Positions 1 to 64,000 of a stretch of 64,000 nt of DNA are shown piece by piece (the stretch's first letter is position 1; every line of letters begins with the position of its first letter). Both the position numbers and the translations under genes were made by a program. The DNA is from Candidatus Puniceispirillum sp. (GTDB lineage: Bacteria > Pseudomonadota > Alphaproteobacteria > Puniceispirillales > Puniceispirillaceae), in NCBI GenBank assembly GCA_028382965.1, contig JAOEUK010000001.1, forward strand, positions 186,001-250,000, read 5' to 3'. The notes beneath the pieces were generated by a model. It did no database searches. It had not been told where the DNA came from and worked only from the letters and a program-made list of their open reading frames with translations.

Positions 1-124
1 CATCGGTTCGCTGAATTTTACCAGCGGATTGTGAGCAACGGTTGACGGATTGATGGAGGCTAGAGCGTAAACGAGCTTTTTCGAGTTGTAAAAATTCCAT
101 CATTTTTACGGGTTCCCTTGTGAC
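1..124. other. Window edge, no gene recognised
   Basis: No start or stop pattern supports a gene here. Bases 4-30 resemble bases 6723-6749, across the end of selB, at about 21 of 26 positions. This could be a degenerate dispersed repeat or chance. Nothing else is visible. Confidence 0.3.
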
Positions 125-952
125 TTAAACTGGAGTCTCGCCACTTGCGGTACAGCGATGCAACTTACGTGGCATGTCCTCGGTATAATCTTTTACTGCA
201 TAGTGCATCGTACGACGATTATCCCAAACTAAAACGTCTCCAGCACGCCATTGATGACGATATATGTTCTCAGGTTGGGTCGCAATTTTATAAAGATGGT
301 TGAGAATCAAATTGCCTTCTTCAGCCCCTATGTTCTCTATGCGGGTGGTAAAGTGTGGATTGACAAAAATTGCTTGTTGATTTGTGCCCTCTGGTTTACG
401 CACGATGGGATGTGTGCGTGGTGGTTTGATCTCAGATGGGTCAATTGGTCTCGCATCAGAGGTGCTTGCAACGCTCCGCTTGAGAGTTGCCATACCACTA
501 TGTAAGGCTTTAAGTCCCTGTATAGTCTCACGCATATGATCAGAAAGATGGTCATATGCACGCACCATATTACACAACATTGTGTCACCACGGCCCTCGG
601 GTATGGTCAGTGAATGCAGAACAGTTGCTGATGGGGGTTGGTCTGAATGAGAAATATCAGAGTGCCAATAGTCGTTTGGAGCCCCAGGTCGTCCGGGCTG
701 GTTCTCAAGAATCAAAACCTGAGGGAACCCCTCCACGCTTGGACGGGTCTTGAGGGGGTGCGAACGGACAAAGCCAAAAAGTTCAGAGAAGGCTACTTGA
801 GCTGCAGGCGTCAAATTTTGGTCCCGGAACATAAGAACCAGGTGCTTGTTGTAGAGATCTAAAAGATCTGAGTTATTCTGATCGCTGATATTATTGAGGT
901 CGACGTCGCAAATCTCGATACCTAATGCGCCGTTAATACACTTAGTTTTCAT
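125..952 (-). CDS. TauD/TfdA-family Fe(II)/2-oxoglutarate dioxygenase
   Basis: A non-heme iron dioxygenase that should hydroxylate a small substrate, with decarboxylation of 2-oxoglutarate, in the cytoplasm. From the chosen start it is 275 residues, the usual TauD size. The iron-binding triad is visible: H97-S-D99 in YWHSDISHSD and H250 in RRTMHY, followed by the basic stretch PRKLHR that would hold 2-oxoglutarate. The ATG at 952 is preferred over an ATG 63 bases upstream: a GAGG sits about 7 bases before it, and the family begins near this point. Substrate is not predictable; taurine, 2,4-D-like and other carboxylates or sulfonates are all known in the family. It stands alone, with a broken isomerase gene upstream on the same strand. 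Confidence 0.85.
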   Translation of the reverse strand: MKTKCINGALGIEICDVDLNNISDQNNSDLLDLYNKHLVLMFRDQNLTPAAQVAFSELFGFVRSHPLKTRPSVEGFPQVLILENQPGRPGAPNDYWHSDISHSDQPPSATVLHSLTIPEGRGDTMLCNMVRAYDHLSDHMRETIQGLKALHSGMATLKRSVASTSDARPIDPSEIKPPRTHPIVRKPEGTNQQAIFVNPHFTTRIENIGAEEGNLILNHLYKIATQPENIYRHQWRAGDVLVWDNRRTMHYAVKDYTEDMPRKLHRCTASGETPV

Positions 953-1219
953 TTTCAACCTCGATTCTTTAAAATCACAAAGATTCCTTGATTTTAAAAT
1001 CAAAAATTTTATCACTGATACAGCACGATAAGCATTCGTTTTGCTGAGATTTAAGAGCTCGGAAAGCTGTCACACCATGTTTAAACATAAGAATAGAGTT
1101 CCACAAACGAGCCCATTTCGTCAACTGTCTATGTGCCAGCGAGCTTTCTGAGACAGCTTGGACAGAGTGAGGAATGAGGCTGTGATTATGAGGTGAATCA
1201 TGTCATTTGCCAATACTTC

Positions 1220-1560
1220 CTACTTGTCAGTTATCCTGGGATCGTGAAAACCCGTAAGGTAAGTAACTGGACTAAACTCCAACTTAACCGTTACATGAGC
1301 CGCTGATTTCATCAGTGATTTTGCCTTTTATCCACTCTTGAAACAAGCTTGCTTGAAAACTCAATATCTCTTTTGTTAGCCGCAAACATTCTAAGCTCGA
1401 TGTTTAAGTGAGAATAGTGATATTCGTCAATTCGTATGACCCTTCCCTTGCAGACACCAGAGCTTGGGTCAAGTTGCAGTATTATTTTCTCTATATCTAA
1501 CATTAGCGCTCTGACGTCTATTTCTAAATCAGTAGTACATTTTATATCGGCGTGGGGCAT
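1220..1560 (-). pseudogene. Frameshifted 5-carboxymethyl-2-hydroxymuconate isomerase-like (tautomerase-fold) gene
   Basis: The open frame from ATG at 1560 gives 82 residues starting MPHADIKCTTDLEID, which I recognise as the CHMI-like isomerase family. It stops early at 1312. Adding one A to the AAAA run (T-run at 1326-1329 on the plus strand) joins it to a second frame. That frame carries the family's C-terminal pattern (LEFSPVTYLTGFHDP) and ends at a TAG at 1220-1222. The restored protein is 113 residues, the usual family length. The gene is therefore broken by a one-base deletion, or the deletion is a sequencing or assembly error. The family assignment is from memory of the N- and C-terminal motifs. 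Confidence 0.6.
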
Positions 1561-1747
1561 ATCAAAATCCTCTAAACATTGTCTATGAGTTTGGCGTTGA
1601 TCATATTCGTAACTCCTGCGAATCCTGTCTTGCCCACCACATCTTAAAGCAAAGATTACACTTGCCCGTAGCTGGACGAATAGCTCGATGATCTGGATTA
1701 TTTTCGTAACCTATAACAAGAATATTTAATAATTTAACCTATTTTCA
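1561..1747. other. Short spacer with a possible 37-residue remnant
   Basis: On the minus strand an open stretch of about 37 codons (roughly 1608-1720) includes a CNLC pair and the string FKMWWARQD. It has no ATG or ribosome binding site ahead of it. It may be the tail of a deleted gene, but I cannot assign it. Confidence 0.2.
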
Positions 1748-3568
1748 TTAGATTTTTCTATCTTTAAATTTTGTGATAACCTCTTGAAATTGATTGTAAA
1801 ACTCTTCAAGCTTTGTTCTTCCAACGCCATTTATTGCTAAAAATTGTTGTTGTGTTGTTGGCATGTCTTTGGCCATTTGCAAAAGTGTCTTGTCAGAAAA
1901 AACTACAAAAGCAGGCACTGAACGTTCTCGCGCTAGCGTGAGTCTTACTTTTTTCAGTTCGGCAAAAACTTCAGGGTTGGTTTGAAATTTCCAACTTGAA
2001 GCAATGCTGCTTTCCTTTGCAGTTGAAGGTATTGTTTTGATGGTGGTTTTCGCTAGGAATTTTTCATTGCCTTCGAGTATCCTAGTTCCTCTTCCTGTAA
2101 TTTCTAACGCACCAAATTTTTCTAGGTTCACTCTTAATGCGTTGCCAGCAACCAATTGACGGATGATTGATTGAAGAACTTGTTTTGATTGGGCTATCGC
2201 AACTCCAAAAATTTGCAAAGAATTATGCGCCCGGGATTTTATTTTTTCAGTTTTAGAGCCACGAACAACGTCAATGATATGAGACCCACCAAAATATTGG
2301 CCTGTTTCTTTAATAGCTGCGATCAACTGTTTCGCAACATCTGAGTAATCCTCTACTTTTGGTGGCTGAATACAATTGTCACAATTTCCACAACTTGAAA
2401 CTGTCTCATCAAAATATGAAAGCAGGGCAAGTCTTCTGCATGTTGAAGTCTCACAATAACCAATTAGCGCTTCTAATCTTTTGTACTCCAGTAGCTTGTG
2501 TTGTTCGCTTCCCTTTCCCTCAAATATCATCCTTTGCCTGCTGATTATATCCTGAAGATTAAAGAACATAAGGGTTTCCGCTGCGGCGCCATCTCTACCC
2601 GCCCTTCCAATTTCCTGATAAAAACTCTCTACACTCCCGGGCATATTTGCGTGAATAACATATCTGATATCTGGTTTATCAATACCCATTCCAAAAGCTA
2701 TCGTAGCAACCATCACCACGACATCTTCTGTCATAAAACGGTTTTGGGCATCTCTTCGATATTCAGCTGTTTTGCCTGCGTGGTAAGTAATCGCATTAAA
2801 GCCATTTGAAATTAAAAATGAGCTAATTTGTTCAGTTTCTTTGCGTGAGAGGCAGTATATAATTCCACTTTTTTTTCTCCTACTAGAGAGAAAATCCAGT
2901 AAGCTATTCTTTAGATTCTGTTTTGGGGCAACTCTTAAAGAAAGGTTGGGCCGATCAAATCCAGCAAGAAAAACCAAACAATTTTCGTTGGTAAGTTTAT
3001 CTGCAATGTCCTTTCGTGTTGCTTTGTCTGCCGTAGCGGTAAAGGCCGCAAATTTTGTGTCTGGAAAGAGTATCTTTAATTTCGCCAACTCTTCATAATC
3101 GGGTCTAAAATCTGCACCCCATTTTGAGATGCAATGCGCTTCATCCACCACGAACAATCCAATAGAAAATCGTTGTAGCGTCTCAATCATCTTCGGTTGC
3201 ATCAACCGCTCTGGGCTGAGATAAAGAATGTTGGATTCATGCGAAGCAAAACGCTTCCATTCTTTAATGTTCTCGTCACGAGATAATCCTGAGTGAATTT
3301 TACTTAATTGAACCCCCAATTGAGATAGTGATGCCGCTTGATCATCAATAAGTGCAACAAGTGGTGAGACTATGACCGTCTTCTGGTTGGAATAAATTGC
3401 AGGCAATTGATAGCACAATGATTTGCCTGCGCCGGTAGGCATTACAGCCAGAACATTCTGTTTCCCCAAAATAGCTTCAATAATTTCCAATTGCCCGGGC
3501 CGGAAACTTGAATAGCCAAAAGTTTGTTTAAGTAATTTTTTTAATCCATCTTCATTTTCAAAAGTCAT
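1748..3568 (-). CDS. recQ: ATP-dependent DNA helicase RecQ
   Basis: A 3'-5' superfamily 2 DNA helicase acting in recombination and fork repair. In order it shows the Walker A motif MPTGAGKS (43-50), the DEAH box (142-145) followed by CISKWGADFRPDY, and motif VI QEIGRAGRDG (318-327). A zinc-binding set follows (C372, C377, C393, C396, C399), then an RQC-type winged-helix region and a C-terminal HRDC domain from about residue 520. The length, 606 residues, is typical. All motif residues look intact. It is transcribed alone; a short inverted repeat lies upstream at 3594-3609 (AACCTGA and TCAGGTT separated by two bases). Confidence 0.97.
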   Translation of the reverse strand: MTFENEDGLKKLLKQTFGYSSFRPGQLEIIEAILGKQNVLAVMPTGAGKSLCYQLPAIYSNQKTVIVSPLVALIDDQAASLSQLGVQLSKIHSGLSRDENIKEWKRFASHESNILYLSPERLMQPKMIETLQRFSIGLFVVDEAHCISKWGADFRPDYEELAKLKILFPDTKFAAFTATADKATRKDIADKLTNENCLVFLAGFDRPNLSLRVAPKQNLKNSLLDFLSSRRKKSGIIYCLSRKETEQISSFLISNGFNAITYHAGKTAEYRRDAQNRFMTEDVVVMVATIAFGMGIDKPDIRYVIHANMPGSVESFYQEIGRAGRDGAAAETLMFFNLQDIISRQRMIFEGKGSEQHKLLEYKRLEALIGYCETSTCRRLALLSYFDETVSSCGNCDNCIQPPKVEDYSDVAKQLIAAIKETGQYFGGSHIIDVVRGSKTEKIKSRAHNSLQIFGVAIAQSKQVLQSIIRQLVAGNALRVNLEKFGALEITGRGTRILEGNEKFLAKTTIKTIPSTAKESSIASSWKFQTNPEVFAELKKVRLTLARERSVPAFVVFSDKTLLQMAKDMPTTQQQFLAINGVGRTKLEEFYNQFQEVITKFKDRKI

Positions 3569-3687
3569 TTGAAAAATGCATGCGGTGAATCTAAACCTGA
3601 AATCAGGTTCAGAGCGATTTCAAAAGTAAAATCGATATAAAGTATTATTCGATTAGTCATGCGAAAAGCCTCATAAGATGTCCTGTC

Positions 3688-3715
3688 TTGAGACTAGTTT
3701 TTTTATAAGTAAAAT
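3688..3715 (+). promoter_or_regulatory. Candidate sigma-70 promoter
   Basis: TTGAGA, a 16-base T-rich spacer and TAAAAT lie about 50 bases before the binding-protein gene. Spacing and hexamers are close to consensus, but this AT-rich gap could produce such a match by chance. Confidence 0.3.
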
Positions 3716-3766
3716 TCTACAGTAAGCTTCAACAATTGCACCGATTCCATGAGAGCTATTCATACC

Positions 3767-4543
3767 ATGCGTAGATTCCCCCCAGAAAGAGTCATTTGCC
3801 TTACAGAAGAAACAGTTGAGACACTCTACTTACTGGGGGAGCAAGACAGGATTGTTGGCGTTTCTGGATATGCTGTTCGTCCAATCGGCGTGCGCAAGGA
3901 AAAGGCGAAAGTCTCTGCTTTTACCTCCGCAAACATCGAAAAAATAGTTATGCTTAAACCAGATTTAGTTTTGGCATTTTCAGATTTACAAGCAGACATT
4001 GTCGCGAGTTTGGTTAAGGAAGGCGTGGCGGTGATGACCTATAATCAGCGGGATATAGCTGGAATTTTAACTATGATACGCCATCTAGGTTCGACGGTAG
4101 GTGCTGGTAATAAAGCTGAAAAACTTGCTTCTTCATACGAACAGCGCCTTGCTGATTTGAGCAACCAAAAAAAAACTGGTGCTAGACCAAAAGTATATTT
4201 TGAAGAGTGGGACTCTCCAATGATTACTGGTATTAAGTGGGTCTCAGAGCTAATTGAAATAGCCGGTGGAGAAGATGTTTTTATTAAACTGTCGGGTAAT
4301 AAAGCGGCCAAAGATCGAATAGTTACTCCGGAGCAAGTTATTAAGGTTTCGCCAGATGTGATTATTGCAAGTTGGTGTGGTAAAAAGGTTAGGGATGAAA
4401 ACATCAGAAAAAGAGATGGATGGGCATCCATTCCAGCCGTATGTAACAATAGGATATATGAAATAAAATCCCCGTTGATTTTGCAGCCTGGTCCGGCCGC
4501 ACTATCTGATGGACTGGATAAACTGATCGAAATAATCCGCTAA
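3767..4543 (+). CDS. BtuF/FepB-like periplasmic-binding-fold protein without signal peptide
   Basis: The protein has the fold of ABC transporter binding proteins for cobalamin or ferric siderophores. Its start, ERVICLTEETVETLYLLGEQDRIVGVS, is typical, followed by KPDLVLAF and the second-lobe pattern SPDVIIAS. No signal peptide or lipobox is visible from either ATG (3749 or 3767). The protein should stay in the cytoplasm unless the gene is N-terminally shortened. The ATG at 3767 is preferred because the family starts close to it. No permease or ATPase gene is adjacent. The next gene, a nitronate monooxygenase homologue, starts within 20 bases, so the two are probably cotranscribed. The ligand is unknown. 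Confidence 0.75.
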   Translation: MRRFPPERVICLTEETVETLYLLGEQDRIVGVSGYAVRPIGVRKEKAKVSAFTSANIEKIVMLKPDLVLAFSDLQADIVASLVKEGVAVMTYNQRDIAGILTMIRHLGSTVGAGNKAEKLASSYEQRLADLSNQKKTGARPKVYFEEWDSPMITGIKWVSELIEIAGGEDVFIKLSGNKAAKDRIVTPEQVIKVSPDVIIASWCGKKVRDENIRKRDGWASIPAVCNNRIYEIKSPLILQPGPAALSDGLDKLIEIIR

Positions 4544-4561
4544 TTTCTGATGGAAAAGTAT

Positions 4562-5623
4562 ATGAAGCACCTAGAAAAAACAACAGATTTTTGCAGAGCT
4601 TACGGGCTGAGAATGCCTATTATTATGGCGCCGATGGCAGGCGCCAGCCCGACAGAACTTGCTGCTGCTGTTAGCAATGCTGGCGGCATGGGAGCTTGTG
4701 GTGTGCTTCCTTTAAAACCTGATCAAATATCCATTTGGGCTAAGAAATTTAGGTCTGAAACAAATGGCGCTTTTCTACTTAACAGCTGGGTTCCTGACCC
4801 AGAACCTATCCAAAATTCCAGTCATGAAAAACTTATGAGGGCTTTTTTATCTAGTTTTGGACCAGAGGTTCCCCCAGTTGACGCGAGCACCTTTCAGATC
4901 TCTTTTGAAGAGCAGTGCCAAGCAATGCTTGAGGCTTGTCCTAATGTCATATCATCTATAATGGGATTATATGAGCCGGCATTTGTTAACAAAATGAAAC
5001 GGCAAGGTATTAAATGGTTTGCTACTGTTACCTCCGTTACCGAAGCGTTAATGGCTCAACAAGCAGGCGCTGACGCATTAGTTGTTCAGGGATCTGAAGC
5101 AGGTGGACATCGAGGTAATTTTTACTCAGATTATGATCAATCTTCAGGATTAATGGCACTGCTGCCGGTAATTTCAGATGTTATAAATTTACCGCTTATC
5201 GCGACTGGGGGAATAGCTGATAGTAGAAGCATATCCGCAGCTATACTGTTAGGGGCTTCGGCGGTGCAAATTGGAACAGGACTTTTAAGGACACCGGAAG
5301 CAGCCATTAAATCGGCTTGGGCAGACGCGATAAAAGTGACCCGTCCTGAGGACACAATTATAACAAGAGCATTTTCTGGAAAACCTGGTCGAGCTATCAG
5401 AAACCTCTATACTGACGCAGCGCATAAAAAAGACAGCCCCATCCCAACCCCGTATCCAGTGCAACGTGCTTTGACAGAGGGAATGCGCTCCAATGCCTCT
5501 GATAAAAACAAAATCGATAATATGCAAGCTTGGACTGGGCAGGCAGCAAGCCTTGCTAAAGAAATGAATGCACGCGACCTTGTTACAAGCCTATGGAGTG
5601 AAGTTGAGAATAAATTTCGATAG
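4562..5623 (+). CDS. Nitronate monooxygenase-like (2-nitropropane dioxygenase family) flavoprotein
   Basis: An FMN-dependent TIM-barrel enzyme that in characterised members oxidises alkyl nitronates such as propionate 3-nitronate; some relatives act as enoyl reductases. Visible motifs are the N-terminal PIIMAPMAGAS, AGGMGACG, the QGSEAGGHRG loop that holds FMN phosphate with its active-site His, and ATGGIADSRSI with ASAVQIGTGLL. The length of 353 residues matches the family. The ATG at 4562 follows GGAAAAG at good spacing and is preferred over the ATG at 4550. It is followed closely by an aldo/keto reductase, suggesting a three-gene run. Confidence 0.88.
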   Translation: MKHLEKTTDFCRAYGLRMPIIMAPMAGASPTELAAAVSNAGGMGACGVLPLKPDQISIWAKKFRSETNGAFLLNSWVPDPEPIQNSSHEKLMRAFLSSFGPEVPPVDASTFQISFEEQCQAMLEACPNVISSIMGLYEPAFVNKMKRQGIKWFATVTSVTEALMAQQAGADALVVQGSEAGGHRGNFYSDYDQSSGLMALLPVISDVINLPLIATGGIADSRSISAAILLGASAVQIGTGLLRTPEAAIKSAWADAIKVTRPEDTIITRAFSGKPGRAIRNLYTDAAHKKDSPIPTPYPVQRALTEGMRSNASDKNKIDNMQAWTGQAASLAKEMNARDLVTSLWSEVENKFR

Positions 5624-5665
5624 CATTTGCTTGTTGAAAAACTGATAGGTCAAAGGAGTGCATTG

Positions 5666-6661
5666 ATGGAAAAAAATAGCTTTGGCAACACAGGGCTTGA
5701 GGTGTCTAAATTGACTCTCGGTTGTGGGGCTGTTGGTGGCCTCATGACCAAAGGCGATTCTACTGATCAAGATCGTGCCATTGCATGGGCAATTGATAAT
5801 GGGATCAACTTCTTTGACACTGCCGCAAGCTACGGTGATGGTGTATCAGAAAAAAATCTTGGTCGTGCCTTGACTGGCAAAACCAAGGGCTTAGTGATAA
5901 GTAGCAAAGTTGGTATTTATGAGAGCGACCTCTCAGATATTGCGGGAGCCATTAACAAATCAATTGAAGCTAGCCTCAGTCGCTTGAAATTAGATCACAT
6001 CGATATATACCAGCTTCACAACACGCTTGGTCGCAAAGACTTTCGTGGCCAACTCCATTTGGACCAAGTCCTTGATGAAGTTATTCCAGCGTTCGAAAAG
6101 CTTCAGAAAAGCGGTAAGGTAAGCTTTCTTGGTTTAACAGCCAAAGGTGAGGTTGAAGATATTAATGAACTTATAAATACTGGCGTATTCAGCACCGCAC
6201 AGATTTTTTATAATTTGCTTGTGCCTTCAGCAGGAGGCGCAGTACCTGCTAATTACCCAGCAGATGATTATAAAATGCTCCTTAAAAAAGCTTCAGAAAA
6301 TGGTGTTGGTACAATTGGTGTGCGCGTTCTTGCAGGTGGCGCTCTATCGGGTACTGAGGAGCGTCACCCACTTGGCATGCAATCTGTTGTGCCAATTGGG
6401 TCTGATAGTAACTACACAACAGATGTTCAAAGAGCGCTTAAATTCAAGCCGATTGTGGAAGCAGGTTATGCTTCAAGTTTAACAGAGCTTGCTACGCGTT
6501 ATGTGATTTCTAATCCATTGTTGTCGACCATGGAGATCGGAGTTGCAACGCTATTGGAGCTTCAACAGGCTACTGCTGCCGTTAATAAAGGGCCCTTATC
6601 AGATAAAGTGCTTGAAAAAATTCGAGACGTGCAAGCTAGCTTTGTGACGTCTACTCATTAA
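5666..6661 (+). CDS. Aldo/keto reductase
   Basis: An NAD(P)H-dependent oxidoreductase of the AKR superfamily, 331 residues. It carries the catalytic set FFDTAASYGDG (Asp and Tyr), the Lys in ISSKVG and the His in IYQLHN. The C-terminal pattern, YVISNPLLSTMEIG, resembles the D-threo-aldose 1-dehydrogenase / L-fucose dehydrogenase branch, but the substrate cannot be read from sequence. AAGGAG lies 8 bases before the ATG at 5666, which decides the start. It is the last gene of the run that begins at 3767 and converges on selB. Confidence 0.88.
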   Translation: MEKNSFGNTGLEVSKLTLGCGAVGGLMTKGDSTDQDRAIAWAIDNGINFFDTAASYGDGVSEKNLGRALTGKTKGLVISSKVGIYESDLSDIAGAINKSIEASLSRLKLDHIDIYQLHNTLGRKDFRGQLHLDQVLDEVIPAFEKLQKSGKVSFLGLTAKGEVEDINELINTGVFSTAQIFYNLLVPSAGGAVPANYPADDYKMLLKKASENGVGTIGVRVLAGGALSGTEERHPLGMQSVVPIGSDSNYTTDVQRALKFKPIVEAGYASSLTELATRYVISNPLLSTMEIGVATLLELQQATAAVNKGPLSDKVLEKIRDVQASFVTSTH

Positions 6662-6726
6662 CGGCTGGACTGTTAATACTGCTCCAAATCATACGGAACA
6701 CGGCCTATATAATAAGCAACACCAGT

Positions 6727-8676
6727 TCACTGAACTTTACCAGAGGATGAATTTGTCCAGCTTGAGGACCATGGATCATAGAGTGTGTTAATTATGCGTG
6801 AGTCGCCATTACGACGAGTCAAACCAATTTTATCAAAATACTCCAACACTTCTATTGCACGGTTTCGGTTGAGGCCCGTAAGGTGACGAAATTGAACTAA
6901 TGAGATTTGTCCCCCGAGATCACTTGCCGAGGCTAAAATAATTTTTGTAAAAGTTTGCATGGTTTTACTCAGAAAATGACGATCATTTGTGACCGACACT
7001 ATAATGTTTTTGATTTCCATTCGGCGCAAAACGGTTAATAAATATTTTCCATCAACTTCCAGGTTGTTAGCAAGTGTTCCCAATGCTGGTGGAGCTAACG
7101 GGCTCATTTCAAGTGATTTTATAATGTGCTCTGAAAGCTTTTGTTCTTCCCTTGAAAACATCTGCTTATTACTATGAATTTGAATTGACTGCCCGTCAAA
7201 ATCTATCTCTCCATCTCGCACAAGCTCATCAACCAACGCCGTAATTGTCCTAGAAGAAAAAATATAGCCTGTAGCTCTTTTTAACCCATCATGGGTAAGT
7301 CCCTGTTTAAGAGTGCTCAATTTTTCCACATCTTTTAGGGCTTTAACAACCAATTTTTTATGGTCTAACCAGTCAGTTATTTTAAAAGCTATTTCATCAT
7401 TTTTAGATGAAATTAGCTGTATAGAAATCGCTGAAAGTATTCGTGTAATATCGGCTTTATCCAGATTACGCGCTAGAGCAAAAGACGCAAAATCAATACC
7501 ATTAGGTGAATTCTCTAGCAGCGCACTTAAAGCGTCTAATGAGTTGGGACAATAAAGGGATTCTAAAAAATTCACCCGCTGTTGCTGCAGGCGGCTATTC
7601 TGAATAGCAAATGGATTAATAACGCGTCCACCAGCAAGGATGCGGCTAGCGCTGTTATCTTGAAGAATAAAACGGTCGCCATAAAGAGCGCTTAGCGGGC
7701 AATCTGAGACCAATCGAGCAAAGCTTGTTTCTCCTGGCTTAAGCCTCTTTCTATCAATAAGCCCTAACCGGGCTGTTGTTTGTGCAGTTCCTATATGAAG
7801 GTGTACTTTTGTCCAAACTTCTAATGGTTTCTTTTCAGTATCAAGAAGGTGGATACTAGTATCTAGACAAGTCGTTGGTGCATAAAGATTATTAGCAACA
7901 AGCCAGTGGCCAAGACCAATTTGACTTGATTTGATTCCCAAACCTGAAATGTTCAATCCAACACGTTGCCCTGCTATTCCTTTTTCAATATTTTTATTAT
8001 GCGCACGCACACTTCGCACACGGACACTTTGCCCATTCGGGATAAGCTTCAATCGACTCCCTGATCTGACAACACCTGAGGATATAGTCCCGGTTACTAC
8101 CGTACCAGTTCCGTGTACATTGAAAGCCCTATCAATTATCATTCGAAATAGACCATTTAATGCACGAGGGTGGGTATTTTGGCTAAGCTGTTCGATTTCT
8201 GCGCCAAGTTTATTTATTCCTTCTCCATGCGGTATGGATGTTGGAATAATAGGTGCGTGAGCTAATGTTGTGCCAAACAAGCATTTGGCAATCATCTTTT
8301 TTACATTACTTAGCCGCTCCGGTGTCACTAAATCAGTCTTTGTCAAGGCTACAAATCCCCGTTCAACACCCATTAAATCGAGAATAGCCAAATGCTGATA
8401 TGTTTGTGGCATTAAGCCATCATCTGCCGCTACAACCAATAGAGCAGCGTCGATTGCTGAGACGCCTGCTAACATGTTGCGAATAAAATGTTGATGCCCT
8501 GGCACATCAATGAAGCTAACTGTTTGCCCGTTTGATAACGGCCAATAAGCAAACCCCAACTCAATGCTAAGGCCCCGTAACTTTTCTTCGGCTAAACGGT
8601 CAGTGTTTATACCAGTAAGTATTTGAACCAGAGATGTTTTGCCGTGATCGACATGACCGGCGGTAGCTATAATCAC
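6727..8676 (-). CDS. selB: Selenocysteine-specific elongation factor SelB
   Basis: The GTPase that carries Sec-tRNA-Sec to the ribosome and binds the SECIS hairpin in selenoprotein mRNA. Motifs seen are G1 GHVDHGKT (7-14), G3 DVPGH (57-61) and the TKTD form of G4 (112-115) that SelB uses. EF-Tu-like beta-barrel domains follow, then a C-terminal half built of winged-helix repeats (for example RHLTGLNRNRAIEVLEYF) that bind the hairpin. The length, 649 residues, is normal. Its start overlaps the end of selA by 4 bases (ATGA), so the two are translationally coupled. It supports the recoded UGA at 11289. Confidence 0.97.
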   Translation of the reverse strand: MIIATAGHVDHGKTSLVQILTGINTDRLAEEKLRGLSIELGFAYWPLSNGQTVSFIDVPGHQHFIRNMLAGVSAIDAALLVVAADDGLMPQTYQHLAILDLMGVERGFVALTKTDLVTPERLSNVKKMIAKCLFGTTLAHAPIIPTSIPHGEGINKLGAEIEQLSQNTHPRALNGLFRMIIDRAFNVHGTGTVVTGTISSGVVRSGSRLKLIPNGQSVRVRSVRAHNKNIEKGIAGQRVGLNISGLGIKSSQIGLGHWLVANNLYAPTTCLDTSIHLLDTEKKPLEVWTKVHLHIGTAQTTARLGLIDRKRLKPGETSFARLVSDCPLSALYGDRFILQDNSASRILAGGRVINPFAIQNSRLQQQRVNFLESLYCPNSLDALSALLENSPNGIDFASFALARNLDKADITRILSAISIQLISSKNDEIAFKITDWLDHKKLVVKALKDVEKLSTLKQGLTHDGLKRATGYIFSSRTITALVDELVRDGEIDFDGQSIQIHSNKQMFSREEQKLSEHIIKSLEMSPLAPPALGTLANNLEVDGKYLLTVLRRMEIKNIIVSVTNDRHFLSKTMQTFTKIILASASDLGGQISLVQFRHLTGLNRNRAIEVLEYFDKIGLTRRNGDSRIINTLYDPWSSSWTNSSSGKVQ

Positions 8677-10136
8677 TTATCAGCACCAAGTTTATCACAA
8701 AGTTCTGGTAGCTGAATTATAAGTTGCTCAGGAGTTTCAAGGGAACGGAGGTCCAACAGCAAAGAACCGTTTCGAAGGTTGCCGATTACTGGCATCGTAA
8801 GACAGCGAAAGTGAGCTGCGAAGCCAGCTAATAATTTAGTTGCACGACCTTCTCCAAGACTTCCATTAATAATTGGTTTTATAGCTAGGCCAGCGCTACG
8901 AAGAGTATTAGTAGGCAAGGCACCACTGCCAATTTGGCTTTTACAATCGATTATTTTTACTGATGCAATACCTTTTAATGATTCAGCAACTAGCGGTTGA
9001 ATTTGTTCTGCAATTTTAAATATATCCTCATAAGATCTCGTAAGAAGGCGCAAGGCTGGCAGACGGGCAGCCAGGCGATCTGGATCGAAATAGAGTTTTA
9101 ATACAGCGCTTAGTGCTGCAATTGTAAGTTTATCAGATCTTACAGCTCTTTTTATCGGGTTAGCATTGATTTTTTCGATGAGGTCAGCACGCCCAGCAAT
9201 TATTCCAGCCTGTGGACCTCCCAATAATTTGTCACTACTAAATGTAACGATGTCGACACCACATAGAAGGGTGTCAAAAACCGTTGTTTCTTTTGGCAGG
9301 CCGTAAGGAGACAGATCAATTAACGCACCGCTTCCCAAATCTACAACCAGTGGCAGCCCATTATCATGAGCTGTTTTTGAAAGACAGGTTTCATTTACAC
9401 TGGCCGTAAAACCTTGCATTTCGAAGTTACTTGTATGCACCTTCATAATTAGTGCTGTGTTTTCATTGATTGCCGATTCATAGTCTCTCTGATGGGTGCG
9501 ATTTGTTGTCCCAACTTCACATAGTTTTACACCAGCTCGTTCCATGATGTCAGGAATACGGAAGGTGCCGCCAATCTCAACCAATTCACCACGGGATAAA
9601 ATGCCCTCGCGATTGTGTGCGAGTGTATTGAGAACAAGTAATACCGCAGCTGCATTGTTGTTGACCACGCAAGCCGCCTCTGCACCAGTAAGTTGACAAA
9701 TAAGATCGCTCACGTGGCAATCACGGTATCCACGGCAACCTTGGGATAGATTGTATTCAAGGTTGGAAGCGCCACTTGCCACTTGTCTGATAGCTTCAAT
9801 AGCTTCTGATGGTAATGGCGCTCGACCCAAATTTGTATGCAGAACTGTACCAGTCAAATTAAGAACGGGTTTCAAACTCGGTGCGGCAAGCTCACTTAGA
9901 CGTTTTGCAGCGCGCTCTGCAATTTTAAAACTTCTAAAATCAACAACAGTTTCTTCGCCACTTAGAACTCTATTTCGAAAATCAGCAATAATCTCGCGAA
10001 CGATGAAAGTTGTGGCCTTGCGGCCGTGTGCAACAACAACGTCTTGCATTTCTGTTGACCGCAGAATGCGGTCAACAGAGGGTATTACTGGCACAGACTT
10101 TTCTTGAGCTTTATCACATGCGCTTTCACTAGGCAT
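8673..10136 (-). CDS. selA: L-seryl-tRNA(Sec) selenium transferase SelA
   Basis: A PLP enzyme that converts Ser-tRNA-Sec to Sec-tRNA-Sec using selenophosphate. It shows the family N-terminus (IPSVDRIL), NLTGTVLHTNLGRAPL, VVDLGSG, and the PLP lysine K303 in TFSSDKLLGGPQAG. The length of 487 residues is typical. AGGTGA sits 6 bases before the ATG. The start codon is only 18 bases beyond the 3' end of the tRNA-Sec gene, so tRNA, selA and selB probably share a transcript. selD, which makes selenophosphate, is not in the window. Confidence 0.97.
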   Translation of the reverse strand: MPSESACDKAQEKSVPVIPSVDRILRSTEMQDVVVAHGRKATTFIVREIIADFRNRVLSGEETVVDFRSFKIAERAAKRLSELAAPSLKPVLNLTGTVLHTNLGRAPLPSEAIEAIRQVASGASNLEYNLSQGCRGYRDCHVSDLICQLTGAEAACVVNNNAAAVLLVLNTLAHNREGILSRGELVEIGGTFRIPDIMERAGVKLCEVGTTNRTHQRDYESAINENTALIMKVHTSNFEMQGFTASVNETCLSKTAHDNGLPLVVDLGSGALIDLSPYGLPKETTVFDTLLCGVDIVTFSSDKLLGGPQAGIIAGRADLIEKINANPIKRAVRSDKLTIAALSAVLKLYFDPDRLAARLPALRLLTRSYEDIFKIAEQIQPLVAESLKGIASVKIIDCKSQIGSGALPTNTLRSAGLAIKPIINGSLGEGRATKLLAGFAAHFRCLTMPVIGNLRNGSLLLDLRSLETPEQLIIQLPELCDKLGADK

Positions 10137-10154
10137 TTCAGATCACCTAAAAAG

Positions 10155-10249
10155 TGGCGAAAGGGTTAGGAGTCGAACCCAAAGGGAAGCTACTGCTTCC
10201 CTCCACCAGTTTTGAAGACTGGGCGCCCCACCGGAGACGTTACCCTTCC
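10155..10249 (-). tRNA. selC: tRNA-Sec (anticodon UCA)
   Basis: The 95-base transcript, CCA included, folds with an 8-bp acceptor stem (GGAAGGGT with ACCCTTTC). The anticodon arm is CCAGT-CTTCAAA-ACTGG, with UCA that reads UGA. It has a long variable arm (AGGGAAGC-AGTA-GCTTCCCT) and a 5-bp T arm around TTCGACT. The 8+5 geometry and long extra arm are diagnostic of bacterial tRNA-Sec. It lies immediately upstream of selA on the same strand. Confidence 0.97.
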
Positions 10250-10529
10250 TGTGACAGACAATAAACCTTAGCTTTTTTAAGCAAGAGCCATATGATTCAA
10301 TTTTTATGTCGATTGAAAAAGCCATCAGTATTAATGCCATGGTTTCAATTTATATTCAGAAAATTATCTTCGTTATGTTAGTTTAATTATGACGCTTTGT
10401 CTAAAAATAATATCAAAAATCTAATGAAAAGATTTGTGCTCTCACTGAGAGCTAGGTGCACTTCACGGAGACTGTTTTGATTAAAAAATTAAAGCACATT
10501 TTCAATGCATAAAAGCATGATTCGTTTGA
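10250..10529 (-). other. Spacer between selenoprotein gene and tRNA-Sec
   Basis: This holds no gene. A perfect 6-bp hairpin (GCTCTC-ACT-GAGAGC, 10438-10452) is followed on the minus strand by a partly T-rich stretch. It could be a weak terminator for the selenoprotein gene. Any promoter for the tRNA-selA-selB unit should also lie here, but none is convincing. Confidence 0.35.
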
Positions 10530-11753
10530 TTACTTTAGCCTGAATCTTTGATTTCGGGGTACAAAAGATGAGCGCGACATGTACTGTAAAAGTGGGTCCT
10601 CAGAAATTTCAAATACACTATTCAAATCCAGAAAAATTGCCCCAGCCGTGGTTTCACCCCAAAACCAATTTTGAATTTCAACACTCGTTGAGTAGCCAGG
10701 TTGTGCGGTTGCGGCCTCCATATACCAGGCTTTGATATCTTCAGATGCAATTTTTAAAAAGTTTCCCAAACTTATCTCTGGTTGTGGGTTTTCCACTTCT
10801 CCATCTAAAAACTTTATAAAAAATGTCGCAATTTGTTTCGCAGAGAGCCGGCTTGCTCCAACAGATGATCCTCCCCTTTTTCGCACAGAGAAGTCATACC
10901 ATGGCGATAGACTTTCTATTTCCGCTAAAAGTGCCACCTCGCGCTCTGATCTATCGCTTGGTGGGGGAGGAAAATTTACTGGGCAAGCCCATCCTTCGAC
11001 GTTTTCATTACTTCTATCTTCACCAATTGGAGCTTCCTCGTCAAAATCTTCAATCAATACGGGACCAGAATTAGACTCTAACAATAGCAAGCTTTTGCGC
11101 AAAACCTCTCTTTGAAAATCAGGTTGGTTAGGCGCGCCTAAAGGCCGACCTAGTTCAAATGGCACCCAAAGAAAACGAGGTGGACGCAAACCTTCTGTAT
11201 GCTCTCGGACAAGGCTAATCCCTGTGGTTGCGATGCCTTCGTCTTCGATATAATGTCCTAACGCGCCCACGGCGGTTGTGCAATTAGGTCATATAGGGAT
11301 AAGCATCACTGCATCAACATTATCTTTTTTCAAAAGGCCAGCCACCTCACGTGCTGTTTTTTCAAAGTCAGAGGGCTTGGACCCACCACCCATAAATCCA
11401 TAATGAAAATCTGCAACGGAGCCAATTTCGTTTGCATCGGCGAGCTCTTGCAATCGATCAATTGGGAAGGCAACGTTTAGGTCTTGTTGGAACCCAGTGC
11501 GATCAAAGTTTACAGATGTGTGGCTCATGACCATATCACTTGATTTTGTGTCACCTGGAATAATACGAAAGGCGGTATCGGCAAAGCCAAAAGTTTTCTC
11601 ACCAGCCACATGAATGCCCGCAGTTGTAATCATTGCGACACGACGTTCTTTTAAGGGTAAGCCAGTTACCCAAGGAGAACTGTCAAAAGGCTGACACTTT
11701 TTAGATAACAGGTGTTTAGCATCATCGGGCGGTAAATCAGATATTCGAACCAT
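10530..11753 (-). CDS. GrdB-like selenoprotein (glycine/sarcosine/betaine reductase selenoprotein B family), Sec at UGA codon 155
   Basis: The frame runs from ATG at 11753 through an in-frame TGA (11289-11291) to a final stop at 10530. This gives 407 residues with selenocysteine at position 155. Both sides belong to one protein: the upstream part (VRISDLPP, VMSHTSVNFDRTGFQQD, DFHYGFMG) and the downstream part (GALGHYIEDEGIATTGIS, PPRFLWVPFELGRPLGAPN) match the GrdB-like family end to end. The junction LIPI-U-PNC-TTAVGAL places Sec in a UxxC redox motif. A SECIS-like hairpin follows the UGA, and tRNA-Sec, selA and selB lie next door. Classical GrdB works with GrdA, C, D and E in anaerobes; none of these is here, so the reaction in this organism is unknown. 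An ordinary gene caller will split it at 11289 and restart at a GTG. Confidence 0.93.
11257..11288 (-). promoter_or_regulatory. SECIS-like hairpin directly after the recoded UGA
   Basis: Downstream of the UGA the mRNA can pair CCTAA with TTAGG as a 5-bp base and CGCC with GGCG as a 4-bp upper stem. The apical loop is GUG, 18 bases after the UGA, and there is an asymmetric internal loop. Bacterial SECIS elements sit within the reading frame at about this distance and carry G/U in the loop for SelB. The exact pairing is my hand fold. Confidence 0.65.
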
Positions 11754-11813
11754 GACTGTATTACCTTTATGTCTTGTTAAATGAAAACATTTGAAAATAA
11801 AATTGTATTTCAG

Positions 11814-12833
11814 CTATCCAAGATAGCTGATTTTACCCTTTTCTCGAAGCCACATTCTTACAAGACATCGCCGCAGTGATGGCTCGCCGGGATGGTCTAC
11901 ATAGGACGTTCGTCTGTGTCCAATTGAAGCATTGTTTATCCATTGAATCTGTCCTGATTTAAAATTTAAATCCACACGCATTTCAGGGTCTGTTAATATC
12001 TCATCAATAGCAGAAAGCATGTCTTCAGTTTCCTGATCTATTGATTGTTTGGCTATTTTATAACCCTGCCTGTTGAGGCGCTCACTGTAGCGCATAGTTA
12101 TATTACCATCAAAAGCAAAAGGTGGCCTCGATAAGATTTGTGGGTCATCAGCTGAATGTTCACGCTGCCTATCAAAAAGAATTGGTTTAAATCCTCTGGC
12201 ACAAAGATCTGGCCTGCTTTCAAGCAATTTGTTATAAACAGAATACCAATTAGTTAACTGGCTTTCCCCACCCTCCAGAGCAGGCCTGACACACATTAAG
12301 CCAACATAATCTGGAGGTGCAATATTTGAGCTGCAATCGGTATGAAAACTGAGATCAGCATTAGTGTGGGAGCCTCTTACACCAATTATATTTTTACCCT
12401 TACCCTCAGTTAGATCCATCACTTCATATAACATTTTTCCATCTTTGAAGTTTTGGGCGACTGGTCTACCAAGAAGGCTGCCTAACAACCAGTGCATAGT
12501 GGTCGCGACCTCCAAGGGCACAGAATCAATAGGTAATTTCTCCATTATGGCAAATCCAACGCCATTATCTAAAACTTCCTTAATTGTTTTCATAAAAACT
12601 TTACAGTTTTCTAGCTCATACATTTCTGGCCGAGTTATAAGGGCTGGCAAACAATTTTTCTGAAGTTCATCGCTTAACTTTTCCAATTCCATTAAACATT
12701 TATCAGGAAATTGAAAGAAATAATCTTCTTTGGATATAGTTGATTTGCGCCAGGCTTTTGGAAACTCAAAGGGGGCAGCTGGTATTTGCTCTGGTGGCAA
12801 TAAATTAGTTTCGATTTCTAAAACAGGTTCCAT
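11814..12833 (-). CDS. TauD/TfdA-like dioxygenase upstream of the selenoprotein gene
   Basis: A 339-residue Fe(II)/2-oxoglutarate-dependent oxygenase. Iron ligands are H164-T-D166 in FHTDCSSN and H306 in ASIGHRRTSY, and the conserved C-terminal arginines lie in PSLRRCLVRMWLR. The ATG at 12833 is chosen because GAGGAG precedes it; an ATG nine codons earlier lacks a site. It lies 60 bases upstream of the selenoprotein gene on the same strand, so the two may form an operon, and it is divergent from a LysR gene. It shares architecture and several motifs (QNxxGK/KGxxxG, HTD, RPDL) with the dioxygenase at 14652-15722, so they look like paralogues. Substrate unknown. Confidence 0.85.
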   Translation of the reverse strand: MEPVLEIETNLLPPEQIPAAPFEFPKAWRKSTISKEDYFFQFPDKCLMELEKLSDELQKNCLPALITRPEMYELENCKVFMKTIKEVLDNGVGFAIMEKLPIDSVPLEVATTMHWLLGSLLGRPVAQNFKDGKMLYEVMDLTEGKGKNIIGVRGSHTNADLSFHTDCSSNIAPPDYVGLMCVRPALEGGESQLTNWYSVYNKLLESRPDLCARGFKPILFDRQREHSADDPQILSRPPFAFDGNITMRYSERLNRQGYKIAKQSIDQETEDMLSAIDEILTDPEMRVDLNFKSGQIQWINNASIGHRRTSYVDHPGEPSLRRCLVRMWLREKGKISYLG

Positions 12834-12951
12834 TAAAATACTCCTCGCAAGCATCAACAATAATCTAGTCTCTCAATTTATGTCACATTTAATCAATGAA
12901 ATATAATGCTAAATAATATACTATATATGTTTAAACTGCATAGGAAAAGAA

Positions 12952-13839
12952 ATGAAACAACTTCCTTTTCGTTGGATAGAAACATTTCGTGTAATTGCCA
13001 GCACAGGCAGCATGACGGATGCTGCCAAGATCCTTGGACTAGATCAGTCAGCAATGAGCCGCCATATTTCATCACTCGAAGGGTATATAGGTATTGAGCT
13101 GTTTGATCGAAATAAGCGTCGCCTAAGGTTAACGGCAGCAGGTAAACTAATGATACCAGAAGCCGATTCGGCAGCTGCAGCTATAAATAGGTTTGTTCGC
13201 AAAGCTGCTGAGATAAACCAGCTATCTGAGGGACACTTACAGATAATAACCTCTGCGACACTTGCGCGCGGACTTATGCCAAACGCCTTGTATGCATTTA
13301 AGTCACAAGCAAGCGGCGTAACGGTAAATATTGAAGTATTAAGCCGCGTTGAACTTGAAAAGAGAATAGAAGGCCAACAATTTGATTTATGCGCCGTTGC
13401 TTTGCCTTTTACCTATCCAGCTGAACATCAAGTTTATATTGGAAAATTTTCTGGAGTTTGTATTATTAATAAAAGTCACAAACTTGCGAAAAAGATAAAA
13501 ATAAAATTGACAGACCTTCAAGGTGAAACATTTGTTGGTTTACCAAGAGGCACAATAGGCAGAATGAGAATAGACCAATTATTCAGCGATGTTGGTATAG
13601 ACTACAAACCACAATTTGAAACCACAGCTGTTGGTTTGAACGAGTTTGTTGAAAAGGGTATCGGTATAGCCATTGCCGATCCTTTTACAGTTAGATCAGA
13701 CAGCACTGGTAATGTGCTTGTTAGGCAGCTAGAGCCAACAATTCAATATGAATTTTCTTTCTTATTTCCAACTAACCGCCCAAGAACAAGCCTAGCTTCA
13801 TTGTTTGTGACTGAGGCTACAAAAAAGCAAGCGAGCTAA
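12952..13839 (+). CDS. LysR-family transcriptional regulator
   Basis: A 295-residue regulator with the N-terminal winged helix-turn-helix (RWIETFRVIASTGSMTDAAK, SAMSRHISSLEGYIGIELFDR) and a periplasmic-binding-like effector domain from about residue 90. AGGAAAAG precedes the ATG. It is transcribed divergently from the TauD-like/selenoprotein genes across 118 AT-rich bases. In the LysR family this layout usually means that it regulates the divergent genes, probably with an effector related to their substrate. That link is inference. Confidence 0.93.
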   Translation: MKQLPFRWIETFRVIASTGSMTDAAKILGLDQSAMSRHISSLEGYIGIELFDRNKRRLRLTAAGKLMIPEADSAAAAINRFVRKAAEINQLSEGHLQIITSATLARGLMPNALYAFKSQASGVTVNIEVLSRVELEKRIEGQQFDLCAVALPFTYPAEHQVYIGKFSGVCIINKSHKLAKKIKIKLTDLQGETFVGLPRGTIGRMRIDQLFSDVGIDYKPQFETTAVGLNEFVEKGIGIAIADPFTVRSDSTGNVLVRQLEPTIQYEFSFLFPTNRPRTSLASLFVTEATKKQAS

Positions 13840-14201
13840 TTCAATTAGTTTACCCATGTACTAAGCTGTCCTGCATAATACCCAACTGACATCTGACATA
13901 TACATCAACCCTGTTAACCGTGACACACCAATAAGCAACCTATTGAAATTACAAGCGGTGAGATGTTCATTGGTGCTGTGGTAAAGAAACACCCCCCCCT
14001 TACCTGCTCCAATCCTCCTATCAAAAGACATTCACCTCATTGATTCGTAAACGATGTGTGGTCACATTTTTATTTATGATACTTTTATCACTAGTTAGTA
14101 TTGATAGCGCTATCAGTGAAGAATTTTATTTGGAGAAAACTTTGAATACAAAAACTAGTTTTTACGATTGACATTATTCAAAATACAAAGAGCCTAGCTT
14201 A
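13840..14201. other. Gene-free stretch with a palindrome
   Basis: No coding pattern is supported. It includes a C7 run near 13992 and the perfect palindrome at 14102-14115. The rest shows nothing I can name. Confidence 0.4.
14102..14115. promoter_or_regulatory. Perfect 14-bp palindrome, LacI/GalR-operator-like
   Basis: TGATAGCGCTATCA is fully symmetric with a central CG, the form seen in many LacI-family operators. It lies 87 bases before a broken small ORF. No LacI-type regulator is in the window, so it may be an orphan site or chance. Confidence 0.35.
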
Positions 14202-14574
14202 ATGGATGTTAAATCAAACCCTCTTTCATTTTCAATTGGCATGAGGGATGAGACAAGCATTCGTGGAGAAAATCAACTAACAGTTTCAATTTTTTTCTAT
14301 AACCTTGAAGCTTCTTTTGGTTGGAAAAAATACACGGAGTTTGGGGCCCATAACCACAATTATTATAAATTTCTTGTAGAAGGCTATCTGCCTATTTTTT
14401 GAACCTTTTACCGAGGACTTGGTTACAGATATCTTTTTGATAACTTTGGACCAGGCAGCAAGTCAACATCGGCTGAAACTTACTGCACCTGTTAGCCTCA
14501 GCGGTGGGGCAGTAAGAAGAAACCTATTCCTTTTATTTATTGAGAGCCACGATGCTAGCTCTGTTAAATATTAG
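14202..14574 (+). pseudogene. Small ORF apparently broken by a one-base insertion in a T run
   Basis: The open frame from ATG at 14202 encodes 66 residues and ends at TGA 14400-14402, right after a run of six T (14395-14400). Removing one T joins it to a second open frame (FEPFTEDLVTDIFLITLDQ and onward) that ends at TAG 14572-14574, giving 123 residues. The joined protein, with a LVEGYLPIFE-like helix and a late KLTAPVSLSGGAV strand, faintly recalls the dihydroneopterin aldolase (FolB) fold. I cannot identify it with any confidence. It could equally be two unrelated open stretches. Confidence 0.35.
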
Positions 14575-14651
14575 AGCTCACCAAGCGGAACACCTAGCTT
14601 AAACAAGCATTTATTATGGATTGGCAGACGCGGACCTTTATAATTTGTTAT

Positions 14652-15722
14652 TTATGGTGTGAGAGGTGCTGTTAACTTTTGTCCAACAACCCGAACCCCC
14701 CCTCGTTCAGGACTGCCAATTTCAACTGAACCGTATCTTTCGGCAAAGATAGGTGGCAATGGTCGTCCATTTGGTGAGGCAACCCAAAGCCTTAACAAAT
14801 GTCGTTTTCGCTCCTCTTCCTGCCAATCTTTGAAGTCTGTGCGGTCATGTAGTATTTGATGATTATGTAAAATTTGAATGTCACCAGGTTTAAATTCCAT
14901 GTATAAATTTATAGAGGAGTTGTTTGCCAGTTGATCTAGCATATTTAGAGCTTGTGTTTGTATATCTGTCAGCGCAGGCACCTTTGAGAACCGACGCGCG
15001 GACTCAATATATCGTCGAGTATAAAGCGTGGATAACCTGCCTTTAAACCAATTAAATATTGGCATGCGGTAGTAACCAAGCTGTCCTGGTGGAATCTCGC
15101 CGCGACGATCAGTTTCAATTGGTTCAAATAAAGCGTCTGCTAGATCAGGCCGTTTTTTGAACATTTCATTAAAAATAGTTACCGAAGAAACGATGCTGGA
15201 TAGGCCGCCTGACTTTGCTGTCTTCAAGCACAAAAGAAAAACTAGATCGCAACTATCGGTGTGATACGTTTGCCTAACATTGGTTTGATAAACTCTTACC
15301 TTTGGATCTCTATGATCAAGCCCAACATCTTTGATGTGCCCAATAATATGACCCTTAGCGTTTTGTGGAAGTGCGTGGCCGAAATGAACGCCAATTCCAG
15401 TGTAGATGATTGCACTCTCTTCAATAGAGTATTTATCTACTTCTAGACCTCTTAGTAATGTAAAACCTCGCCCTTCCAGAAGCTCTTTCTGAATTATTTC
15501 AAATTTTTTGCGTAAAGTTGGAAGAATAAAATCTGCCTTTTTAATTTCAGTTATTTTTATTTTTCTTTCTTTGATGCTCTGCATCGCAGCACTGAGCTCT
15601 AATTTTTCGTGTCTAGAAAATTCTTTGACCCAATTGGTTGAAGAGCGCATGTCGCTACCATACCATGCTGAATCACCCTCAATCAGTTTTTTTGGCATAA
15701 CCAGATTTTCAGTTATTGGCAT
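14652..15722 (-). CDS. TauD/TfdA-like dioxygenase
   Basis: A 356-residue Fe(II)/2-oxoglutarate oxygenase with ligands H154-T-D156 (QTYHTDSCDL) and H292 (HNHQILHDRTDF), and the C-terminal RKRHLLRLWV carrying basic residues for 2-oxoglutarate. AAGGAGA is 7 bases before the ATG. It is a likely paralogue of the dioxygenase at 11814-12833: both have an N-terminal extension of about 90 residues before the catalytic core. It stands alone between gene-poor stretches. Substrate unknown. Confidence 0.87.
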   Translation of the reverse strand: MPITENLVMPKKLIEGDSAWYGSDMRSSTNWVKEFSRHEKLELSAAMQSIKERKIKITEIKKADFILPTLRKKFEIIQKELLEGRGFTLLRGLEVDKYSIEESAIIYTGIGVHFGHALPQNAKGHIIGHIKDVGLDHRDPKVRVYQTNVRQTYHTDSCDLVFLLCLKTAKSGGLSSIVSSVTIFNEMFKKRPDLADALFEPIETDRRGEIPPGQLGYYRMPIFNWFKGRLSTLYTRRYIESARRFSKVPALTDIQTQALNMLDQLANNSSINLYMEFKPGDIQILHNHQILHDRTDFKDWQEEERKRHLLRLWVASPNGRPLPPIFAERYGSVEIGSPERGGVRVVGQKLTAPLTP

Positions 15723-16093
15723 AACCTGTCTCCTTTTTATTTGCCACTAAATCCATTATGTTCCTCCTAACTTGTCAAACAATCAAGTGTACGCTCAATC
15801 CTAGACCTGAGGCCTATGCGCCCCTCAATGACACAAATGAAAAATAAACCATAAACCTATGCCATTTGTCCTGACGTAAGGCCTTCCATTTCTTGCGCCA
15901 TTTTTGTCGTAGCCCTATAATAAAACATTACAAATATTGTCGCTCGTATTAGGCATCGGCTTTGCCTAAACCTATAAATTGTTTGCAGGTGGTGAGTGAT
16001 GTTTAAAGTGATGTGCCGGTCGGACTCCCGCCTTTATGTAGAGGCTCTTTACCTTGTCATCTAACAGCTAAATCCAGTGCCTTGAGAGAAAAC
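15723..16093. other. Gene-free stretch with one hairpin
   Basis: No gene is visible. A 7-bp inverted repeat with a 7-base loop (TTAGGCA and TGCCTAA, 15949-15969) lacks a following T tract on either strand, so it is not a normal terminator. Its role is unknown. Confidence 0.35.
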
Positions 16094-16619
16094 ATGATTT
16101 ATCTACACAAAATACTTCCGTTGTTGACTGCGCCGCTTTTCACTGTGTTTTTTTATTAGCGCTTGGGATAATCCGGAAGAAAGCGACATATTCAATTTTT
16201 AGTGCGCTGATTTTATTTATTTTTTCAAGTCCCATTTTTTCATCCGGGGCAATAAAACAGGCGTAGAAGCCATTTGTACCGGCCGATGTTAGTTCATTGC
16301 AAAAAAACGCGGCATAAAACTGGATAAAATCATCGAAACTGGCCTTTTGCAAAACACGGAACAGGAGGTAAGGGCAATAAGAAAACTGGTATCAAATGAC
16401 TCAAAACTAATTTTAGTTACATCTGCGTTACACATGACAAGGGTCAAGATGTTGTTTCGAGAAGCTGGCTTCGATGTTTCTGCTTATCCCACTAAATTTT
16501 TTAAAGGAGAAAAGATCTCACCAATGACCTTTATACCCTCAGCCAAGGCATTTTTTTCAGTTCGCAAGTTTACAGGGAGTTTCAGGGACGTGCATTTTAT
16601 AAAATTAAACACACTATAA
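16094..16619 (+). pseudogene. Remnant of an ElyC/YdcF-type DUF218 membrane protein gene
   Basis: Three reading frames together recall a DUF218 protein. ATG 16094 starts MIYLHKILPLLTAPLFTVF, then the frame breaks in a T7 run (16148-16154). One extra T leads into a second hydrophobic segment (LLALGIIRKK, then SALILFIFSSPIFSSG). A TAG at 16264-16266 interrupts that frame. The last part (16347-16619) carries the C-terminal half, with TEQEVRAI and LVTSALHMTRVKMLFREAGF. The catalytic middle with its VLGG motif is missing. An intact homologue lies at 38732-39523, so loss here may be tolerated. Confidence 0.6.
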
Positions 16620-17182
16620 ATTAATAAATAGTAAAATCAGTATTTGATTAAATTAACATTAACACACCTCACATTGCCGTCGTCCAGATTGGTTTTTTGT
16701 TGTGGTTGTTGTGACACTTGTGATGTGGAAGTTAGCTATCAAGCATTAACGTAAGAGCATTTTTGTCTGCCTCTCATTTTCAAGCTCTTGCTTTAGTAAT
16801 CGACTCAAAATTACTACCTGCCTTATCAAGTATGGGTAATAAATAAACCTGTCTCCTACTTTTGCTGCGAGCCCTTTTCTTTCTAATAGCAGGCGCAAAC
16901 TGATGACATTGCACTGGCTCATTTAACTTATATTTTTCATTAAATTCTAGCCACCTTTGCCCGGTCCCTTTTTTATGGCAGAGTTTTTGGAGAAGGATGC
17001 ACAAATGAGACAAATAGTTTTACGATTAATTTTTGATTGATAGTTGTTGTTTAGGAATATTAAAACAGAGCTACTAACTAGCAATAGCTAAAGTCTATAA
17101 AACCAAGTAGGCGCTTTTAAATTGATCTGACTACAACCCATGATCGAATGTATTAGAGGAATGAATTAAAGGAGAGAAACCA
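16620..17182. other. AT-rich gap around the unassigned ORF
   Basis: Apart from the doubtful ORF at 16780-17013 nothing is supported. The last 20 bases hold the ribosome binding site AAAGGAGAG of the next gene. Confidence 0.4.
16780..17013 (-). CDS. Unassigned 77-residue basic ORF
   Basis: A small, lysine/arginine-rich open frame (HKKGTGQRWLEFNEKYKLN, then IRKKRARSKSRRQVYLLP). The composition looks protein-like rather than random, but I recognise no family and see no clear ribosome binding site. It lies in a gene-poor stretch with other broken genes, so it may be a fragment. Confidence 0.25.
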   Translation of the reverse strand: MSHLCILLQKLCHKKGTGQRWLEFNEKYKLNEPVQCHQFAPAIRKKRARSKSRRQVYLLPILDKAGSNFESITKARA

Positions 17183-18079
17183 TTGTCTGGACGAAATAAC
17201 GAAGGTTTATGGTCATGGCAACAATCTGAAAACAATAACCGCATGATTGCAGCTCAAAATGGTAAAACCGTTAATGGGCCTGGAGAAAAGCATATTAGAT
17301 TGGCTTATTTTGGCAGCTCATGTTTTCGATTAACAACGCCATCCGGTCTTACTTTAATGATTGATCCGTGGAGAAATCCACCTTGGGGCGGATGGGACTG
17401 GTATCTTTATAATTTTCCAGTTTGTGAAGTTGATGTAGGCCTATCCACGCACGCACATTTTGACCATGATAATCTTCATAGCTTACATTCCAGCGTTCTT
17501 CTTGACCGCCTAATTGGACGGTTTGAATTTGCAGATGTAGTGGTAAATGGTTTTGCTGACAAACATGTCTCCGACTCAACCCATAACAAATATGATTGGG
17601 CTGGGCTTACTCAAAAACTCACACCTATGGAAACAAAACCACCGAATAATTGGCGGTCTTTTGATAATAGCATTCTAGTTATTGAGACCGCTGGTTTGCG
17701 GATACTTCATTGGGGTGATAATCGACCTAATCCACCAAGAGAAATCTGGGATGCGATAGGTAAGATCGACATCGCATTATTACCTATTGATGGTTCAGAG
17801 CACGTTCTTAGCTATCAACAAATAGATGCCATTCGATCTAAGCTCATGCCGCACATCACAATTCCTCACCATTATTTTGTTTGGAATATTACTCATCGCG
17901 CATCCTGTCTGTTACCCCCTGATGCTTGGATGGAAAATCAGCGCAACGCAAAGTTTACAGAAAAAGGAGAGGTCACATTCCAAGTAGATGAAGTTAAGAG
18001 TGAAAAAGATTTAGCACTGTGTTTTGGTAATGAGGTCGCATTTATTCCGGAAGATGAATTGAAAAATTGGAGCGAGTGA
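17183..18079 (+). CDS. MBL-fold metal-dependent hydrolase (UlaG/NAPE-PLD-like)
   Basis: A 298-residue metallo-beta-lactamase-fold protein. The zinc motif reads STHAHFDHDN (HxHxDHD), with further ligands likely in LHWGDNRP and TIPHHYFVW, and the N-terminal strand is RLAYFGSSCFRLTTPSG. The broad family includes L-ascorbate-6-phosphate lactonases and phospholipase D-like hydrolases; substrate is not predictable here. The start is TTG at 17183, supported by AAAGGAGAG about 8 bases upstream and no better ATG until residue 21. It is not in an obvious operon. Confidence 0.82.
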   Translation: MSGRNNEGLWSWQQSENNNRMIAAQNGKTVNGPGEKHIRLAYFGSSCFRLTTPSGLTLMIDPWRNPPWGGWDWYLYNFPVCEVDVGLSTHAHFDHDNLHSLHSSVLLDRLIGRFEFADVVVNGFADKHVSDSTHNKYDWAGLTQKLTPMETKPPNNWRSFDNSILVIETAGLRILHWGDNRPNPPREIWDAIGKIDIALLPIDGSEHVLSYQQIDAIRSKLMPHITIPHHYFVWNITHRASCLLPPDAWMENQRNAKFTEKGEVTFQVDEVKSEKDLALCFGNEVAFIPEDELKNWSE

Positions 18080-18749
18080 AGGGAGGTTCGACGCCTTACC
18101 CGCGCTCTAACTAGTCACTGACCTTTGATCTAATCAATAGCTTAGCAGATCATCACATATGGTCAACTATCAAAACTTTACCTGCAACCTTGCCTGAACT
18201 AAGGACCGTTGACCGTGGACCATCGACAGGGGTTACTGCTGTTGTTTCGCAATCAGCTTTGCTTCTTCGATAAGGGGCGGGGGTTGTGTTTGGCCGGGGC
18301 TTGCGTCTTGGGCTGCATTTCTTAAATAAAGTGTGGGATTAATTAAGGAATCAAATTAGAGCTACTATGAAAAATGACTCAGATTCAGAGTCTTACTTAA
18401 GGCTTCGTCTGACCGTCTCTCGGCCACTATATACACCAAAAACGCTAAAGCGTGAGGCACTCAAAATAGCAGTTCTGGTTTTTGTGATGCTTTGGGTGAA
18501 GGTGGTGAGATTATGAGCCCTGCAACTAGTGCCCATAAAGCCAAAGGGTGCGATGGCTTAGCTTTGGGATATACAAAACCACGTGGATGCCTGCAATCTG
18601 ATAATTGTGCTCAGCGGTTTGACATGACTGCCCTTTCCTAACAATTGATAAAGTGCTTATATCTAAAATTGACGGTTATTCGTCTCATATCATTACGTGC
18701 TAAAAAGTAACTGTGAGAAGCTCTCTTACGTTATGGGTCTGGATATTCA
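18080..18749. other. 670-base gene-free stretch
   Basis: A 49-codon open frame (18367-18516) ends in a short hydrophobic run but has no ribosome binding site or known relatives. An overlapping frame near 18480-18530 reads CDALGEGGEIMSPATS, which faintly recalls a glyoxalase/PhnB tail. Both are too weak to call genes. The stretch may be decayed coding sequence. Confidence 0.3.
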
Positions 18750-21365
18750 ATGCTGTTTCGCCTTATTATATTATTTTCGATCTTTCCTTTTTTTGTTTGT
18801 CACTCGGCCTCTTTCACAACGGAAAACACTTCATCAGCTGACAAAAAGTTAGTATCATTGCTTCCTAAAAGTGAATTTAGAAATGTGACGGCAGTGAATT
18901 GGCTAGCAAAAAGTACGATGCCACAGGCTGCTGATAAACCGATGTCATCCAGAGATGTCTCATATATTCTTCGTAAGACTGGGTTTGAACCATCACCCTC
19001 TGAAGTATCACAGTGGGTTGGTGAGTACAGGTCCACTCTCATTACAAATCTAATAGAAGGGCTTAAGACTGAACTGGTAAATAACTATCCTGCATGGACA
19101 AAATTAGAACCGCGCTATTGGGGACAAAACGACTGGCCCGAGAGCAAACGTAGTGCTTTTCGAAGTGCTCGTCGGCAGGAAGTCTCTGAGTTAAGGCAAT
19201 GGTGGATAACACAAATGCTTGCCTCAAAAAGTCCGCTGGCAGAGAGGATGGTTTTATTCTGGGAAAATACTTTTGTAGCAGGGTTTAGTGGATTAGATGA
19301 GAAGTCTCATGCCCAGTGGATGCATCATAAAACGATACGCAACCATGCAACTGGTAACTATCGTGAACTGGTACATTCAATGGTTAAAGACCCGGCTGTT
19401 TTAATTTATCTGGATAACAACCGGAATGAAAGACAGTCGCCAAATGAAAATCTGGCACGTGAACTCTTTGAACTCTTTACTCTGGGTGAGGGTAATTATT
19501 CGGAAGCTGACATTAAGGAAGCCGCTAAAGCTTTGGCTGGTTGGCACGTATCAGAATTTGGCAAAATTAGCTTTTTGGAAAAATCGTGGGCGCGTGATTT
19601 TTCCAAAAAGGAAATATTTGGCATTAGAAAAAATTTTAATGGTGAAGGCCTCGTAGACCTTATTTTGAGGCATCAAAAAGCATCAGAATTTGTTGTGAAG
19701 CGGCTATGGTCTGAATTTGTCTCGTTAGAGCCTATGCCTACTGTGGTTCTAGCATATTGGAGTGAGGCATTCAGGAAAACAGATTACGAAATTTCTGAAT
19801 TGCTAACGATAATATTAAATTCGTCTTACTTCTGGGATGATAAATATCGAGCTACATCTGTAAAATCACCAGCAGAGCTTTTGGTTGGCATGGTCAGAAT
19901 GGCGCAACATAACGAAATACCAATTTCAGTTCTTGATGCACGGCTTGCTGATATGGGGCAGGTCCTGTTTGACCCACCAGATGTGAGCGGCTGGGGCTAT
20001 GGAGAATATTGGATTGATGCAGCAAAACTCATAGAGAGAGAGCAGTTTCAGGATCTATTTGCACAAAGTCTAAACGATAAGAATATGGCGCAAGTGGAAA
20101 TCAAAAATAGTGCTGATATAAGCATGTCACCTAAAAAAGCGCTTAATAAAATTAAGCTAAAACTAGCTGGCGAAGCCTATCAAGGTATGCCTCCTTATGA
20201 CGTCTCTATTAAACATGCTGGTGGTAAGTGGTTTTCAGACATCAATTATCTGCAATCTGCACGGGATACGGAACGGCTTGGTCGGTATAAAGACGAAAGT
20301 CAGTGGGTCTGGGAAAACATTTCTCTAGAGGTGCCTCATGACGTGAAAGATATTGAACAGATTGGAATAAGATTTATTACTGATGCAGCTGGCAATGGGG
20401 GTGATAGAAACCTTTTTATAGGAGCTGTCGAGTGGCAAGGAACTATTTTGCCAGGCTCTTTGGGTGTTCAGACGCCTGGATGCTCGAATGACAATAGCGG
20501 AACATTAAGGCATCCTGATAGGTTGTACTGCGCAGGAGAGCTCACATTAGAGTGGAAAAAGTTAACAAAGAAGCTCGCTCAGGAACAAGTTCACATTACA
20601 GAAAAGAGCGTATTTGAAACAAATGAACTTGTACTGCTTTGGCTAAAACCTCCTAGTGAAGGAAAGCGGCAATCAATAGATATGATGTTTGATAACTTAA
20701 CGTTTATGGATCAAAACTGGGATTACTTTGGCTTTCAAGTTGTCCTAGATACAGAGCACGGAAATCATTTCCATATTGCATTCGACGAAGATCGGTGTCT
20801 TCCAAGTTGTTTTGTGAGATGGCCGTCAGGTGCATGGAAAGATAAGTTGGGCCTTCGGCATAGTGTTGTATCATTTAATTCTTCTGAAGAGTGGGCAAGA
20901 AGACAATATCCTAGTCTAAAAAAAGCTGATAAGGAGCTTGTAAAATCAATTATATCGCTCACGCCTCGAATAACAGAGTTGGTGGCAAACACGCTTAGTC
21001 ATCGTGAGCCTGACTCCAAAAACATTTGGATGAAAAGAATGGATGAGTTTCAGAGATTTGCTAACATGAAACGCTGGATTCCTAAAAATGACTACAGGTT
21101 AGTTGAACATAATTTGTCTAAATCAGACGCAACTCAAAAAATGAATAATATGCAATCGATGATGTCGCCATTAGAATTAGACGATATGAAATATACTCTT
21201 GGTTCAGGAGAGGCGATCACATTCGATGAATGGCACGACCTGCTTGAGACATTTTTAACGCTTGCATCAGAGCCACTGGAGAGCTGGATGTTAAGTCATT
21301 ATGAGGGAGAGCGGTTAACCGACCTTAAACAAGTGGTAATGAGCCCTTATCTAAATATTAAATGA
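18750..21365 (+). CDS. Exported DUF1800 protein with an inserted carbohydrate-binding-like domain
   Basis: The 871-residue product begins with a signal peptide (LFRLIILFSIFPFFVCHSAS). The DUF1800 core runs to about residue 440, with RMVLFWENTF, NENLARELFELFTLGEGNYS, AAKALAGW and the closing motif FDPPDVSGWGYG. Residues about 460-605 (from KIKLKLAGEAYQG through DAAGNGGDRNLFIGAVEW) resemble Ca-dependent xylan-binding (CBM60-like) modules. The C-terminal 250 residues are unassigned. DUF1800 proteins are of unknown function and usually pair with DUF1501 proteins, as here, 9 bases downstream. It probably acts in the periplasm or at the surface. The domain call for 460-605 is from motif memory. Confidence 0.85.
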   Translation: MLFRLIILFSIFPFFVCHSASFTTENTSSADKKLVSLLPKSEFRNVTAVNWLAKSTMPQAADKPMSSRDVSYILRKTGFEPSPSEVSQWVGEYRSTLITNLIEGLKTELVNNYPAWTKLEPRYWGQNDWPESKRSAFRSARRQEVSELRQWWITQMLASKSPLAERMVLFWENTFVAGFSGLDEKSHAQWMHHKTIRNHATGNYRELVHSMVKDPAVLIYLDNNRNERQSPNENLARELFELFTLGEGNYSEADIKEAAKALAGWHVSEFGKISFLEKSWARDFSKKEIFGIRKNFNGEGLVDLILRHQKASEFVVKRLWSEFVSLEPMPTVVLAYWSEAFRKTDYEISELLTIILNSSYFWDDKYRATSVKSPAELLVGMVRMAQHNEIPISVLDARLADMGQVLFDPPDVSGWGYGEYWIDAAKLIEREQFQDLFAQSLNDKNMAQVEIKNSADISMSPKKALNKIKLKLAGEAYQGMPPYDVSIKHAGGKWFSDINYLQSARDTERLGRYKDESQWVWENISLEVPHDVKDIEQIGIRFITDAAGNGGDRNLFIGAVEWQGTILPGSLGVQTPGCSNDNSGTLRHPDRLYCAGELTLEWKKLTKKLAQEQVHITEKSVFETNELVLLWLKPPSEGKRQSIDMMFDNLTFMDQNWDYFGFQVVLDTEHGNHFHIAFDEDRCLPSCFVRWPSGAWKDKLGLRHSVVSFNSSEEWARRQYPSLKKADKELVKSIISLTPRITELVANTLSHREPDSKNIWMKRMDEFQRFANMKRWIPKNDYRLVEHNLSKSDATQKMNNMQSMMSPLELDDMKYTLGSGEAITFDEWHDLLETFLTLASEPLESWMLSHYEGERLTDLKQVVMSPYLNIK

Positions 21366-21374
21366 GGTTATGTG

Positions 21375-22541
21375 ATGGATATATTAAGACGTAATTTAAT
21401 GTCATGGATGGCCATAATGACGATGAGTCCAACACTTAGTTGGGCATCAGGGTTTTCTAACAAATACCTTGTCTTAGTAGAGCTTAAAGGTGCAAATGAT
21501 GGAATTAACACTCTAGCGCCGTTTGAAACTGACAATTATCAGAAATTCCGCCCAAATTTACACCTTAAAAAAGATCAAATAATCGATGTCGGTCAAAGCC
21601 CGCTCGTGGGCCGTGTGGGCTTGGCTCAGTCGATGTCCGCACTTGATGGGTCAATTTCTGAAGATCTTGCTATGATCCAGGGGGTTGGTTATCCAGGGCA
21701 GAACCGTTCTCATTTTAAGTCAATTGCCATTTGGGAGACAGGCGGGGATGGGCAGAATTCACGGACGTCAGGTTGGTTAACTAAGTCACTTGAGAAGCTA
21801 TATTCGAGTGATGAGGTTGTCGCGCATGGTGCAAGTCTTGAGGGGTCTCTTGGCCTGTTTGCTCGCGGTGAAGGGGTGTATGTAAGTATGGCGCGTTTAA
21901 ATCAGCTAGCTGGATTAAGCGCCTATGATACCTCAACATCAGTAAATTCTTTGATGAAAAAAATTATTAAAAAGAAAGCTGACTTATCTCAGGCCTCCAA
22001 GCAATTAAGTCAAAAATTAGCTCGCTTCCCCGCGGCAAGATTGCCTAGTCGGATGCCTCATAGTGACTTTTCGACACAATTAACAGATGTCTTGAGGGTA
22101 ATAGGCTCTGAGACTTCCATCCCTGTTATGCATGTACAGCATGGCTCGTTCGATACTCATGAGGGACAAAAATGGCAACATCCAAGGTTGCTTTCTGATT
22201 TGGCAGAGGGCCTCGCATCATTTCGCCAAAATTTGATTAAAATGGGAAGATGGGATGATGTATTGGTAGTCACCTATTCAGAATTTGGACGACGTGTTGC
22301 TGAAAATGGTGCAGAGGGGACAGATCATGGCACAGCGTCAGTCCAATTTGCAATGGGCGGGAAGGTAAATGCCGGGCTTTATGGTGATTATCCCAGTCTT
22401 GATAAGCTGGAGAATGGAGATTTAATTCATACTATGGATTATCGATCAATCTATGAGACTGTTTGCTCCTCCTGGTTGCGCGAAAAAAACAATGAATGGC
22501 ATGATTATTCAGACACCCGTCTTAGAACCCTTATATCCTGA
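21375..22541 (+). CDS. Exported DUF1501 protein
   Basis: A 388-residue protein of the DUF1501 family (alkaline-phosphatase-like fold, unknown reaction). It shows LVLVELKGANDGINTLAPF, QNRSHFKSIAIWETG, the HxxFDTH pattern (QHGSFDTHEGQ), YSEFGRRVAENGAEGTDHG and MDYRSIYETV. The N-terminus has RRNLMSW followed by a hydrophobic segment ending in ASG, a possible Tat-type signal. GAGG lies 7 bases before the ATG at 21375; a GTG one codon earlier is less likely. It is coupled to the DUF1800 gene. Confidence 0.92.
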   Translation: MDILRRNLMSWMAIMTMSPTLSWASGFSNKYLVLVELKGANDGINTLAPFETDNYQKFRPNLHLKKDQIIDVGQSPLVGRVGLAQSMSALDGSISEDLAMIQGVGYPGQNRSHFKSIAIWETGGDGQNSRTSGWLTKSLEKLYSSDEVVAHGASLEGSLGLFARGEGVYVSMARLNQLAGLSAYDTSTSVNSLMKKIIKKKADLSQASKQLSQKLARFPAARLPSRMPHSDFSTQLTDVLRVIGSETSIPVMHVQHGSFDTHEGQKWQHPRLLSDLAEGLASFRQNLIKMGRWDDVLVVTYSEFGRRVAENGAEGTDHGTASVQFAMGGKVNAGLYGDYPSLDKLENGDLIHTMDYRSIYETVCSSWLREKNNEWHDYSDTRLRTLIS

Positions 22542-22703
22542 GACCAAGCGGAAATGTTTATGTTGCCGCATCAAGACCCACGCTGAATCATATCAGCCGC
22601 TTTTTCTGCGTATTAGATAGGAGTTATTTTGGATTACACTTCCTGGCGTCAAACATTAAAATGATTTAAAATCAGTCACTTGAACCTCTATCCTTTGAGG
22701 AAT

Positions 22704-22778
22704 TGGAGCGGGTGAAGGGATTCGAACCCTCGACCCCAACCTTGGCAAGGTTGTGCTCTACCACTGAGCTACACCCGC
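22704..22778 (-). tRNA. tRNA-Gly (anticodon GCC)
   Basis: A 75-base cloverleaf with encoded CCA. The acceptor stem is GCGGGTG with CACCCGC, the D arm GCTC-AGTGGTA-GAGC, the anticodon loop CTTGCCAAG (GCC), and the T arm holds GGTTCGAATCC. It stands alone between the DUF1501 gene and a convergent sugar gene. The 260 bases that follow (22779-23039) show no gene. Confidence 0.97.
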
Positions 22779-23039
22779 ATTGCACCTAGATGCTTTACCT
22801 CATACGCCATCAACCATTAAATTCAACTTTTAAAAAGCTATTTAGCCTAACTGGTTTGAATAATAACAATAACATATTTATGTAAATTGCGAACCGCTAA
22901 AGCGTGTATAATCCAAGCTATTCACCTGCGCAAGGGGCAAATAATAGGATTCACCATTGATGCTTCTTAGTCCTTTTGTCCGCGATTGATAAATCTTGTC
23001 ATGCATAAAAAAGCCTAGACCATTTCTATAAAGTCTATT

Positions 23040-24167
23040 CTACTCTAATGCTGCTTTCAAAGTTGTAACAATATACTTTTGTTGATCCCTCCCAAGATAT
23101 GGATGCATTGGTAGGGCAAGCACACGTTTGCAAAGATCCAGGGTCACAGGTAGATTGCAAGCACTTATTGGATATTGTTTATAAGGTGGTTGATGGTGCA
23201 TTGGAATTGGGTAATAAATTGCTGTTGGTACGTCTGATCTCGTCAATTCTTGTATTAGGCTAGCGCGGTTTGTGCCTTGTGGTAGTTTTATAACATATTG
23301 TGCCCAGCTTGAGGTTGCGCCAGCACCCAAAGTGGGCGTTTCCACGATACCGTCCAATAGTATTGAATACTGATCAGCAATATGTTGGCGAAGAACTAAT
23401 TCTTCAGCAAATATATCCAATTTTGCGTCTAACACAATTGCCTGCATGCTATCTAGTCGGCCGGTCATGCCAATACGAATATTCTCATATTTATCTTTGC
23501 CCATTCCATGAACTCTGCAAGATCTGATGATTTCGGCAATTTTGGCATCATTAGTAAAGACTGCGCCACCGTCTCCATAGGCTCCAAGAGGCTTTGCAGG
23601 AAAAAAGCTGGTACAGGTAACGTCTGCAAGCTGTCCAACTGGTTGATCATGCAAACGTGAACCAAAGCTTTGAGCAGCATCATCAATGAGCCATAAACCT
23701 TTATCTTTGGCAAAGTCTCTGATCGCCACATAATTAGCTGGTTGGCCAAAAAGGCCGACACCAATGATTCCAACAACATCAATGCCAGCTAATTTTGCAG
23801 CGGCCAATGCGCTGGCTAACTTTTCGGGGTCCAGATTGAAAGTGCTCTCTTCAACTTCGGCGAATACTGGAACGGCTCCAAGCATTGGCATTACCTCAGC
23901 ACTGGCAGCAAAAGTGAAGGATGGCACAATTACGCCTTGACCAGCTTTTAATTCAAGTCCCATAAGTGCTAATAATAAAGCATCTGTTCCCGAAGAGCAG
24001 GAGATATTATGTTCGACACCGGTCCATTCACCAAGTCGGCATTCCAATGCTGTAACTTCTGGGCCCATGATATAGGCCCCGTGATTAAGAACTTTTTTTA
24101 AGCCCTCTTCAACCTTGTCTCTGATGCGAATCTGTTGGGCTTTCAGGTCAATAAAGGCAATAGTCAT
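23040..24167 (-). CDS. DegT/DnrJ/EryC1/StrS sugar aminotransferase
   Basis: A PLP aminotransferase that typically adds an amino group to a keto-sugar nucleotide. It shows the N-terminal IAFIDLKAQ, VEHNISCSSGTDALLLALM, VGLFGQPAN, WLIDDAAQSFGS and the PLP-lysine region TSFFPAKPLGAYGDGG. The length of 375 residues is typical. It lies 24 bases downstream of a Gfo/Idh/MocA dehydrogenase. The pair resembles WlbA/WbpB plus WbpE, which make 3-amino sugars of UDP-GlcNAcA for LPS, but the acetyltransferase and other partners are not here. Exact sugar unknown. Confidence 0.9.
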   Translation of the reverse strand: MTIAFIDLKAQQIRIRDKVEEGLKKVLNHGAYIMGPEVTALECRLGEWTGVEHNISCSSGTDALLLALMGLELKAGQGVIVPSFTFAASAEVMPMLGAVPVFAEVEESTFNLDPEKLASALAAAKLAGIDVVGIIGVGLFGQPANYVAIRDFAKDKGLWLIDDAAQSFGSRLHDQPVGQLADVTCTSFFPAKPLGAYGDGGAVFTNDAKIAEIIRSCRVHGMGKDKYENIRIGMTGRLDSMQAIVLDAKLDIFAEELVLRQHIADQYSILLDGIVETPTLGAGATSSWAQYVIKLPQGTNRASLIQELTRSDVPTAIYYPIPMHHQPPYKQYPISACNLPVTLDLCKRVLALPMHPYLGRDQQKYIVTTLKAALE

Positions 24168-24191
24168 GATATTTATTTACTCACTAAGCTT

Positions 24192-25163
24192 TTAAAATTT
24201 AAACGAGGTGTCAATCAAAGTGTTTTGCATTAATTCGAGAACCTTTTGGACTGTGATAGCTTCATTAATATCTGTTGGAGTGGGGCTATTATTGTCACAA
24301 CTTTTAAGAAATATACGCATTTCGTCTTTTAGTGGCTCGGCTTCGGCAACTGGCAAAAAAATTGGATCCGCTCTATTAATTAAAAAATGTTCACCGTTTA
24401 ATTGCATAGTATCCTGAAATAGTGTCAGTTTCTTGGACCATGGCTTGGTATCGTCAAAGACTAAGGAGCCTGTGCTTCCTGTAACGGTTAATCTATGTTC
24501 TTTAAATGGACTTAACCAACTTGTCTGCATGCCGGCTGAAACACCACTTTTAAATCCAAGAGTACTTGATAAAAAATCAACAACGGAGGGTGTTAGATGA
24601 CTTGCGCCAGAACAATGGATTTTATTAGGCGTGTCTCCAACAAGTGCCAAAATCAATGATAAATCATGTGGACATAAATCAAACAGAACAGATTCAGTAT
24701 TGCGAATGCGTCCCATTGCTAGCCGATTTGCCTGGATATGGAATAGGTTGCCGATAGCGCCACCAGCAAGTTGATTTTCTAACTCAATGAAGGCAGCGTG
24801 ATAACGAATTAAATGCCCTACCATGACTTGTCTTTTTGCATTTTTTGCTGCGCCTTGGATTGCATTTGCACCGGCAAGTGATAGTGACAAAGGCTTTTCA
24901 ACATAAACATGTTTACCAGCCATTAAGGCGGCAACGGCAAGCTTATCATGGCTTGCGGCCGAGGTGGAGATAACAACCCCATCAATTTCTTTGCAATCAA
25001 GCAGCTCTTCGATACTTAATGCATTCACATTAAAGGTTGATGCAAACTCTTCTACTGCTTTAGGATTTTGATCCACAACGGCAGTTAATGCGCCTAGTTG
25101 AGCAAGGTTGCGAGCCAAATTTTGACCCCACATGCCACATCCAATTAGACCAATTTTTGCCAT
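24192..25163 (-). CDS. Gfo/Idh/MocA-family NAD(P)-dependent oxidoreductase
   Basis: A 323-residue dehydrogenase with the Rossmann start MAKIGLIGCGMWGQNLARN, the EKP motif (GKHVYVEKPLSLS) and the conserved DLCPHDLSLILALVG segment with its catalytic His. The family oxidises or reduces sugar hydroxyls. Being upstream of a DegT aminotransferase, it likely makes the keto-sugar that the aminotransferase uses (inference; WlbA-like role). The next gene upstream is divergent, with a 252-base gap in which I see no certain promoter. Confidence 0.9.
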   Translation of the reverse strand: MAKIGLIGCGMWGQNLARNLAQLGALTAVVDQNPKAVEEFASTFNVNALSIEELLDCKEIDGVVISTSAASHDKLAVAALMAGKHVYVEKPLSLSLAGANAIQGAAKNAKRQVMVGHLIRYHAAFIELENQLAGGAIGNLFHIQANRLAMGRIRNTESVLFDLCPHDLSLILALVGDTPNKIHCSGASHLTPSVVDFLSSTLGFKSGVSAGMQTSWLSPFKEHRLTVTGSTGSLVFDDTKPWSKKLTLFQDTMQLNGEHFLINRADPIFLPVAEAEPLKDEMRIFLKSCDNNSPTPTDINEAITVQKVLELMQNTLIDTSFKF

Positions 25164-25415
25164 TGTTAAATTTTCGTCTTCTATGATGCAGAAATTATAT
25201 TACCATTTTGTATTAATAGTGCCTAGGATTCGCGTCAATCGTTGCATTTCGTTACATTTTTAATGTTGGCAGTGAAAATATCTTTAATACAACAAAATAG
25301 TAATGTTGATTTTCTTACAGAACTCTTATCTTCTCGTTAAAAATTGATGTAAAATAAGATTCTAAAAAAGTTAGGTTACTTTTGTTGATTAAACACAACT
25401 TGTAAAGGCCGAGCT

Positions 25416-25934
25416 ATGGACGCTTCATCTCAATTCAAAGACAGTTTGCCAACAGCGCCAGAAACACTTTTGGCACTTCTTGATCAATTGCAAATTAGCT
25501 ATTTAGTGCACGAGCATCCGCCACTGTGTACAGTTGAAGAATCAAAGAAAAACCGTGGTATTATGCTGGGATTTCACATTAAGAACCTTTATCTTCGTGA
25601 TCGTAAAAAACGAAATTTTTTGCTTGTTGCTGGTGAAGATCAAAGAATTGATTTAAAAAAAATTAATCAGAAAATTGGCTGTGATCGTTTGTCCTTTGGT
25701 AGCGCAGGCCGATTGTTTGAAATGCTAGGAGTAAGGCCTGGCGCAGTTAGCCCATTATCATTAATTAATGATCCTGATCGTAAAGTTCACTTATTGTTAG
25801 ATAAAGCTCTACATACCAATGATCAAATTTATGCCCATCCACTTGTCAATGATATGACTTTGGAGATTAAAGGCTCTTGCTTGCAGAAATTTTTTTTACA
25901 CACAGGTCACAAACCTCAATGGCTTGAGCTTTGA
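25416..25934 (+). CDS. Prolyl-tRNA deacylase ProX-like (YbaK/aaRS editing domain)
   Basis: A free-standing editing domain, 172 residues, that in characterised members hydrolyses Ala-tRNA-Pro. It shows YLVHEHPPLCTVEES, KNLYLRDRKKRNFLLV (with the lysine that recognises the ester), LSFGSAGRLFEMLGVRPGAVSP and a final HPLVNDMTLEI. These match the ProX/PrdX branch rather than the YbaK Cys-tRNA-Pro branch. The following gene is a thioredoxin on the same strand after 167 bases. Confidence 0.9.
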   Translation: MDASSQFKDSLPTAPETLLALLDQLQISYLVHEHPPLCTVEESKKNRGIMLGFHIKNLYLRDRKKRNFLLVAGEDQRIDLKKINQKIGCDRLSFGSAGRLFEMLGVRPGAVSPLSLINDPDRKVHLLLDKALHTNDQIYAHPLVNDMTLEIKGSCLQKFFLHTGHKPQWLEL

Positions 25935-26101
25935 TTGCTTGTGTTGACGCAAAGGGCAAGAATGTAAATCGATCAAAGCCTCTTGTTTCAATTGGGCTAA
26001 TGCTTACATTGAACTCTCTATAATATGCATGTATCTGTGACCACACGTGTCTATTGAAATCATGAGCAAAAACTAGGCAAGACAGAAGGTTGATTAGGAA
26101 G

Positions 26102-27004
26102 ATGGAACAGCTGATCTCAGCAGGATTAGATAGTGCGCCGATTGATGTTGATATGAATAATTTCATGAAAGAAGTTATCGAAGAATCATCAACAAAGCCC
26201 ATTGTTGTTCAATTTTGGGCACCATGGTGTGGGCCATGCAAGCAACTTAGTCCAATTTTGGAAAAAGTTGTTGCTGCTACAAATGGTAGAGTCACAATGG
26301 CGCGTATTAACATTGATGATAACCAACAAATTGCTCAACAAATGCGGGTGCAGTCTGTGCCAACAGTCTACGGGTTTTTTAATGGGCAACCAGTTGACGC
26401 CTTTTCTGGCGCCCAGCCCGAGTCAACAGTTAAGCAATTTATTGAGAAACTTGCAAATCTAGGAAATACTGGCCCAGATATTGTAGCGATGTTAGAAGTA
26501 GCAAATGGTCTTCTTGAGTCGCAAAATTATGAGGCTGCAATGTCGCAGTTTCATGAAATCATGGCAGAAAGTCCGGATTCTCCCGAAGGTCTCTCTGGGG
26601 TGATTCGCAGTATGGTTGGCTTAAAAGATTTCAAGGGAGCTCGCGAAGTTGTTGATCAACTTGATGATGAATTTCGGGATAAGCCTGAAATCATGGCTGC
26701 GATTGACACACTGGTTCTATCTGAGAAAGTGTCTAAGTCTGCTGGTGGAATGGAGCAGGCTCGCGCTGCTGTTTTAGCCAACCCTGATGATTTATCAGCG
26801 CGTCAAGATTTGGCAATGGCACTTTTTGCTCTTGATGAAAAAGCGGCTTCGATGGATCAGTTATTGGAGTCAATTTGCATTGACAGGCTCTGGAATGATG
26901 AGGCTGCGCGCACTCAATTGTTGGAATTTTTCAAAACACTTGGCCCAGCAAATCCAGATGTAATAGTTGCTCGGCGTAAATTGTCTACCTTGTTATTTTC
27001 ATAA
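26102..27004 (+). CDS. Thioredoxin-TPR protein (CnoX/YbbN-like)
   Basis: A 300-residue protein. An N-terminal thioredoxin domain carries an intact W-C-G-P-C site (42-46), and helical TPR-like repeats follow from about residue 125 (GLLESQNYEAAMSQFHEIM and similar). In the family this acts as a holdase and redox chaperone that hands substrates to GroEL or DnaK; E. coli CnoX has lost one of the two cysteines, while this one keeps both. The ATG at 26102 is preferred over an upstream TTG because the family begins here. It is followed by a LON-domain gene and a Trm112-like gene, a common alphaproteobacterial order. Confidence 0.93.
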   Translation: MEQLISAGLDSAPIDVDMNNFMKEVIEESSTKPIVVQFWAPWCGPCKQLSPILEKVVAATNGRVTMARINIDDNQQIAQQMRVQSVPTVYGFFNGQPVDAFSGAQPESTVKQFIEKLANLGNTGPDIVAMLEVANGLLESQNYEAAMSQFHEIMAESPDSPEGLSGVIRSMVGLKDFKGAREVVDQLDDEFRDKPEIMAAIDTLVLSEKVSKSAGGMEQARAAVLANPDDLSARQDLAMALFALDEKAASMDQLLESICIDRLWNDEAARTQLLEFFKTLGPANPDVIVARRKLSTLLFS

Positions 27005-27109
27005 GGTCTGTGGCGTAGATGTTTTCAAGTTCAGGCTTAAAAGGATTGGCTAATAGCCGAGTTGGCAGCATAATTTTAGCCTCAATAAGTTATTGGTGAA
27101 GGAATGAGT

Positions 27110-27781
27110 ATGGTACATAGTAAATTTGACCCAGAGTTTGATCAGCTTCCAGCAAGCATTCCGATTTTCCCCTTGCCAAACGCTCTTTTACTCCCAGGGG
27201 GGCAATTGCCGTTAAATGTTTTTGAGCCACGTTATTTGGCTATGGTAGCTTATGCATTGGCATCTCAAACAAGGTTAATTGGTATGGTTCAGCCATCGGG
27301 CAACAGTAATGTAAGTGACACTGGTGATGATCAACTGTTGTTCGAAACTGGGTGTGCTGGGCGACTATCGTTTTTTCAGGAGAGTGATGATGGACGATTT
27401 GTGGTCGCTCTAAACGGGGTATGCCGGTTCAACCGGATTCGTCAGCAACTAGAACCAAAAGGCTTTCTAATTGCAGATGTTGATTGGAAGCCATTTGCTC
27501 ACGATTTACGGATTGATTTAAGTTCCCTTGATCGGGAGCCATTGATTGAGATCATGAAACGTTATTTTAAACTTAAAGGGTTTGAGACAGACTGGGCACA
27601 GATAGAAAACTCTGATAACCATCAATTGTTGGCAACGTTATCAATGATTTGCCCATTTGCAGCTGTTGAAAAGCAGGCTCTCCTTGAGGCTGATTCGATG
27701 GCCAAGCGTGCTGATTTGTTGATGGTAATGATGGAAATGGCTCTGCATAAAGAGTCTGGGGGTAATGATGCAAGACACTAA
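27110..27781 (+). CDS. LON substrate-binding-domain (LAN) protein
   Basis: About 223 residues holding only the N-terminal LON domain: [26 protein letters not shown], then a barrel with [12 protein letters not shown] and NGVCRFNRI. No ATPase or protease part is present, as usual for these stand-alone proteins, which are thought to bind peptides. GAAGGA is best spaced for the ATG at 27110; the ATG at 27104 is also possible. It overlaps the next gene by 17 bases. Confidence 0.9.
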
Positions 27782-27974
27782 GTCTTCTACAAATCATGAA
27801 ATTGATCGGCGCCTTCTTGAGGTTTTGGTTTGTCCTCTGACACGCGGACCATTGGTATACAATCGAGCTAATCAAGAATTGATTAGCCGCCAGGCTCGTA
27901 AGGCTTATCCAGTACGTGATGGCGTACCGATTATGCTTGCTGATGAAGCTCGTGATTTGAGGGAAGGGGAGTAG
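27765..27974 (+). CDS. Trm112-family zinc-ribbon-like small protein
   Basis: A 69-residue protein matching the YcaR/Trm112 fold: [17 protein letters not shown], the conserved [21 protein letters not shown], then an acidic tail. Only one of the usual cysteines (in VCPLT) remains, which is common in bacterial members. In eukaryotes Trm112 activates methyltransferases; the bacterial role is less clear. It is translationally coupled to the LON-domain gene. Confidence 0.92.
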
Positions 27975-28029
27975 ACTGCCAGCGATTGACGGTCATCAAA
28001 ACAAACTTCTACTAAAGGACGATATACCC

Positions 28030-28419
28030 ATGAATGATGCAACCACAGAGTCCGCTGTGTTAGAAAACAATATTTGGCCGAAGGAAATCCGCCTTTCCAG
28101 AAATAAGAACCAATTAGATATTGAGTTCGACAATGGTGACCAAGTCAGATTAACTGCAGAACTTCTCCGCGTAGAATCGCCCTCAGCAGAAGTTCAAGGA
28201 CATGGTTCTGGCCAAAAAACCACACCACCAGGTAAACAAAACATCTTGATCAGTACTATCGAGCCAGTTGGCAATTATGCTATTCGAATCCGGTTCAGTG
28301 ACGGCCATGATACTGGCATATTTAGTTGGAAGCTGCTTCATGACTACGGACTGCGAAAACAAGACCTGATGGCAAATTATTTGTCTCGGCTAGAGAGTGA
28401 TGGCATCAGCCGCAGTTAG
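28030..28419 (+). CDS. DUF971 (gamma-butyrobetaine hydroxylase-like N-terminal domain) protein
   Basis: A 129-residue protein with the domain pattern WPKEIRLSRNKNQLDIEFDNGD, LRVESPSAEVQGHG, and the ending IRFSDGHDTGIFSWKLLHDYG. The fold is found in Fe-S assembly proteins and at the N-terminus of butyrobetaine hydroxylases. The alphaproteobacterial stand-alone form is a conserved protein of unsettled function. It comes 56 bases after the Trm112-like gene and converges on the hydroxylase gene. Confidence 0.92.
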   Translation: MNDATTESAVLENNIWPKEIRLSRNKNQLDIEFDNGDQVRLTAELLRVESPSAEVQGHGSGQKTTPPGKQNILISTIEPVGNYAIRIRFSDGHDTGIFSWKLLHDYGLRKQDLMANYLSRLESDGISRS

Positions 28420-28432
28420 CCAAAGCCACACT

Positions 28433-29692
28433 CTATTTTGGTAAACGCCCTTCAAGCAAATTGGCCCTTGCTAGATGACCGCCCATTGCGCATTTTTGGA
28501 GCAGAGACTTTAGCGGACTAATATTTACCAGGCTCATGCCTGCTCCCGCAATTTTGGCAATGGCTGGATGAGAAGACATAAGGTGATTTAATCCGCTTGT
28601 TGCGGCTGTCATTGCGGTAACTTCTAGCACGCGTCCTAATAAATAATCGTTTTGAATGGATGAGTGACTGGGACTAAGCCCCCTCAACTTGGCGCGCGTC
28701 AGAGAATCGGCAAGCACAGCTGCATCACTTAGTGCAAGATTGTAACCCTGACCCGCAAGTGGGTGAATGGCATGGTTGGCATCGCCAGCAAGAATCAAAT
28801 GACTACTTGTCATTTTTTGAGCCAGCGCTGGTTTTAATTGCCAGCTGAATCTTGGCCCTTCCAGTGTTAGGCGACCCAGTGTTTTGCCAAATGAAGCTAA
28901 AATCAGACTTTCAAATTCACTTTCATCAAGCGCAAGCACTCTGCCTGCTTCATCTTTTGGCAAGCTCCAGACAAGTGATGCGTGCTTTGCTCCATATGGC
29001 ATCAGGGCTATTGGTCCAGTTGGTAAAAACCTCTGAAATGCAGTATTGCCATGGTCGCGCTCCAATGCCAAATTGGCAACAATGGCGGTTTGCTTGTGTG
29101 GTTCGGCAATGGTGCGGATGGCGGCAAATTTTCGTATTTTGCTGTTGGCGCCATCGCAAGCGACAACTAGCTGGCACATTAGTTCTGGTCGCTCATCAAA
29201 TCGCAGGCAGGCACAGTCACTGCCTTGATCAAAACTGGTAACTTCATGGCCGTTAACCTGGATAACGGGGCGCTTTGCAAGCCTGTCGTAAAGGGCATCA
29301 AGAAGGTTCTGATTGCCAACTACATAGGCCATTGGTGCGTTACCATCATGCCAATCCAAACTGAATTCGGACCTTGGCCGACGGTTAAGGCCACCACGCT
29401 GTGGTTGGCCATGGGCGACTTTAATACGGGTAATTGGTGTAGCATTTGTGGCAATAAGGGACCAGACACCGAGCACCTCAAGCATAGCCATGCCAGCAGC
29501 GCTAATTGTTGTTGTGCGATAATCGCTGGTACTTTTTTGTAGCTTCCCTTTTGGCCGTCTGGCTCGGTCTATCAGAGTGATTGCTGGCGCTTCAACTGAT
29601 CCGTAGCCGCAATAGGATAATGCCAATGCAGTCATTACTCCGGTCAAGCCAGCTCCAACAACAGCAACTTGATGGATATGGTGATCACTCAT
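28433..29692 (-). CDS. UbiH/UbiF/VisC-family FAD-dependent hydroxylase
   Basis: A 419-residue flavin monooxygenase of ubiquinone synthesis type. It has the N-terminal dinucleotide fold VAVVGAGLTGVMTALALS, the middle DG motif in LVVACDGANSKIRKF, and the FAD-ribityl motif LILAGDANHAIHPLAGQGYN. Alphaproteobacteria often carry one to three such enzymes (UbiH, UbiF, UbiL) with overlapping ring positions, so the exact hydroxylation site is not assignable. The gene ends 14 bases from the convergent DUF971 gene, and its start lies 18 bases after the end of gmhB, on the same strand. Confidence 0.92.
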   Translation of the reverse strand: MSDHHIHQVAVVGAGLTGVMTALALSYCGYGSVEAPAITLIDRARRPKGKLQKSTSDYRTTTISAAGMAMLEVLGVWSLIATNATPITRIKVAHGQPQRGGLNRRPRSEFSLDWHDGNAPMAYVVGNQNLLDALYDRLAKRPVIQVNGHEVTSFDQGSDCACLRFDERPELMCQLVVACDGANSKIRKFAAIRTIAEPHKQTAIVANLALERDHGNTAFQRFLPTGPIALMPYGAKHASLVWSLPKDEAGRVLALDESEFESLILASFGKTLGRLTLEGPRFSWQLKPALAQKMTSSHLILAGDANHAIHPLAGQGYNLALSDAAVLADSLTRAKLRGLSPSHSSIQNDYLLGRVLEVTAMTAATSGLNHLMSSHPAIAKIAGAGMSLVNISPLKSLLQKCAMGGHLARANLLEGRLPK

Positions 29693-29710
29693 TTGCTTCC
29701 TTTATTCTGA

Positions 29711-30226
29711 TTAGAGAAAATGAGAAGATACTACCTGCTTGGCGAGGTCATCAAGATTATTCTTTGTAAAAAGATAAGTATGCATACCGGCTCGTTCTCC
29801 GGCTTTAACATCGCTATCACGATCGCCGATCATAACCGATGTGGCAAGATCAATCTGCCACTTCTGCGCGAGGTCAAAAAACAGGCCTGGTTCAGGTTTG
29901 CGGCAGCGGCAGGCTGCCGCCATTTCTGGATCAGGTGAAAGTGGGTGATGTGGACAAAAGGCTATGTCGGTAATAAATCCGCCAGCATTGCTTGCATTGG
30001 CAATCAGATGATCATTAAATTGATGCATTTGATTTTCGCTAAAAAAGCCGCGCCCAATTCCACCCTGATTGGTGACAATAAAAACTGGAATATGAGCATC
30101 ATGAAATCGTTTTAAGGCAGCACTAGCTCCATCGATCCAAGAAAATTTTTTGATCTCAAAAATATAACCGTCATCGTGAATTAATGTATTGTCGCGATCA
30201 AGAAAAATGGCTGGCTTTCGAGACAT
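29711..30226 (-). CDS. gmhB: D-glycero-beta-D-manno-heptose 1,7-bisphosphate 7-phosphatase
   Basis: A HAD phosphatase of heptose synthesis for LPS, 171 residues from the ATG at 30226. It shows FLDRDNTL with the nucleophile Asp, VTNQGGIGRG, the zinc loop CPHHP then CRCRKPEPG, and MIGDRDSDVKAG. A longer in-frame start adds 16 residues that lack family similarity. AAAAGGAC lies just upstream of the chosen start. Members can also act on other sugar bisphosphates or histidinol phosphate; the zinc loop favours the GmhB branch. Confidence 0.92.
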   Translation of the reverse strand: MSRKPAIFLDRDNTLIHDDGYIFEIKKFSWIDGASAALKRFHDAHIPVFIVTNQGGIGRGFFSENQMHQFNDHLIANASNAGGFITDIAFCPHHPLSPDPEMAAACRCRKPEPGLFFDLAQKWQIDLATSVMIGDRDSDVKAGERAGMHTYLFTKNNLDDLAKQVVSSHFL

Positions 30227-30437
30227 TAAGGCACGGTCCTTTTTGTTGAGACTGAGCGTTACAGATTGTATCACCCATAAAAATTAAATTCATGATATTT
30301 ATTTTAATGAAATCACGGAATTTTACTAGTGAGTAACATCATCGTAGCCATTGCTCCAACGCAGAGCATGCGTTAATAATGAAAAAAACTGTCTTTATGT
30401 GGGAATGAACTCTATTTTGAATTGGTGATGAGAATCT

Positions 30438-31640
30438 ATGAAACTTAATCCTGCACATACTATTTTTGATGGAAATATGTTTGCCCAGCTTCGGGACCTG
30501 CTTGACCCAATAACAGCACCAGACAGCCTTGCAGTTATTGATATGTCGATTGGTGAGCCACAACAGCCGCCAACATCACTGTTAACCGATAGCGTGGTGC
30601 GCCATAATGATCAATGGCAATTCTATCCGAAGCCTAACGGAAGCCCGCGATTTACTGAGGCGGTTGAAAATTATATTGCCCAGCGCTGGCCAGAAGCTAT
30701 AGGCCTTGCTGATAAAAGCCAAATCATCCCGGTTCCGGGGACGCGTGAACCGCTTCATCTACTAGGTCATCTTGTGAACGGCAGCAAGACAAATGCTGCT
30801 GCCCTTGTTACTAACCCGTTTTACCATGCTTGGCGAGCCGGTGCGCTGGCCAGTGGTGGCGAAATCATTTATTTAAATAGTGCCGCTAACCTTAATTTCC
30901 TGCCTAATCTTCAAGCGCTGAACTCGGCAACGCTAGACCGAGCTTGCATTCTTTTTTTATGTAGCCCAACAAACCCGCAAGGTAGTGTGATGGATCTTGA
31001 TTATCTTGTGGCGGCGCTTCGGCTTGCGCGCTCGCATGATTTCCTGCTGGTTATGGATGAGTGTTATGCCGACATCTGGCGTGGCAGCCCTCCACCTGGT
31101 ATGATGCAGGCAGCAGCAGCGGTGGCGCACCAAGACGGTGTTGATAGCAATGGTGACCCTCTCGCTAATATTGTGGTACTGAATTCATTATCAAAGCGTT
31201 CAGGGGCGGCTGGGCTTCGGGCTGGTTTTATGATAGGTGATACAAAGGTGATCGCCCAATATCTTAAATTTGTAGGCAATGGTGGGTCATTGGTCCCAAC
31301 TCCTTTTCTGTCAGTGGCGGCGGATCTTTATGAAGATGAGCTTCATGTCGCTGATATCCGTGCCTATTATGATGCGAACTTTGCCCTTGCTCAAAAACAC
31401 CTTGGTATCACTCCGCCGCAAGGTGGATTTTTTTTATGGCTGAAAGTTGATGATGATGTGCAATTTGTTAAACGGCTGATGGCCGAGCAGGCGGTTCGGG
31501 CTTTGCCTGGGTCATTTATGGGGGTAGAAAACGCATTTGGTAATCCGGGCGCTGGCTACGTCAGGCTAGCGCTTGTTCATGATTTACAAAGTACTGATGA
31601 AGCACTTGGGCGGGTAGCTACTATTTATAATTGTAATTAA
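30438..31640 (+). CDS. dapC: Class I/II PLP aminotransferase, probable N-succinyldiaminopimelate aminotransferase
   Basis: A 400-residue aminotransferase with IDMSIGEPQQ, FYPKPNGSPRFTEAV, LCSPTNPQGS, VMDECYADIW and the PLP-lysine motif LNSLSKRSGAAGLRAGF. Its start (MKLNPAHTIFDGNMFAQLR) matches alphaproteobacterial proteins annotated as DapC, which makes N-succinyl-LL-diaminopimelate for lysine and peptidoglycan. dapF lies five genes downstream, which fits. Other substrates in this large family cannot be excluded. Confidence 0.82.
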   Translation: MKLNPAHTIFDGNMFAQLRDLLDPITAPDSLAVIDMSIGEPQQPPTSLLTDSVVRHNDQWQFYPKPNGSPRFTEAVENYIAQRWPEAIGLADKSQIIPVPGTREPLHLLGHLVNGSKTNAAALVTNPFYHAWRAGALASGGEIIYLNSAANLNFLPNLQALNSATLDRACILFLCSPTNPQGSVMDLDYLVAALRLARSHDFLLVMDECYADIWRGSPPPGMMQAAAAVAHQDGVDSNGDPLANIVVLNSLSKRSGAAGLRAGFMIGDTKVIAQYLKFVGNGGSLVPTPFLSVAADLYEDELHVADIRAYYDANFALAQKHLGITPPQGGFFLWLKVDDDVQFVKRLMAEQAVRALPGSFMGVENAFGNPGAGYVRLALVHDLQSTDEALGRVATIYNCN

Positions 31641-31718
31641 TAATGGTTGACTCAAACTATAACCATAGCCCGTGCTGTAGCTAGATTACTTCGCCGTTTT
31701 ATCTTATAAAGGACAACG

Positions 31719-34052
31719 ATGGCAGACCTTGAAGACAAAAAGCCCCTCTTCTCTAACGCGATGATGCATTTTTTGCAAAACCGGCTAATGGAAATTTTTG
31801 GCTTAGCGCTGTTTTTGTTCAGCGGCTTCCTGTTGATTGCTTTGATCACAGCTGGCAAATTCGACCCGTCTTTTAGCCAGATCTCCAGCGCACCGGTGGC
31901 AAATTGGCTTGGCCTATTCGGTGCAAATATTTCGGCAGCGCTGTTTTCGGTGATAGGACTTGCCGCTTTTTTTCTGGTCTTGGTACCATTATTTTGGAGC
32001 TTTTCGTATTTTCGTAAAGAACCAGTCCCTTTGATAGGATTCCGCACACTGCTTTTGTCCATTAGTTTAATGTTTTTGGCTGGTGGATTTTTTGCTCTGG
32101 ATGGGGGCGGCGTCAGTGATAATGGTGGAGCAGTGGGTGCAGTCATTATTGGGTTTATTATGCGATTTATGCAACCTATTCCATCTGTTCTTGGGCTTGA
32201 GACAATCCACTATGTTGGTATTGCCGCATTATTTCTAGGCTTTCTTTCTTGGCTGTGGGTTACGGCTATGTCCCGTCAGCAGTGGCTGGATGTGACCGGA
32301 AAAACTATTAAGGTAAGCTTTATCTTCAAACGTATTTTTGCTGGGGTTAAACAGTTTACTGGGGACCTTACCAAGGCTCAAAAGTACGTTGCAGTTAAGC
32401 CGCCCCAGAAACAAAAAGCATTGAGACAACGTCAAGAGCCCGTGCTTGTTGTTGATAGTGTTGCTGGCAAGTCAGTCTCATCACAGTTGAGCGGTTCAAG
32501 TAAAAAGAAAAACAAGCAGGAAGTGCTGGACTTTGGCAACGGATCAGGATTTCAAATTCCTCCAGCACAGTTGTTAAATCCTCCTGCTAAAACTCAGTCG
32601 GGACCCTCTAAATCAGTGCTCGAAGAACATGCGAGCCAACTTGAAACTGTTCTGTCTGATTTTAGTGTAAAAGGTGCTATTGCTGATGTGCGTTATGGGC
32701 CAGTTGTGACCCGTTATGATTTGAACCCAGCTCCTGGAACAAAATCACAGCGCGTAATTTCTCTTGCTGATGATATCGCCCGGTCAATGAGTGCGATCTC
32801 TGTTCGTGTTGCAGTTGTGCCGGGGCAGAATGTGATTGGCATTGAGCTCCCGAATGAAGACAGACAGGTTGTGATGCTTCGCGATATTCTGGATCATGAT
32901 ACCTGGGGTAAGGATCGTTCAAATTTGCCTATGGCATTGGGCAAGGATATTGCTGGTGCCCCGGTGGTTGTTGATCTTGCAAAGTTTCCACATCTTCTTG
33001 TTGCAGGAACCACTGGATCAGGAAAATCGGTTGGTATCAATTCGATGATACTATCGCTGCTTTATCGCCATACACCAGAAACCTGCCGGATGATCATGAT
33101 TGATCCAAAAATGCTCGAACTTTCAGTTTACGATGGCATCCCACACTTGTTAAGCCCAGTGGTAACTGACCCGTCAAAGGCAGTTACAGCGCTGAAATGG
33201 GCGGTTCGAGAAATGGAAAATCGTTATCGCAACATGGCCAAAATGGGAGTTAGAAATATTGGTGGTTATAATGAAAGGTTGGCGCAGGCAAGAGCTAAAA
33301 GCGAGGTACTGACACGGCGTGTTCAAACCGGTTTTGATTCCGAAACTGGCAAACCAATTCATGAAGAAGAAATCCTGGATCTTGCGCCACTACCTTTCAT
33401 TGTTGTGGTAATTGACGAGGTGGCCGATCTGATGCTTGTTGCCGGTAAGGAGATTGAGGGAGCTGTCCAACGCCTTGCTCAAATGGCGCGTGCTGCTGGC
33501 ATTCATGTTATTATGGCAACTCAGCGCCCATCCGTAGATGTGATTACTGGAACAATTAAAGCGAATTTCCCAACGCGTATTAGCTTTCAGGTAACGTCAC
33601 GCATTGATAGCCGTACAATTCTTGGAGAACAGGGGGCAGAGCAACTTCTTGGACGTGGAGATATGCTGTTCATGGAAGGTGGTGGCAGGGTTGTTCGGGT
33701 ACATGGTCCTTTTGTGGATGATGGTGAGGTTGAGGCAGTTGCTGATTTTCTGCGTCAGCAAGGTGAGCCCGAATATGATAACCGTGTTGTTGAGCAAGTT
33801 GAAGGTAAAGATGATATGGTCGCAACTGGTGAACCAGCGTCCAATGGTGGCAGTCTATATGAACAGGCCGTTTCGTTGGTGGTGCGTGAACAGAAAGCAT
33901 CAACCAGCTTTGTCCAACGGCATCTAAAAATTGGCTACAATCGAGCAGCAACGATTGTTGAAGAGATGGAAAGCAATGGTATAATTTCGGCGGCTAACCA
34001 TGTTGGAAAGCGTGACGTGTTGATGGTTGATAATGAAATTGGTGAGCTTTAA
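31719..34052 (+). CDS. ftsK: DNA translocase FtsK
   Basis: A 777-residue septal translocase that moves chromosome ends for XerCD-dif resolution. The N-terminus has about four transmembrane segments up to residue 185, then a short linker. The motor carries Walker A (VAGTTGSGKSVGINSM) and Walker B (FIVVVIDEVADLM). The C-terminal gamma winged helix (LYEQAVSLVVREQKASTSFV) reads KOPS. The linker is much shorter than in E. coli. Its stop codon overlaps the lolA start (TAATG). Confidence 0.97.
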   Translation: MADLEDKKPLFSNAMMHFLQNRLMEIFGLALFLFSGFLLIALITAGKFDPSFSQISSAPVANWLGLFGANISAALFSVIGLAAFFLVLVPLFWSFSYFRKEPVPLIGFRTLLLSISLMFLAGGFFALDGGGVSDNGGAVGAVIIGFIMRFMQPIPSVLGLETIHYVGIAALFLGFLSWLWVTAMSRQQWLDVTGKTIKVSFIFKRIFAGVKQFTGDLTKAQKYVAVKPPQKQKALRQRQEPVLVVDSVAGKSVSSQLSGSSKKKNKQEVLDFGNGSGFQIPPAQLLNPPAKTQSGPSKSVLEEHASQLETVLSDFSVKGAIADVRYGPVVTRYDLNPAPGTKSQRVISLADDIARSMSAISVRVAVVPGQNVIGIELPNEDRQVVMLRDILDHDTWGKDRSNLPMALGKDIAGAPVVVDLAKFPHLLVAGTTGSGKSVGINSMILSLLYRHTPETCRMIMIDPKMLELSVYDGIPHLLSPVVTDPSKAVTALKWAVREMENRYRNMAKMGVRNIGGYNERLAQARAKSEVLTRRVQTGFDSETGKPIHEEEILDLAPLPFIVVVIDEVADLMLVAGKEIEGAVQRLAQMARAAGIHVIMATQRPSVDVITGTIKANFPTRISFQVTSRIDSRTILGEQGAEQLLGRGDMLFMEGGGRVVRVHGPFVDDGEVEAVADFLRQQGEPEYDNRVVEQVEGKDDMVATGEPASNGGSLYEQAVSLVVREQKASTSFVQRHLKIGYNRAATIVEEMESNGIISAANHVGKRDVLMVDNEIGEL

Positions 34053-34708
34053 TGCATCACAAAATTAAAAAATGCAACTTTGTTTTTTTTAGAAAAATAT
34101 CAACAGGCAGACTGTGCTTGTTCGTTGCACTATGGGTTGGAATAGCTTTTCCCATTGGCGTTTGGCCTGCTACCGCTGCTCTAGATTCTGTTGCGCAGGC
34201 CGAAGCTTGGTTTAATAAAATCGAAACTATTTCAGCAAATTTTACTCAGGTGGCTTCAGACGGAACCTCGGCTGAGGGACAGCTTTTATTCCGACGTCCA
34301 TCTCGTATGAAAATCACCTATGGAAATGGCAGTGATTTAAGGCTTATCACAACTAAGATCTGGCTTCATGTTGACCGGCAGGATGAAAAAATGCTGACTA
34401 GTTACCCCCTGTCGGAAACACCACTATCTTTGATTTTGGCACCCAAGGTTTTACTTCGGTTGGATGGGTATGAGACACATGTCTTGCCGCCATCTTCTGG
34501 TATTGTTCAGATCATAATTGTCAGAGATGAAGGCGCAGGGGCGGGCAAGTTGAAACTTGAGTTTTCTGAAAAACCATTCCAGTTTCGACGCTGGACTGTT
34601 GTCGATGCAGTAGGAGTTGAAACCAGCGTTACTTTGCAAAACATTGTTCTTGATAAACCAATTCCAAATGCAGCATTTGCATTGCCTGATTATTCCTCAC
34701 AGGATTAA
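34052..34708 (+). CDS. lolA: Outer-membrane lipoprotein carrier protein LolA
   Basis: A periplasmic chaperone ferrying lipoproteins from LolCDE to the outer membrane, 218 residues. The signal segment LCLFVALWVGIAFPIGVWPATAAL is followed by AWFNKIETISANFTQ, LLFRRPSRMKI and a SYPLSETPLSLIL segment typical of the family. Overlap with ftsK suggests coupled translation; this ftsK-lolA-xthA order is common in alphaproteobacteria. Confidence 0.93.
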   Translation: MHHKIKKCNFVFFRKISTGRLCLFVALWVGIAFPIGVWPATAALDSVAQAEAWFNKIETISANFTQVASDGTSAEGQLLFRRPSRMKITYGNGSDLRLITTKIWLHVDRQDEKMLTSYPLSETPLSLILAPKVLLRLDGYETHVLPPSSGIVQIIIVRDEGAGAGKLKLEFSEKPFQFRRWTVVDAVGVETSVTLQNIVLDKPIPNAAFALPDYSSQD

Positions 34709-34782
34709 ATTTATAGATGTTTGTATTTTTTATAAAAAGTGCTGACAAAATTCTATATCAAACAATTGAATAGGTGTGCTTT

Positions 34783-35562
34783 ATGAAAATTGCAACTTGG
34801 AACATTAATAGCGTGCGCTTACGCCTTGATCTTGTTCTTGAGTTTATAAAAAAAGCAGACATTGATGTTTTATGTTTGCAGGAAACTAAAACGCAGGACT
34901 TGCATTTTCCAACAGAAGCCTTCGCTGCCGCTGGATGGCCACATCAGGCTATCCGTGGTGAAAAAAGTTACAATGGGGTGGCAATCATTTCGCGCCAACC
35001 GTTTCTTGAAGCCCATCACATGGAATGGACTGGCAAGGCTGATTGTCGGCATATTTGGGTAAAAACTCAGGATGGCATCGGGGTACATAATTTTTACGTG
35101 CCTGCTGGTGGCGATGTTCCGGATGCAAGGGAAAACTTAAAATTTGCACATAAGCTAAAATTTATTGAAGAAATGACAGCCTATTTTGGCGCTAATAAGC
35201 CTCAGATGGAAATTTTAGTTGGTGATTTAAATATTGCGCCGCTGGCAGCTGATGTATGGTCAAGCAAGCAGTTATTAAAAATTATCAGCCATACACCTAT
35301 TGAGACAGGAGGCTTAAAGCGGCTTATCACTGACGGTGGCTGGCATGATGCCGTGCGATCCTATTTTGGGGATGAGAAGAAGCTATATTCTTGGTGGTCT
35401 TATCGAGCGCGTGATTGGATGGCAAGCGATCGTGGGCGTAGGCTAGATCATATTTGGGTTAGTCACGATCTTGCTGACAAGGTTTTGATGGCGGAAATTC
35501 ACCGTGATTTACGCAGTGTTGACAAGCCTTCTGATCATGTGCCTATTAGCTTAACCTTGTGA
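34783..35562 (+). CDS. xthA: Exodeoxyribonuclease III / AP endonuclease
   Basis: A base-excision repair nuclease of the EEP fold, 259 residues. Visible are the start MKIATWNINSVRLRL, the metal-binding CLQETKTQ, the YNGVAI segment, VGDLNIAP with catalytic Asp and Asn, and the final SDHVPISL with the catalytic His. The ATG at 34783 matches the family start exactly; another start 9 bases upstream is less likely. Confidence 0.96.
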   Translation: MKIATWNINSVRLRLDLVLEFIKKADIDVLCLQETKTQDLHFPTEAFAAAGWPHQAIRGEKSYNGVAIISRQPFLEAHHMEWTGKADCRHIWVKTQDGIGVHNFYVPAGGDVPDARENLKFAHKLKFIEEMTAYFGANKPQMEILVGDLNIAPLAADVWSSKQLLKIISHTPIETGGLKRLITDGGWHDAVRSYFGDEKKLYSWWSYRARDWMASDRGRRLDHIWVSHDLADKVLMAEIHRDLRSVDKPSDHVPISLTL

Positions 35563-35625
35563 TCATCTATCATCACCATCCTATACCTCTTTCGCGCTGC
35601 ATAAAAACCGGCTATATGCATTGTC

Positions 35626-36495
35626 ATGACAGCTTTTATAAAAATGCATGGCCTTGGCAATGATTTCATTGTTCTTGATGCGCGTGATCCGGGTAGCGGG
35701 ATCCCGGATGTGATTAGTGAGGCTGCGGCAACCGCACTTGCAGAGCGTCATTTCGGGATTGGCTGCGATCAAATTCTTGTTATCCGACGATCTCAGCGTG
35801 CTGATATTTTTATGCAGATTTTCAATAGTGATGGCAGTAATGCGGCGGCATGTGGTAATGGCACAAGATGTGTAGCTGCTTATATCATGCAAAAGCTTAC
35901 TCTGGAGCAGCTCTCCATTGAAACTGAAGCAGGTTTGTTAAAAAGCTGGTGTTCAGTTGAAAATCCTGACCATATAGCGGTTGATATGGGGCCTGTTCAT
36001 CTTGATTGGACGGCTGTACCACTGGCAAAAAGGGTAGATACATTGGCCGTCGATCTTGGTTCGTCTGCCCCCTCGCCCGCGATTTGTCAGTCGATAGGAA
36101 ACCCACATGCGGTGTTGTTTGTTGAAGATGCTGAATCTGTTGACCTTAATGCCATTGGCCCAGAGCTTGAGCATCATTCGATATTTCCAGACCGGGCAAA
36201 TATTTCCTTTGTGAATCAAATTGGGCCTGACCAATTCCGTATGCGGGTGTGGGAACGAGGTGGCGGCATTACCTTTGCCTGTGGTAGCGGTGCCTGTGCG
36301 GTTGGCGTTGCGGTGTACCGTTCTGGACGCGGTTCGAGAAGCACAGAAATCATTATGGATGGTGGCTCTGTTTTTATTGATTGGCACGATGATGGAACTG
36401 CGGGTGGACGCGTGATTATGCGCGGGCCCGTAACCTTTGTTTTTGACGGTATACTTTGTGCGCATCTGGATGGGTTATTGAGGGATAGCACATGA
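35626..36495 (+). CDS. dapF: Diaminopimelate epimerase
   Basis: Converts LL- to meso-diaminopimelate for lysine and peptidoglycan, 289 residues. It has the start FIKMHGLGNDFIVLDAR and the two catalytic cysteines in NAAACGNGTRC and TFACGSGACA. Its last codons overlap the next gene by 4 bases (ATGA), so dapF, mtaB and ftsY form one coupled operon. Confidence 0.97.
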   Translation: MTAFIKMHGLGNDFIVLDARDPGSGIPDVISEAAATALAERHFGIGCDQILVIRRSQRADIFMQIFNSDGSNAAACGNGTRCVAAYIMQKLTLEQLSIETEAGLLKSWCSVENPDHIAVDMGPVHLDWTAVPLAKRVDTLAVDLGSSAPSPAICQSIGNPHAVLFVEDAESVDLNAIGPELEHHSIFPDRANISFVNQIGPDQFRMRVWERGGGITFACGSGACAVGVAVYRSGRGSRSTEIIMDGGSVFIDWHDDGTAGGRVIMRGPVTFVFDGILCAHLDGLLRDST

Positions 36496-37769
36496 CCAAG
36501 CGTAATACGCCCAGGGTACAAACATTCGGATGTCGCTTGAATATCTGGGAATCAGAAGTCCTGCGTGCTCAGGCCGGGGCTGCCGGCCTATCGGATGCAA
36601 TTATTTTTAATACCTGTGCGGTTACTGCCGAGGCTGAAAAACAGGCTCGTCAGGCAATTCGCAAAGCCCGCCGCGATCACCCTGATACTAGGATTATTGT
36701 CACTGGCTGTGCTGCACAGATTGCCCCTGACTTATGGGCTGATATGCCGGAAGTCACACAAGTGCTTGGCAATCATGACAAGCTGAAAGCTGAAAGCTGG
36801 GAAAAGCTTGCAGCTATTGATGGCTCAACACTTTTAGTCAGTAACATTATGGAAGTGCATGAAACGGCATCGCATCTAGTCGATAGTTTTCACAAACATA
36901 CTCGTGCTTTTCTCCAGGTACAGCAGGGCTGTGATCATCGCTGCACCTTTTGCATCATTCCCTATGGTAGGGGCAATAACCGGTCAGTCCCTAAAAGCGG
37001 TTTGGTTGATGCTGCAAAAAACCTTGTAGCCAATGGCTGTAAAGAGGTGGTTTTGACTGGTGTTGACATCACCTCATGGGGCAACGATTTACCAAGCCGG
37101 CCACGTCTTGGCAATTTGGTACGCCATCTTTTGGAAGAGGTTAAAGACTTGCCACGATTAAGGCTATCGTCAATTGACCCAGCTGAATTGGACGCAGAAT
37201 TGATGGATGTTCTTGCTGATGATCCGCGCTTAATGCCGCATCTGCACTTATCGGCACAGCATGGTGATGATATTATTTTAAAACGGATGAAGCGCCGGCA
37301 TTTAGCAAGAGATATTATGCGATTTTGTGATGAAGCACGCCGCCGCCGCTCAGACGTTGTGTTTGGAGCGGATGTGATTGCAGGCTTCCCAACTGAGACA
37401 GATCAGGGGCATCAGGCAAGCCTTGATATGATTGTGGCAGCCAATATTACCCATCTTCATGTCTTTCCATATTCACCACGTGTAGGAACTCCAGCAGCTG
37501 AGATGCCGCAGCTTAAGCCCGAAATTATCAAAACACGTTCTCGGGCATTACGTTTGCTTGGGGCGCAACAGCTAGAGGGATTTCTTGATTCTGCTTTGGG
37601 AACCAAGGATCAGCTTTTAGTTGAGAAGGGTAATTGTGGTCATGGCCGCAATTTTACTAAAATCCGGCTTGATGGTGAGATTTGTCCATCTGGTCGTCTA
37701 GTTGATGTTGATATTGTGCGGCGGGATGGTGACAGTCTTGTTGGTCGCAAGCGAGCGAGAGGCACATGA
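36492..37769 (+). CDS. mtaB: tRNA t6A37 methylthiotransferase MtaB
   Basis: A radical-SAM enzyme that adds a methylthio group to t6A at position 37 of tRNA, 425 residues. The N-terminal UPF0004 domain has cysteines in TFGCRLN, NTCAVTAEAE and VTGCAAQ. The SAM motif is QQGCDHRCTFCIIPYGRG (CxxxCxxC). VIAGFPTET and a C-terminal TRAM-like region follow. It matches MtaB rather than MiaB in motif style (RLN rather than QMN). Coupled by 4-base overlaps to dapF and ftsY. Confidence 0.95.
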   Translation: MTKRNTPRVQTFGCRLNIWESEVLRAQAGAAGLSDAIIFNTCAVTAEAEKQARQAIRKARRDHPDTRIIVTGCAAQIAPDLWADMPEVTQVLGNHDKLKAESWEKLAAIDGSTLLVSNIMEVHETASHLVDSFHKHTRAFLQVQQGCDHRCTFCIIPYGRGNNRSVPKSGLVDAAKNLVANGCKEVVLTGVDITSWGNDLPSRPRLGNLVRHLLEEVKDLPRLRLSSIDPAELDAELMDVLADDPRLMPHLHLSAQHGDDIILKRMKRRHLARDIMRFCDEARRRRSDVVFGADVIAGFPTETDQGHQASLDMIVAANITHLHVFPYSPRVGTPAAEMPQLKPEIIKTRSRALRLLGAQQLEGFLDSALGTKDQLLVEKGNCGHGRNFTKIRLDGEICPSGRLVDVDIVRRDGDSLVGRKRARGT

Positions 37770-38704
37770 ACTGGTTTAAGAAACTAAAAGATGGACTCAG
37801 CAAATCCAGCAAGAAGGTTTCTGGATCGCTGGCCAGCCTACCATCAATACCAGCATTGATTGGTAAATCAAAACTAGATGCGGCATCATTGGAAGAAGTT
37901 GAAGATGCATTGATTGCCGCCGATCTTGGCACTGCCTCATCGACCCGCCTTGCTGCCGCCCTAAAAGCACATAAATTCGATGGACTGGTGGATGCAAATT
38001 CAATCGCGCTGGCACTTGCCGCGGGTCTTCAAACGATTCTTGAACCAGTGGCCAAGCCATTGGAGATTAGATCTGAAAATCGGCCTCATGTTGTTCTTCT
38101 TGTTGGGGTCAATGGATCTGGCAAAACGACAACTGCGGGAAAGCTTGCACAAATTTGGCAGGGGCAAGGTAAAAAGGTTTTGCTTGCAGCTGGTGACACG
38201 TTCCGGGCGGCGGCAGTCGAACAGCTGCAGATCTGGGGACAGCGAACTGGTACAAATGTGATTGCTGATGCTACTGGCGGTGATGCGGCTGCACTAGCCT
38301 ACCGAGCGTTGGCACAGGCAATCGAAGAAAATGCTGATGTGCTGATCATTGATACCGCAGGGCGTCTTCAGAACCGTAGTGAATTGATGGATGAGTTGGC
38401 AAAGATTATTCGTGTTATCCGTAAATTGGATAAGAGCGCACCGCATGATTCGGTTATTGTACTGGATGGAACCGTTGGCCAAAATGCGTTATCCCAAGTT
38501 AAGGCATTTTTGGCTGTTGCGGATGTATCTGGTTTGATTGTTACCAAGCTTGATGGATCGGCAAAAGGTGGAGTTGTTGTAGCACTTGCTGAAGAGTTTG
38601 GCCTGCCGGTTCATGCTGTTGGAGTTGGTGAAGGAGCTGATGATTTACAGCCATTTGCCGCTGATGAATTTGCCAAGGCGCTTGCCGGGGTTTCTGCTAG
38701 CTAG
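37766..38704 (+). CDS. ftsY: Signal recognition particle receptor FtsY
   Basis: The SRP receptor GTPase at the inner membrane, 312 residues. After a short basic N-terminus (MNWFKKLKDGLSKSSKKV) come the four-helix N domain and the G domain: VGVNGSGKTTTAGKLA, AGDTFRAAAVEQL, DTAGRLQN and TKLDGSAKGG. It lacks the long acidic A domain of E. coli FtsY, as usual in alphaproteobacteria. ffh lies 1 kb downstream. Confidence 0.97.
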   Translation: MNWFKKLKDGLSKSSKKVSGSLASLPSIPALIGKSKLDAASLEEVEDALIAADLGTASSTRLAAALKAHKFDGLVDANSIALALAAGLQTILEPVAKPLEIRSENRPHVVLLVGVNGSGKTTTAGKLAQIWQGQGKKVLLAAGDTFRAAAVEQLQIWGQRTGTNVIADATGGDAAALAYRALAQAIEENADVLIIDTAGRLQNRSELMDELAKIIRVIRKLDKSAPHDSVIVLDGTVGQNALSQVKAFLAVADVSGLIVTKLDGSAKGGVVVALAEEFGLPVHAVGVGEGADDLQPFAADEFAKALAGVSAS

Positions 38705-38731
38705 GCTGGAAATAATTTACCTAGTTTGTCA

Positions 38732-39523
38732 TTATTTGGGCAATAGGGTTGTACTGCGACCTGACAAGTAATAGGCCAGCAACCCAACATATTCATGCAG
38801 GCTTTGACGGACAATTGAAACGCCACCCTGTATATCCCATAAACTTGTGTAGCCTGTTTTTGGTGTTTGGTAATCAACAGGGTAGGGAATGATGCCTGTC
38901 CAACCAGCAGCAGCAAAACTACCGATGGCGCGTGGCATGTGATTTGCCGATGTCACAAGAATCCAGTTCGTGCCGGGTTCAGCAACAAATATCTGCCGAC
39001 TATTCACTGCATTTTCGTATGTGTTACGACTGTTTTCTTCATAAAAAACGGCTGTATTCAACCCACCTAGCTGGTGGACAAGATCACGTATATTGTCGCT
39101 TTCTCGCCATCCGCGTGGCACCAATGCACCAGAAAATCCACTGAATAAAATTGGAGTTTTTGGCAGCTGATGTGTCAATGCTACGGCAGCAGTAAATCGT
39201 TCGGCACTGCTGCCCAGCCCATATTGATTATGACTTTTAGCTATTACTCCATCGCCAGAAAAGCCACCAAGGACAATGATTCCGTCAATGTGTTTTTGTC
39301 CAATTTCACCGCGGACAACACGTCCCTCAAGAAACTGTAGTGGTAGACTCGACAGTGGCAAAATGCCATAAACAATTGGCAGGGTAATACCACATGTAAA
39401 TGATATACGCATGATCCAGCCCCATCGTCGCCATCGCGCAATAAGACCCAGCAAAAATAATAGATACGGAATTACCAGTGGTTCAAGAAGAAGACTGAGT
39501 GATTTAGATAAAATAAAGAACAT
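38732..39523 (-). CDS. ElyC/SanA/YdcF-family DUF218 membrane protein
   Basis: A 263-residue protein with two N-terminal transmembrane segments (SLLLEPLVIPYLLFLLGLI, then a second after RWRRWGW). The DUF218 domain shows IDGIIVLGGF, ILFSGFSGALVPRGW, SRNTYENAVNS and LVTSANHMPRAIGSF. The related E. coli ElyC affects envelope and peptidoglycan precursor homeostasis; the biochemical activity is not settled. It sits in opposite orientation between ftsY and ffh. A decayed homologue lies at 16094-16619. Confidence 0.9.
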   Translation of the reverse strand: MFFILSKSLSLLLEPLVIPYLLFLLGLIARWRRWGWIMRISFTCGITLPIVYGILPLSSLPLQFLEGRVVRGEIGQKHIDGIIVLGGFSGDGVIAKSHNQYGLGSSAERFTAAVALTHQLPKTPILFSGFSGALVPRGWRESDNIRDLVHQLGGLNTAVFYEENSRNTYENAVNSRQIFVAEPGTNWILVTSANHMPRAIGSFAAAGWTGIIPYPVDYQTPKTGYTSLWDIQGGVSIVRQSLHEYVGLLAYYLSGRSTTLLPK

Positions 39524-39720
39524 GGGTTATTCTTGACAATTCACGTTAAAAAGTGCAAGACTTTATAACAAATCAGGCCATCGCCAAACGATACGACCTT
39601 AACGGGTTCCACACGTCCTTAAAGTTTTTGAGCACGGGTGTAACATTCTTTTTGTAATTTTGATGATTGTTGATGTTAATCGGGCCATAAAACAATGATG
39701 AGGCAGGTGGACTAGAAACC

Positions 39721-41244
39721 ATGTTTGACACGCTCAAAAACAAACTAACTGACGTCTTTGACGGGTTAGCGCGTCGAGGTGCGCTTAGTGAGTCGGATGT
39801 TGATGCTGCGCTTAGTGAAGTGCGACTTGCCTTGCTTGACGCTGATGTAGCTTTGCCTGCGGTAAAATCCTTCATTAATAAAGTGCGTGAAAAAGCTGTT
39901 GGCGTTGCTAACATGCGTTCGGTCCGGCCCGATCAGCAGGTGATTAAAATTGTTCACGATGCGCTGGTTGACATGCTTGGTGGTGATGCAGCGCCGCTCA
40001 ATTTAGGGACTAATCCGCCGTCCGTTATTTTAATGGCTGGGTTGCAGGGTTCAGGCAAAACAACGACGGCAGGGAAACTAGCATTGCGCCTGCGGAAACG
40101 TGACCGTAAAAAGGTGATGCTGGCATCGCTTGATGTAACTCGGCCGGCTGCGCGTGAACAACTGCGGTTGCTTGGTGAACAGGCTGAGGTTGGCGTGCTC
40201 AAAGAGGTGGACGGAGAAAGCCCTGCGCAAATTGCAAAACGTGCTTTGCAGGCTGCAAAATTGCAGGCATATGACGTGCTCATTCTTGACACTGCAGGGC
40301 GTCTTAGCATTGATGAAGCTCTGATGGCCGAATTACGTGAGATTAAAAAACTTACTAACCCGCATGAAATTCTCTTAGTTGCGGATTCAATGACTGGTCA
40401 GGATGCGGTACTAACAGCCGAGGCCTTTCATAAGGCGGTTGGTGTAACTGGAATTGCGCTGACCCGTCTCGATGGTGATGCGCGCGGTGGTGCAGCGCTG
40501 TCAATGCGCCATGTCACTGGGTGCGCGATCAAGCTTGCAGGTGTTGGAGAAAAACAAGGTGCGTTAGAAGATTTTGATCCAGCACGTCTTGCTGGTCGCA
40601 TAATGGATATGGGCGATGTTGTTGCTCTAGTTGAAAAAGCTGCGGAAACCATTGAGGTTGAAGAAGCTGAACGGCTTGCTAAGCGCATGGCCAAAGGCCA
40701 GTTTGACATGAATGATTTTCTGTCACAAATTCGCCAGCTTCAAAAAATGGGTGGACTTGGTGGTATAATGGGCATGCTGCCTGGCATTGGTAAGATGCAA
40801 AAGCAAATTGCGGCAGCTGGCATTGATGACAGCATGATAAAACGGCAAGAAGCCATAATTCTTTCGATGACCAAAAAAGAACGAATTTCAGTTGGTTTGC
40901 TGAATGCATCACGGCGTAAACGTATTGCTCTTGGGTCAGGAAGCTCGGTCCAAGAAGTTAACCGGCTGGTGAAGCAATATCAGGACATGGCCCGGATGAT
41001 GAAAAAGCTGGGGAGTAAAACTGGCGCTGCAGCTATGAAAGCCATGCTTGGCGGCGCAGGTATGGGTGGTGCTACTGGTGCAATGGGTGGTGCTGGTGGG
41101 ATGCCAGGCCTTGGCGCGTTATCAAGTAGTTTTGGTGGCAACCTTGGAAAGAGCATGGGCGGAGGCCTCGCTAAAGGAATAGGCAGCAGCCTTACTAATG
41201 GATTACCGGGTTTGGGTGGCAAACTTTCCGGCAAGAAGAAATAG
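39721..41244 (+). CDS. ffh: Signal recognition particle protein Ffh
   Basis: SRP54 GTPase, 507 residues, that binds signal sequences with 4.5S RNA. The N domain is followed by the G domain (MAGLQGSGKTTTAGKLALRL, LDVTRPAAREQL, DTAGRLS, TRLDGDARGGAALS) and the methionine-rich M domain (FLSQIRQLQKMGGLGGIMGM, then SRRKRIALGSGSSVQEVNRL). The tail from about residue 440 is a glycine/methionine-rich low-complexity extension. No 4.5S RNA gene was seen nearby. First gene of the rpsP-rimM-trmD-rplS cluster. Confidence 0.98.
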   Translation: MFDTLKNKLTDVFDGLARRGALSESDVDAALSEVRLALLDADVALPAVKSFINKVREKAVGVANMRSVRPDQQVIKIVHDALVDMLGGDAAPLNLGTNPPSVILMAGLQGSGKTTTAGKLALRLRKRDRKKVMLASLDVTRPAAREQLRLLGEQAEVGVLKEVDGESPAQIAKRALQAAKLQAYDVLILDTAGRLSIDEALMAELREIKKLTNPHEILLVADSMTGQDAVLTAEAFHKAVGVTGIALTRLDGDARGGAALSMRHVTGCAIKLAGVGEKQGALEDFDPARLAGRIMDMGDVVALVEKAAETIEVEEAERLAKRMAKGQFDMNDFLSQIRQLQKMGGLGGIMGMLPGIGKMQKQIAAAGIDDSMIKRQEAIILSMTKKERISVGLLNASRRKRIALGSGSSVQEVNRLVKQYQDMARMMKKLGSKTGAAAMKAMLGGAGMGGATGAMGGAGGMPGLGALSSSFGGNLGKSMGGGLAKGIGSSLTNGLPGLGGKLSGKKK

Positions 41245-41283
41245 TTTTTATAAACGACTAACGCCAATGAAAGGAATAAATTC

Positions 41284-41778
41284 ATGGCTTTGAAAATTAG
41301 ACTAGCACGCGGCGGTGCAAAGAAACGCCCATTTTACCGTATTGTTGTTGCCGAAGCATCGTCACCACGCGATGGGCGTTATGTTGAGCGTGTTGGCACT
41401 TATGACCCGATGGTTCCAAAAGAACATGATCAGCGTATGTCGTTAAACAGCGAGCGGATTACATTTTGGCTTGGCAAAGGCGCCAAACCAACTGAGCGTG
41501 TTCAAAAGATGCTGGCTGCTGCTGGTCTAACGGAAGCTTTGGTTATTCGTGATCAGCCAAAGAAATCAGCACCCGGCAAAAAGCGTTTAGAACGGGAGGC
41601 TGAAGCTGCTGCTGCTGCTGCTGCTGAATCACCAGCCGAGGAAGCTGCTGCTGAAGCACCAGCCGAGGAAGCTGCCACTGAAGCACCAGCCGAGGAAGCT
41701 GCTGCTGAAGCACCAGCCGAGGAAGCTGCCGCTGAAGCACCAGCCGAGGAAGCTGCTGAGGAAAAGGCAGACAGCTAG
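41284..41778 (+). CDS. rpsP: 30S ribosomal protein bS16 with repetitive C-terminal tail
   Basis: The first 80 residues are a normal bS16: [24 protein letters not shown] and [10 protein letters not shown], used early in 30S assembly. The protein is 164 residues because of an Ala/Glu/Pro tail built from a tandem repeat, preceded by a poly-Ala run. AAAGGAA precedes the ATG. Its TAG stop overlaps the GTG start of rimM (TAGTG). Tails of this composition occur in other alphaproteobacterial bS16 proteins, with varying length. Confidence 0.97.
41626..41760 (+). repeat. Five tandem 27-bp repeats inside rpsP
   Basis: Five adjacent 27-base units begin with GAAGCACCAGCCGAGGAAGC (the first unit has TCA for GCA) and encode E-A-P-A-E-E-A-A-A with slight variation. 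A GCT run lies just before (about 41606-41625). The third codon positions are nearly identical between units, which points to recent slippage or unequal crossing-over. Confidence 0.95.
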
Positions 41779-42329
41779 TGTCAACTGTTCAGCTGCCAAT
41801 TGGTGCGATTGTTGGTCCGCAAGGAATCAAGGGGCAGTTCAAGGTAAAACCATTTACCGCGAAACCCCATTCGCTGTCTGCATATGGCCCAGTCACAACC
41901 GATAATGGTCTTCAACTGACGTTAGAGATCATGTCGATCAATTCAAAGGGGCTGGCAATTGCGAGCGCCAACGGCATATGTACACGCGAAGCGGCTGAAG
42001 CCTTGCGCGGTATGACTCTACTTGTTGCACGTGAAAAATTGCCAGATCTTAATGATAACGAATTTTATCATGCAGACTTGATAGGGATGACAGTAAACAA
42101 TCAAGATGGTATCTGGGTTGGTAGCTTAGTTTCCATCCATAATTTTGGAGCGGGAGACATTGCTGAATTGGCGCAAGATCGGGGTCCAACGATTATGGTT
42201 CCGTTTGGCAGTGATAGGTTAATTAGGATTAACATGGAGACAAAAGAACTTTGCCTTTTGATACCAGATGGTTTGCTAGGTGACGCAAAAGAGGATGACA
42301 AAGTCAGTGGAGATGATGAACTCAGTTAA
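41778..42329 (+). CDS. rimM: Ribosome maturation factor RimM
   Basis: A 16S/S19 assembly factor, 183 residues, with an N-terminal barrel (LPIGAIVGPQGIKGQFKVKPF), EAAEALRGMTLLVAREKLP, and a PRC barrel beginning EFYHADLIGM and containing IMVPFGSDRLIRI. The start is GTG at 41778, overlapping the rpsP stop; no alternative fits the family start. The 12-residue acidic tail is unremarkable. Confidence 0.95.
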   Translation: MSTVQLPIGAIVGPQGIKGQFKVKPFTAKPHSLSAYGPVTTDNGLQLTLEIMSINSKGLAIASANGICTREAAEALRGMTLLVAREKLPDLNDNEFYHADLIGMTVNNQDGIWVGSLVSIHNFGAGDIAELAQDRGPTIMVPFGSDRLIRINMETKELCLLIPDGLLGDAKEDDKVSGDDELS

Positions 42330-42364
42330 GTTGACAGGACAAAATATTGAAAAGGATGGGTAAA

Positions 42365-43132
42365 ATGGCGGTTAAAAAACCTCATCCGAAACAGAAAATT
42401 GAGGCCAACACGGCTTTGCTGCAGTGGCAGGCAACGATCTTAACTTTATTTCCAGAGATGTTTCCAGGGCATTTGGCACATTCATTGGCAGGAAAATCGT
42501 TGAATGAGGGCATTTGGTCGCTGAAAACACTGGACATTCGTGAATTTGCGGGCGATAAGCACCAAACCGTAGATGATACTCCTCTTGGCGGTGGAGCTGG
42601 TATGGTGCTAAAACCAGATGTTGTGGCTGCCGCGCTTGGCGCTGCCGAAGACTGCCCGGGCCCAAGGATATATCTGTCACCGCGTGGAAGGGTGTTGGAC
42701 CAAGAGCTTGTTCGAGAGCTGGCTGATGCCGAAGGTGCGGTGCTCCTTTGCGGGCGTTATGAAGGGATTGATCAAAGGGTGATCGATTCTGCTGATATGA
42801 TGGAAATCAGTATTGGCGATTATATTTTGTCAGGAGGTGAAACAGCCGCGCTGACTTTGATGGATACAGTGATACGCTTGTTACCTGGTGTCATGGGTAG
42901 GGAGGCCAGCCATCGAGAAGAAAGTTTTGAGAACGGATTGCTGGAGTATTCGCATTTTACTCACCCTCGTGTCTGGAATGGCATCGAAGCTCCAAAAGTT
43001 CTAGCTTCAGGTCACCACCGCAAGATTGCTGAGTGGCGACAGGCGGAGGCAGAAAAAGAGACGCAGCGTCGGAGACCAGATTTGTGGCAAAAATATTTGG
43101 ATCAGAGGTCACTGCGTGAGATTAAAAAGTAA
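42365..43132 (+). CDS. trmD: tRNA (guanine-37-N1)-methyltransferase TrmD
   Basis: A SPOUT methyltransferase making m1G37 in tRNA to prevent frameshifting, about 255 residues. It shows [29 protein letters not shown] and the trefoil-knot segment [15 protein letters not shown] followed by [16 protein letters not shown] is well placed for the ATG at 42365; two starts up to 18 bases earlier are possible. The residues before WQATIL are a nonhomologous extension. Confidence 0.96.
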
Positions 43133-43210
43133 GTTGCCTGCCAGCAAACGTCTGGAATCGGCTAAATTAGCCGTTATCGGTAACACGGAATGGATGAAGG
43201 GAATCGGGCG

Positions 43211-43591
43211 ATGAACATCATTGACCGCATAGGTAATAAACAGATTGAAAAAGTGCTTGGTCAGCGTCAACTGCCAGAATTTGCGCCAGGCGATACAGTT
43301 CGCGTTGATGTCAAGGTGACTGAAGGTACGCGTGAGAGGGTTCAGGCCTTTGAAGGAGTGTGCATTGCTCGCAAGAGTAGTGGCGTAAATTCATCATTTA
43401 CGGTTAGGAAGCTATCCTACGGTGAAGGTGTTGAGCGCGTCTTCCCAACTCATGCTCCGCAGGTTGCAGGTGTCACAGTGATGCGTCGTGGTCGGGTTCG
43501 TCGCGCTAAGTTATATTATTTGCGTGGCCGGACTGGCAAGGCAGCACGTATTGCCGAAAAAACAACCTATCGTGAGCCGTCTTCTTCTTGA
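43211..43591 (+). CDS. rplS: 50S ribosomal protein bL19
   Basis: A 126-residue bL19 at the subunit interface: [52 protein letters not shown], and [23 protein letters not shown]. The ATG at 43211 is the family start, with GGGA just upstream. Last gene of the ribosome cluster; leuC follows after 56 bases with no clear terminator between. Confidence 0.97.
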
Positions 43592-43647
43592 AGTGCCAGC
43601 CTTAACTATTAGACGGTCTCCTCGCTGAGAGTTATAAGGAGAATGGT

Positions 43648-45051
43648 ATGTCAACTCCAAAAACCCTGTTTGATAAAATCTGGGATGCCCATGTTGTGCA
43701 TCAGCAAAAGGATGGGACTTGTCTGATTTATATAGACAGGCACCTTGTCCATGAGGTGACCAGCCCACAGGCGTTTGAGGGCCTTCGTAACTCTGGAAGA
43801 GCTTTGCGTGCGCCAGCCCGGACCCTTGCTGTTGCTGATCACAATATTCCAACAACTGACCGCTCAGTAGGAATTGCAGATGAAGAAAGCCGTATTCAGG
43901 TTGAAACGTTAGAAAAGAACGCAGCCGATTTTGGAGTGCCGTATTTTGCTGTAGATGATATCCGTCAAGGCATTGTTCATGTTATTGGCCCAGAGCAAGG
44001 TTTTACCTTACCTGGAATGACTATTGTTTGTGGAGATTCTCATACAGCAACGCATGGTGCGTTTGGTGCCCTAGCGTTTGGCATTGGGACTTCTGAAGTA
44101 GAACATGTATTAGCCACTCAGACATTGATTCAAAAGCCAGCTAAAAATATGCGGATTACGGTTGATGGTGAACTTGCTGATAGCGTAACAGCTAAAGACG
44201 TGATTTTAGCTATTATTGGAAAAATAGGCACGGCAGGCGGTACAGGGCACGTGATCGAATTTGCTGGATCTGTCATTCGTGATTTGAGTGTAGAGGGTCG
44301 CATGACGATCTGCAATATGGCTATTGAAGCTGGCGCGCGTGCTGGAATGATTTCACCAGACCAAACAACATATGATTACCTAGCAGATCGCCCCATGGCG
44401 CCAAAGGGAGATAATTGGGAACAAGCAGTCGCCTATTGGCAAACCCTTCCATCGGATGATGGGGCTGATTATGATAAAGAAATCACACTTGTTGCTCAAG
44501 ATATTGCACCAACGGTAACTTGGGGCACGAGCCCTGAAGATGCGCTTGCAATTACAGGCTTTGTTCCAAATCCAGAGAAAGAAAAAGATGCAAGTAAGCG
44601 AGCTAAGATGGAACGTGCAATATCTTATATGGGCCTGAAACCCGGTCAAAAACTGACGGACATTAAAGTTGATACAGTCTTTATTGGGTCATGTACAAAT
44701 AGCCGTATTGAGGATCTAAGGGCAGCAGCAGTGATTGCTGAAGGCCGCAAGGTGGCAGATGGAATGCGTGCTCTTGTGGTGCCCGGGTCAGGGCTTGTGA
44801 AAGAACAGGCTGAAGCCGAAGGCCTCGATAAAGTTTTTGTTGCGGCTGGGTTTGAATGGCGTGAGCCAGGCTGTTCAATGTGCCTTGCGATGAATGACGA
44901 CAAACTAACTGATGGCGAGCGCTGTGCTTCAACGTCTAACCGTAATTTTGAAGGTCGTCAGGGCCGTGGCGGCCGTACACATCTTGTCAGTCCACAGATG
45001 GCTGTAGCCGCAGCGCTTTCGGGCCACCTCACTGATGTTCGGAAAATTTAA
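43648..45051 (+). CDS. leuC: 3-isopropylmalate dehydratase large subunit
   Basis: The [4Fe-4S] aconitase-family subunit of leucine synthesis, 467 residues. It has [31 protein letters not shown] and the cluster cysteines in [14 protein letters not shown] and [16 protein letters not shown] precedes the ATG. Runs with leuD, leuB and asd as an operon. No leader peptide or attenuator was seen before it. Confidence 0.98.
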
Positions 45052-45069
45052 GCGAGACGGGGTAGTTTC

Positions 45070-45675
45070 ATGCAAAAATTTGATAAACTAAGTGGTATCG
45101 CAGCGCCACTAAATATTTTAAACATTGATACGGATATGATCATTCCAAAGCAGTTTTTGAAAACTATAAAACGGTCCGGTCTTGGAAAAAATCTATTTGA
45201 CGAGATGCGTTTCAACCAAGATGGCAGTGAGATTGCTAATTTTGTTTTGAATCAAAACCCATACCGTAATGCAAAAATTTTAGTTGCCGGTGATAATTTT
45301 GGATGTGGTTCAAGCCGCGAGCATGCGCCTTGGGCCTTACTCGATTTTGGCGTGCGTTGTGTTATTTCGACTAGCTTTGCAGATATTTTTTATAATAACT
45401 GTTTTAAGAACGGAATTTTGCCAATTGTGGTCAGTGCTGATGATCGTGATGCCTTGATGGCTGATGCTTGTGATGTCGAAAACCCAGAATTGGCAGTAAA
45501 TTTGCCTGAGCAAACAATTCAGAGACCAAATGGTCCAAAAGTTTCATTTGAGATCGACTCTTTCCGAAAAAAATGTTTGCTTGAGGGCCTTGATGATATT
45601 GGCCTTACCCTTGAAAAGGTGAGTGATATCGATAGTTTTGAGGTCAGGCGAGATCAAGCCCAGCCTTGGCTGTAG
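45070..45675 (+). CDS. leuD: 3-isopropylmalate dehydratase small subunit
   Basis: The swivelling partner of LeuC, 201 residues, with [17 protein letters not shown], the conserved [14 protein letters not shown], and [13 protein letters not shown]-like [13 protein letters not shown]. Length is normal for the bacterial LeuD. It follows leuC after 18 bases. Confidence 0.98.
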
Positions 45676-45717
45676 ATGTCAATGAATATGCAAAGGTGCG
45701 GATTCTAAGGAAAAAAT

Positions 45718-46830
45718 ATGGCGTCTAACCGAAAAGTAATGGTGTTGCCCGGTGATGGTATCGGCAATGAGGTAATGCAGGCCAACATGAAAGTCATGGA
45801 CTGGCTTGCAAAACATCGTAGTCTTGACTTTGATATATCTGAAGGCCTTGTTGGTGGTGCTGCATATGACGCGCATGGAACTTCCCTAACCGAGGAAACG
45901 CTGGCTGATTCGATTGCAAGTGATGCGGTGCTTTTTGGCGCAGTTGGCGCCCCTAAATATGATGGCGTGCCATTTGATGTGCGTCCTGAGGCAGGCCTTC
46001 TAAGGCTTCGAAAAGAAATGGATCTTTTTGCCAATTTGCGCCCAGCGATGGTGTTTCCAAGTTTAGTTAATGCCTCATCGTTAAAGCCTGATGTTGTGGC
46101 CGGGCTTGATATCATGATCCTTCGTGAATTGTGTGGTGGATCTTATTTTGCTGAGCCGCGCGGCATCGAAGATTTGGGTAGTGGCATCAAGAAAGGGTAT
46201 GACACGAACGCTTATACAACGCCTGAAATTGAAAGAATTGGTAGGGTTGGTATGGATTTGGCGCGCAAGCGTGATGGTCGTTTGACGTCGGTTGAAAAGG
46301 CTAATGTGATGCACTCCGGTGTATTGTGGCGTCAGGTCATGACTGCGCTCCATTTAGCTGAGGGTGATGGTGTTGAACTTAGCCACATGTATGCTGATAA
46401 TTGTGCTATGCAGCTTGTCCGTAATCCAAAGCAGTTTGATGTTATTGTAACTGATAATCTTTTTGGCGATTTATTGTCTGATTGTGCGGCAATGCTTACT
46501 GGATCGCTTGGTATGTTGCCGTCGGCTTCCCTGGGTATGCCAGATCCTGATACAGGCTTGCCAAAAGCTATGTATGAGCCAGTCCATGGTTCTGCACCAG
46601 ATATTGCTGGAAAGGGGTTGGCCAATCCTTTGGCACAGTTTCTGAGCTTTGCTATGATGTTGCGTTATAGCTTTGATCAGGTGGATGAAGCTGATCTTGT
46701 TGAAAAGGCTGTTAACCTAGCGCTGGAAAATAAACGGACTAGCGATATTATGGCGCCTGGCTGTGAGCAGACTGGTACTGAGGGGATGACTTTAGCAGTG
46801 CTGGATGCGATGGATATTCTTGCGCGGTAA
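45718..46830 (+). CDS. leuB: 3-isopropylmalate dehydrogenase
   Basis: NAD-dependent oxidative decarboxylase of leucine synthesis, 370 residues. It shows [42 protein letters not shown], the Asp-bearing [12 protein letters not shown] and the NAD segment [24 protein letters not shown] precedes the ATG. asd starts 87 bases downstream. Confidence 0.98.
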
Positions 46831-46917
46831 ATGAGATTGCCATCACTATTGTTGATGGATCGTAAATCGCTTAATTACATAATAGTGGAAACAACACATC
46901 ATTTTAAGGATTTTACC

Positions 46918-47952
46918 ATGGGGTATCAAGTTGCTGTTGTAGGTGCGACCGGCGCAGTTGGTCGTGAAATGCTGCAAACATTGGCGGAAAGAAATTTTCC
47001 AGCAGATAAAGTCTATGCTTTGGCGTCGTCAAAATCTTCTGGGCAAGAGGTGTCTTATGGTGAGAAGGATATTTTAACAGTTGAGCCACTTGATAAATTT
47101 GATTTCTCTAAAACTGATATTGCGTTGTTTTCGGCAGGTGGTGACACTGCTAAAGCACATGCACCCAGAGCAGGCCAGGCTGGATGTTTGGTGATTGATA
47201 ACTCATCTGCCTTTCGAATGGATGATGATGTGCCATTGGTTGTACCGGAGGTGAATCCGGATAGCATCTCGTCATGCCTTCTAAAAAATAATGGTCGCAA
47301 TATTATTGCCAATCCAAACTGCTCAACATCCCAGTTGGTGGTGGCACTAAAGCCTCTTCATGATGCTTTCTCGATTAAGCGGGTTGTTGTCTCAACCTAT
47401 CAGGCTGTATCAGGTGCTGGGCGGCCAGCGATGGATGAATTGTTCAACCAAACAAAGGGCATTTTTGTAAATGATGCCGTGCAAACTGAGATCTTTACCA
47501 AACAAATTGCTTTTAATGTTATCCCGCATATTGATGTTTTTCTTGATGATGGATTCACTAAGGAAGAGTGGAAAATGAGTGCTGAGACAAAGAAAATTTT
47601 GGATCCGTCTATTGAACTTGTTGCCCATTGTGTGCGTGTTCCAGTTTTTGTTGGTCACAGTGAAGCTGTTTTTATTGAGAGCAACAAGCCAATGACAGAA
47701 AAGAAAGTGCGTAATTTGCTCAGTAACGCATCCGGTGTTGTGGTGGTTGATCATCGCGCAAATGAGGGTTACGTCACGCCGCATGAAGCAGCTGGTGAAG
47801 ACGCCGTTTATATCAGTCGTATTCGTCAAGATCCAACCGTGGAGAACGGCATGGTCTTCTGGTGTGTTTCTGATAATCTTAGAAAAGGTGCCGCACTGAA
47901 CTCAGTTCAAATTGCTGAACTGCTGGTGGCGCGCAATATCAGTGGGCGTTAG
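46918..47952 (+). CDS. asd: Aspartate-semialdehyde dehydrogenase
   Basis: Makes aspartate semialdehyde for lysine, threonine and methionine, 344 residues from the ATG at 46918, which AAGGA precedes. An in-frame start 87 bases upstream is not supported. Motifs are VAVVGATGAVGREML, the catalytic Cys in NPNCSTSQLVVAL, and QAVSGAGRPAMDEL. It ends 13 bases from the convergent pyridoxal kinase gene. Confidence 0.97.
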   Translation: MGYQVAVVGATGAVGREMLQTLAERNFPADKVYALASSKSSGQEVSYGEKDILTVEPLDKFDFSKTDIALFSAGGDTAKAHAPRAGQAGCLVIDNSSAFRMDDDVPLVVPEVNPDSISSCLLKNNGRNIIANPNCSTSQLVVALKPLHDAFSIKRVVVSTYQAVSGAGRPAMDELFNQTKGIFVNDAVQTEIFTKQIAFNVIPHIDVFLDDGFTKEEWKMSAETKKILDPSIELVAHCVRVPVFVGHSEAVFIESNKPMTEKKVRNLLSNASGVVVVDHRANEGYVTPHEAAGEDAVYISRIRQDPTVENGMVFWCVSDNLRKGAALNSVQIAELLVARNISGR

Positions 47953-47965
47953 CTCAATTCTAGAT

Positions 47966-48802
47966 TCAATCGGGTAACACTTTGCTCTTAGGAACCGCTG
48001 TCAACTTGCCCATGTTTTTAAGTAAGTTTATTTCTAGATTGTTATTACTTAGGTCAATGATTGCATGCGCTTGTTTGCTGGCAGCAATAAAGCTGTCTTC
48101 ATAAGACTGCCCTGCAGCAAGCCAACTCGCAAAAATTGTGGTTAGCAGGTCTCCGCCGCCAGCAATACCAACAGGGCGTTTTTTGTAGATCAACTCAACA
48201 ATGTCTGAACGGCTGATTAAACGATCTTGGACGACACCATCATTGTGGTTAATTCCTGTGGCTACAACACTTATTAGATTTTTATATTTATTGAGCAAGT
48301 GTTTTGCAGCAATATCAGAACTTGGTATGTCGAATACTGGCTGCTCCGCTAATAGCCCAAGTTCAAATTGATTTGGTGTGATGAAGCTGGCGAGGGGCAA
48401 TAAATTATCTCGAATAGCCGTAACTAGTTTATTATCAACATAGATGCGGCCATTATCGCCAAGTACGGGATCGAGAACATAATAACCGTTTGACCGCTCG
48501 GCTGCCCAATTCATTATTAATTGTGTAATTGACTTCACTTGTGAAGGAGCGCCTAGATAACCTGTAATAACTGTTCCAATATGTGACAGGCTATTAAGCT
48601 GAGGTAAAGCGCCCAAAATGGCGTCAAATGTATTATCAGGCGTAACTCCACCTGCAGTTAAGCCATGGCCTGGGTGAGCAGCTAGTGCAACACTATTAAC
48701 GAGCAAGGGCTGATGACCAAGATAGGTAATCACTGGGCCTGCAACACTGTTGCCAACAAAGCCCAAAGTCACAGTCGATTGAATTGATAATATCTTTTCC
48801 AT
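47966..48802 (-). CDS. Pyridoxal kinase (PdxK/PdxY family)
   Basis: A ribokinase-fold kinase of the PLP salvage path, 278 residues from ATG at 48802. It shows ILSIQSTVTLGFVGNSVAG, VITGYLGAPSQV, YVLDPVLGDNGRIYV, ITPNQFELGLL and the anion-hole motif GIAGGGDLLTTIF, which in most relatives reads GTGDLF; here a Gly replaces the first Thr. That is a modest departure at the phosphate-binding site. PdxK or PdxY cannot be told apart by eye. Confidence 0.88.
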   Translation of the reverse strand: MEKILSIQSTVTLGFVGNSVAGPVITYLGHQPLLVNSVALAAHPGHGLTAGGVTPDNTFDAILGALPQLNSLSHIGTVITGYLGAPSQVKSITQLIMNWAAERSNGYYVLDPVLGDNGRIYVDNKLVTAIRDNLLPLASFITPNQFELGLLAEQPVFDIPSSDIAAKHLLNKYKNLISVVATGINHNDGVVQDRLISRSDIVELIYKKRPVGIAGGGDLLTTIFASWLAAGQSYEDSFIAASKQAHAIIDLSNNNLEINLLKNMGKLTAVPKSKVLPD

Positions 48803-48945
48803 TGAGTTGGTTTTGCCGCTCTTTCTGTAAAAAGGCAAATGCAATTAAGTGACTTACGCAAAAGGTAACATTTAATCACTAGAGCTAGTTTAGCTGCAAT
48901 CTCACTCTGGTGGGTAGTGCCTCTGCTGCATTTTTTCATTGTATA

Positions 48946-48976
48946 TTGACTATTGGCGGGTGACATCACATATAAT
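48946..48976 (+). promoter_or_regulatory. Candidate sigma-70 promoter of the sdh operon
   Basis: TTGACT and a perfect TATAAT are separated by 19 bases, about 60 bases before the sdhC start. The -10 box is strong; the spacer is at the long end. Confidence 0.45.
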
Positions 48977-49036
48977 TAATGTAGAACAAAACGTTAATCA
49001 GATTTCCCGTTTCTTGTTAAATTCAAGAGGATCCTA

Positions 49037-49408
49037 ATGGCTCAACCGCGCCCATTATCGCCGCATCTTCAAGTCTACCGACCACAATTGACATCAGTTA
49101 TGTCGATTATGCATAGGATGAGTGGTGCCGTATTAGCTACAGGAAGCCTTTTGTTAGCAATTTGGCTAATGGTACTTGCAATGGGGGCTGAGTTCTTTGA
49201 GCCTTTAAACGAAGCCTTGAAACACCCTGTTGGTCAGTTAGTTTTGTTCGGTTATTCTCTTGCACTTGTTTATCATGGTTTAAACGGTATTCGACATTTG
49301 GCTTGGGATTTACGTATTGGCCTTGAAATTAAGCAGGTCTATCAAACTGGATATCTAGTCCTTGTTTCAACCTTTCTGATTACTGCAGCGTTATGGTTTT
49401 TGGTTTAA
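49037..49408 (+). CDS. sdhC: Succinate dehydrogenase cytochrome b556 subunit
   Basis: Membrane anchor of complex II, 123 residues. It has RPLSPHLQVYRPQLTSVMSI with the quinone-site Ser, HRMSGAVL, three hydrophobic helices, and the heme-ligand helix LVYHGLNGIRHLAWDL. AAGAGGATC precedes the ATG. Overlaps sdhD by 16 bases. Confidence 0.96.
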   Translation: MAQPRPLSPHLQVYRPQLTSVMSIMHRMSGAVLATGSLLLAIWLMVLAMGAEFFEPLNEALKHPVGQLVLFGYSLALVYHGLNGIRHLAWDLRIGLEIKQVYQTGYLVLVSTFLITAALWFLV

Positions 49409-49785
49409 GTAAAGGGTCAAACTTGTCACGAGTATCTAAAAATTATCCCCGTGAAGCTGGTTATGGTCATTGGCGGTGGCAGAGGTTTAGCGCGGTCATC
49501 ACGTTGTTGCTAATGGGTTATTTTACATATCTGATGATCTCTATTGGCTCTCTTGATTATGCTGGAGCGCGCACTTTTGTTGCGACGCTTCATCAAGGAA
49601 TTGCACTTAGTTTTTTAGTTGCTGCTGGTCTGTTTCATGCTGCGCTTGGAGTTCAGATGATAATTGAAGATTATGTGCCATTGGCTAGTGGCCGTGTTAC
49701 TTTAGTATTTTTAGCGCGCGGCATTTTTTGCACTGCTGCACTGGCCAGCGTTGCTTCAATTAGTTTAGTTGCCGAATGGATATAA
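49393..49785 (+). CDS. sdhD: Succinate dehydrogenase membrane anchor subunit
   Basis: The second hydrophobic anchor, 130 residues with three transmembrane helices and the heme histidine in AGLFHAALGVQMIIEDYV. The HWRWQRFSAV segment is typical. The start overlaps sdhC; an internal start would lose the conserved region before the first helix. Confidence 0.93.
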   Translation: MVFGLSKGSNLSRVSKNYPREAGYGHWRWQRFSAVITLLLMGYFTYLMISIGSLDYAGARTFVATLHQGIALSFLVAAGLFHAALGVQMIIEDYVPLASGRVTLVFLARGIFCTAALASVASISLVAEWI

Positions 49786-49849
49786 TGTTAATGAAAGAGC
49801 TGACCAAGAAAAAGCGTATGGAACCCTTGCAATTAAAAGGTAATAGATA

Positions 49850-51640
49850 ATGAGTGCTTATAAAATCACTGACCACCAATATGATGTGGTCGTTGTTGGT
49901 GCGGGTGGCGCAGGATTGCGAGCAACCCTTGGTATGGCCGCTGGTGGCCTGAAGACGGCCTGCATCACTAAAGTTTTTCCCACCCGTTCGCATACTGTTG
50001 CTGCGCAAGGGGGAATTGGTGCGGCACTGAATAATATGGGTGAAGGTGATAACTGGCAATTTCACATGTATGATACTGTCAAGGGATCTGACTGGCTTGG
50101 TGATCAGGATGCTATTGAATATATGTGCCGTAACGCTATTCCAGCAGTAATTGAGCTGGAAAATTATGGTGTTCCATTTTCGCGGACGGAAGAAGGTAAA
50201 ATTTATCAGCGTCCCTTTGGTGGTCATACATTGGATCATGGCAAATCAATGGCACGAAGGGCTTGTGCTGCGGCTGATCGGACGGGACATGCTATTTTAC
50301 ACACTCTGTATCAACAATGTTTGAAATATCAGGCTCATTTTCATATAGAATATTTTGTTCTTGATCTTTTAATGACTGAGGATGGTAATTGTGCAGGCGT
50401 AATTGCTCTTTGCATGGAAGATGGCAGCCTTCATAGATTCTGGGGCCAGCAGACAGTTCTTGCAACTGGCGGTTATGGCAGGGTTTATTTTTCTTGTACT
50501 TCTGCTCATACGTGCACTGGAGACGGCAATGCAATGGCGCTTCGTGCGGGTGTTCCTCTTCAAGATATGGAGTTTGTGCAGTTTCATCCCACTGGTGTAT
50601 ATGGTGCCGGCGTTTTAATAACTGAAGGTGCGCGCGGTGAAGGTGGATATTTAACTAATTCTGAAGGTGAGCGCTTTATGGAGCGCTTTGCGCCGACAGC
50701 CAAAGATTTGGCAAGCCGTGATGTGGTTAGTCGAGCCATGACTATTGAAATCAATGAGGGGCGGGGTGTTGGGCCAAAAAAGGATCATATTATGCTTCAT
50801 CTTGAGCATATTGATCCTGATACTCTTCACACGCGACTGCCTGGCATTACTGAAACGGCCAAAATTTTTTGTGGTGTCGATGTGACAAAGGAGCCAATTC
50901 CTGTTCTGCCAACAGTGCATTATAACATGGGTGGTATTCCTACTAATTATCATGGCGAGGTCTTGTTACCAACTAAAGAAAATGAAAATGCAATAGTGCC
51001 GGGCCTTATGGCCATTGGTGAGGCCGCCTGTGTTTCAGTTCATGGAGCAAATCGCCTTGGTACAAATTCACTTCTTGACATAGTAGTGTTTGGCCGCGCA
51101 GCAGCATACCGCGCAACTGAGACAGTCACACCTGGTGCAATTTCAAAACGGGCGCCACAATCTGCAACTGATAAAGCCTTGGATCGTTTTGATCGGATGC
51201 GTAATGCGAGTGGCCCTGAGAGTGCGGCAAAAATTCGTCTTGAAATGCAGCATGCTATGCAACGACATGCGGCTGTGTTTCGGTCCGGTGACTCACTTAA
51301 AGTTGGCGTCAAGACAATGGATCAGATTGCTAGCACAATGGGGCAGATTGGTGTTGCTGATAAATCACTTATCTGGAACACTGATCTTATTGAAGCCCTT
51401 GAGTTGGAAAACCTGATGGGGCAGGCTTTGGTGAGTATCAGGTCTGCCTCACAAAGACAAGAGTCACGCGGCGCGCATGCACATGAAGACTGGCCTGAGC
51501 GTGATGATGAAAACTGGATGAAGCATACAGTCATGTGGCTTGATGAACAGAACAAGTCTAAGTTAGATTATCGTAAGGTTGTGATGACGACTTTGAGCAA
51601 TGATATTGCTCCAATTCCTCCGGCTCCCCGGGTTTACTAG
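49850..51640 (+). CDS. sdhA: Succinate dehydrogenase flavoprotein subunit
   Basis: The FAD subunit of complex II, 596 residues. It shows [18 protein letters not shown], the FAD-linked His in [51 protein letters not shown] and the C-terminal [14 protein letters not shown]. Complete and of normal length. Confidence 0.98.
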
Positions 51641-51659
51641 GCAAGGACAAAGAACAAAT

Positions 51660-52436
51660 ATGGCTGAGTTTAAATTGCCTAAAAATTCACAAATAATTAG
51701 TGGTGAAACTTATGAAGCGCCGATTAATGCTGCCAATGTAAAAACCTTTAAAGTTTATCGTTGGTCTCCGGATGATGATGCGCAACCGCGGATTGACTCC
51801 TTTGGGATTGATCTTGATGATTGCGGACCAATGGTCCTGGACGCTCTTATAAAAATCAAAAATGAAACGGATAGTAGTCTGACCTTTCGCCGCTCTTGCC
51901 GTGAGGGAATTTGTGGATCATGTTCCATGAATATTGATGGCACAAACACATTAGCATGCCTAAAAAGCATTAGTGATGTAGAAGGGGATGTTAAGATTTA
52001 TCCACTGCCACATATGCCAGTAGTTAAAGACTTAGTGCCTGACTTAAGCAATGCGTATAGACAATTAACATCGATTGAGCCTTGGTTAAAAACTGATTCA
52101 AAGGCACCAGATGGTGAAGAACGCCGGCAAACACCGGTCGAGCGTGAAAAGCTTGATGGTTTGTGGGAATGTGTTTTGTGTTTCAGCTGCTCTGCTGGCT
52201 GTCCAAGCTATTGGTGGAATAGTGATGATTACCTAGGTCCAGCAGTTTTATTGCAGGCGTATCGATGGATTTCTGATAGCCGGGACGAACAAAAGCGCGA
52301 AAGGCTGGATGCGTTAGATGATAGCTTCTCGTTGTATCGGTGCCATACAATAATGAACTGCGCCAAAACCTGTCCAAAAGGACTAAATCCGGGCAAAGCC
52401 ATTGCTGGTATTAAAAGCGAAATGGGGCAACGTTAG
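51660..52436 (+). CDS. sdhB: Succinate dehydrogenase iron-sulfur subunit
   Basis: 258 residues from the ATG at 51660; an upstream in-frame start lies inside sdhA. The 2Fe-2S ligands are in [15 protein letters not shown] and TLAC, the 4Fe-4S ligands in [16 protein letters not shown], and the 3Fe-4S ligands in [17 protein letters not shown]. Closes the sdhCDAB order. Confidence 0.98.
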
Positions 52437-52476
52437 TATTTTTGAGCTGGATAAAGCTGCAAGGTGATAAATCTTT

Positions 52477-53631
52477 ATGATAAACAGCCAGCAAAATCAA
52501 TGCTACTATCCAAGCCAAAAGTTGACAGCACTTATTAATTCAAAAAAACTAAATTTAGATCCAGCACAGGTATTGGTCGCTGCAAAACTTGATTTTCTGC
52601 TTGATAGTTTGTGCGCTGCCAAAAAGTCACGTCACTACTTGTCTGCTAGTGTTGAATCTTTTTTGGAGAGAATTGGTTTGTGGAAGGCAGCGCCCGTCAA
52701 AGGATTTTATATTTATGGTGGGGTTGGACGTGGTAAAACCATGCTCATGGATATGTTTCATGAATCAGTCAATGCATCCAGTCTTAGCCGAACGGGTTTG
52801 CCAGTTATCTGGCGGCTGCATTTTCATGATTTCATGGTTTTGGTGCAAGATGTTATTCATGAGGCGCGTAAAGGTGGCGCTGAGGACCCTATTGAAAGTG
52901 CTGCTGCTAATTTAGCACAGCGGGGAATGGTAATATGTTTTGATGAGATGGAAGTCCTAGACATTGCTGATGCAATGATTTTAGCTCGTCTATTTTCGGG
53001 CATACTTGAACGTGGAACGGTTCTAGTGGTTACGTCTAATCGACACGCCAACGATTTGTACAAAGACGGCCTTCACCGGGATCGGTTTTTGCCATTTATC
53101 GACCTTTTGAACGCACGTTGCGAAATGTGTAAACTCGATGATGGTATCGATTGGCGAAGTGATGTGCTGGCTGATTTGCCTGCTTGGCACACGTCTCAGG
53201 AGAATGGCTATCAACATCTTGAAGCTGCTTTCCGGCAGCTTGCAGGCGATATAAAATTTGTTGCCGAAACGGTTCGTGTGGCCGGTCGTGATATCATAGT
53301 TGAAAAAACAGCTGGTGATATTGGATTCTTCAGTTTTGCCAGTCTTTGTGATGTACCGCTGGGCGCACGCGATTATTTGGTTATTGCGGGGCGGTTTGCA
53401 GGGGTGGTGCTGGCGGGTGTTCCGCAATTTACGGATGAGAATGAACATGTGGCACGCCGGTTTATGTGGTTGATTGATGCTTTATATGACCGGGGGCGTT
53501 TTTTAATTGCTTCGGCAGACGTTGAAATAGTCAATCTTTACCAAGGTCGTCAATGGAAGTTTGAATTCTCACGCACAGCGTCAAGGCTTAGTGAAATGGC
53601 GCAACGTGGGAGGTGTAAAAATGGGATGTAA
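52477..53631 (+). CDS. zapE: Cell division ATPase ZapE (AFG1 family)
   Basis: A 384-residue AFG1-like P-loop ATPase. It has Walker A in YGGVGRGKTMLMDMF, Walker B in ICFDEMEVLDIADAMIL, TSNRHANDLYKDGLHRDRF and the family end motif LYDRGRFLIASADV. In E. coli ZapE acts at the Z-ring under stress; the mitochondrial relative handles respiratory proteins. Sitting between sdhB and mdh is the usual alphaproteobacterial place. Confidence 0.95.
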   Translation: MINSQQNQCYYPSQKLTALINSKKLNLDPAQVLVAAKLDFLLDSLCAAKKSRHYLSASVESFLERIGLWKAAPVKGFYIYGGVGRGKTMLMDMFHESVNASSLSRTGLPVIWRLHFHDFMVLVQDVIHEARKGGAEDPIESAAANLAQRGMVICFDEMEVLDIADAMILARLFSGILERGTVLVVTSNRHANDLYKDGLHRDRFLPFIDLLNARCEMCKLDDGIDWRSDVLADLPAWHTSQENGYQHLEAAFRQLAGDIKFVAETVRVAGRDIIVEKTAGDIGFFSFASLCDVPLGARDYLVIAGRFAGVVLAGVPQFTDENEHVARRFMWLIDALYDRGRFLIASADVEIVNLYQGRQWKFEFSRTASRLSEMAQRGRCKNGM

Positions 53632-53743
53632 TGGTTGCTGCTTTTTTGATTTAGCCTTGTATGTTTTCTGATAGTTAGGTAAACAAAATAAGCGTCAGAT
53701 TGAACAATTTTTTTAAATATTTTTATGAGGGCGCAGTTAGTAA

Positions 53744-54721
<978 letters not shown>

Positions 54722-54772
54722 TTGATGCGCCATCTTCAACACTAAAAATTTATGATAATGCCTTTGTAAATT

Positions 54773-57733
54773 ATGGAATATGAGTTTCTCATGGACGATA
54801 CTGCTTCTAAATTAATTGATGCTGCGAATTTTGAATCAATCGATTTAAGTCTTCTTTCCGGCGCAAATGCAACATTGATTGCTGAAATGAATCGCGCATG
54901 GCGTGAAAACGCCGGATCAGTTGACTCTAGCTGGGCGGTTTATTTCAAGCGACTTGGTAATGTCGCTGATTTTGGTGCTGATACAGAATCTGGGCCAAGT
55001 TGGGGCAAGGCCCAGAGCCGGGTTGTTGGTGCAGTTGATCCTGAGGCATCAATAAAAGCAGTTGCTAAAGCGCACAAGTCTGGCAACAAAATTAATGCTG
55101 GTAACATGAGGGATGCAACTCTTGATTCGTTACGTGCTGTTATGTTGATTCGTGCTTATAGAAGTAATGGGCACCTTTTAGCAAATCTTGATCCACTAGA
55201 ACTCGAAAAGCCTAATCTTCACCCTGAGCTAGACCCAGTTAATTATGGCTTTGGTGAGAGTGATTGGGATCGTCCAATTTTTATCGACAATGTTCTGGGG
55301 CTCGAGACTGCAACGCTTAATGAAATAATGGATCGTTTAAAATCTACATATTGTGGAACCATTGGTGTTGAATTTATGCATGTACAGGATCCAAAACAAA
55401 AAGCTTGGATCCAAGAGCGAATTGAGTCTATTGGCAATCAGACTAATTTTACTATAAGAGGTAAGTCCGCAATCTATGAGAGACTTGTTGATGCAGATGA
55501 ATTTGGTAAATATCTTCACAAAAAATTTCCAGGCACAAAACGATTTGGTTTAGATGGAAGTGAGGCTGTAATACCTGCTTTGGAACAAATATTAAAGCGA
55601 GGAAGCCAAACTGGACTGAAAGAAGCCGTTGTGGGTATGGCGCACAGAGGTCGTTTGAATATTCTTCATAACATTCTCCAGAAACCATTTAGGGCTATTA
55701 TTTCAGAGTTTCATGGGCGATCAGCAACTCCTGATGATGTTGGGGTATCAGGAGATGTAAAATACCATATGGGCGCTTCTTCAGATCGTATTTTTGATGA
55801 TATGAATGTGCATTTATCTTTGGCACCGAATCCATCTCATCTTGAAATTGTTGATCCTGTTGTTGTTGGGCGTGTTCGTGCAAAACAACAACAGCTTGGT
55901 GATGTCAATCGGACTGGTGTGTTGGGTATATTGTTGCATGGAGATGCTGCATTTGCGGGCCAGGGCGTTGTGGGAGAAACTTTTGCGTTTTCGGCTCTTC
56001 GTGGATACCGCACTGGTGGCACGATTCATATAATTGTTAATAACCAAATTGGATTTACTACCAGTCCACAGTATTCTCGCTCATCACCTTATCCAACAGA
56101 CGTGGCAAAAATGGTAATGTCCCCTATTTTCCATGTTAATGGCGATGATCCAGAAGCAGTCGTTCATGTTGCAAGAATTGCAACTGAATTCCGTCAAACC
56201 TTTGGGTCTGATGTTGTTATTGATATGTTCTGTTACCGACGATTTGGGCATAATGAGGGTGATGAACCAAAGTTCACACAGCCTTTAATGTATGAAAAAA
56301 TTGATCAACATAAGCCGGTCAGAGAAATCTATGCGGAACGCCTTATTAAAGAGGGTGTTTATGACGCTGATGGAGCACAAAAGGTAATCAATGAGCGTGT
56401 AGCCTATTTGGATTCTGAGTTTGAAGCTGGAATTGGCTACCTTCCCAATAAGGCTGACTGGCTCGAGGGAAAATGGGCTGGTATTGCAGCGGCGCATGGT
56501 GATGAGCGACGGGGTCACACCTCGGTTGAGTTAGATGCTTTACGCAACATTGGCAAAATTATGACCAGCCCTCCTAAGACCTTTAAAACCAACTCAAAGC
56601 TTGCCCGCATCTTAAAGAACAGAGCTAACAGCATCAGCTCTGGCAAAGGTATTGATTGGGCTACTGCTGAGCATTTGGCATTTGGATCCCTTTTATTAGA
56701 GGGCAATCCAGTTCGCCTGTCTGGCCAAGACTCTGGCCGTGGTACGTTTAGTCAAAGACATTCAGTATTTGTGGATCAAGTTACTGAGGAGCGCTATACA
56801 CCGCTCTCAAATCTTGGCTCAGATCAGGCTGTCTTTGAAGTGATTGATTCGCCATTGTCTGAAGCTTCAGTGATGGGGTTTGAATATGGTTTTTCACAAG
56901 TTGAACCGAATGCGTTGGTTATGTGGGAAGCTCAGTTTGGTGATTTTGCAAATGGTGCGCAGGTTGTAGTTGATCAGTTCATTTCTTCTGGTGAGTCCAA
57001 ATGGCTTCGTATGAGTGGGCTTGTTCTTTTATTGCCTCATGGTTATGAGGGACAAGGCCCTGAACATTCATCTGCCCGCCTTGAACGTTACTTGCAACTT
57101 TGTGCTGAGGATAATATGCAAGTTGTAAATTGTACTACACCGGCAAATTATTTTCATGTTTTACGGCGTCAACTTAGGCGAGATTTTAGAAAACCACTTG
57201 TGGTCATGACGCCAAAGTCTTTGCTTCGCCACAAGGCCGCTGTTTCGTCTTTGGATGATTTGGGTCCCGGGACAACATTTCATCGGTTGATTGATGAGAG
57301 TGGCGGAAAAGTAAGGCATGGAATGGCAAAAAGGATCATTTTGTGTTCAGGCAAGGTTTATTATGATTTAGCTGCGGCGCGTAACGCAGCGGAGGCTTGG
57401 GATACTGAAATTCTCCGCGTTGAGCAGTTGTATCCATTTCCATATAAGTCGGTATGCAGATTATTTGCAAAAGTCCCGGGCGCTGAGCTTGTTTGGTGTC
57501 AGGAAGAGCCAAAAAACATGGGTGGCTGGACTTTTGTTCGCGACTATATTGAGGATGCTATGCAAGAGGCAGGTGTGATACAGCAGCGTTTGGATTATGC
57601 AGGCCGTTCCGCTGCAGCTTCACCAGCAACGGGATCTTTATCACGCCATAATCTTGAGCAAAGCGATCTCGTTGCGAAAGCACTTGGCCCGTTAATTAAG
57701 GCTCAAGAAAAAGTGGCTAAGACAAAAAAGTAA
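54773..57733 (+). CDS. sucA: 2-oxoglutarate dehydrogenase E1 component
   Basis: The thiamine-dependent E1 of the 2-oxoglutarate complex, up to 986 residues. It shows the N-terminal SSWAVYFKRLG, VGMAHRGRLNIL, LHGDAAFAGQGVVGETFAFS for ThDP/Mg binding, NNQIGFTTSP, RRFGHNEGDEP and LPHGYEGQGPEHSSARLER. An ATG 18 bases further in (54791) is an equally likely start. sucB follows 60 bases downstream. Confidence 0.98.
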   Translation: MEYEFLMDDTASKLIDAANFESIDLSLLSGANATLIAEMNRAWRENAGSVDSSWAVYFKRLGNVADFGADTESGPSWGKAQSRVVGAVDPEASIKAVAKAHKSGNKINAGNMRDATLDSLRAVMLIRAYRSNGHLLANLDPLELEKPNLHPELDPVNYGFGESDWDRPIFIDNVLGLETATLNEIMDRLKSTYCGTIGVEFMHVQDPKQKAWIQERIESIGNQTNFTIRGKSAIYERLVDADEFGKYLHKKFPGTKRFGLDGSEAVIPALEQILKRGSQTGLKEAVVGMAHRGRLNILHNILQKPFRAIISEFHGRSATPDDVGVSGDVKYHMGASSDRIFDDMNVHLSLAPNPSHLEIVDPVVVGRVRAKQQQLGDVNRTGVLGILLHGDAAFAGQGVVGETFAFSALRGYRTGGTIHIIVNNQIGFTTSPQYSRSSPYPTDVAKMVMSPIFHVNGDDPEAVVHVARIATEFRQTFGSDVVIDMFCYRRFGHNEGDEPKFTQPLMYEKIDQHKPVREIYAERLIKEGVYDADGAQKVINERVAYLDSEFEAGIGYLPNKADWLEGKWAGIAAAHGDERRGHTSVELDALRNIGKIMTSPPKTFKTNSKLARILKNRANSISSGKGIDWATAEHLAFGSLLLEGNPVRLSGQDSGRGTFSQRHSVFVDQVTEERYTPLSNLGSDQAVFEVIDSPLSEASVMGFEYGFSQVEPNALVMWEAQFGDFANGAQVVVDQFISSGESKWLRMSGLVLLLPHGYEGQGPEHSSARLERYLQLCAEDNMQVVNCTTPANYFHVLRRQLRRDFRKPLVVMTPKSLLRHKAAVSSLDDLGPGTTFHRLIDESGGKVRHGMAKRIILCSGKVYYDLAAARNAAEAWDTEILRVEQLYPFPYKSVCRLFAKVPGAELVWCQEEPKNMGGWTFVRDYIEDAMQEAGVIQQRLDYAGRSAAASPATGSLSRHNLEQSDLVAKALGPLIKAQEKVAKTKK

Positions 57734-57793
57734 ATAACCATAACCCTTAATTTCTTGGGGGTTACGGCAAAATATCGTGGGAGGACGCTCGCT

Positions 57794-59044
57794 ATGTCAA
57801 TTGATATCAATGTTCCAGCACTCGGTGAGTCAGTAAGTGATGCTACCATTGCCCGTTGGATTAAAAAGGCTGGTGATGCTGTTGCCGCAGACGAACCGAT
57901 TGTTGAGCTTGAAACTGATAAAGTAACTTTGGAAGTCCCTTCACCGGTTTCTGGCAGACTTGATATGATTATTGCTGCAGAAGGTGATACAGTTGAGGTT
58001 GGAGCGCTTTTGGCACGGGTTATAGAGGGTGGAGATGTTATAGCGTCAGCCGATAAGCTGGTGAAAACTGTGACTGCACCTCCTACCCAAAAGGTTGGTT
58101 TATCAGACCCCTCTGCTCTAGTGGCCGCTGCTTCAACTGGCACATCAACTCTTTCGCCTGCGGTCCGTCGTTTGATTGAAGAACACAACTTAGATCCTGA
58201 AAAAATTACTGCTACCGGCGTTGGCGGGCGTATAACAAAATCTGACGTTTTAACAGCAATCAAGCCGCCGCATATTGGGCAAGCTATGGTTGAGGCACCA
58301 CTAGTTAAGATTGTGGCACGAGCACCATCACGTGCAATTGATGCTGCTCGTGAAGAACGAGTCCGTATGTCAAAATTACGCCAGGTAATAGGCGCGCGGT
58401 TAAAAGCTGCACAGAATAATGCGGCCATGCTGACCACTTTTAATGAGGTGGACATGTCAGCACTTATGAAATTGCGAGTTGATTATAGAGCTGCTTTTGA
58501 AGAGATGCATGAAGCGCGTCTTGGCTTTATGGGTGTGTTCGTTCAGGCGGCAGTTCAATCACTTCGTGAATTTCCAGCGGTTAATGCAGAAATTGATGGC
58601 ACTGATATCATTTATAAGAACTATTACAATATAGGGGTTGCAGTTGGCACACCTCAAGGACTTGTAGTACCGGTTATCAAGGACGCTGGAGAGATGGGTT
58701 TGGCGGATACTGAAAGAAAAATTTCAGATTTTGGCTTGCGTGCGCGCGATGGAAAAATCACTCCTGATGATATGGCAGGGGGAACTTTTACTATATCCAA
58801 TGGTGGAGTTTATGGATCCATGATGTCAACGCCCATTTTGAACCCTCCTCAAAGTGGTATTTTAGGCATGCATAGAATTGAGAAGCGCGCCGTTGTTGTA
58901 AATGATGAAATTGTGATCCGACCAATGATGTATTTGGCACTATCATATGATCATCGCATTGTTGATGGTCGCGAAGCGGTATCATTCCTTACACGAATTA
59001 AAGAAATGGTTGAAGATCCTCGCCGTTTACTGTTGGGCGTTTAA
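57794..59044 (+). CDS. sucB: 2-oxoglutarate dehydrogenase E2 (dihydrolipoyl succinyltransferase)
   Basis: 416 residues from the ATG at 57794, chosen by GGGAGG upstream. The lipoyl domain has lipoyl lysine K43 in [14 protein letters not shown]. The peripheral subunit-binding domain ([19 protein letters not shown]) is followed by the catalytic domain, with [20 protein letters not shown] and the active His/Asp in [15 protein letters not shown]. The linkers are short. Confidence 0.98.
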
Positions 59045-59099
59045 GGGTAATGTCTATTAATAAAAAAATAAGATGTTCCCTGTTCAGAAAGAAAAGAAA

Positions 59100-60512
59100 A
59101 TGCTGAATAACAGCTTTGACCTTATCGTTATTGGTGCAGGCCCAGGGGGTTATGTAGGGGCTATTCGTGCCGCACAGCTTGGCATGAATGTCGCCTGTGT
59201 TGAAAAGCGTGTAACGTTGGGAGGGACCTGTTTAAATGTTGGTTGTATTCCGTCAAAGGCTCTGCTGAATGCATCAGAACATTTTGCTAACGCTGCTTCT
59301 GGATCCCTTGAAGATTTGGGGATTTTGGTTGATAAGGTCAAACTTGATCTTAGTAAGATGATGCGATCAAAAAACGACATTGTTAATACGCTTACTAACG
59401 GAATCAACTTTTTATTTGAGAAAAATAAAATTACTCGCCTTGAGGGCACGGCTAGCATTATTGCGCCGGGCAAGGTTCAAATTACTGATGGTAAGGATAA
59501 TGGTGATTACCAAGCTGAAAAAATCATGATAGCCACTGGGAGCCAACCATCCAGTTTGCCGGACATCACCATTGATGAAAAACGAATTGTTAGTTCTACT
59601 GGTGCGCTCAGCCTTGACTCGTTGCCAAAAAAAATGGTGGTGATTGGAGCTGGCTATATAGGTTTAGAACTCGGCATGGTTTGGTCACGTTTGGGAACAG
59701 AGGTTGAAGTTATTGAATTTCTACCGCGAATTCTACCTGGTATGGATAGCGAAGTTGCCAGTAAATTTATAACTATTGCTAAAAAACAAGGGTTAAAATT
59801 TCGTTTAAGTACCGCTGTTAAATTGGCTAAGGTGGCAAAGACGGGTGTCACTTTGACTGTCATGCCTGCCGGCGGCGGCGGTGTAGAAGAAACTGTTAAA
59901 GCTGATATCGCTTTGGTCTCAGTTGGTCGTCACCCAGCCACTGATGGGCTGGGGCTTGACGAACTTGGCATAGCTATTACACCGCGCGGCCGGATTGCAG
60001 TTGATGCCCGATTTGAGACTAACATTGACGATATTTATGCAATTGGTGATGTGATTGAGGGGCCAATGCTGGCACATAAAGCTGAGGAAGATGCAATTGC
60101 TGCTGTTGAGATAATGGCTGGCAAGGCTGGACATGTCGATTATAACCTTGTGCCGGGCATTGTTTATACGGCGCCAGAAATTGCTACTTTAGGAAAATCT
60201 GAAGACGCCTTGAAGGATGCTGGGATTGATTATTCCAAAGGGATATTTCCATTTTCGGCAAATAGTCGTGCTCGTGCACAAGGTCACACTGAGGGGTTTG
60301 TCAAAATTTTAGCTTGCACAAAAACTGATAAGGTTCTTGGAGTGCATATTATTGGCCATGAAGCGGGAACAATAATTCATGAATGCGCAATAGCAATGGC
60401 TTTTGGTGCTTCTTCTGAAGACATTGCGAGAACATGCCATGGGCATCCAACTTTAAATGAGGCCGTAAAAGAAGCTGCTCTGGCAGTCGATGGCCGCGCA
60501 ATACATACCTAA
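59100..60512 (+). CDS. lpd: Dihydrolipoyl dehydrogenase (E3)
   Basis: A 470-residue flavoprotein that reoxidises lipoamide. It has VIGAGPGGYVGAIRAAQLG, the redox pair in GGTCLNVGCIPSKALL, NAD fold VVIGAGYIGLELGMVW, YAIGDVIEGPMLAHKAEED and the active-site His/Glu in CHGHPTLNEAVKEAAL. The ATG at 59100 matches the family start; an upstream ATG adds nine unrelated residues. Converges on xerC after 37 bases. Confidence 0.98.
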   Translation: MLNNSFDLIVIGAGPGGYVGAIRAAQLGMNVACVEKRVTLGGTCLNVGCIPSKALLNASEHFANAASGSLEDLGILVDKVKLDLSKMMRSKNDIVNTLTNGINFLFEKNKITRLEGTASIIAPGKVQITDGKDNGDYQAEKIMIATGSQPSSLPDITIDEKRIVSSTGALSLDSLPKKMVVIGAGYIGLELGMVWSRLGTEVEVIEFLPRILPGMDSEVASKFITIAKKQGLKFRLSTAVKLAKVAKTGVTLTVMPAGGGGVEETVKADIALVSVGRHPATDGLGLDELGIAITPRGRIAVDARFETNIDDIYAIGDVIEGPMLAHKAEEDAIAAVEIMAGKAGHVDYNLVPGIVYTAPEIATLGKSEDALKDAGIDYSKGIFPFSANSRARAQGHTEGFVKILACTKTDKVLGVHIIGHEAGTIIHECAIAMAFGASSEDIARTCHGHPTLNEAVKEAALAVDGRAIHT

Positions 60513-60549
60513 ACCACAATTATATAGATTGCAGATTAAATTGCTTTAG

Positions 60550-61446
60550 TTAGCGGCGCGCACGTGGATGGGTGTCGCGATGCACCTGAATAAGATGGCT
60601 TGCATCGACATGGGTATAGCGCTGTGTTGTGGATAGGCTGGCATGACCAAGCAATTCTTGGATTGCGCGAAGATCCCCGCCATTTCCAAGGAGGTGGGTG
60701 GCAAATGCATGGCGTAGGCTGTGTGGTGTGACATGTGCTGGTAAGTTAAGGTCGATGCGTAAAGTCTCTATGAGACGTTGTACAGCTCGCGCCCCAAGTG
60801 TTTGACCACGGCTACTTAAAAACAAAGCAGCATTAGGTCCATTATCGATTGGACACTCAGCTAGATAATCATCAACTGCTTCACTAGCTGCTTTTAGCAC
60901 TGGTACATCGCGCACTTTGTTTCCCTTACCAGTGATTCTAAGCCAGTTGCCAAGTGGAGCATCTTTACGCAAAAGACCCAGTGCTTCAGAAATACGTAAA
61001 CCAGCGCCATATAGAAGTATTAAAATAGCAAAATCACGTTTTTTTATCCAGTCAGCGCCACGCTGGTTGAAAATAGCCTGAAGAAGGGCTTGCGCATCGT
61101 CAACTGACAATGATTTTGGCACCGCGTGGGGTGGTTTTGGGGCTCGAAGCCAACCTAGATCGGGCACATCAAAAAACTGGTTGCGGCCACAGAACCTGTA
61201 AAAGCTGCGCAGCGACGAAACTCGCCGCGCAATTGTTGTGCGGGCTAGTTTGCGTGATGCCATTTGGGCAAGCCAACCGCGAAACAGTTGGCGAGATAAT
61301 GGCTCATCTTTTGCAATCCGGTTGCTGATAAAATAGCTTGAAAAATCATCAAGATCTCGTTCATAAGCATCAAGCGTGTTTGGCCCATACCTCTTTTCAC
61401 TGGCCAGCCAGCGCAGCCATGCGGTGCGGTGTGCGGTATGAATCAT
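60550..61446 (-). CDS. xerC: Tyrosine recombinase XerC
   Basis: A 298-residue site-specific recombinase that with XerD resolves chromosome dimers at dif, activated by FtsK. It carries an N-terminal SAM-like domain (WLRWLASEKRYGPNTLDAY) and all catalytic residues: Arg in GAGLRISEALGL, His/Arg in HSLRHAFATHLLGNGGD, His in LLGHASLSTTQRYTH and the Tyr. Its start overlaps the DUF484 gene by 4 bases. XerC rather than XerD is chosen by this context. Confidence 0.94.
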   Translation of the reverse strand: MIHTAHRTAWLRWLASEKRYGPNTLDAYERDLDDFSSYFISNRIAKDEPLSRQLFRGWLAQMASRKLARTTIARRVSSLRSFYRFCGRNQFFDVPDLGWLRAPKPPHAVPKSLSVDDAQALLQAIFNQRGADWIKKRDFAILILLYGAGLRISEALGLLRKDAPLGNWLRITGKGNKVRDVPVLKAASEAVDDYLAECPIDNGPNAALFLSSRGQTLGARAVQRLIETLRIDLNLPAHVTPHSLRHAFATHLLGNGGDLRAIQELLGHASLSTTQRYTHVDASHLIQVHRDTHPRARR

Positions 61447-62177
61447 TTAAGCTCGTCCTCCAGTTCTAGCCGCGCCGCAAGGGTTACCCCGACCATTTCG
61501 GCAAGTAGCACCAGCAAATCGCTGCCAAGATCGGGATGAAAGCTATTTGCAGTTTTTCCGCCAAGAATTAATACTGATTGTGAAACAGGCTCAGGGAGCC
61601 GGTCGGGGAGCCGAATAATGGCAATGCTTTGAGCTGGTTTTACCAGCAATGTCTGGGCGGCAGCATTTGGCAGACCAAGAAATAGGTCTTGACCATTTGA
61701 TGAGGCTTCAATTTGAGCAGCGGGGTGGATGGCCAGGCCAGTATTGGTGATGTCCATCATAGTGGAATTATTTTTGATAATTAGTTGGCATTGATTCAAA
61801 TCAAAAATTACTGGGAATTCTTCTAAAATGACCTTACACATGTTGCTCAGATCAGTGCTGGCAAGCAGCGCCAATGTGGCGTGATGAAGCCTTGTCCAGC
61901 TAAGCATGTTTTCGGCGGCAACATGCAGCAGTGATTGATGTGTTTGGTTGATTTTGCGCGCATCATGACGGGCCTTGGCTGCAATGGCTGGAATTAGGTC
62001 AATGACTTTTGAGTCTATATGTTTGTTCTCCTGTGAATGATTGGCTGCTGCCGCTAAACAAAGTGCAAGCAATTCCGGATGAGTTGTTAGCATATTGTTG
62101 ATAGCACCCGGATTATTGGCCAGAAATGCAGCAACATCTGTAGTGGTGATATTTTTTGTTAAATAATCGTCTACCAT
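61443..62177 (-). CDS. DUF484 family protein
   Basis: A 244-residue GAF-like protein of unknown function. It shows the family's N-terminal helix region VAAFLANNPGAINNMLTTHPELL and a domain with LILGGKTANSFHPDLGSDLLVLLAEMV. DUF484 next to xerC is a long-standing proteobacterial arrangement (YigA in E. coli), and the ATGA overlap shows coupled translation. Confidence 0.92.
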   Translation of the reverse strand: MVDDYLTKNITTTDVAAFLANNPGAINNMLTTHPELLALCLAAAANHSQENKHIDSKVIDLIPAIAAKARHDARKINQTHQSLLHVAAENMLSWTRLHHATLALLASTDLSNMCKVILEEFPVIFDLNQCQLIIKNNSTMMDITNTGLAIHPAAQIEASSNGQDLFLGLPNAAAQTLLVKPAQSIAIIRLPDRLPEPVSQSVLILGGKTANSFHPDLGSDLLVLLAEMVGVTLAARLELEDELK

Positions 62178-62260
62178 GTTATTGCCTTTGACGGGTTATG
62201 CGATAATGGTGGTGAGTAGATTTTTGGTCTCGCCTGGCATAAGAGATATTCATGCCAGAT

Positions 62261-62914
62261 CTACAAAATTGATTGGCCGGTATCCTGCCAGTCTTTTAAA
62301 AACGCATCCAGCCCGCTATCTGTCAAAGGATGCTTGTAAAGTGCTGCCAGAATTTTTGGCGGTAATGTGACCACATCCGCCCCCATTAGGGCCGCATCAA
62401 CAACATGCTGCGTGTTGCGCACTGATGCCACTAGCACTTCAGTATCAAAGTCATAGTTTGCATAAATGGCACAAATTTCTTCAATCAGCCCCATGCCATC
62501 TGTGCCAATATCATCAAGTCTGCCAACAAAGGGCGAAATGAATTTTGCACCGGCCTTGGCGGCAAGAAGAGCCTGTCCAGCTGTAAAGCACAAGGTAACA
62601 TTTACATTGGTTCCAGCATCGCTTAGCGCACGACATGTCATCAAACCATCACGGGTCAGGGGCACTTTTACAGTCACATTTGGAGCGATATCAGCTAGTT
62701 TTTGGCCTTCGATGAGCATTGTGTCAAAATTGGTTGCCGTTACTTCGGCACTTACAGGCCCATCGACTAATTGGCATATTTCTTTAATAGTGTCCAAAAT
62801 ATTACGTCCTGACTTGGCAATAAGTGAAGGGTTTGTTGTTACCCCATCAACAAAGCCCGTGTCACAAAGGGAAGTAATTTCGCCAATGTTGGCACTGTCT
62901 AGAAAAATTTTCAT
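62261..62914 (-). CDS. tal: Transaldolase, small (TalC/FSA) type
   Basis: A 217-residue enzyme of the pentose phosphate path; close relatives are fructose-6-phosphate aldolases. It shows [36 protein letters not shown], the Schiff-base Lys in [11 protein letters not shown], and [18 protein letters not shown] lies 8 bases before the ATG at 62914; an upstream in-frame extension is not family-like. It is divergent from priA. Confidence 0.95.
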
Positions 62915-63095
62915 GCTGTTAATCCTATTTTGACCGGATTGATGCTTGCGCGTTCCTGGTTTCCAAAGCAAGTTTACTTCAAGCGAGGGCACAAATCCAC
63001 AATCTTAACAATGCTGCATGTTTCTAATGGCCCTATGGTCAGTAATCGTGAAAGGCCTTTATAACAAATGAAGAAAGATAACATGAAGATGATGC

Positions 63096-64000
63096 ATGAC
63101 TGAATCGACTCTGTCACAAAAGTCTGTCTTAGCCATAGCGGTGTCAGCACCGGTTGGTGGACCATACGACTACTTAGCGGGCCCGGCGATGGGAGCTACT
63201 AGGGGTAGTCTTGTTATGGTGCCGTTTGGTGGAAGACAATTGCCTGGGATTGTTATGGGAAAAGCGAAAGGTGACTTACCGATGGCCAAATTACGAACGG
63301 TTGCGGTTATGGTGAATTTACCACGCTTGCCTGCCCCGATGGTCCAGTTTATCGAGCGTGTCTCAGCATGGACAATGGCCCCTTTGGGCTCGGTAGTAAA
63401 AATGGTGCTAAGTCAGCCAGCCGCATTTGGGTGTCCGCCAAAGCTAAAGCGCTACCGGCTTGCGCCACCACCTGATGAGGCAAGGTTAACGGTGTCACGT
63501 CAACTTGTGTTAGATTATCTTGGCGAGCCTGAAAGGCGAGATGGCGGTGATCTGGCTGCTGGTATCATTGCTGCCAGTGGGGTCAGCCAGTCAGTGCTAG
63601 GTAGAATGGAGGCAGTGGGCCTTTTACAGGTTGAGCTTGTTTCGGCGGACCTTTTGCCGCCCTTGCCAAAGCATAATCTTGCACATGTTGTCTTAAATGA
63701 TGATCAGCAGCATGCTGCTGACCATCTTCGTGCAACAATTGGTCAGGGCTTTCGGGTCAACCTTCTTGATGGTGTTACAGGGTCGGGCAAGACGGAGGTT
63801 TATTTCGAAGCGGTAGAGGCCTCTATTAAAGCAGGCCAGCAAGTCCTTATTCTGCTTCCCGAAATTGCTTTATCCGCTGCATGGCGGGCCCGTTTTAGCG
63901 CTCGTTTTGGTGTGCCGCCGTTGGAATGGCATTCAGATATTTTGCCTGGACAAAAGCGTAAATCATGGCGTTTTGTTCTGGAGGGGCGAGCATCAGTTGT
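63096..64000 (+). CDS. priA: Primosomal protein N' PriA (5' part, cut by window end)
   Basis: The frame opens at ATG 63096 and runs without a stop to the window end, about 301 residues. The start SVLAIAVSAPVGGPYDYLAG and VPFGGRQLPGIVMG belong to the 3' DNA-end-binding domain. A winged helix follows, then the helicase Walker A motif LLDGVTGSGKTEVYFEAVEA and ILLPEIALSAAWRARF. PriA restarts stalled forks. The DEAH-type box and zinc cysteines would lie beyond the window. Confidence 0.95.
   Translation, partial: MTESTLSQKSVLAIAVSAPVGGPYDYLAGPAMGATRGSLVMVPFGGRQLPGIVMGKAKGDLPMAKLRTVAVMVNLPRLPAPMVQFIERVSAWTMAPLGSVVKMVLSQPAAFGCPPKLKRYRLAPPPDEARLTVSRQLVLDYLGEPERRDGGDLAAGIIAASGVSQSVLGRMEAVGLLQVELVSADLLPPLPKHNLAHVVLNDDQQHAADHLRATIGQGFRVNLLDGVTGSGKTEVYFEAVEASIKAGQQVLILLPEIALSAAWRARFSARFGVPPLEWHSDILPGQKRKSWRFVLEGRASV

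Follow-up and report, generated by a model that had tools for sequence, protein, structure and literature searches.

In the stretch of Candidatus Puniceispirillum sp. DNA analysed here (64,000 nucleotides, referred to as the window), two open reading frames (ORFs) on the minus strand share one reading frame and are separated by a TGA codon. Two questions arise from this locus: whether the TGA ends a gene or is read as selenocysteine (Sec), and what the joined protein would do. The window genome is 2.38 Mb in 39 contigs and appears to be that of a SAR116 relative.

One reading frame across an internal UGA

In the ORF list of the window, the first ORF (11753-11289, minus strand) has an ATG start, encodes 154 amino acids and ends at the TGA at 11291-11289. 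The second is in the same frame, begins with a GTG at 11270, six codons past the TGA, and reaches its stop at 10530. An earlier note on this DNA had described this arrangement of two minus-strand ORFs split by TGA 11289-11291 and six codons, and its coordinates are confirmed. Translation with TGA as U yields the single 407-residue product that the note had proposed, with U155 in a U-P-N-C motif; from the homologue alignment, the TGA corresponds to Sec155, and the second Cys of the motif, Cys158, lies at 11280-11282. From the ORF list, profile matches, alignment and dN/dS, the gene for this predicted long PrdB-like selenoprotein occupies 10530-11753 on the minus strand (407 aa and a stop codon, with a single in-frame TGA). 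The description "unannotatable by default" is too strong. A standard ORF list does give two ORFs, but annotated relatives exist: in the PLSDB table a clostridial prdB gene is entered across its UGA without a break, and short relatives from Alphaproteobacteria carry the annotation 'glycine/sarcosine/betaine reductase selenoprotein B family protein'.

Conservation of the UGA and selection beyond it

Comparison with homologues indicates that the internal UGA is almost certainly read as Sec, giving one 407-residue protein. Long forms of the gene were found in 41 places, the window included, plus a fragment at a contig end in one genome (G014). Sequences were fetched for 38 of these besides the window, and G338:C14 and G423:C235 were left out. 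The alignment (A1) also left out one protein cut by a contig end (L074) and two with a broken frame (L083, L089); L099 and L100 are not of the long form. L083 and L089 are long homologues from contigged genomes in which the frame is broken by an extra TAG or a frameshift.

Across the 36 aligned full-length proteins, the window's included, the Sec column holds TGA in 33 and Cys in 3, in line with the earlier expectation that homologues carry U or C at position 155. The other proteins are 37-90% identical to the window protein and share the motif P-(V/I)-U-P-x-C-T. Columns 155 and 158 are the sole invariant Sec/Cys columns in the alignment. The three Cys proteins come from genomes without SelB over the cut-off. 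The homologues seen run through the TGA instead of ending there, apart from the contig-end fragment in G014.

The frame past the TGA is under purifying selection relative to the 90%-identical copy of SAR116 AG-325-I21, with dN/dS of 0.05 before the TGA, 0.10 after it and 0.13 over codons 232-407. The other two frames past the TGA lose 19 and 25 of 250 codons to stops and have no synonymous excess. The downstream 252 residues, whose lack of similarity the earlier note had named as grounds for giving up the selenoprotein reading, are conserved in the alignment as well as selected. A real stop, whether between two genes, in a decayed gene or from a sequencing error, would agree with the two ORFs of the standard list. 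The UGA in the same column of 33 of 36 proteins and the selection past it argue against such a stop, as do the SECIS covariation and the co-occurrence with SelB described below, and its probability is negligible. Stop codon, pseudogene and sequencing error were accordingly rejected on the UGA column, the SECIS counts and dN/dS.

A SECIS element downstream of the UGA

With numbering from the U of the UGA, nucleotides 15-31 can fold into a stem of 6 bp with a loop whose first bases are C-G-U-G. In the window this putative upper hairpin of the SECIS is 17 nt long, starts 11 nt past the TGA and spans 11261-11277 on the minus strand, with the apical loop CGTG at 11268-11271. The Sec members of the long form and of a short sister subfamily share the register and use different compensating bases (e.g. 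G-C vs A-U at 19/27). Pairing was compared with a null of synonymous recoding with each gene's own codon usage. Paired cells numbered 172 of 198 in the long Sec set (0.87, vs 0.54 expected) and 196 of 198 in the short Sec set (0.99, vs 0.69 expected), and 0 of 300 recodings reached the observed pairing. The loop CGTG occurs in 28 of 33 different long Sec sequences (4.8 expected) and in all 33 short ones (7.1 expected). Cys homologues stay at the null, both for paired cells (11/18 and 83/144) and for the loop (0/3 and 1/24). The long Sec set kept L074, L083, L089 and L099 (37 loci, 33 different sequences); in the short set, L100 was included and L117, without a motif match, was left out (35 loci, 33 different sequences).

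The hairpin just past the UGA, with its conserved loop, is evident comparatively, and the window copy alone is weak: 4 of 6 positions pair, and single-sequence folding is not significant (z = 0.14). In the passages compared, the bacterial element is described as 17 nt long, at positions 15-31 and 11 nt from the UGA, with G23-U24 in the loop (PMC8659212). The register seen here is the same as that bacterial or E. coli register, but the G-U in the loop lies one base closer to the UGA.

Sec machinery, co-occurrence and linkage

All four Sec genes are present in the window genome. The tRNA-Sec gene (selC) lies at 10156-10250 (ARAGORN; Rfam RF01852, 64.6 bits), selA at 8673-10136 (PF03841) and selB at 6727-8676 (PF25461 and PF09107; TIGR00475 over the cut-off), each on the minus strand, and selD is found elsewhere in the genome (TIGR00476, 234 bits vs a cut-off of 125). 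The earlier note had the genes and the strand right and had counted a genome without selD against itself, which did not materialize; its distance of 400-4000 bases does not hold at the lower end, as the tRNA-Sec gene begins about 280 bases from the selenoprotein gene. Together, the conserved UGA, the Cys alternatives, the SECIS element and the machinery support its selenoprotein reading.

SelB scores over the cut-off in 54 of 385 alphaproteobacterial genomes. It does so in 34 of the 38 genomes with a TGA-holding homologue, vs 0 of the 12 whose homologues are without TGA. Of the 38, 37 were seen to have the TGA at the position of Sec (the G182 sequence was not fetched); of the 12, 10 were seen to have Cys, the other two being G131, with a TAG in its frame, and G392, neither of which was fetched. 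The four TGA genomes without SelB over the cut-off are G395, with a partial SelB; G071, 77% complete; G322, whose copy is on a 5,967-base contig; and G371, which is unexplained. Within the window's family (61 genomes), SelB is over the cut-off in exactly the six genomes with the full-length UGA gene; the genome with the contig-end fragment (G014) is without it.

Linkage to the Sec genes is much closer for the long form than for its short sister. In the fetched stretches, sel genes accompany 20 of 36 Sec-type long loci (tRNA-Sec 18, selB 15, selA 11, selD 10) and none of the three Cys-type long loci. A tRNA-Sec gene lies within 3 kb of 16 of 36 Sec-type long loci vs 0 of 35 short Sec loci, for which the stretches reach mostly 3 kb on each side. 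Seven loci (L067, L071-L073, L083, L087, L089) have, near the gene, proteins of 740-813 aa in which a pyridine-nucleotide-oxidoreductase-like part is fused to SelD. One of these fusions was read by eye and the others were assigned by clustering; the L068 and L070 members are shorter (354 and 324 aa).

A block at 10478-11784 (minus strand), covering the gene, is 86% identical over 1,307 bases to the AG-325-I21 DNA (L003) in a pairwise comparison. On the upstream side the two sequences cease to resemble each other some 30 bases ahead of the start codon; on the downstream side, the comparison ends with the L003 contig. The SelB proteins of the two genomes share only 36% identity, and selB is upstream of the gene in AG-325-I21 and downstream of it in the window. 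Since there is no shared upstream DNA, SelB is this divergent and selB stands on opposite sides, the comparison suggests that gene and Sec machinery may have been exchanged separately.

Among the few families tested, the long gene is the only selenoprotein found in the window genome, where formate dehydrogenase alpha (FdhA) and SelD are without UGA, UGSC is missing and the paralogue has Cys. FdhA has no internal stop in any of the six family genomes with the long gene. A UGSC selenoprotein occurs in one of the six, on the same contig as the gene. Besides the gene and the highly divergent selB, the L003 contig of AG-325-I21 holds a UGSC-family gene containing one TGA, a protein that belongs to no Pfam family and a CoA-transferase-like gene; by its TGA, the UGSC-family gene is a predicted second selenoprotein in one sel cluster.

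Family relationships and the C-terminal region

The earlier note called the product GrdB-like. Its match across the junction stands, and the nearest named family is PrdB (TIGR04483, 6.5e-35), not GrdB (TIGR01917, 2.4e-8). TIGR04483 matches residues 32-226 (11076-11660, minus strand), across U155, at 120.7 bits, below its cut-off of 300. The GrdB model TIGR01917 reaches 33.3 against a cut-off of 602.2, and the GrdH, GrdF and GrdB models all score below PrdB. The protein exceeds the gathering score of PF07355 (GRDB), with 33.5 vs 22, and both PF07355 and TIGR04483 match 36 of 36 long members at E <= 0.1. It is like GrdB, GrdF and GrdH in passing this Pfam threshold and in that the models of all three span the Sec column. 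It differs from them in covering only the last third of the PF07355 model (224-344 of 347) and in falling far below all equivalog or exception cut-offs.

Residues 33-231 of the window protein align with clostridial PrdB (e.g. Terrisporobacter, Peptoclostridium) at about 32-38% identity, with the U-x-x-C motif in common. Two clostridial PrdB proteins have UGA in the same alignment column, and their ends fall close to residue 240 of the window protein. PrdB of clostridia has about 240 aa and comes with PrdA, whereas the window protein has 407 aa, 176 more residues and no PrdA. In profile searches and alignment, residues 232-407 (about 176 residues; 10533-11060, minus strand) have no counterpart in clostridial PrdB or in the short subfamily of about 300 residues. 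No Pfam or NCBIfam family covers this C-terminal region, where searches gave only weak stray matches in 1-4 members (best E 0.0023, to a UGSC model). A PDB sequence search gave no match at E <= 10, and an AF2 prediction from two sequences had a pLDDT of 32.

The long form comes out as a single clade (SH-aLRT 100) in a tree built from 101 proteins, with the three Cys proteins together in one group nested inside it. The tree left out L083, L089, L099 and the fragment L026. The tree program warned of the long branches that join PrdB and the long group, and the root between them is unsure. Because the Cys trio forms one nested group, Sec would most simply be ancestral in the long clade and replaced once by Cys. 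Across a phylum sample, 16 of 398 genomes have a match, full-length only in the window's own, and no relatives were found on viral contigs.

The short alphaproteobacterial PrdB-like subfamily (about 300 aa) is the sister group, with the same SECIS register and both Sec and Cys forms. It differs in having no C-terminal region, no tRNA-Sec nearby (0/35) and acyl-CoA genes as neighbours. One of its branches carries U-P-L-D-H (L103, L104, L109-L112, L117); in six of these loci Sec is without a second Cys, and L117 has Cys in place of Sec.

Partner proteins and gene neighbourhood

D-proline reductase combines PrdB with a second subunit, and the earlier note had spoken of organisms without the other glycine reductase subunits. 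For PrdA/GrdG-type subunits such an absence is borne out in the genomes searched. The known alpha-type (PrdA/GrdG-type) partner is not found in any of the 13 carrier genomes, the window's own included, that were searched with the PrdA model. As controls, the model gave 976 bits on a Terrisporobacter plasmid (W01), over its cut-off of 700, and 556 bits on a Peptoclostridium megaplasmid (W02), under it, where it also picked up two grdG genes. The GrdA model (PF04723) has no match in the window's own genome and matched no control genome either. That the protein is a genuine D-proline reductase subunit whose partner went unrecognised is very improbable: TIGR04483 is the best family match, but 120.7 is far below 300, the PrdA/GrdG-type gene is missing from the 13 carriers while the controls are positive, and clostridial PrdB lacks the 176-residue extension. 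On the missed cut-offs and the missing PrdA/GrdG-type partner, glycine reductase or D-proline reductase proper was rejected.

Besides the sel genes, no gene is a steady neighbour of the long form. Directly upstream in the window, across a gap of 60 bases, is a TauD/TfdA-family dioxygenase gene (11814-12860, minus strand; Pfam). It is not a conserved neighbour, as no homologue of it occurs among the genes around the other 40 fetched loci, and a role as functional partner is not supported. Three dioxygenases of this family lie within a 16-kb part of the window (125-1015, 11814-12860, 14652-15722), together with a LysR regulator (12952-13839).

Acyl-CoA genes raise the possibility that the substrate is a CoA thioester, with CoA activation replacing the pyruvoyl Schiff base of PrdA/GrdE. 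The genes counted were CoA-transferase III, enoyl-CoA hydratase, acyl-CoA dehydrogenase and acyl-CoA synthetase; Pfam confirmed representatives of the first three, and the synthetase label comes from sequence only. Around the short sister (62 loci, L013-L031 and L101-L140 among them) they fill 23 of the 112 nearest positions vs 1 of 106 further out (p = 1e-6). With eight close relatives removed the counts are roughly 15/96 vs 1/96 (denominators estimated; p = 3e-4). These sister-subfamily neighbours are the reason why the CoA-thioester reading is kept as a rival. A CoA-transferase also stands immediately upstream at three long loci (matching PF02515 in one case), but all three are from one family (f68) and the window has none. 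Around the long form there is no enrichment, with 5 of 154 near vs 6 of 179 far (41 loci, including L099 and L100). For the long form a CoA-thioester substrate is therefore unlikely, though less so than a D-proline reductase subunit.

Proposed mechanism

PrdB and GrdB attack a substrate carbon. By analogy with these relatives, the long form, a selenoprotein of the PrdB/GrdB superfamily with Sec155 placed by SelB and SECIS, may attack carbon without a PrdA/GrdE-type partner; it belongs to a clade that is most simply Sec-ancestral and often sel-linked. This reading is favoured here with moderate confidence. Comparative evidence indicates that SelB, guided by the SECIS hairpin 11 nt past the UGA, inserts Sec at 155, which forms with Cys158 a U-x-x-C centre. 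Most likely, if PrdB, GrdB and FarB are a guide, the selenolate would attack a small organic substrate at an activated carbon and expel the leaving group. The enzyme would then be freed through a Sec-Cys bond that is reduced by a cellular thiol system. Unlike PrdB, GrdB and FarB, it seems to act without a partner of the PrdA/GrdE type; the conserved C-terminal region would probably supply the partner's role, or the substrate may arrive already activated. The clade is alphaproteobacterial and, most simply, Sec-ancestral, often beside selC, selA, selB or selD, with one nested group that has Cys.

A different chemistry is that of a Sec-dependent thiol/selenol oxidoreductase, acting on disulfides, sulfoxides, peroxides or sulfur species, in which U-x-x-C would serve as in thioredoxin-like selenoproteins and not as a carbon-attacking centre. 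That columns 155 and 158 are the sole invariant Sec/Cys columns is consistent with such an enzyme, and so are the neighbours of the Cys paralogues, a hint of sulfur chemistry in the sister family. The carbon chemistry of PrdB and GrdB speaks against it, and the six short Sec relatives with U-P-L-D-H, which lack a second Cys, imply that the redox pair is not universal. An oxidoreductase of this kind is a serious but lesser possibility. The Cys paralogues concerned, the window genome's own among them (L002 and, in the same genus, L019, L021-L023 and L027-L031) adjoin metallo-beta-lactamase-fold genes and/or Sulf_transp and DUF6691 genes; a link of these paralogues to sulfur metabolism is possible.

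A more specific proposal can be offered tentatively. The protein could be a partner-free, single-chain Sec reductase of Alphaproteobacteria, the SAR116 lineage among them, in which a PrdB-type Sec-Cys centre is joined to a new C-terminal domain replacing the pyruvoyl subunit, with some genomes keeping or passing on Sec-decoding genes for it.

Relation to known PrdB selenoproteins

PrdB-labelled UxxC selenoproteins of marine metagenomes have been in print since 2005. In the parts of the two surveys compared, 'proline reductase PrdB' selenoproteins ranked third among the families by abundance in the Sargasso Sea data of 2005, with 42 genes (PMC1088965), and comprised 235 Sec and 110 Cys forms, assigned to pfam07355 with UxxC, in the GOS data of 2008 (PMC2398784). 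The window gene shares the Pfam family, the motif and the habitat with these and would very probably be counted among them. Length, C-terminal region, partner absence and sel linkage are not given in the passages compared, and the long, partner-less variant would be the new part. FarB, a GrdB-like selenoprotein of fluoroacetate reduction with a predicted Sec, has been proposed to attack the carbon-halogen bond (PMC10838667). In the portion of that paper compared, FarB comes with FarE, which is GrdE-like, in an anaerobe, whereas no such partner was found for the window protein.

The portions consulted of five papers on PrdB and GrdB (PMC13188914, PMC9402790, PMC9312934, PMC1794560, PMC5029168) name no other function for the long form. 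Literature searches on SAR116 with proline reductase and on 'reductase selenoprotein b family' found nothing, one on SAR116 with selenocysteine found nothing on this subject by title, and one on 'grdb-like' with selenoprotein found only the FarB paper.

According to the passages compared, selenoproteins labelled PrdB belong to the most frequent ones of ocean metagenomes. D-proline reduction, the function that the label names, needs PrdA. Since PrdA is missing in the 13 carriers tested, the functional label PrdB is probably wrong for the long form. The long gene is also well suited to studying what maintains Sec decoding in bacteria and what moves it.
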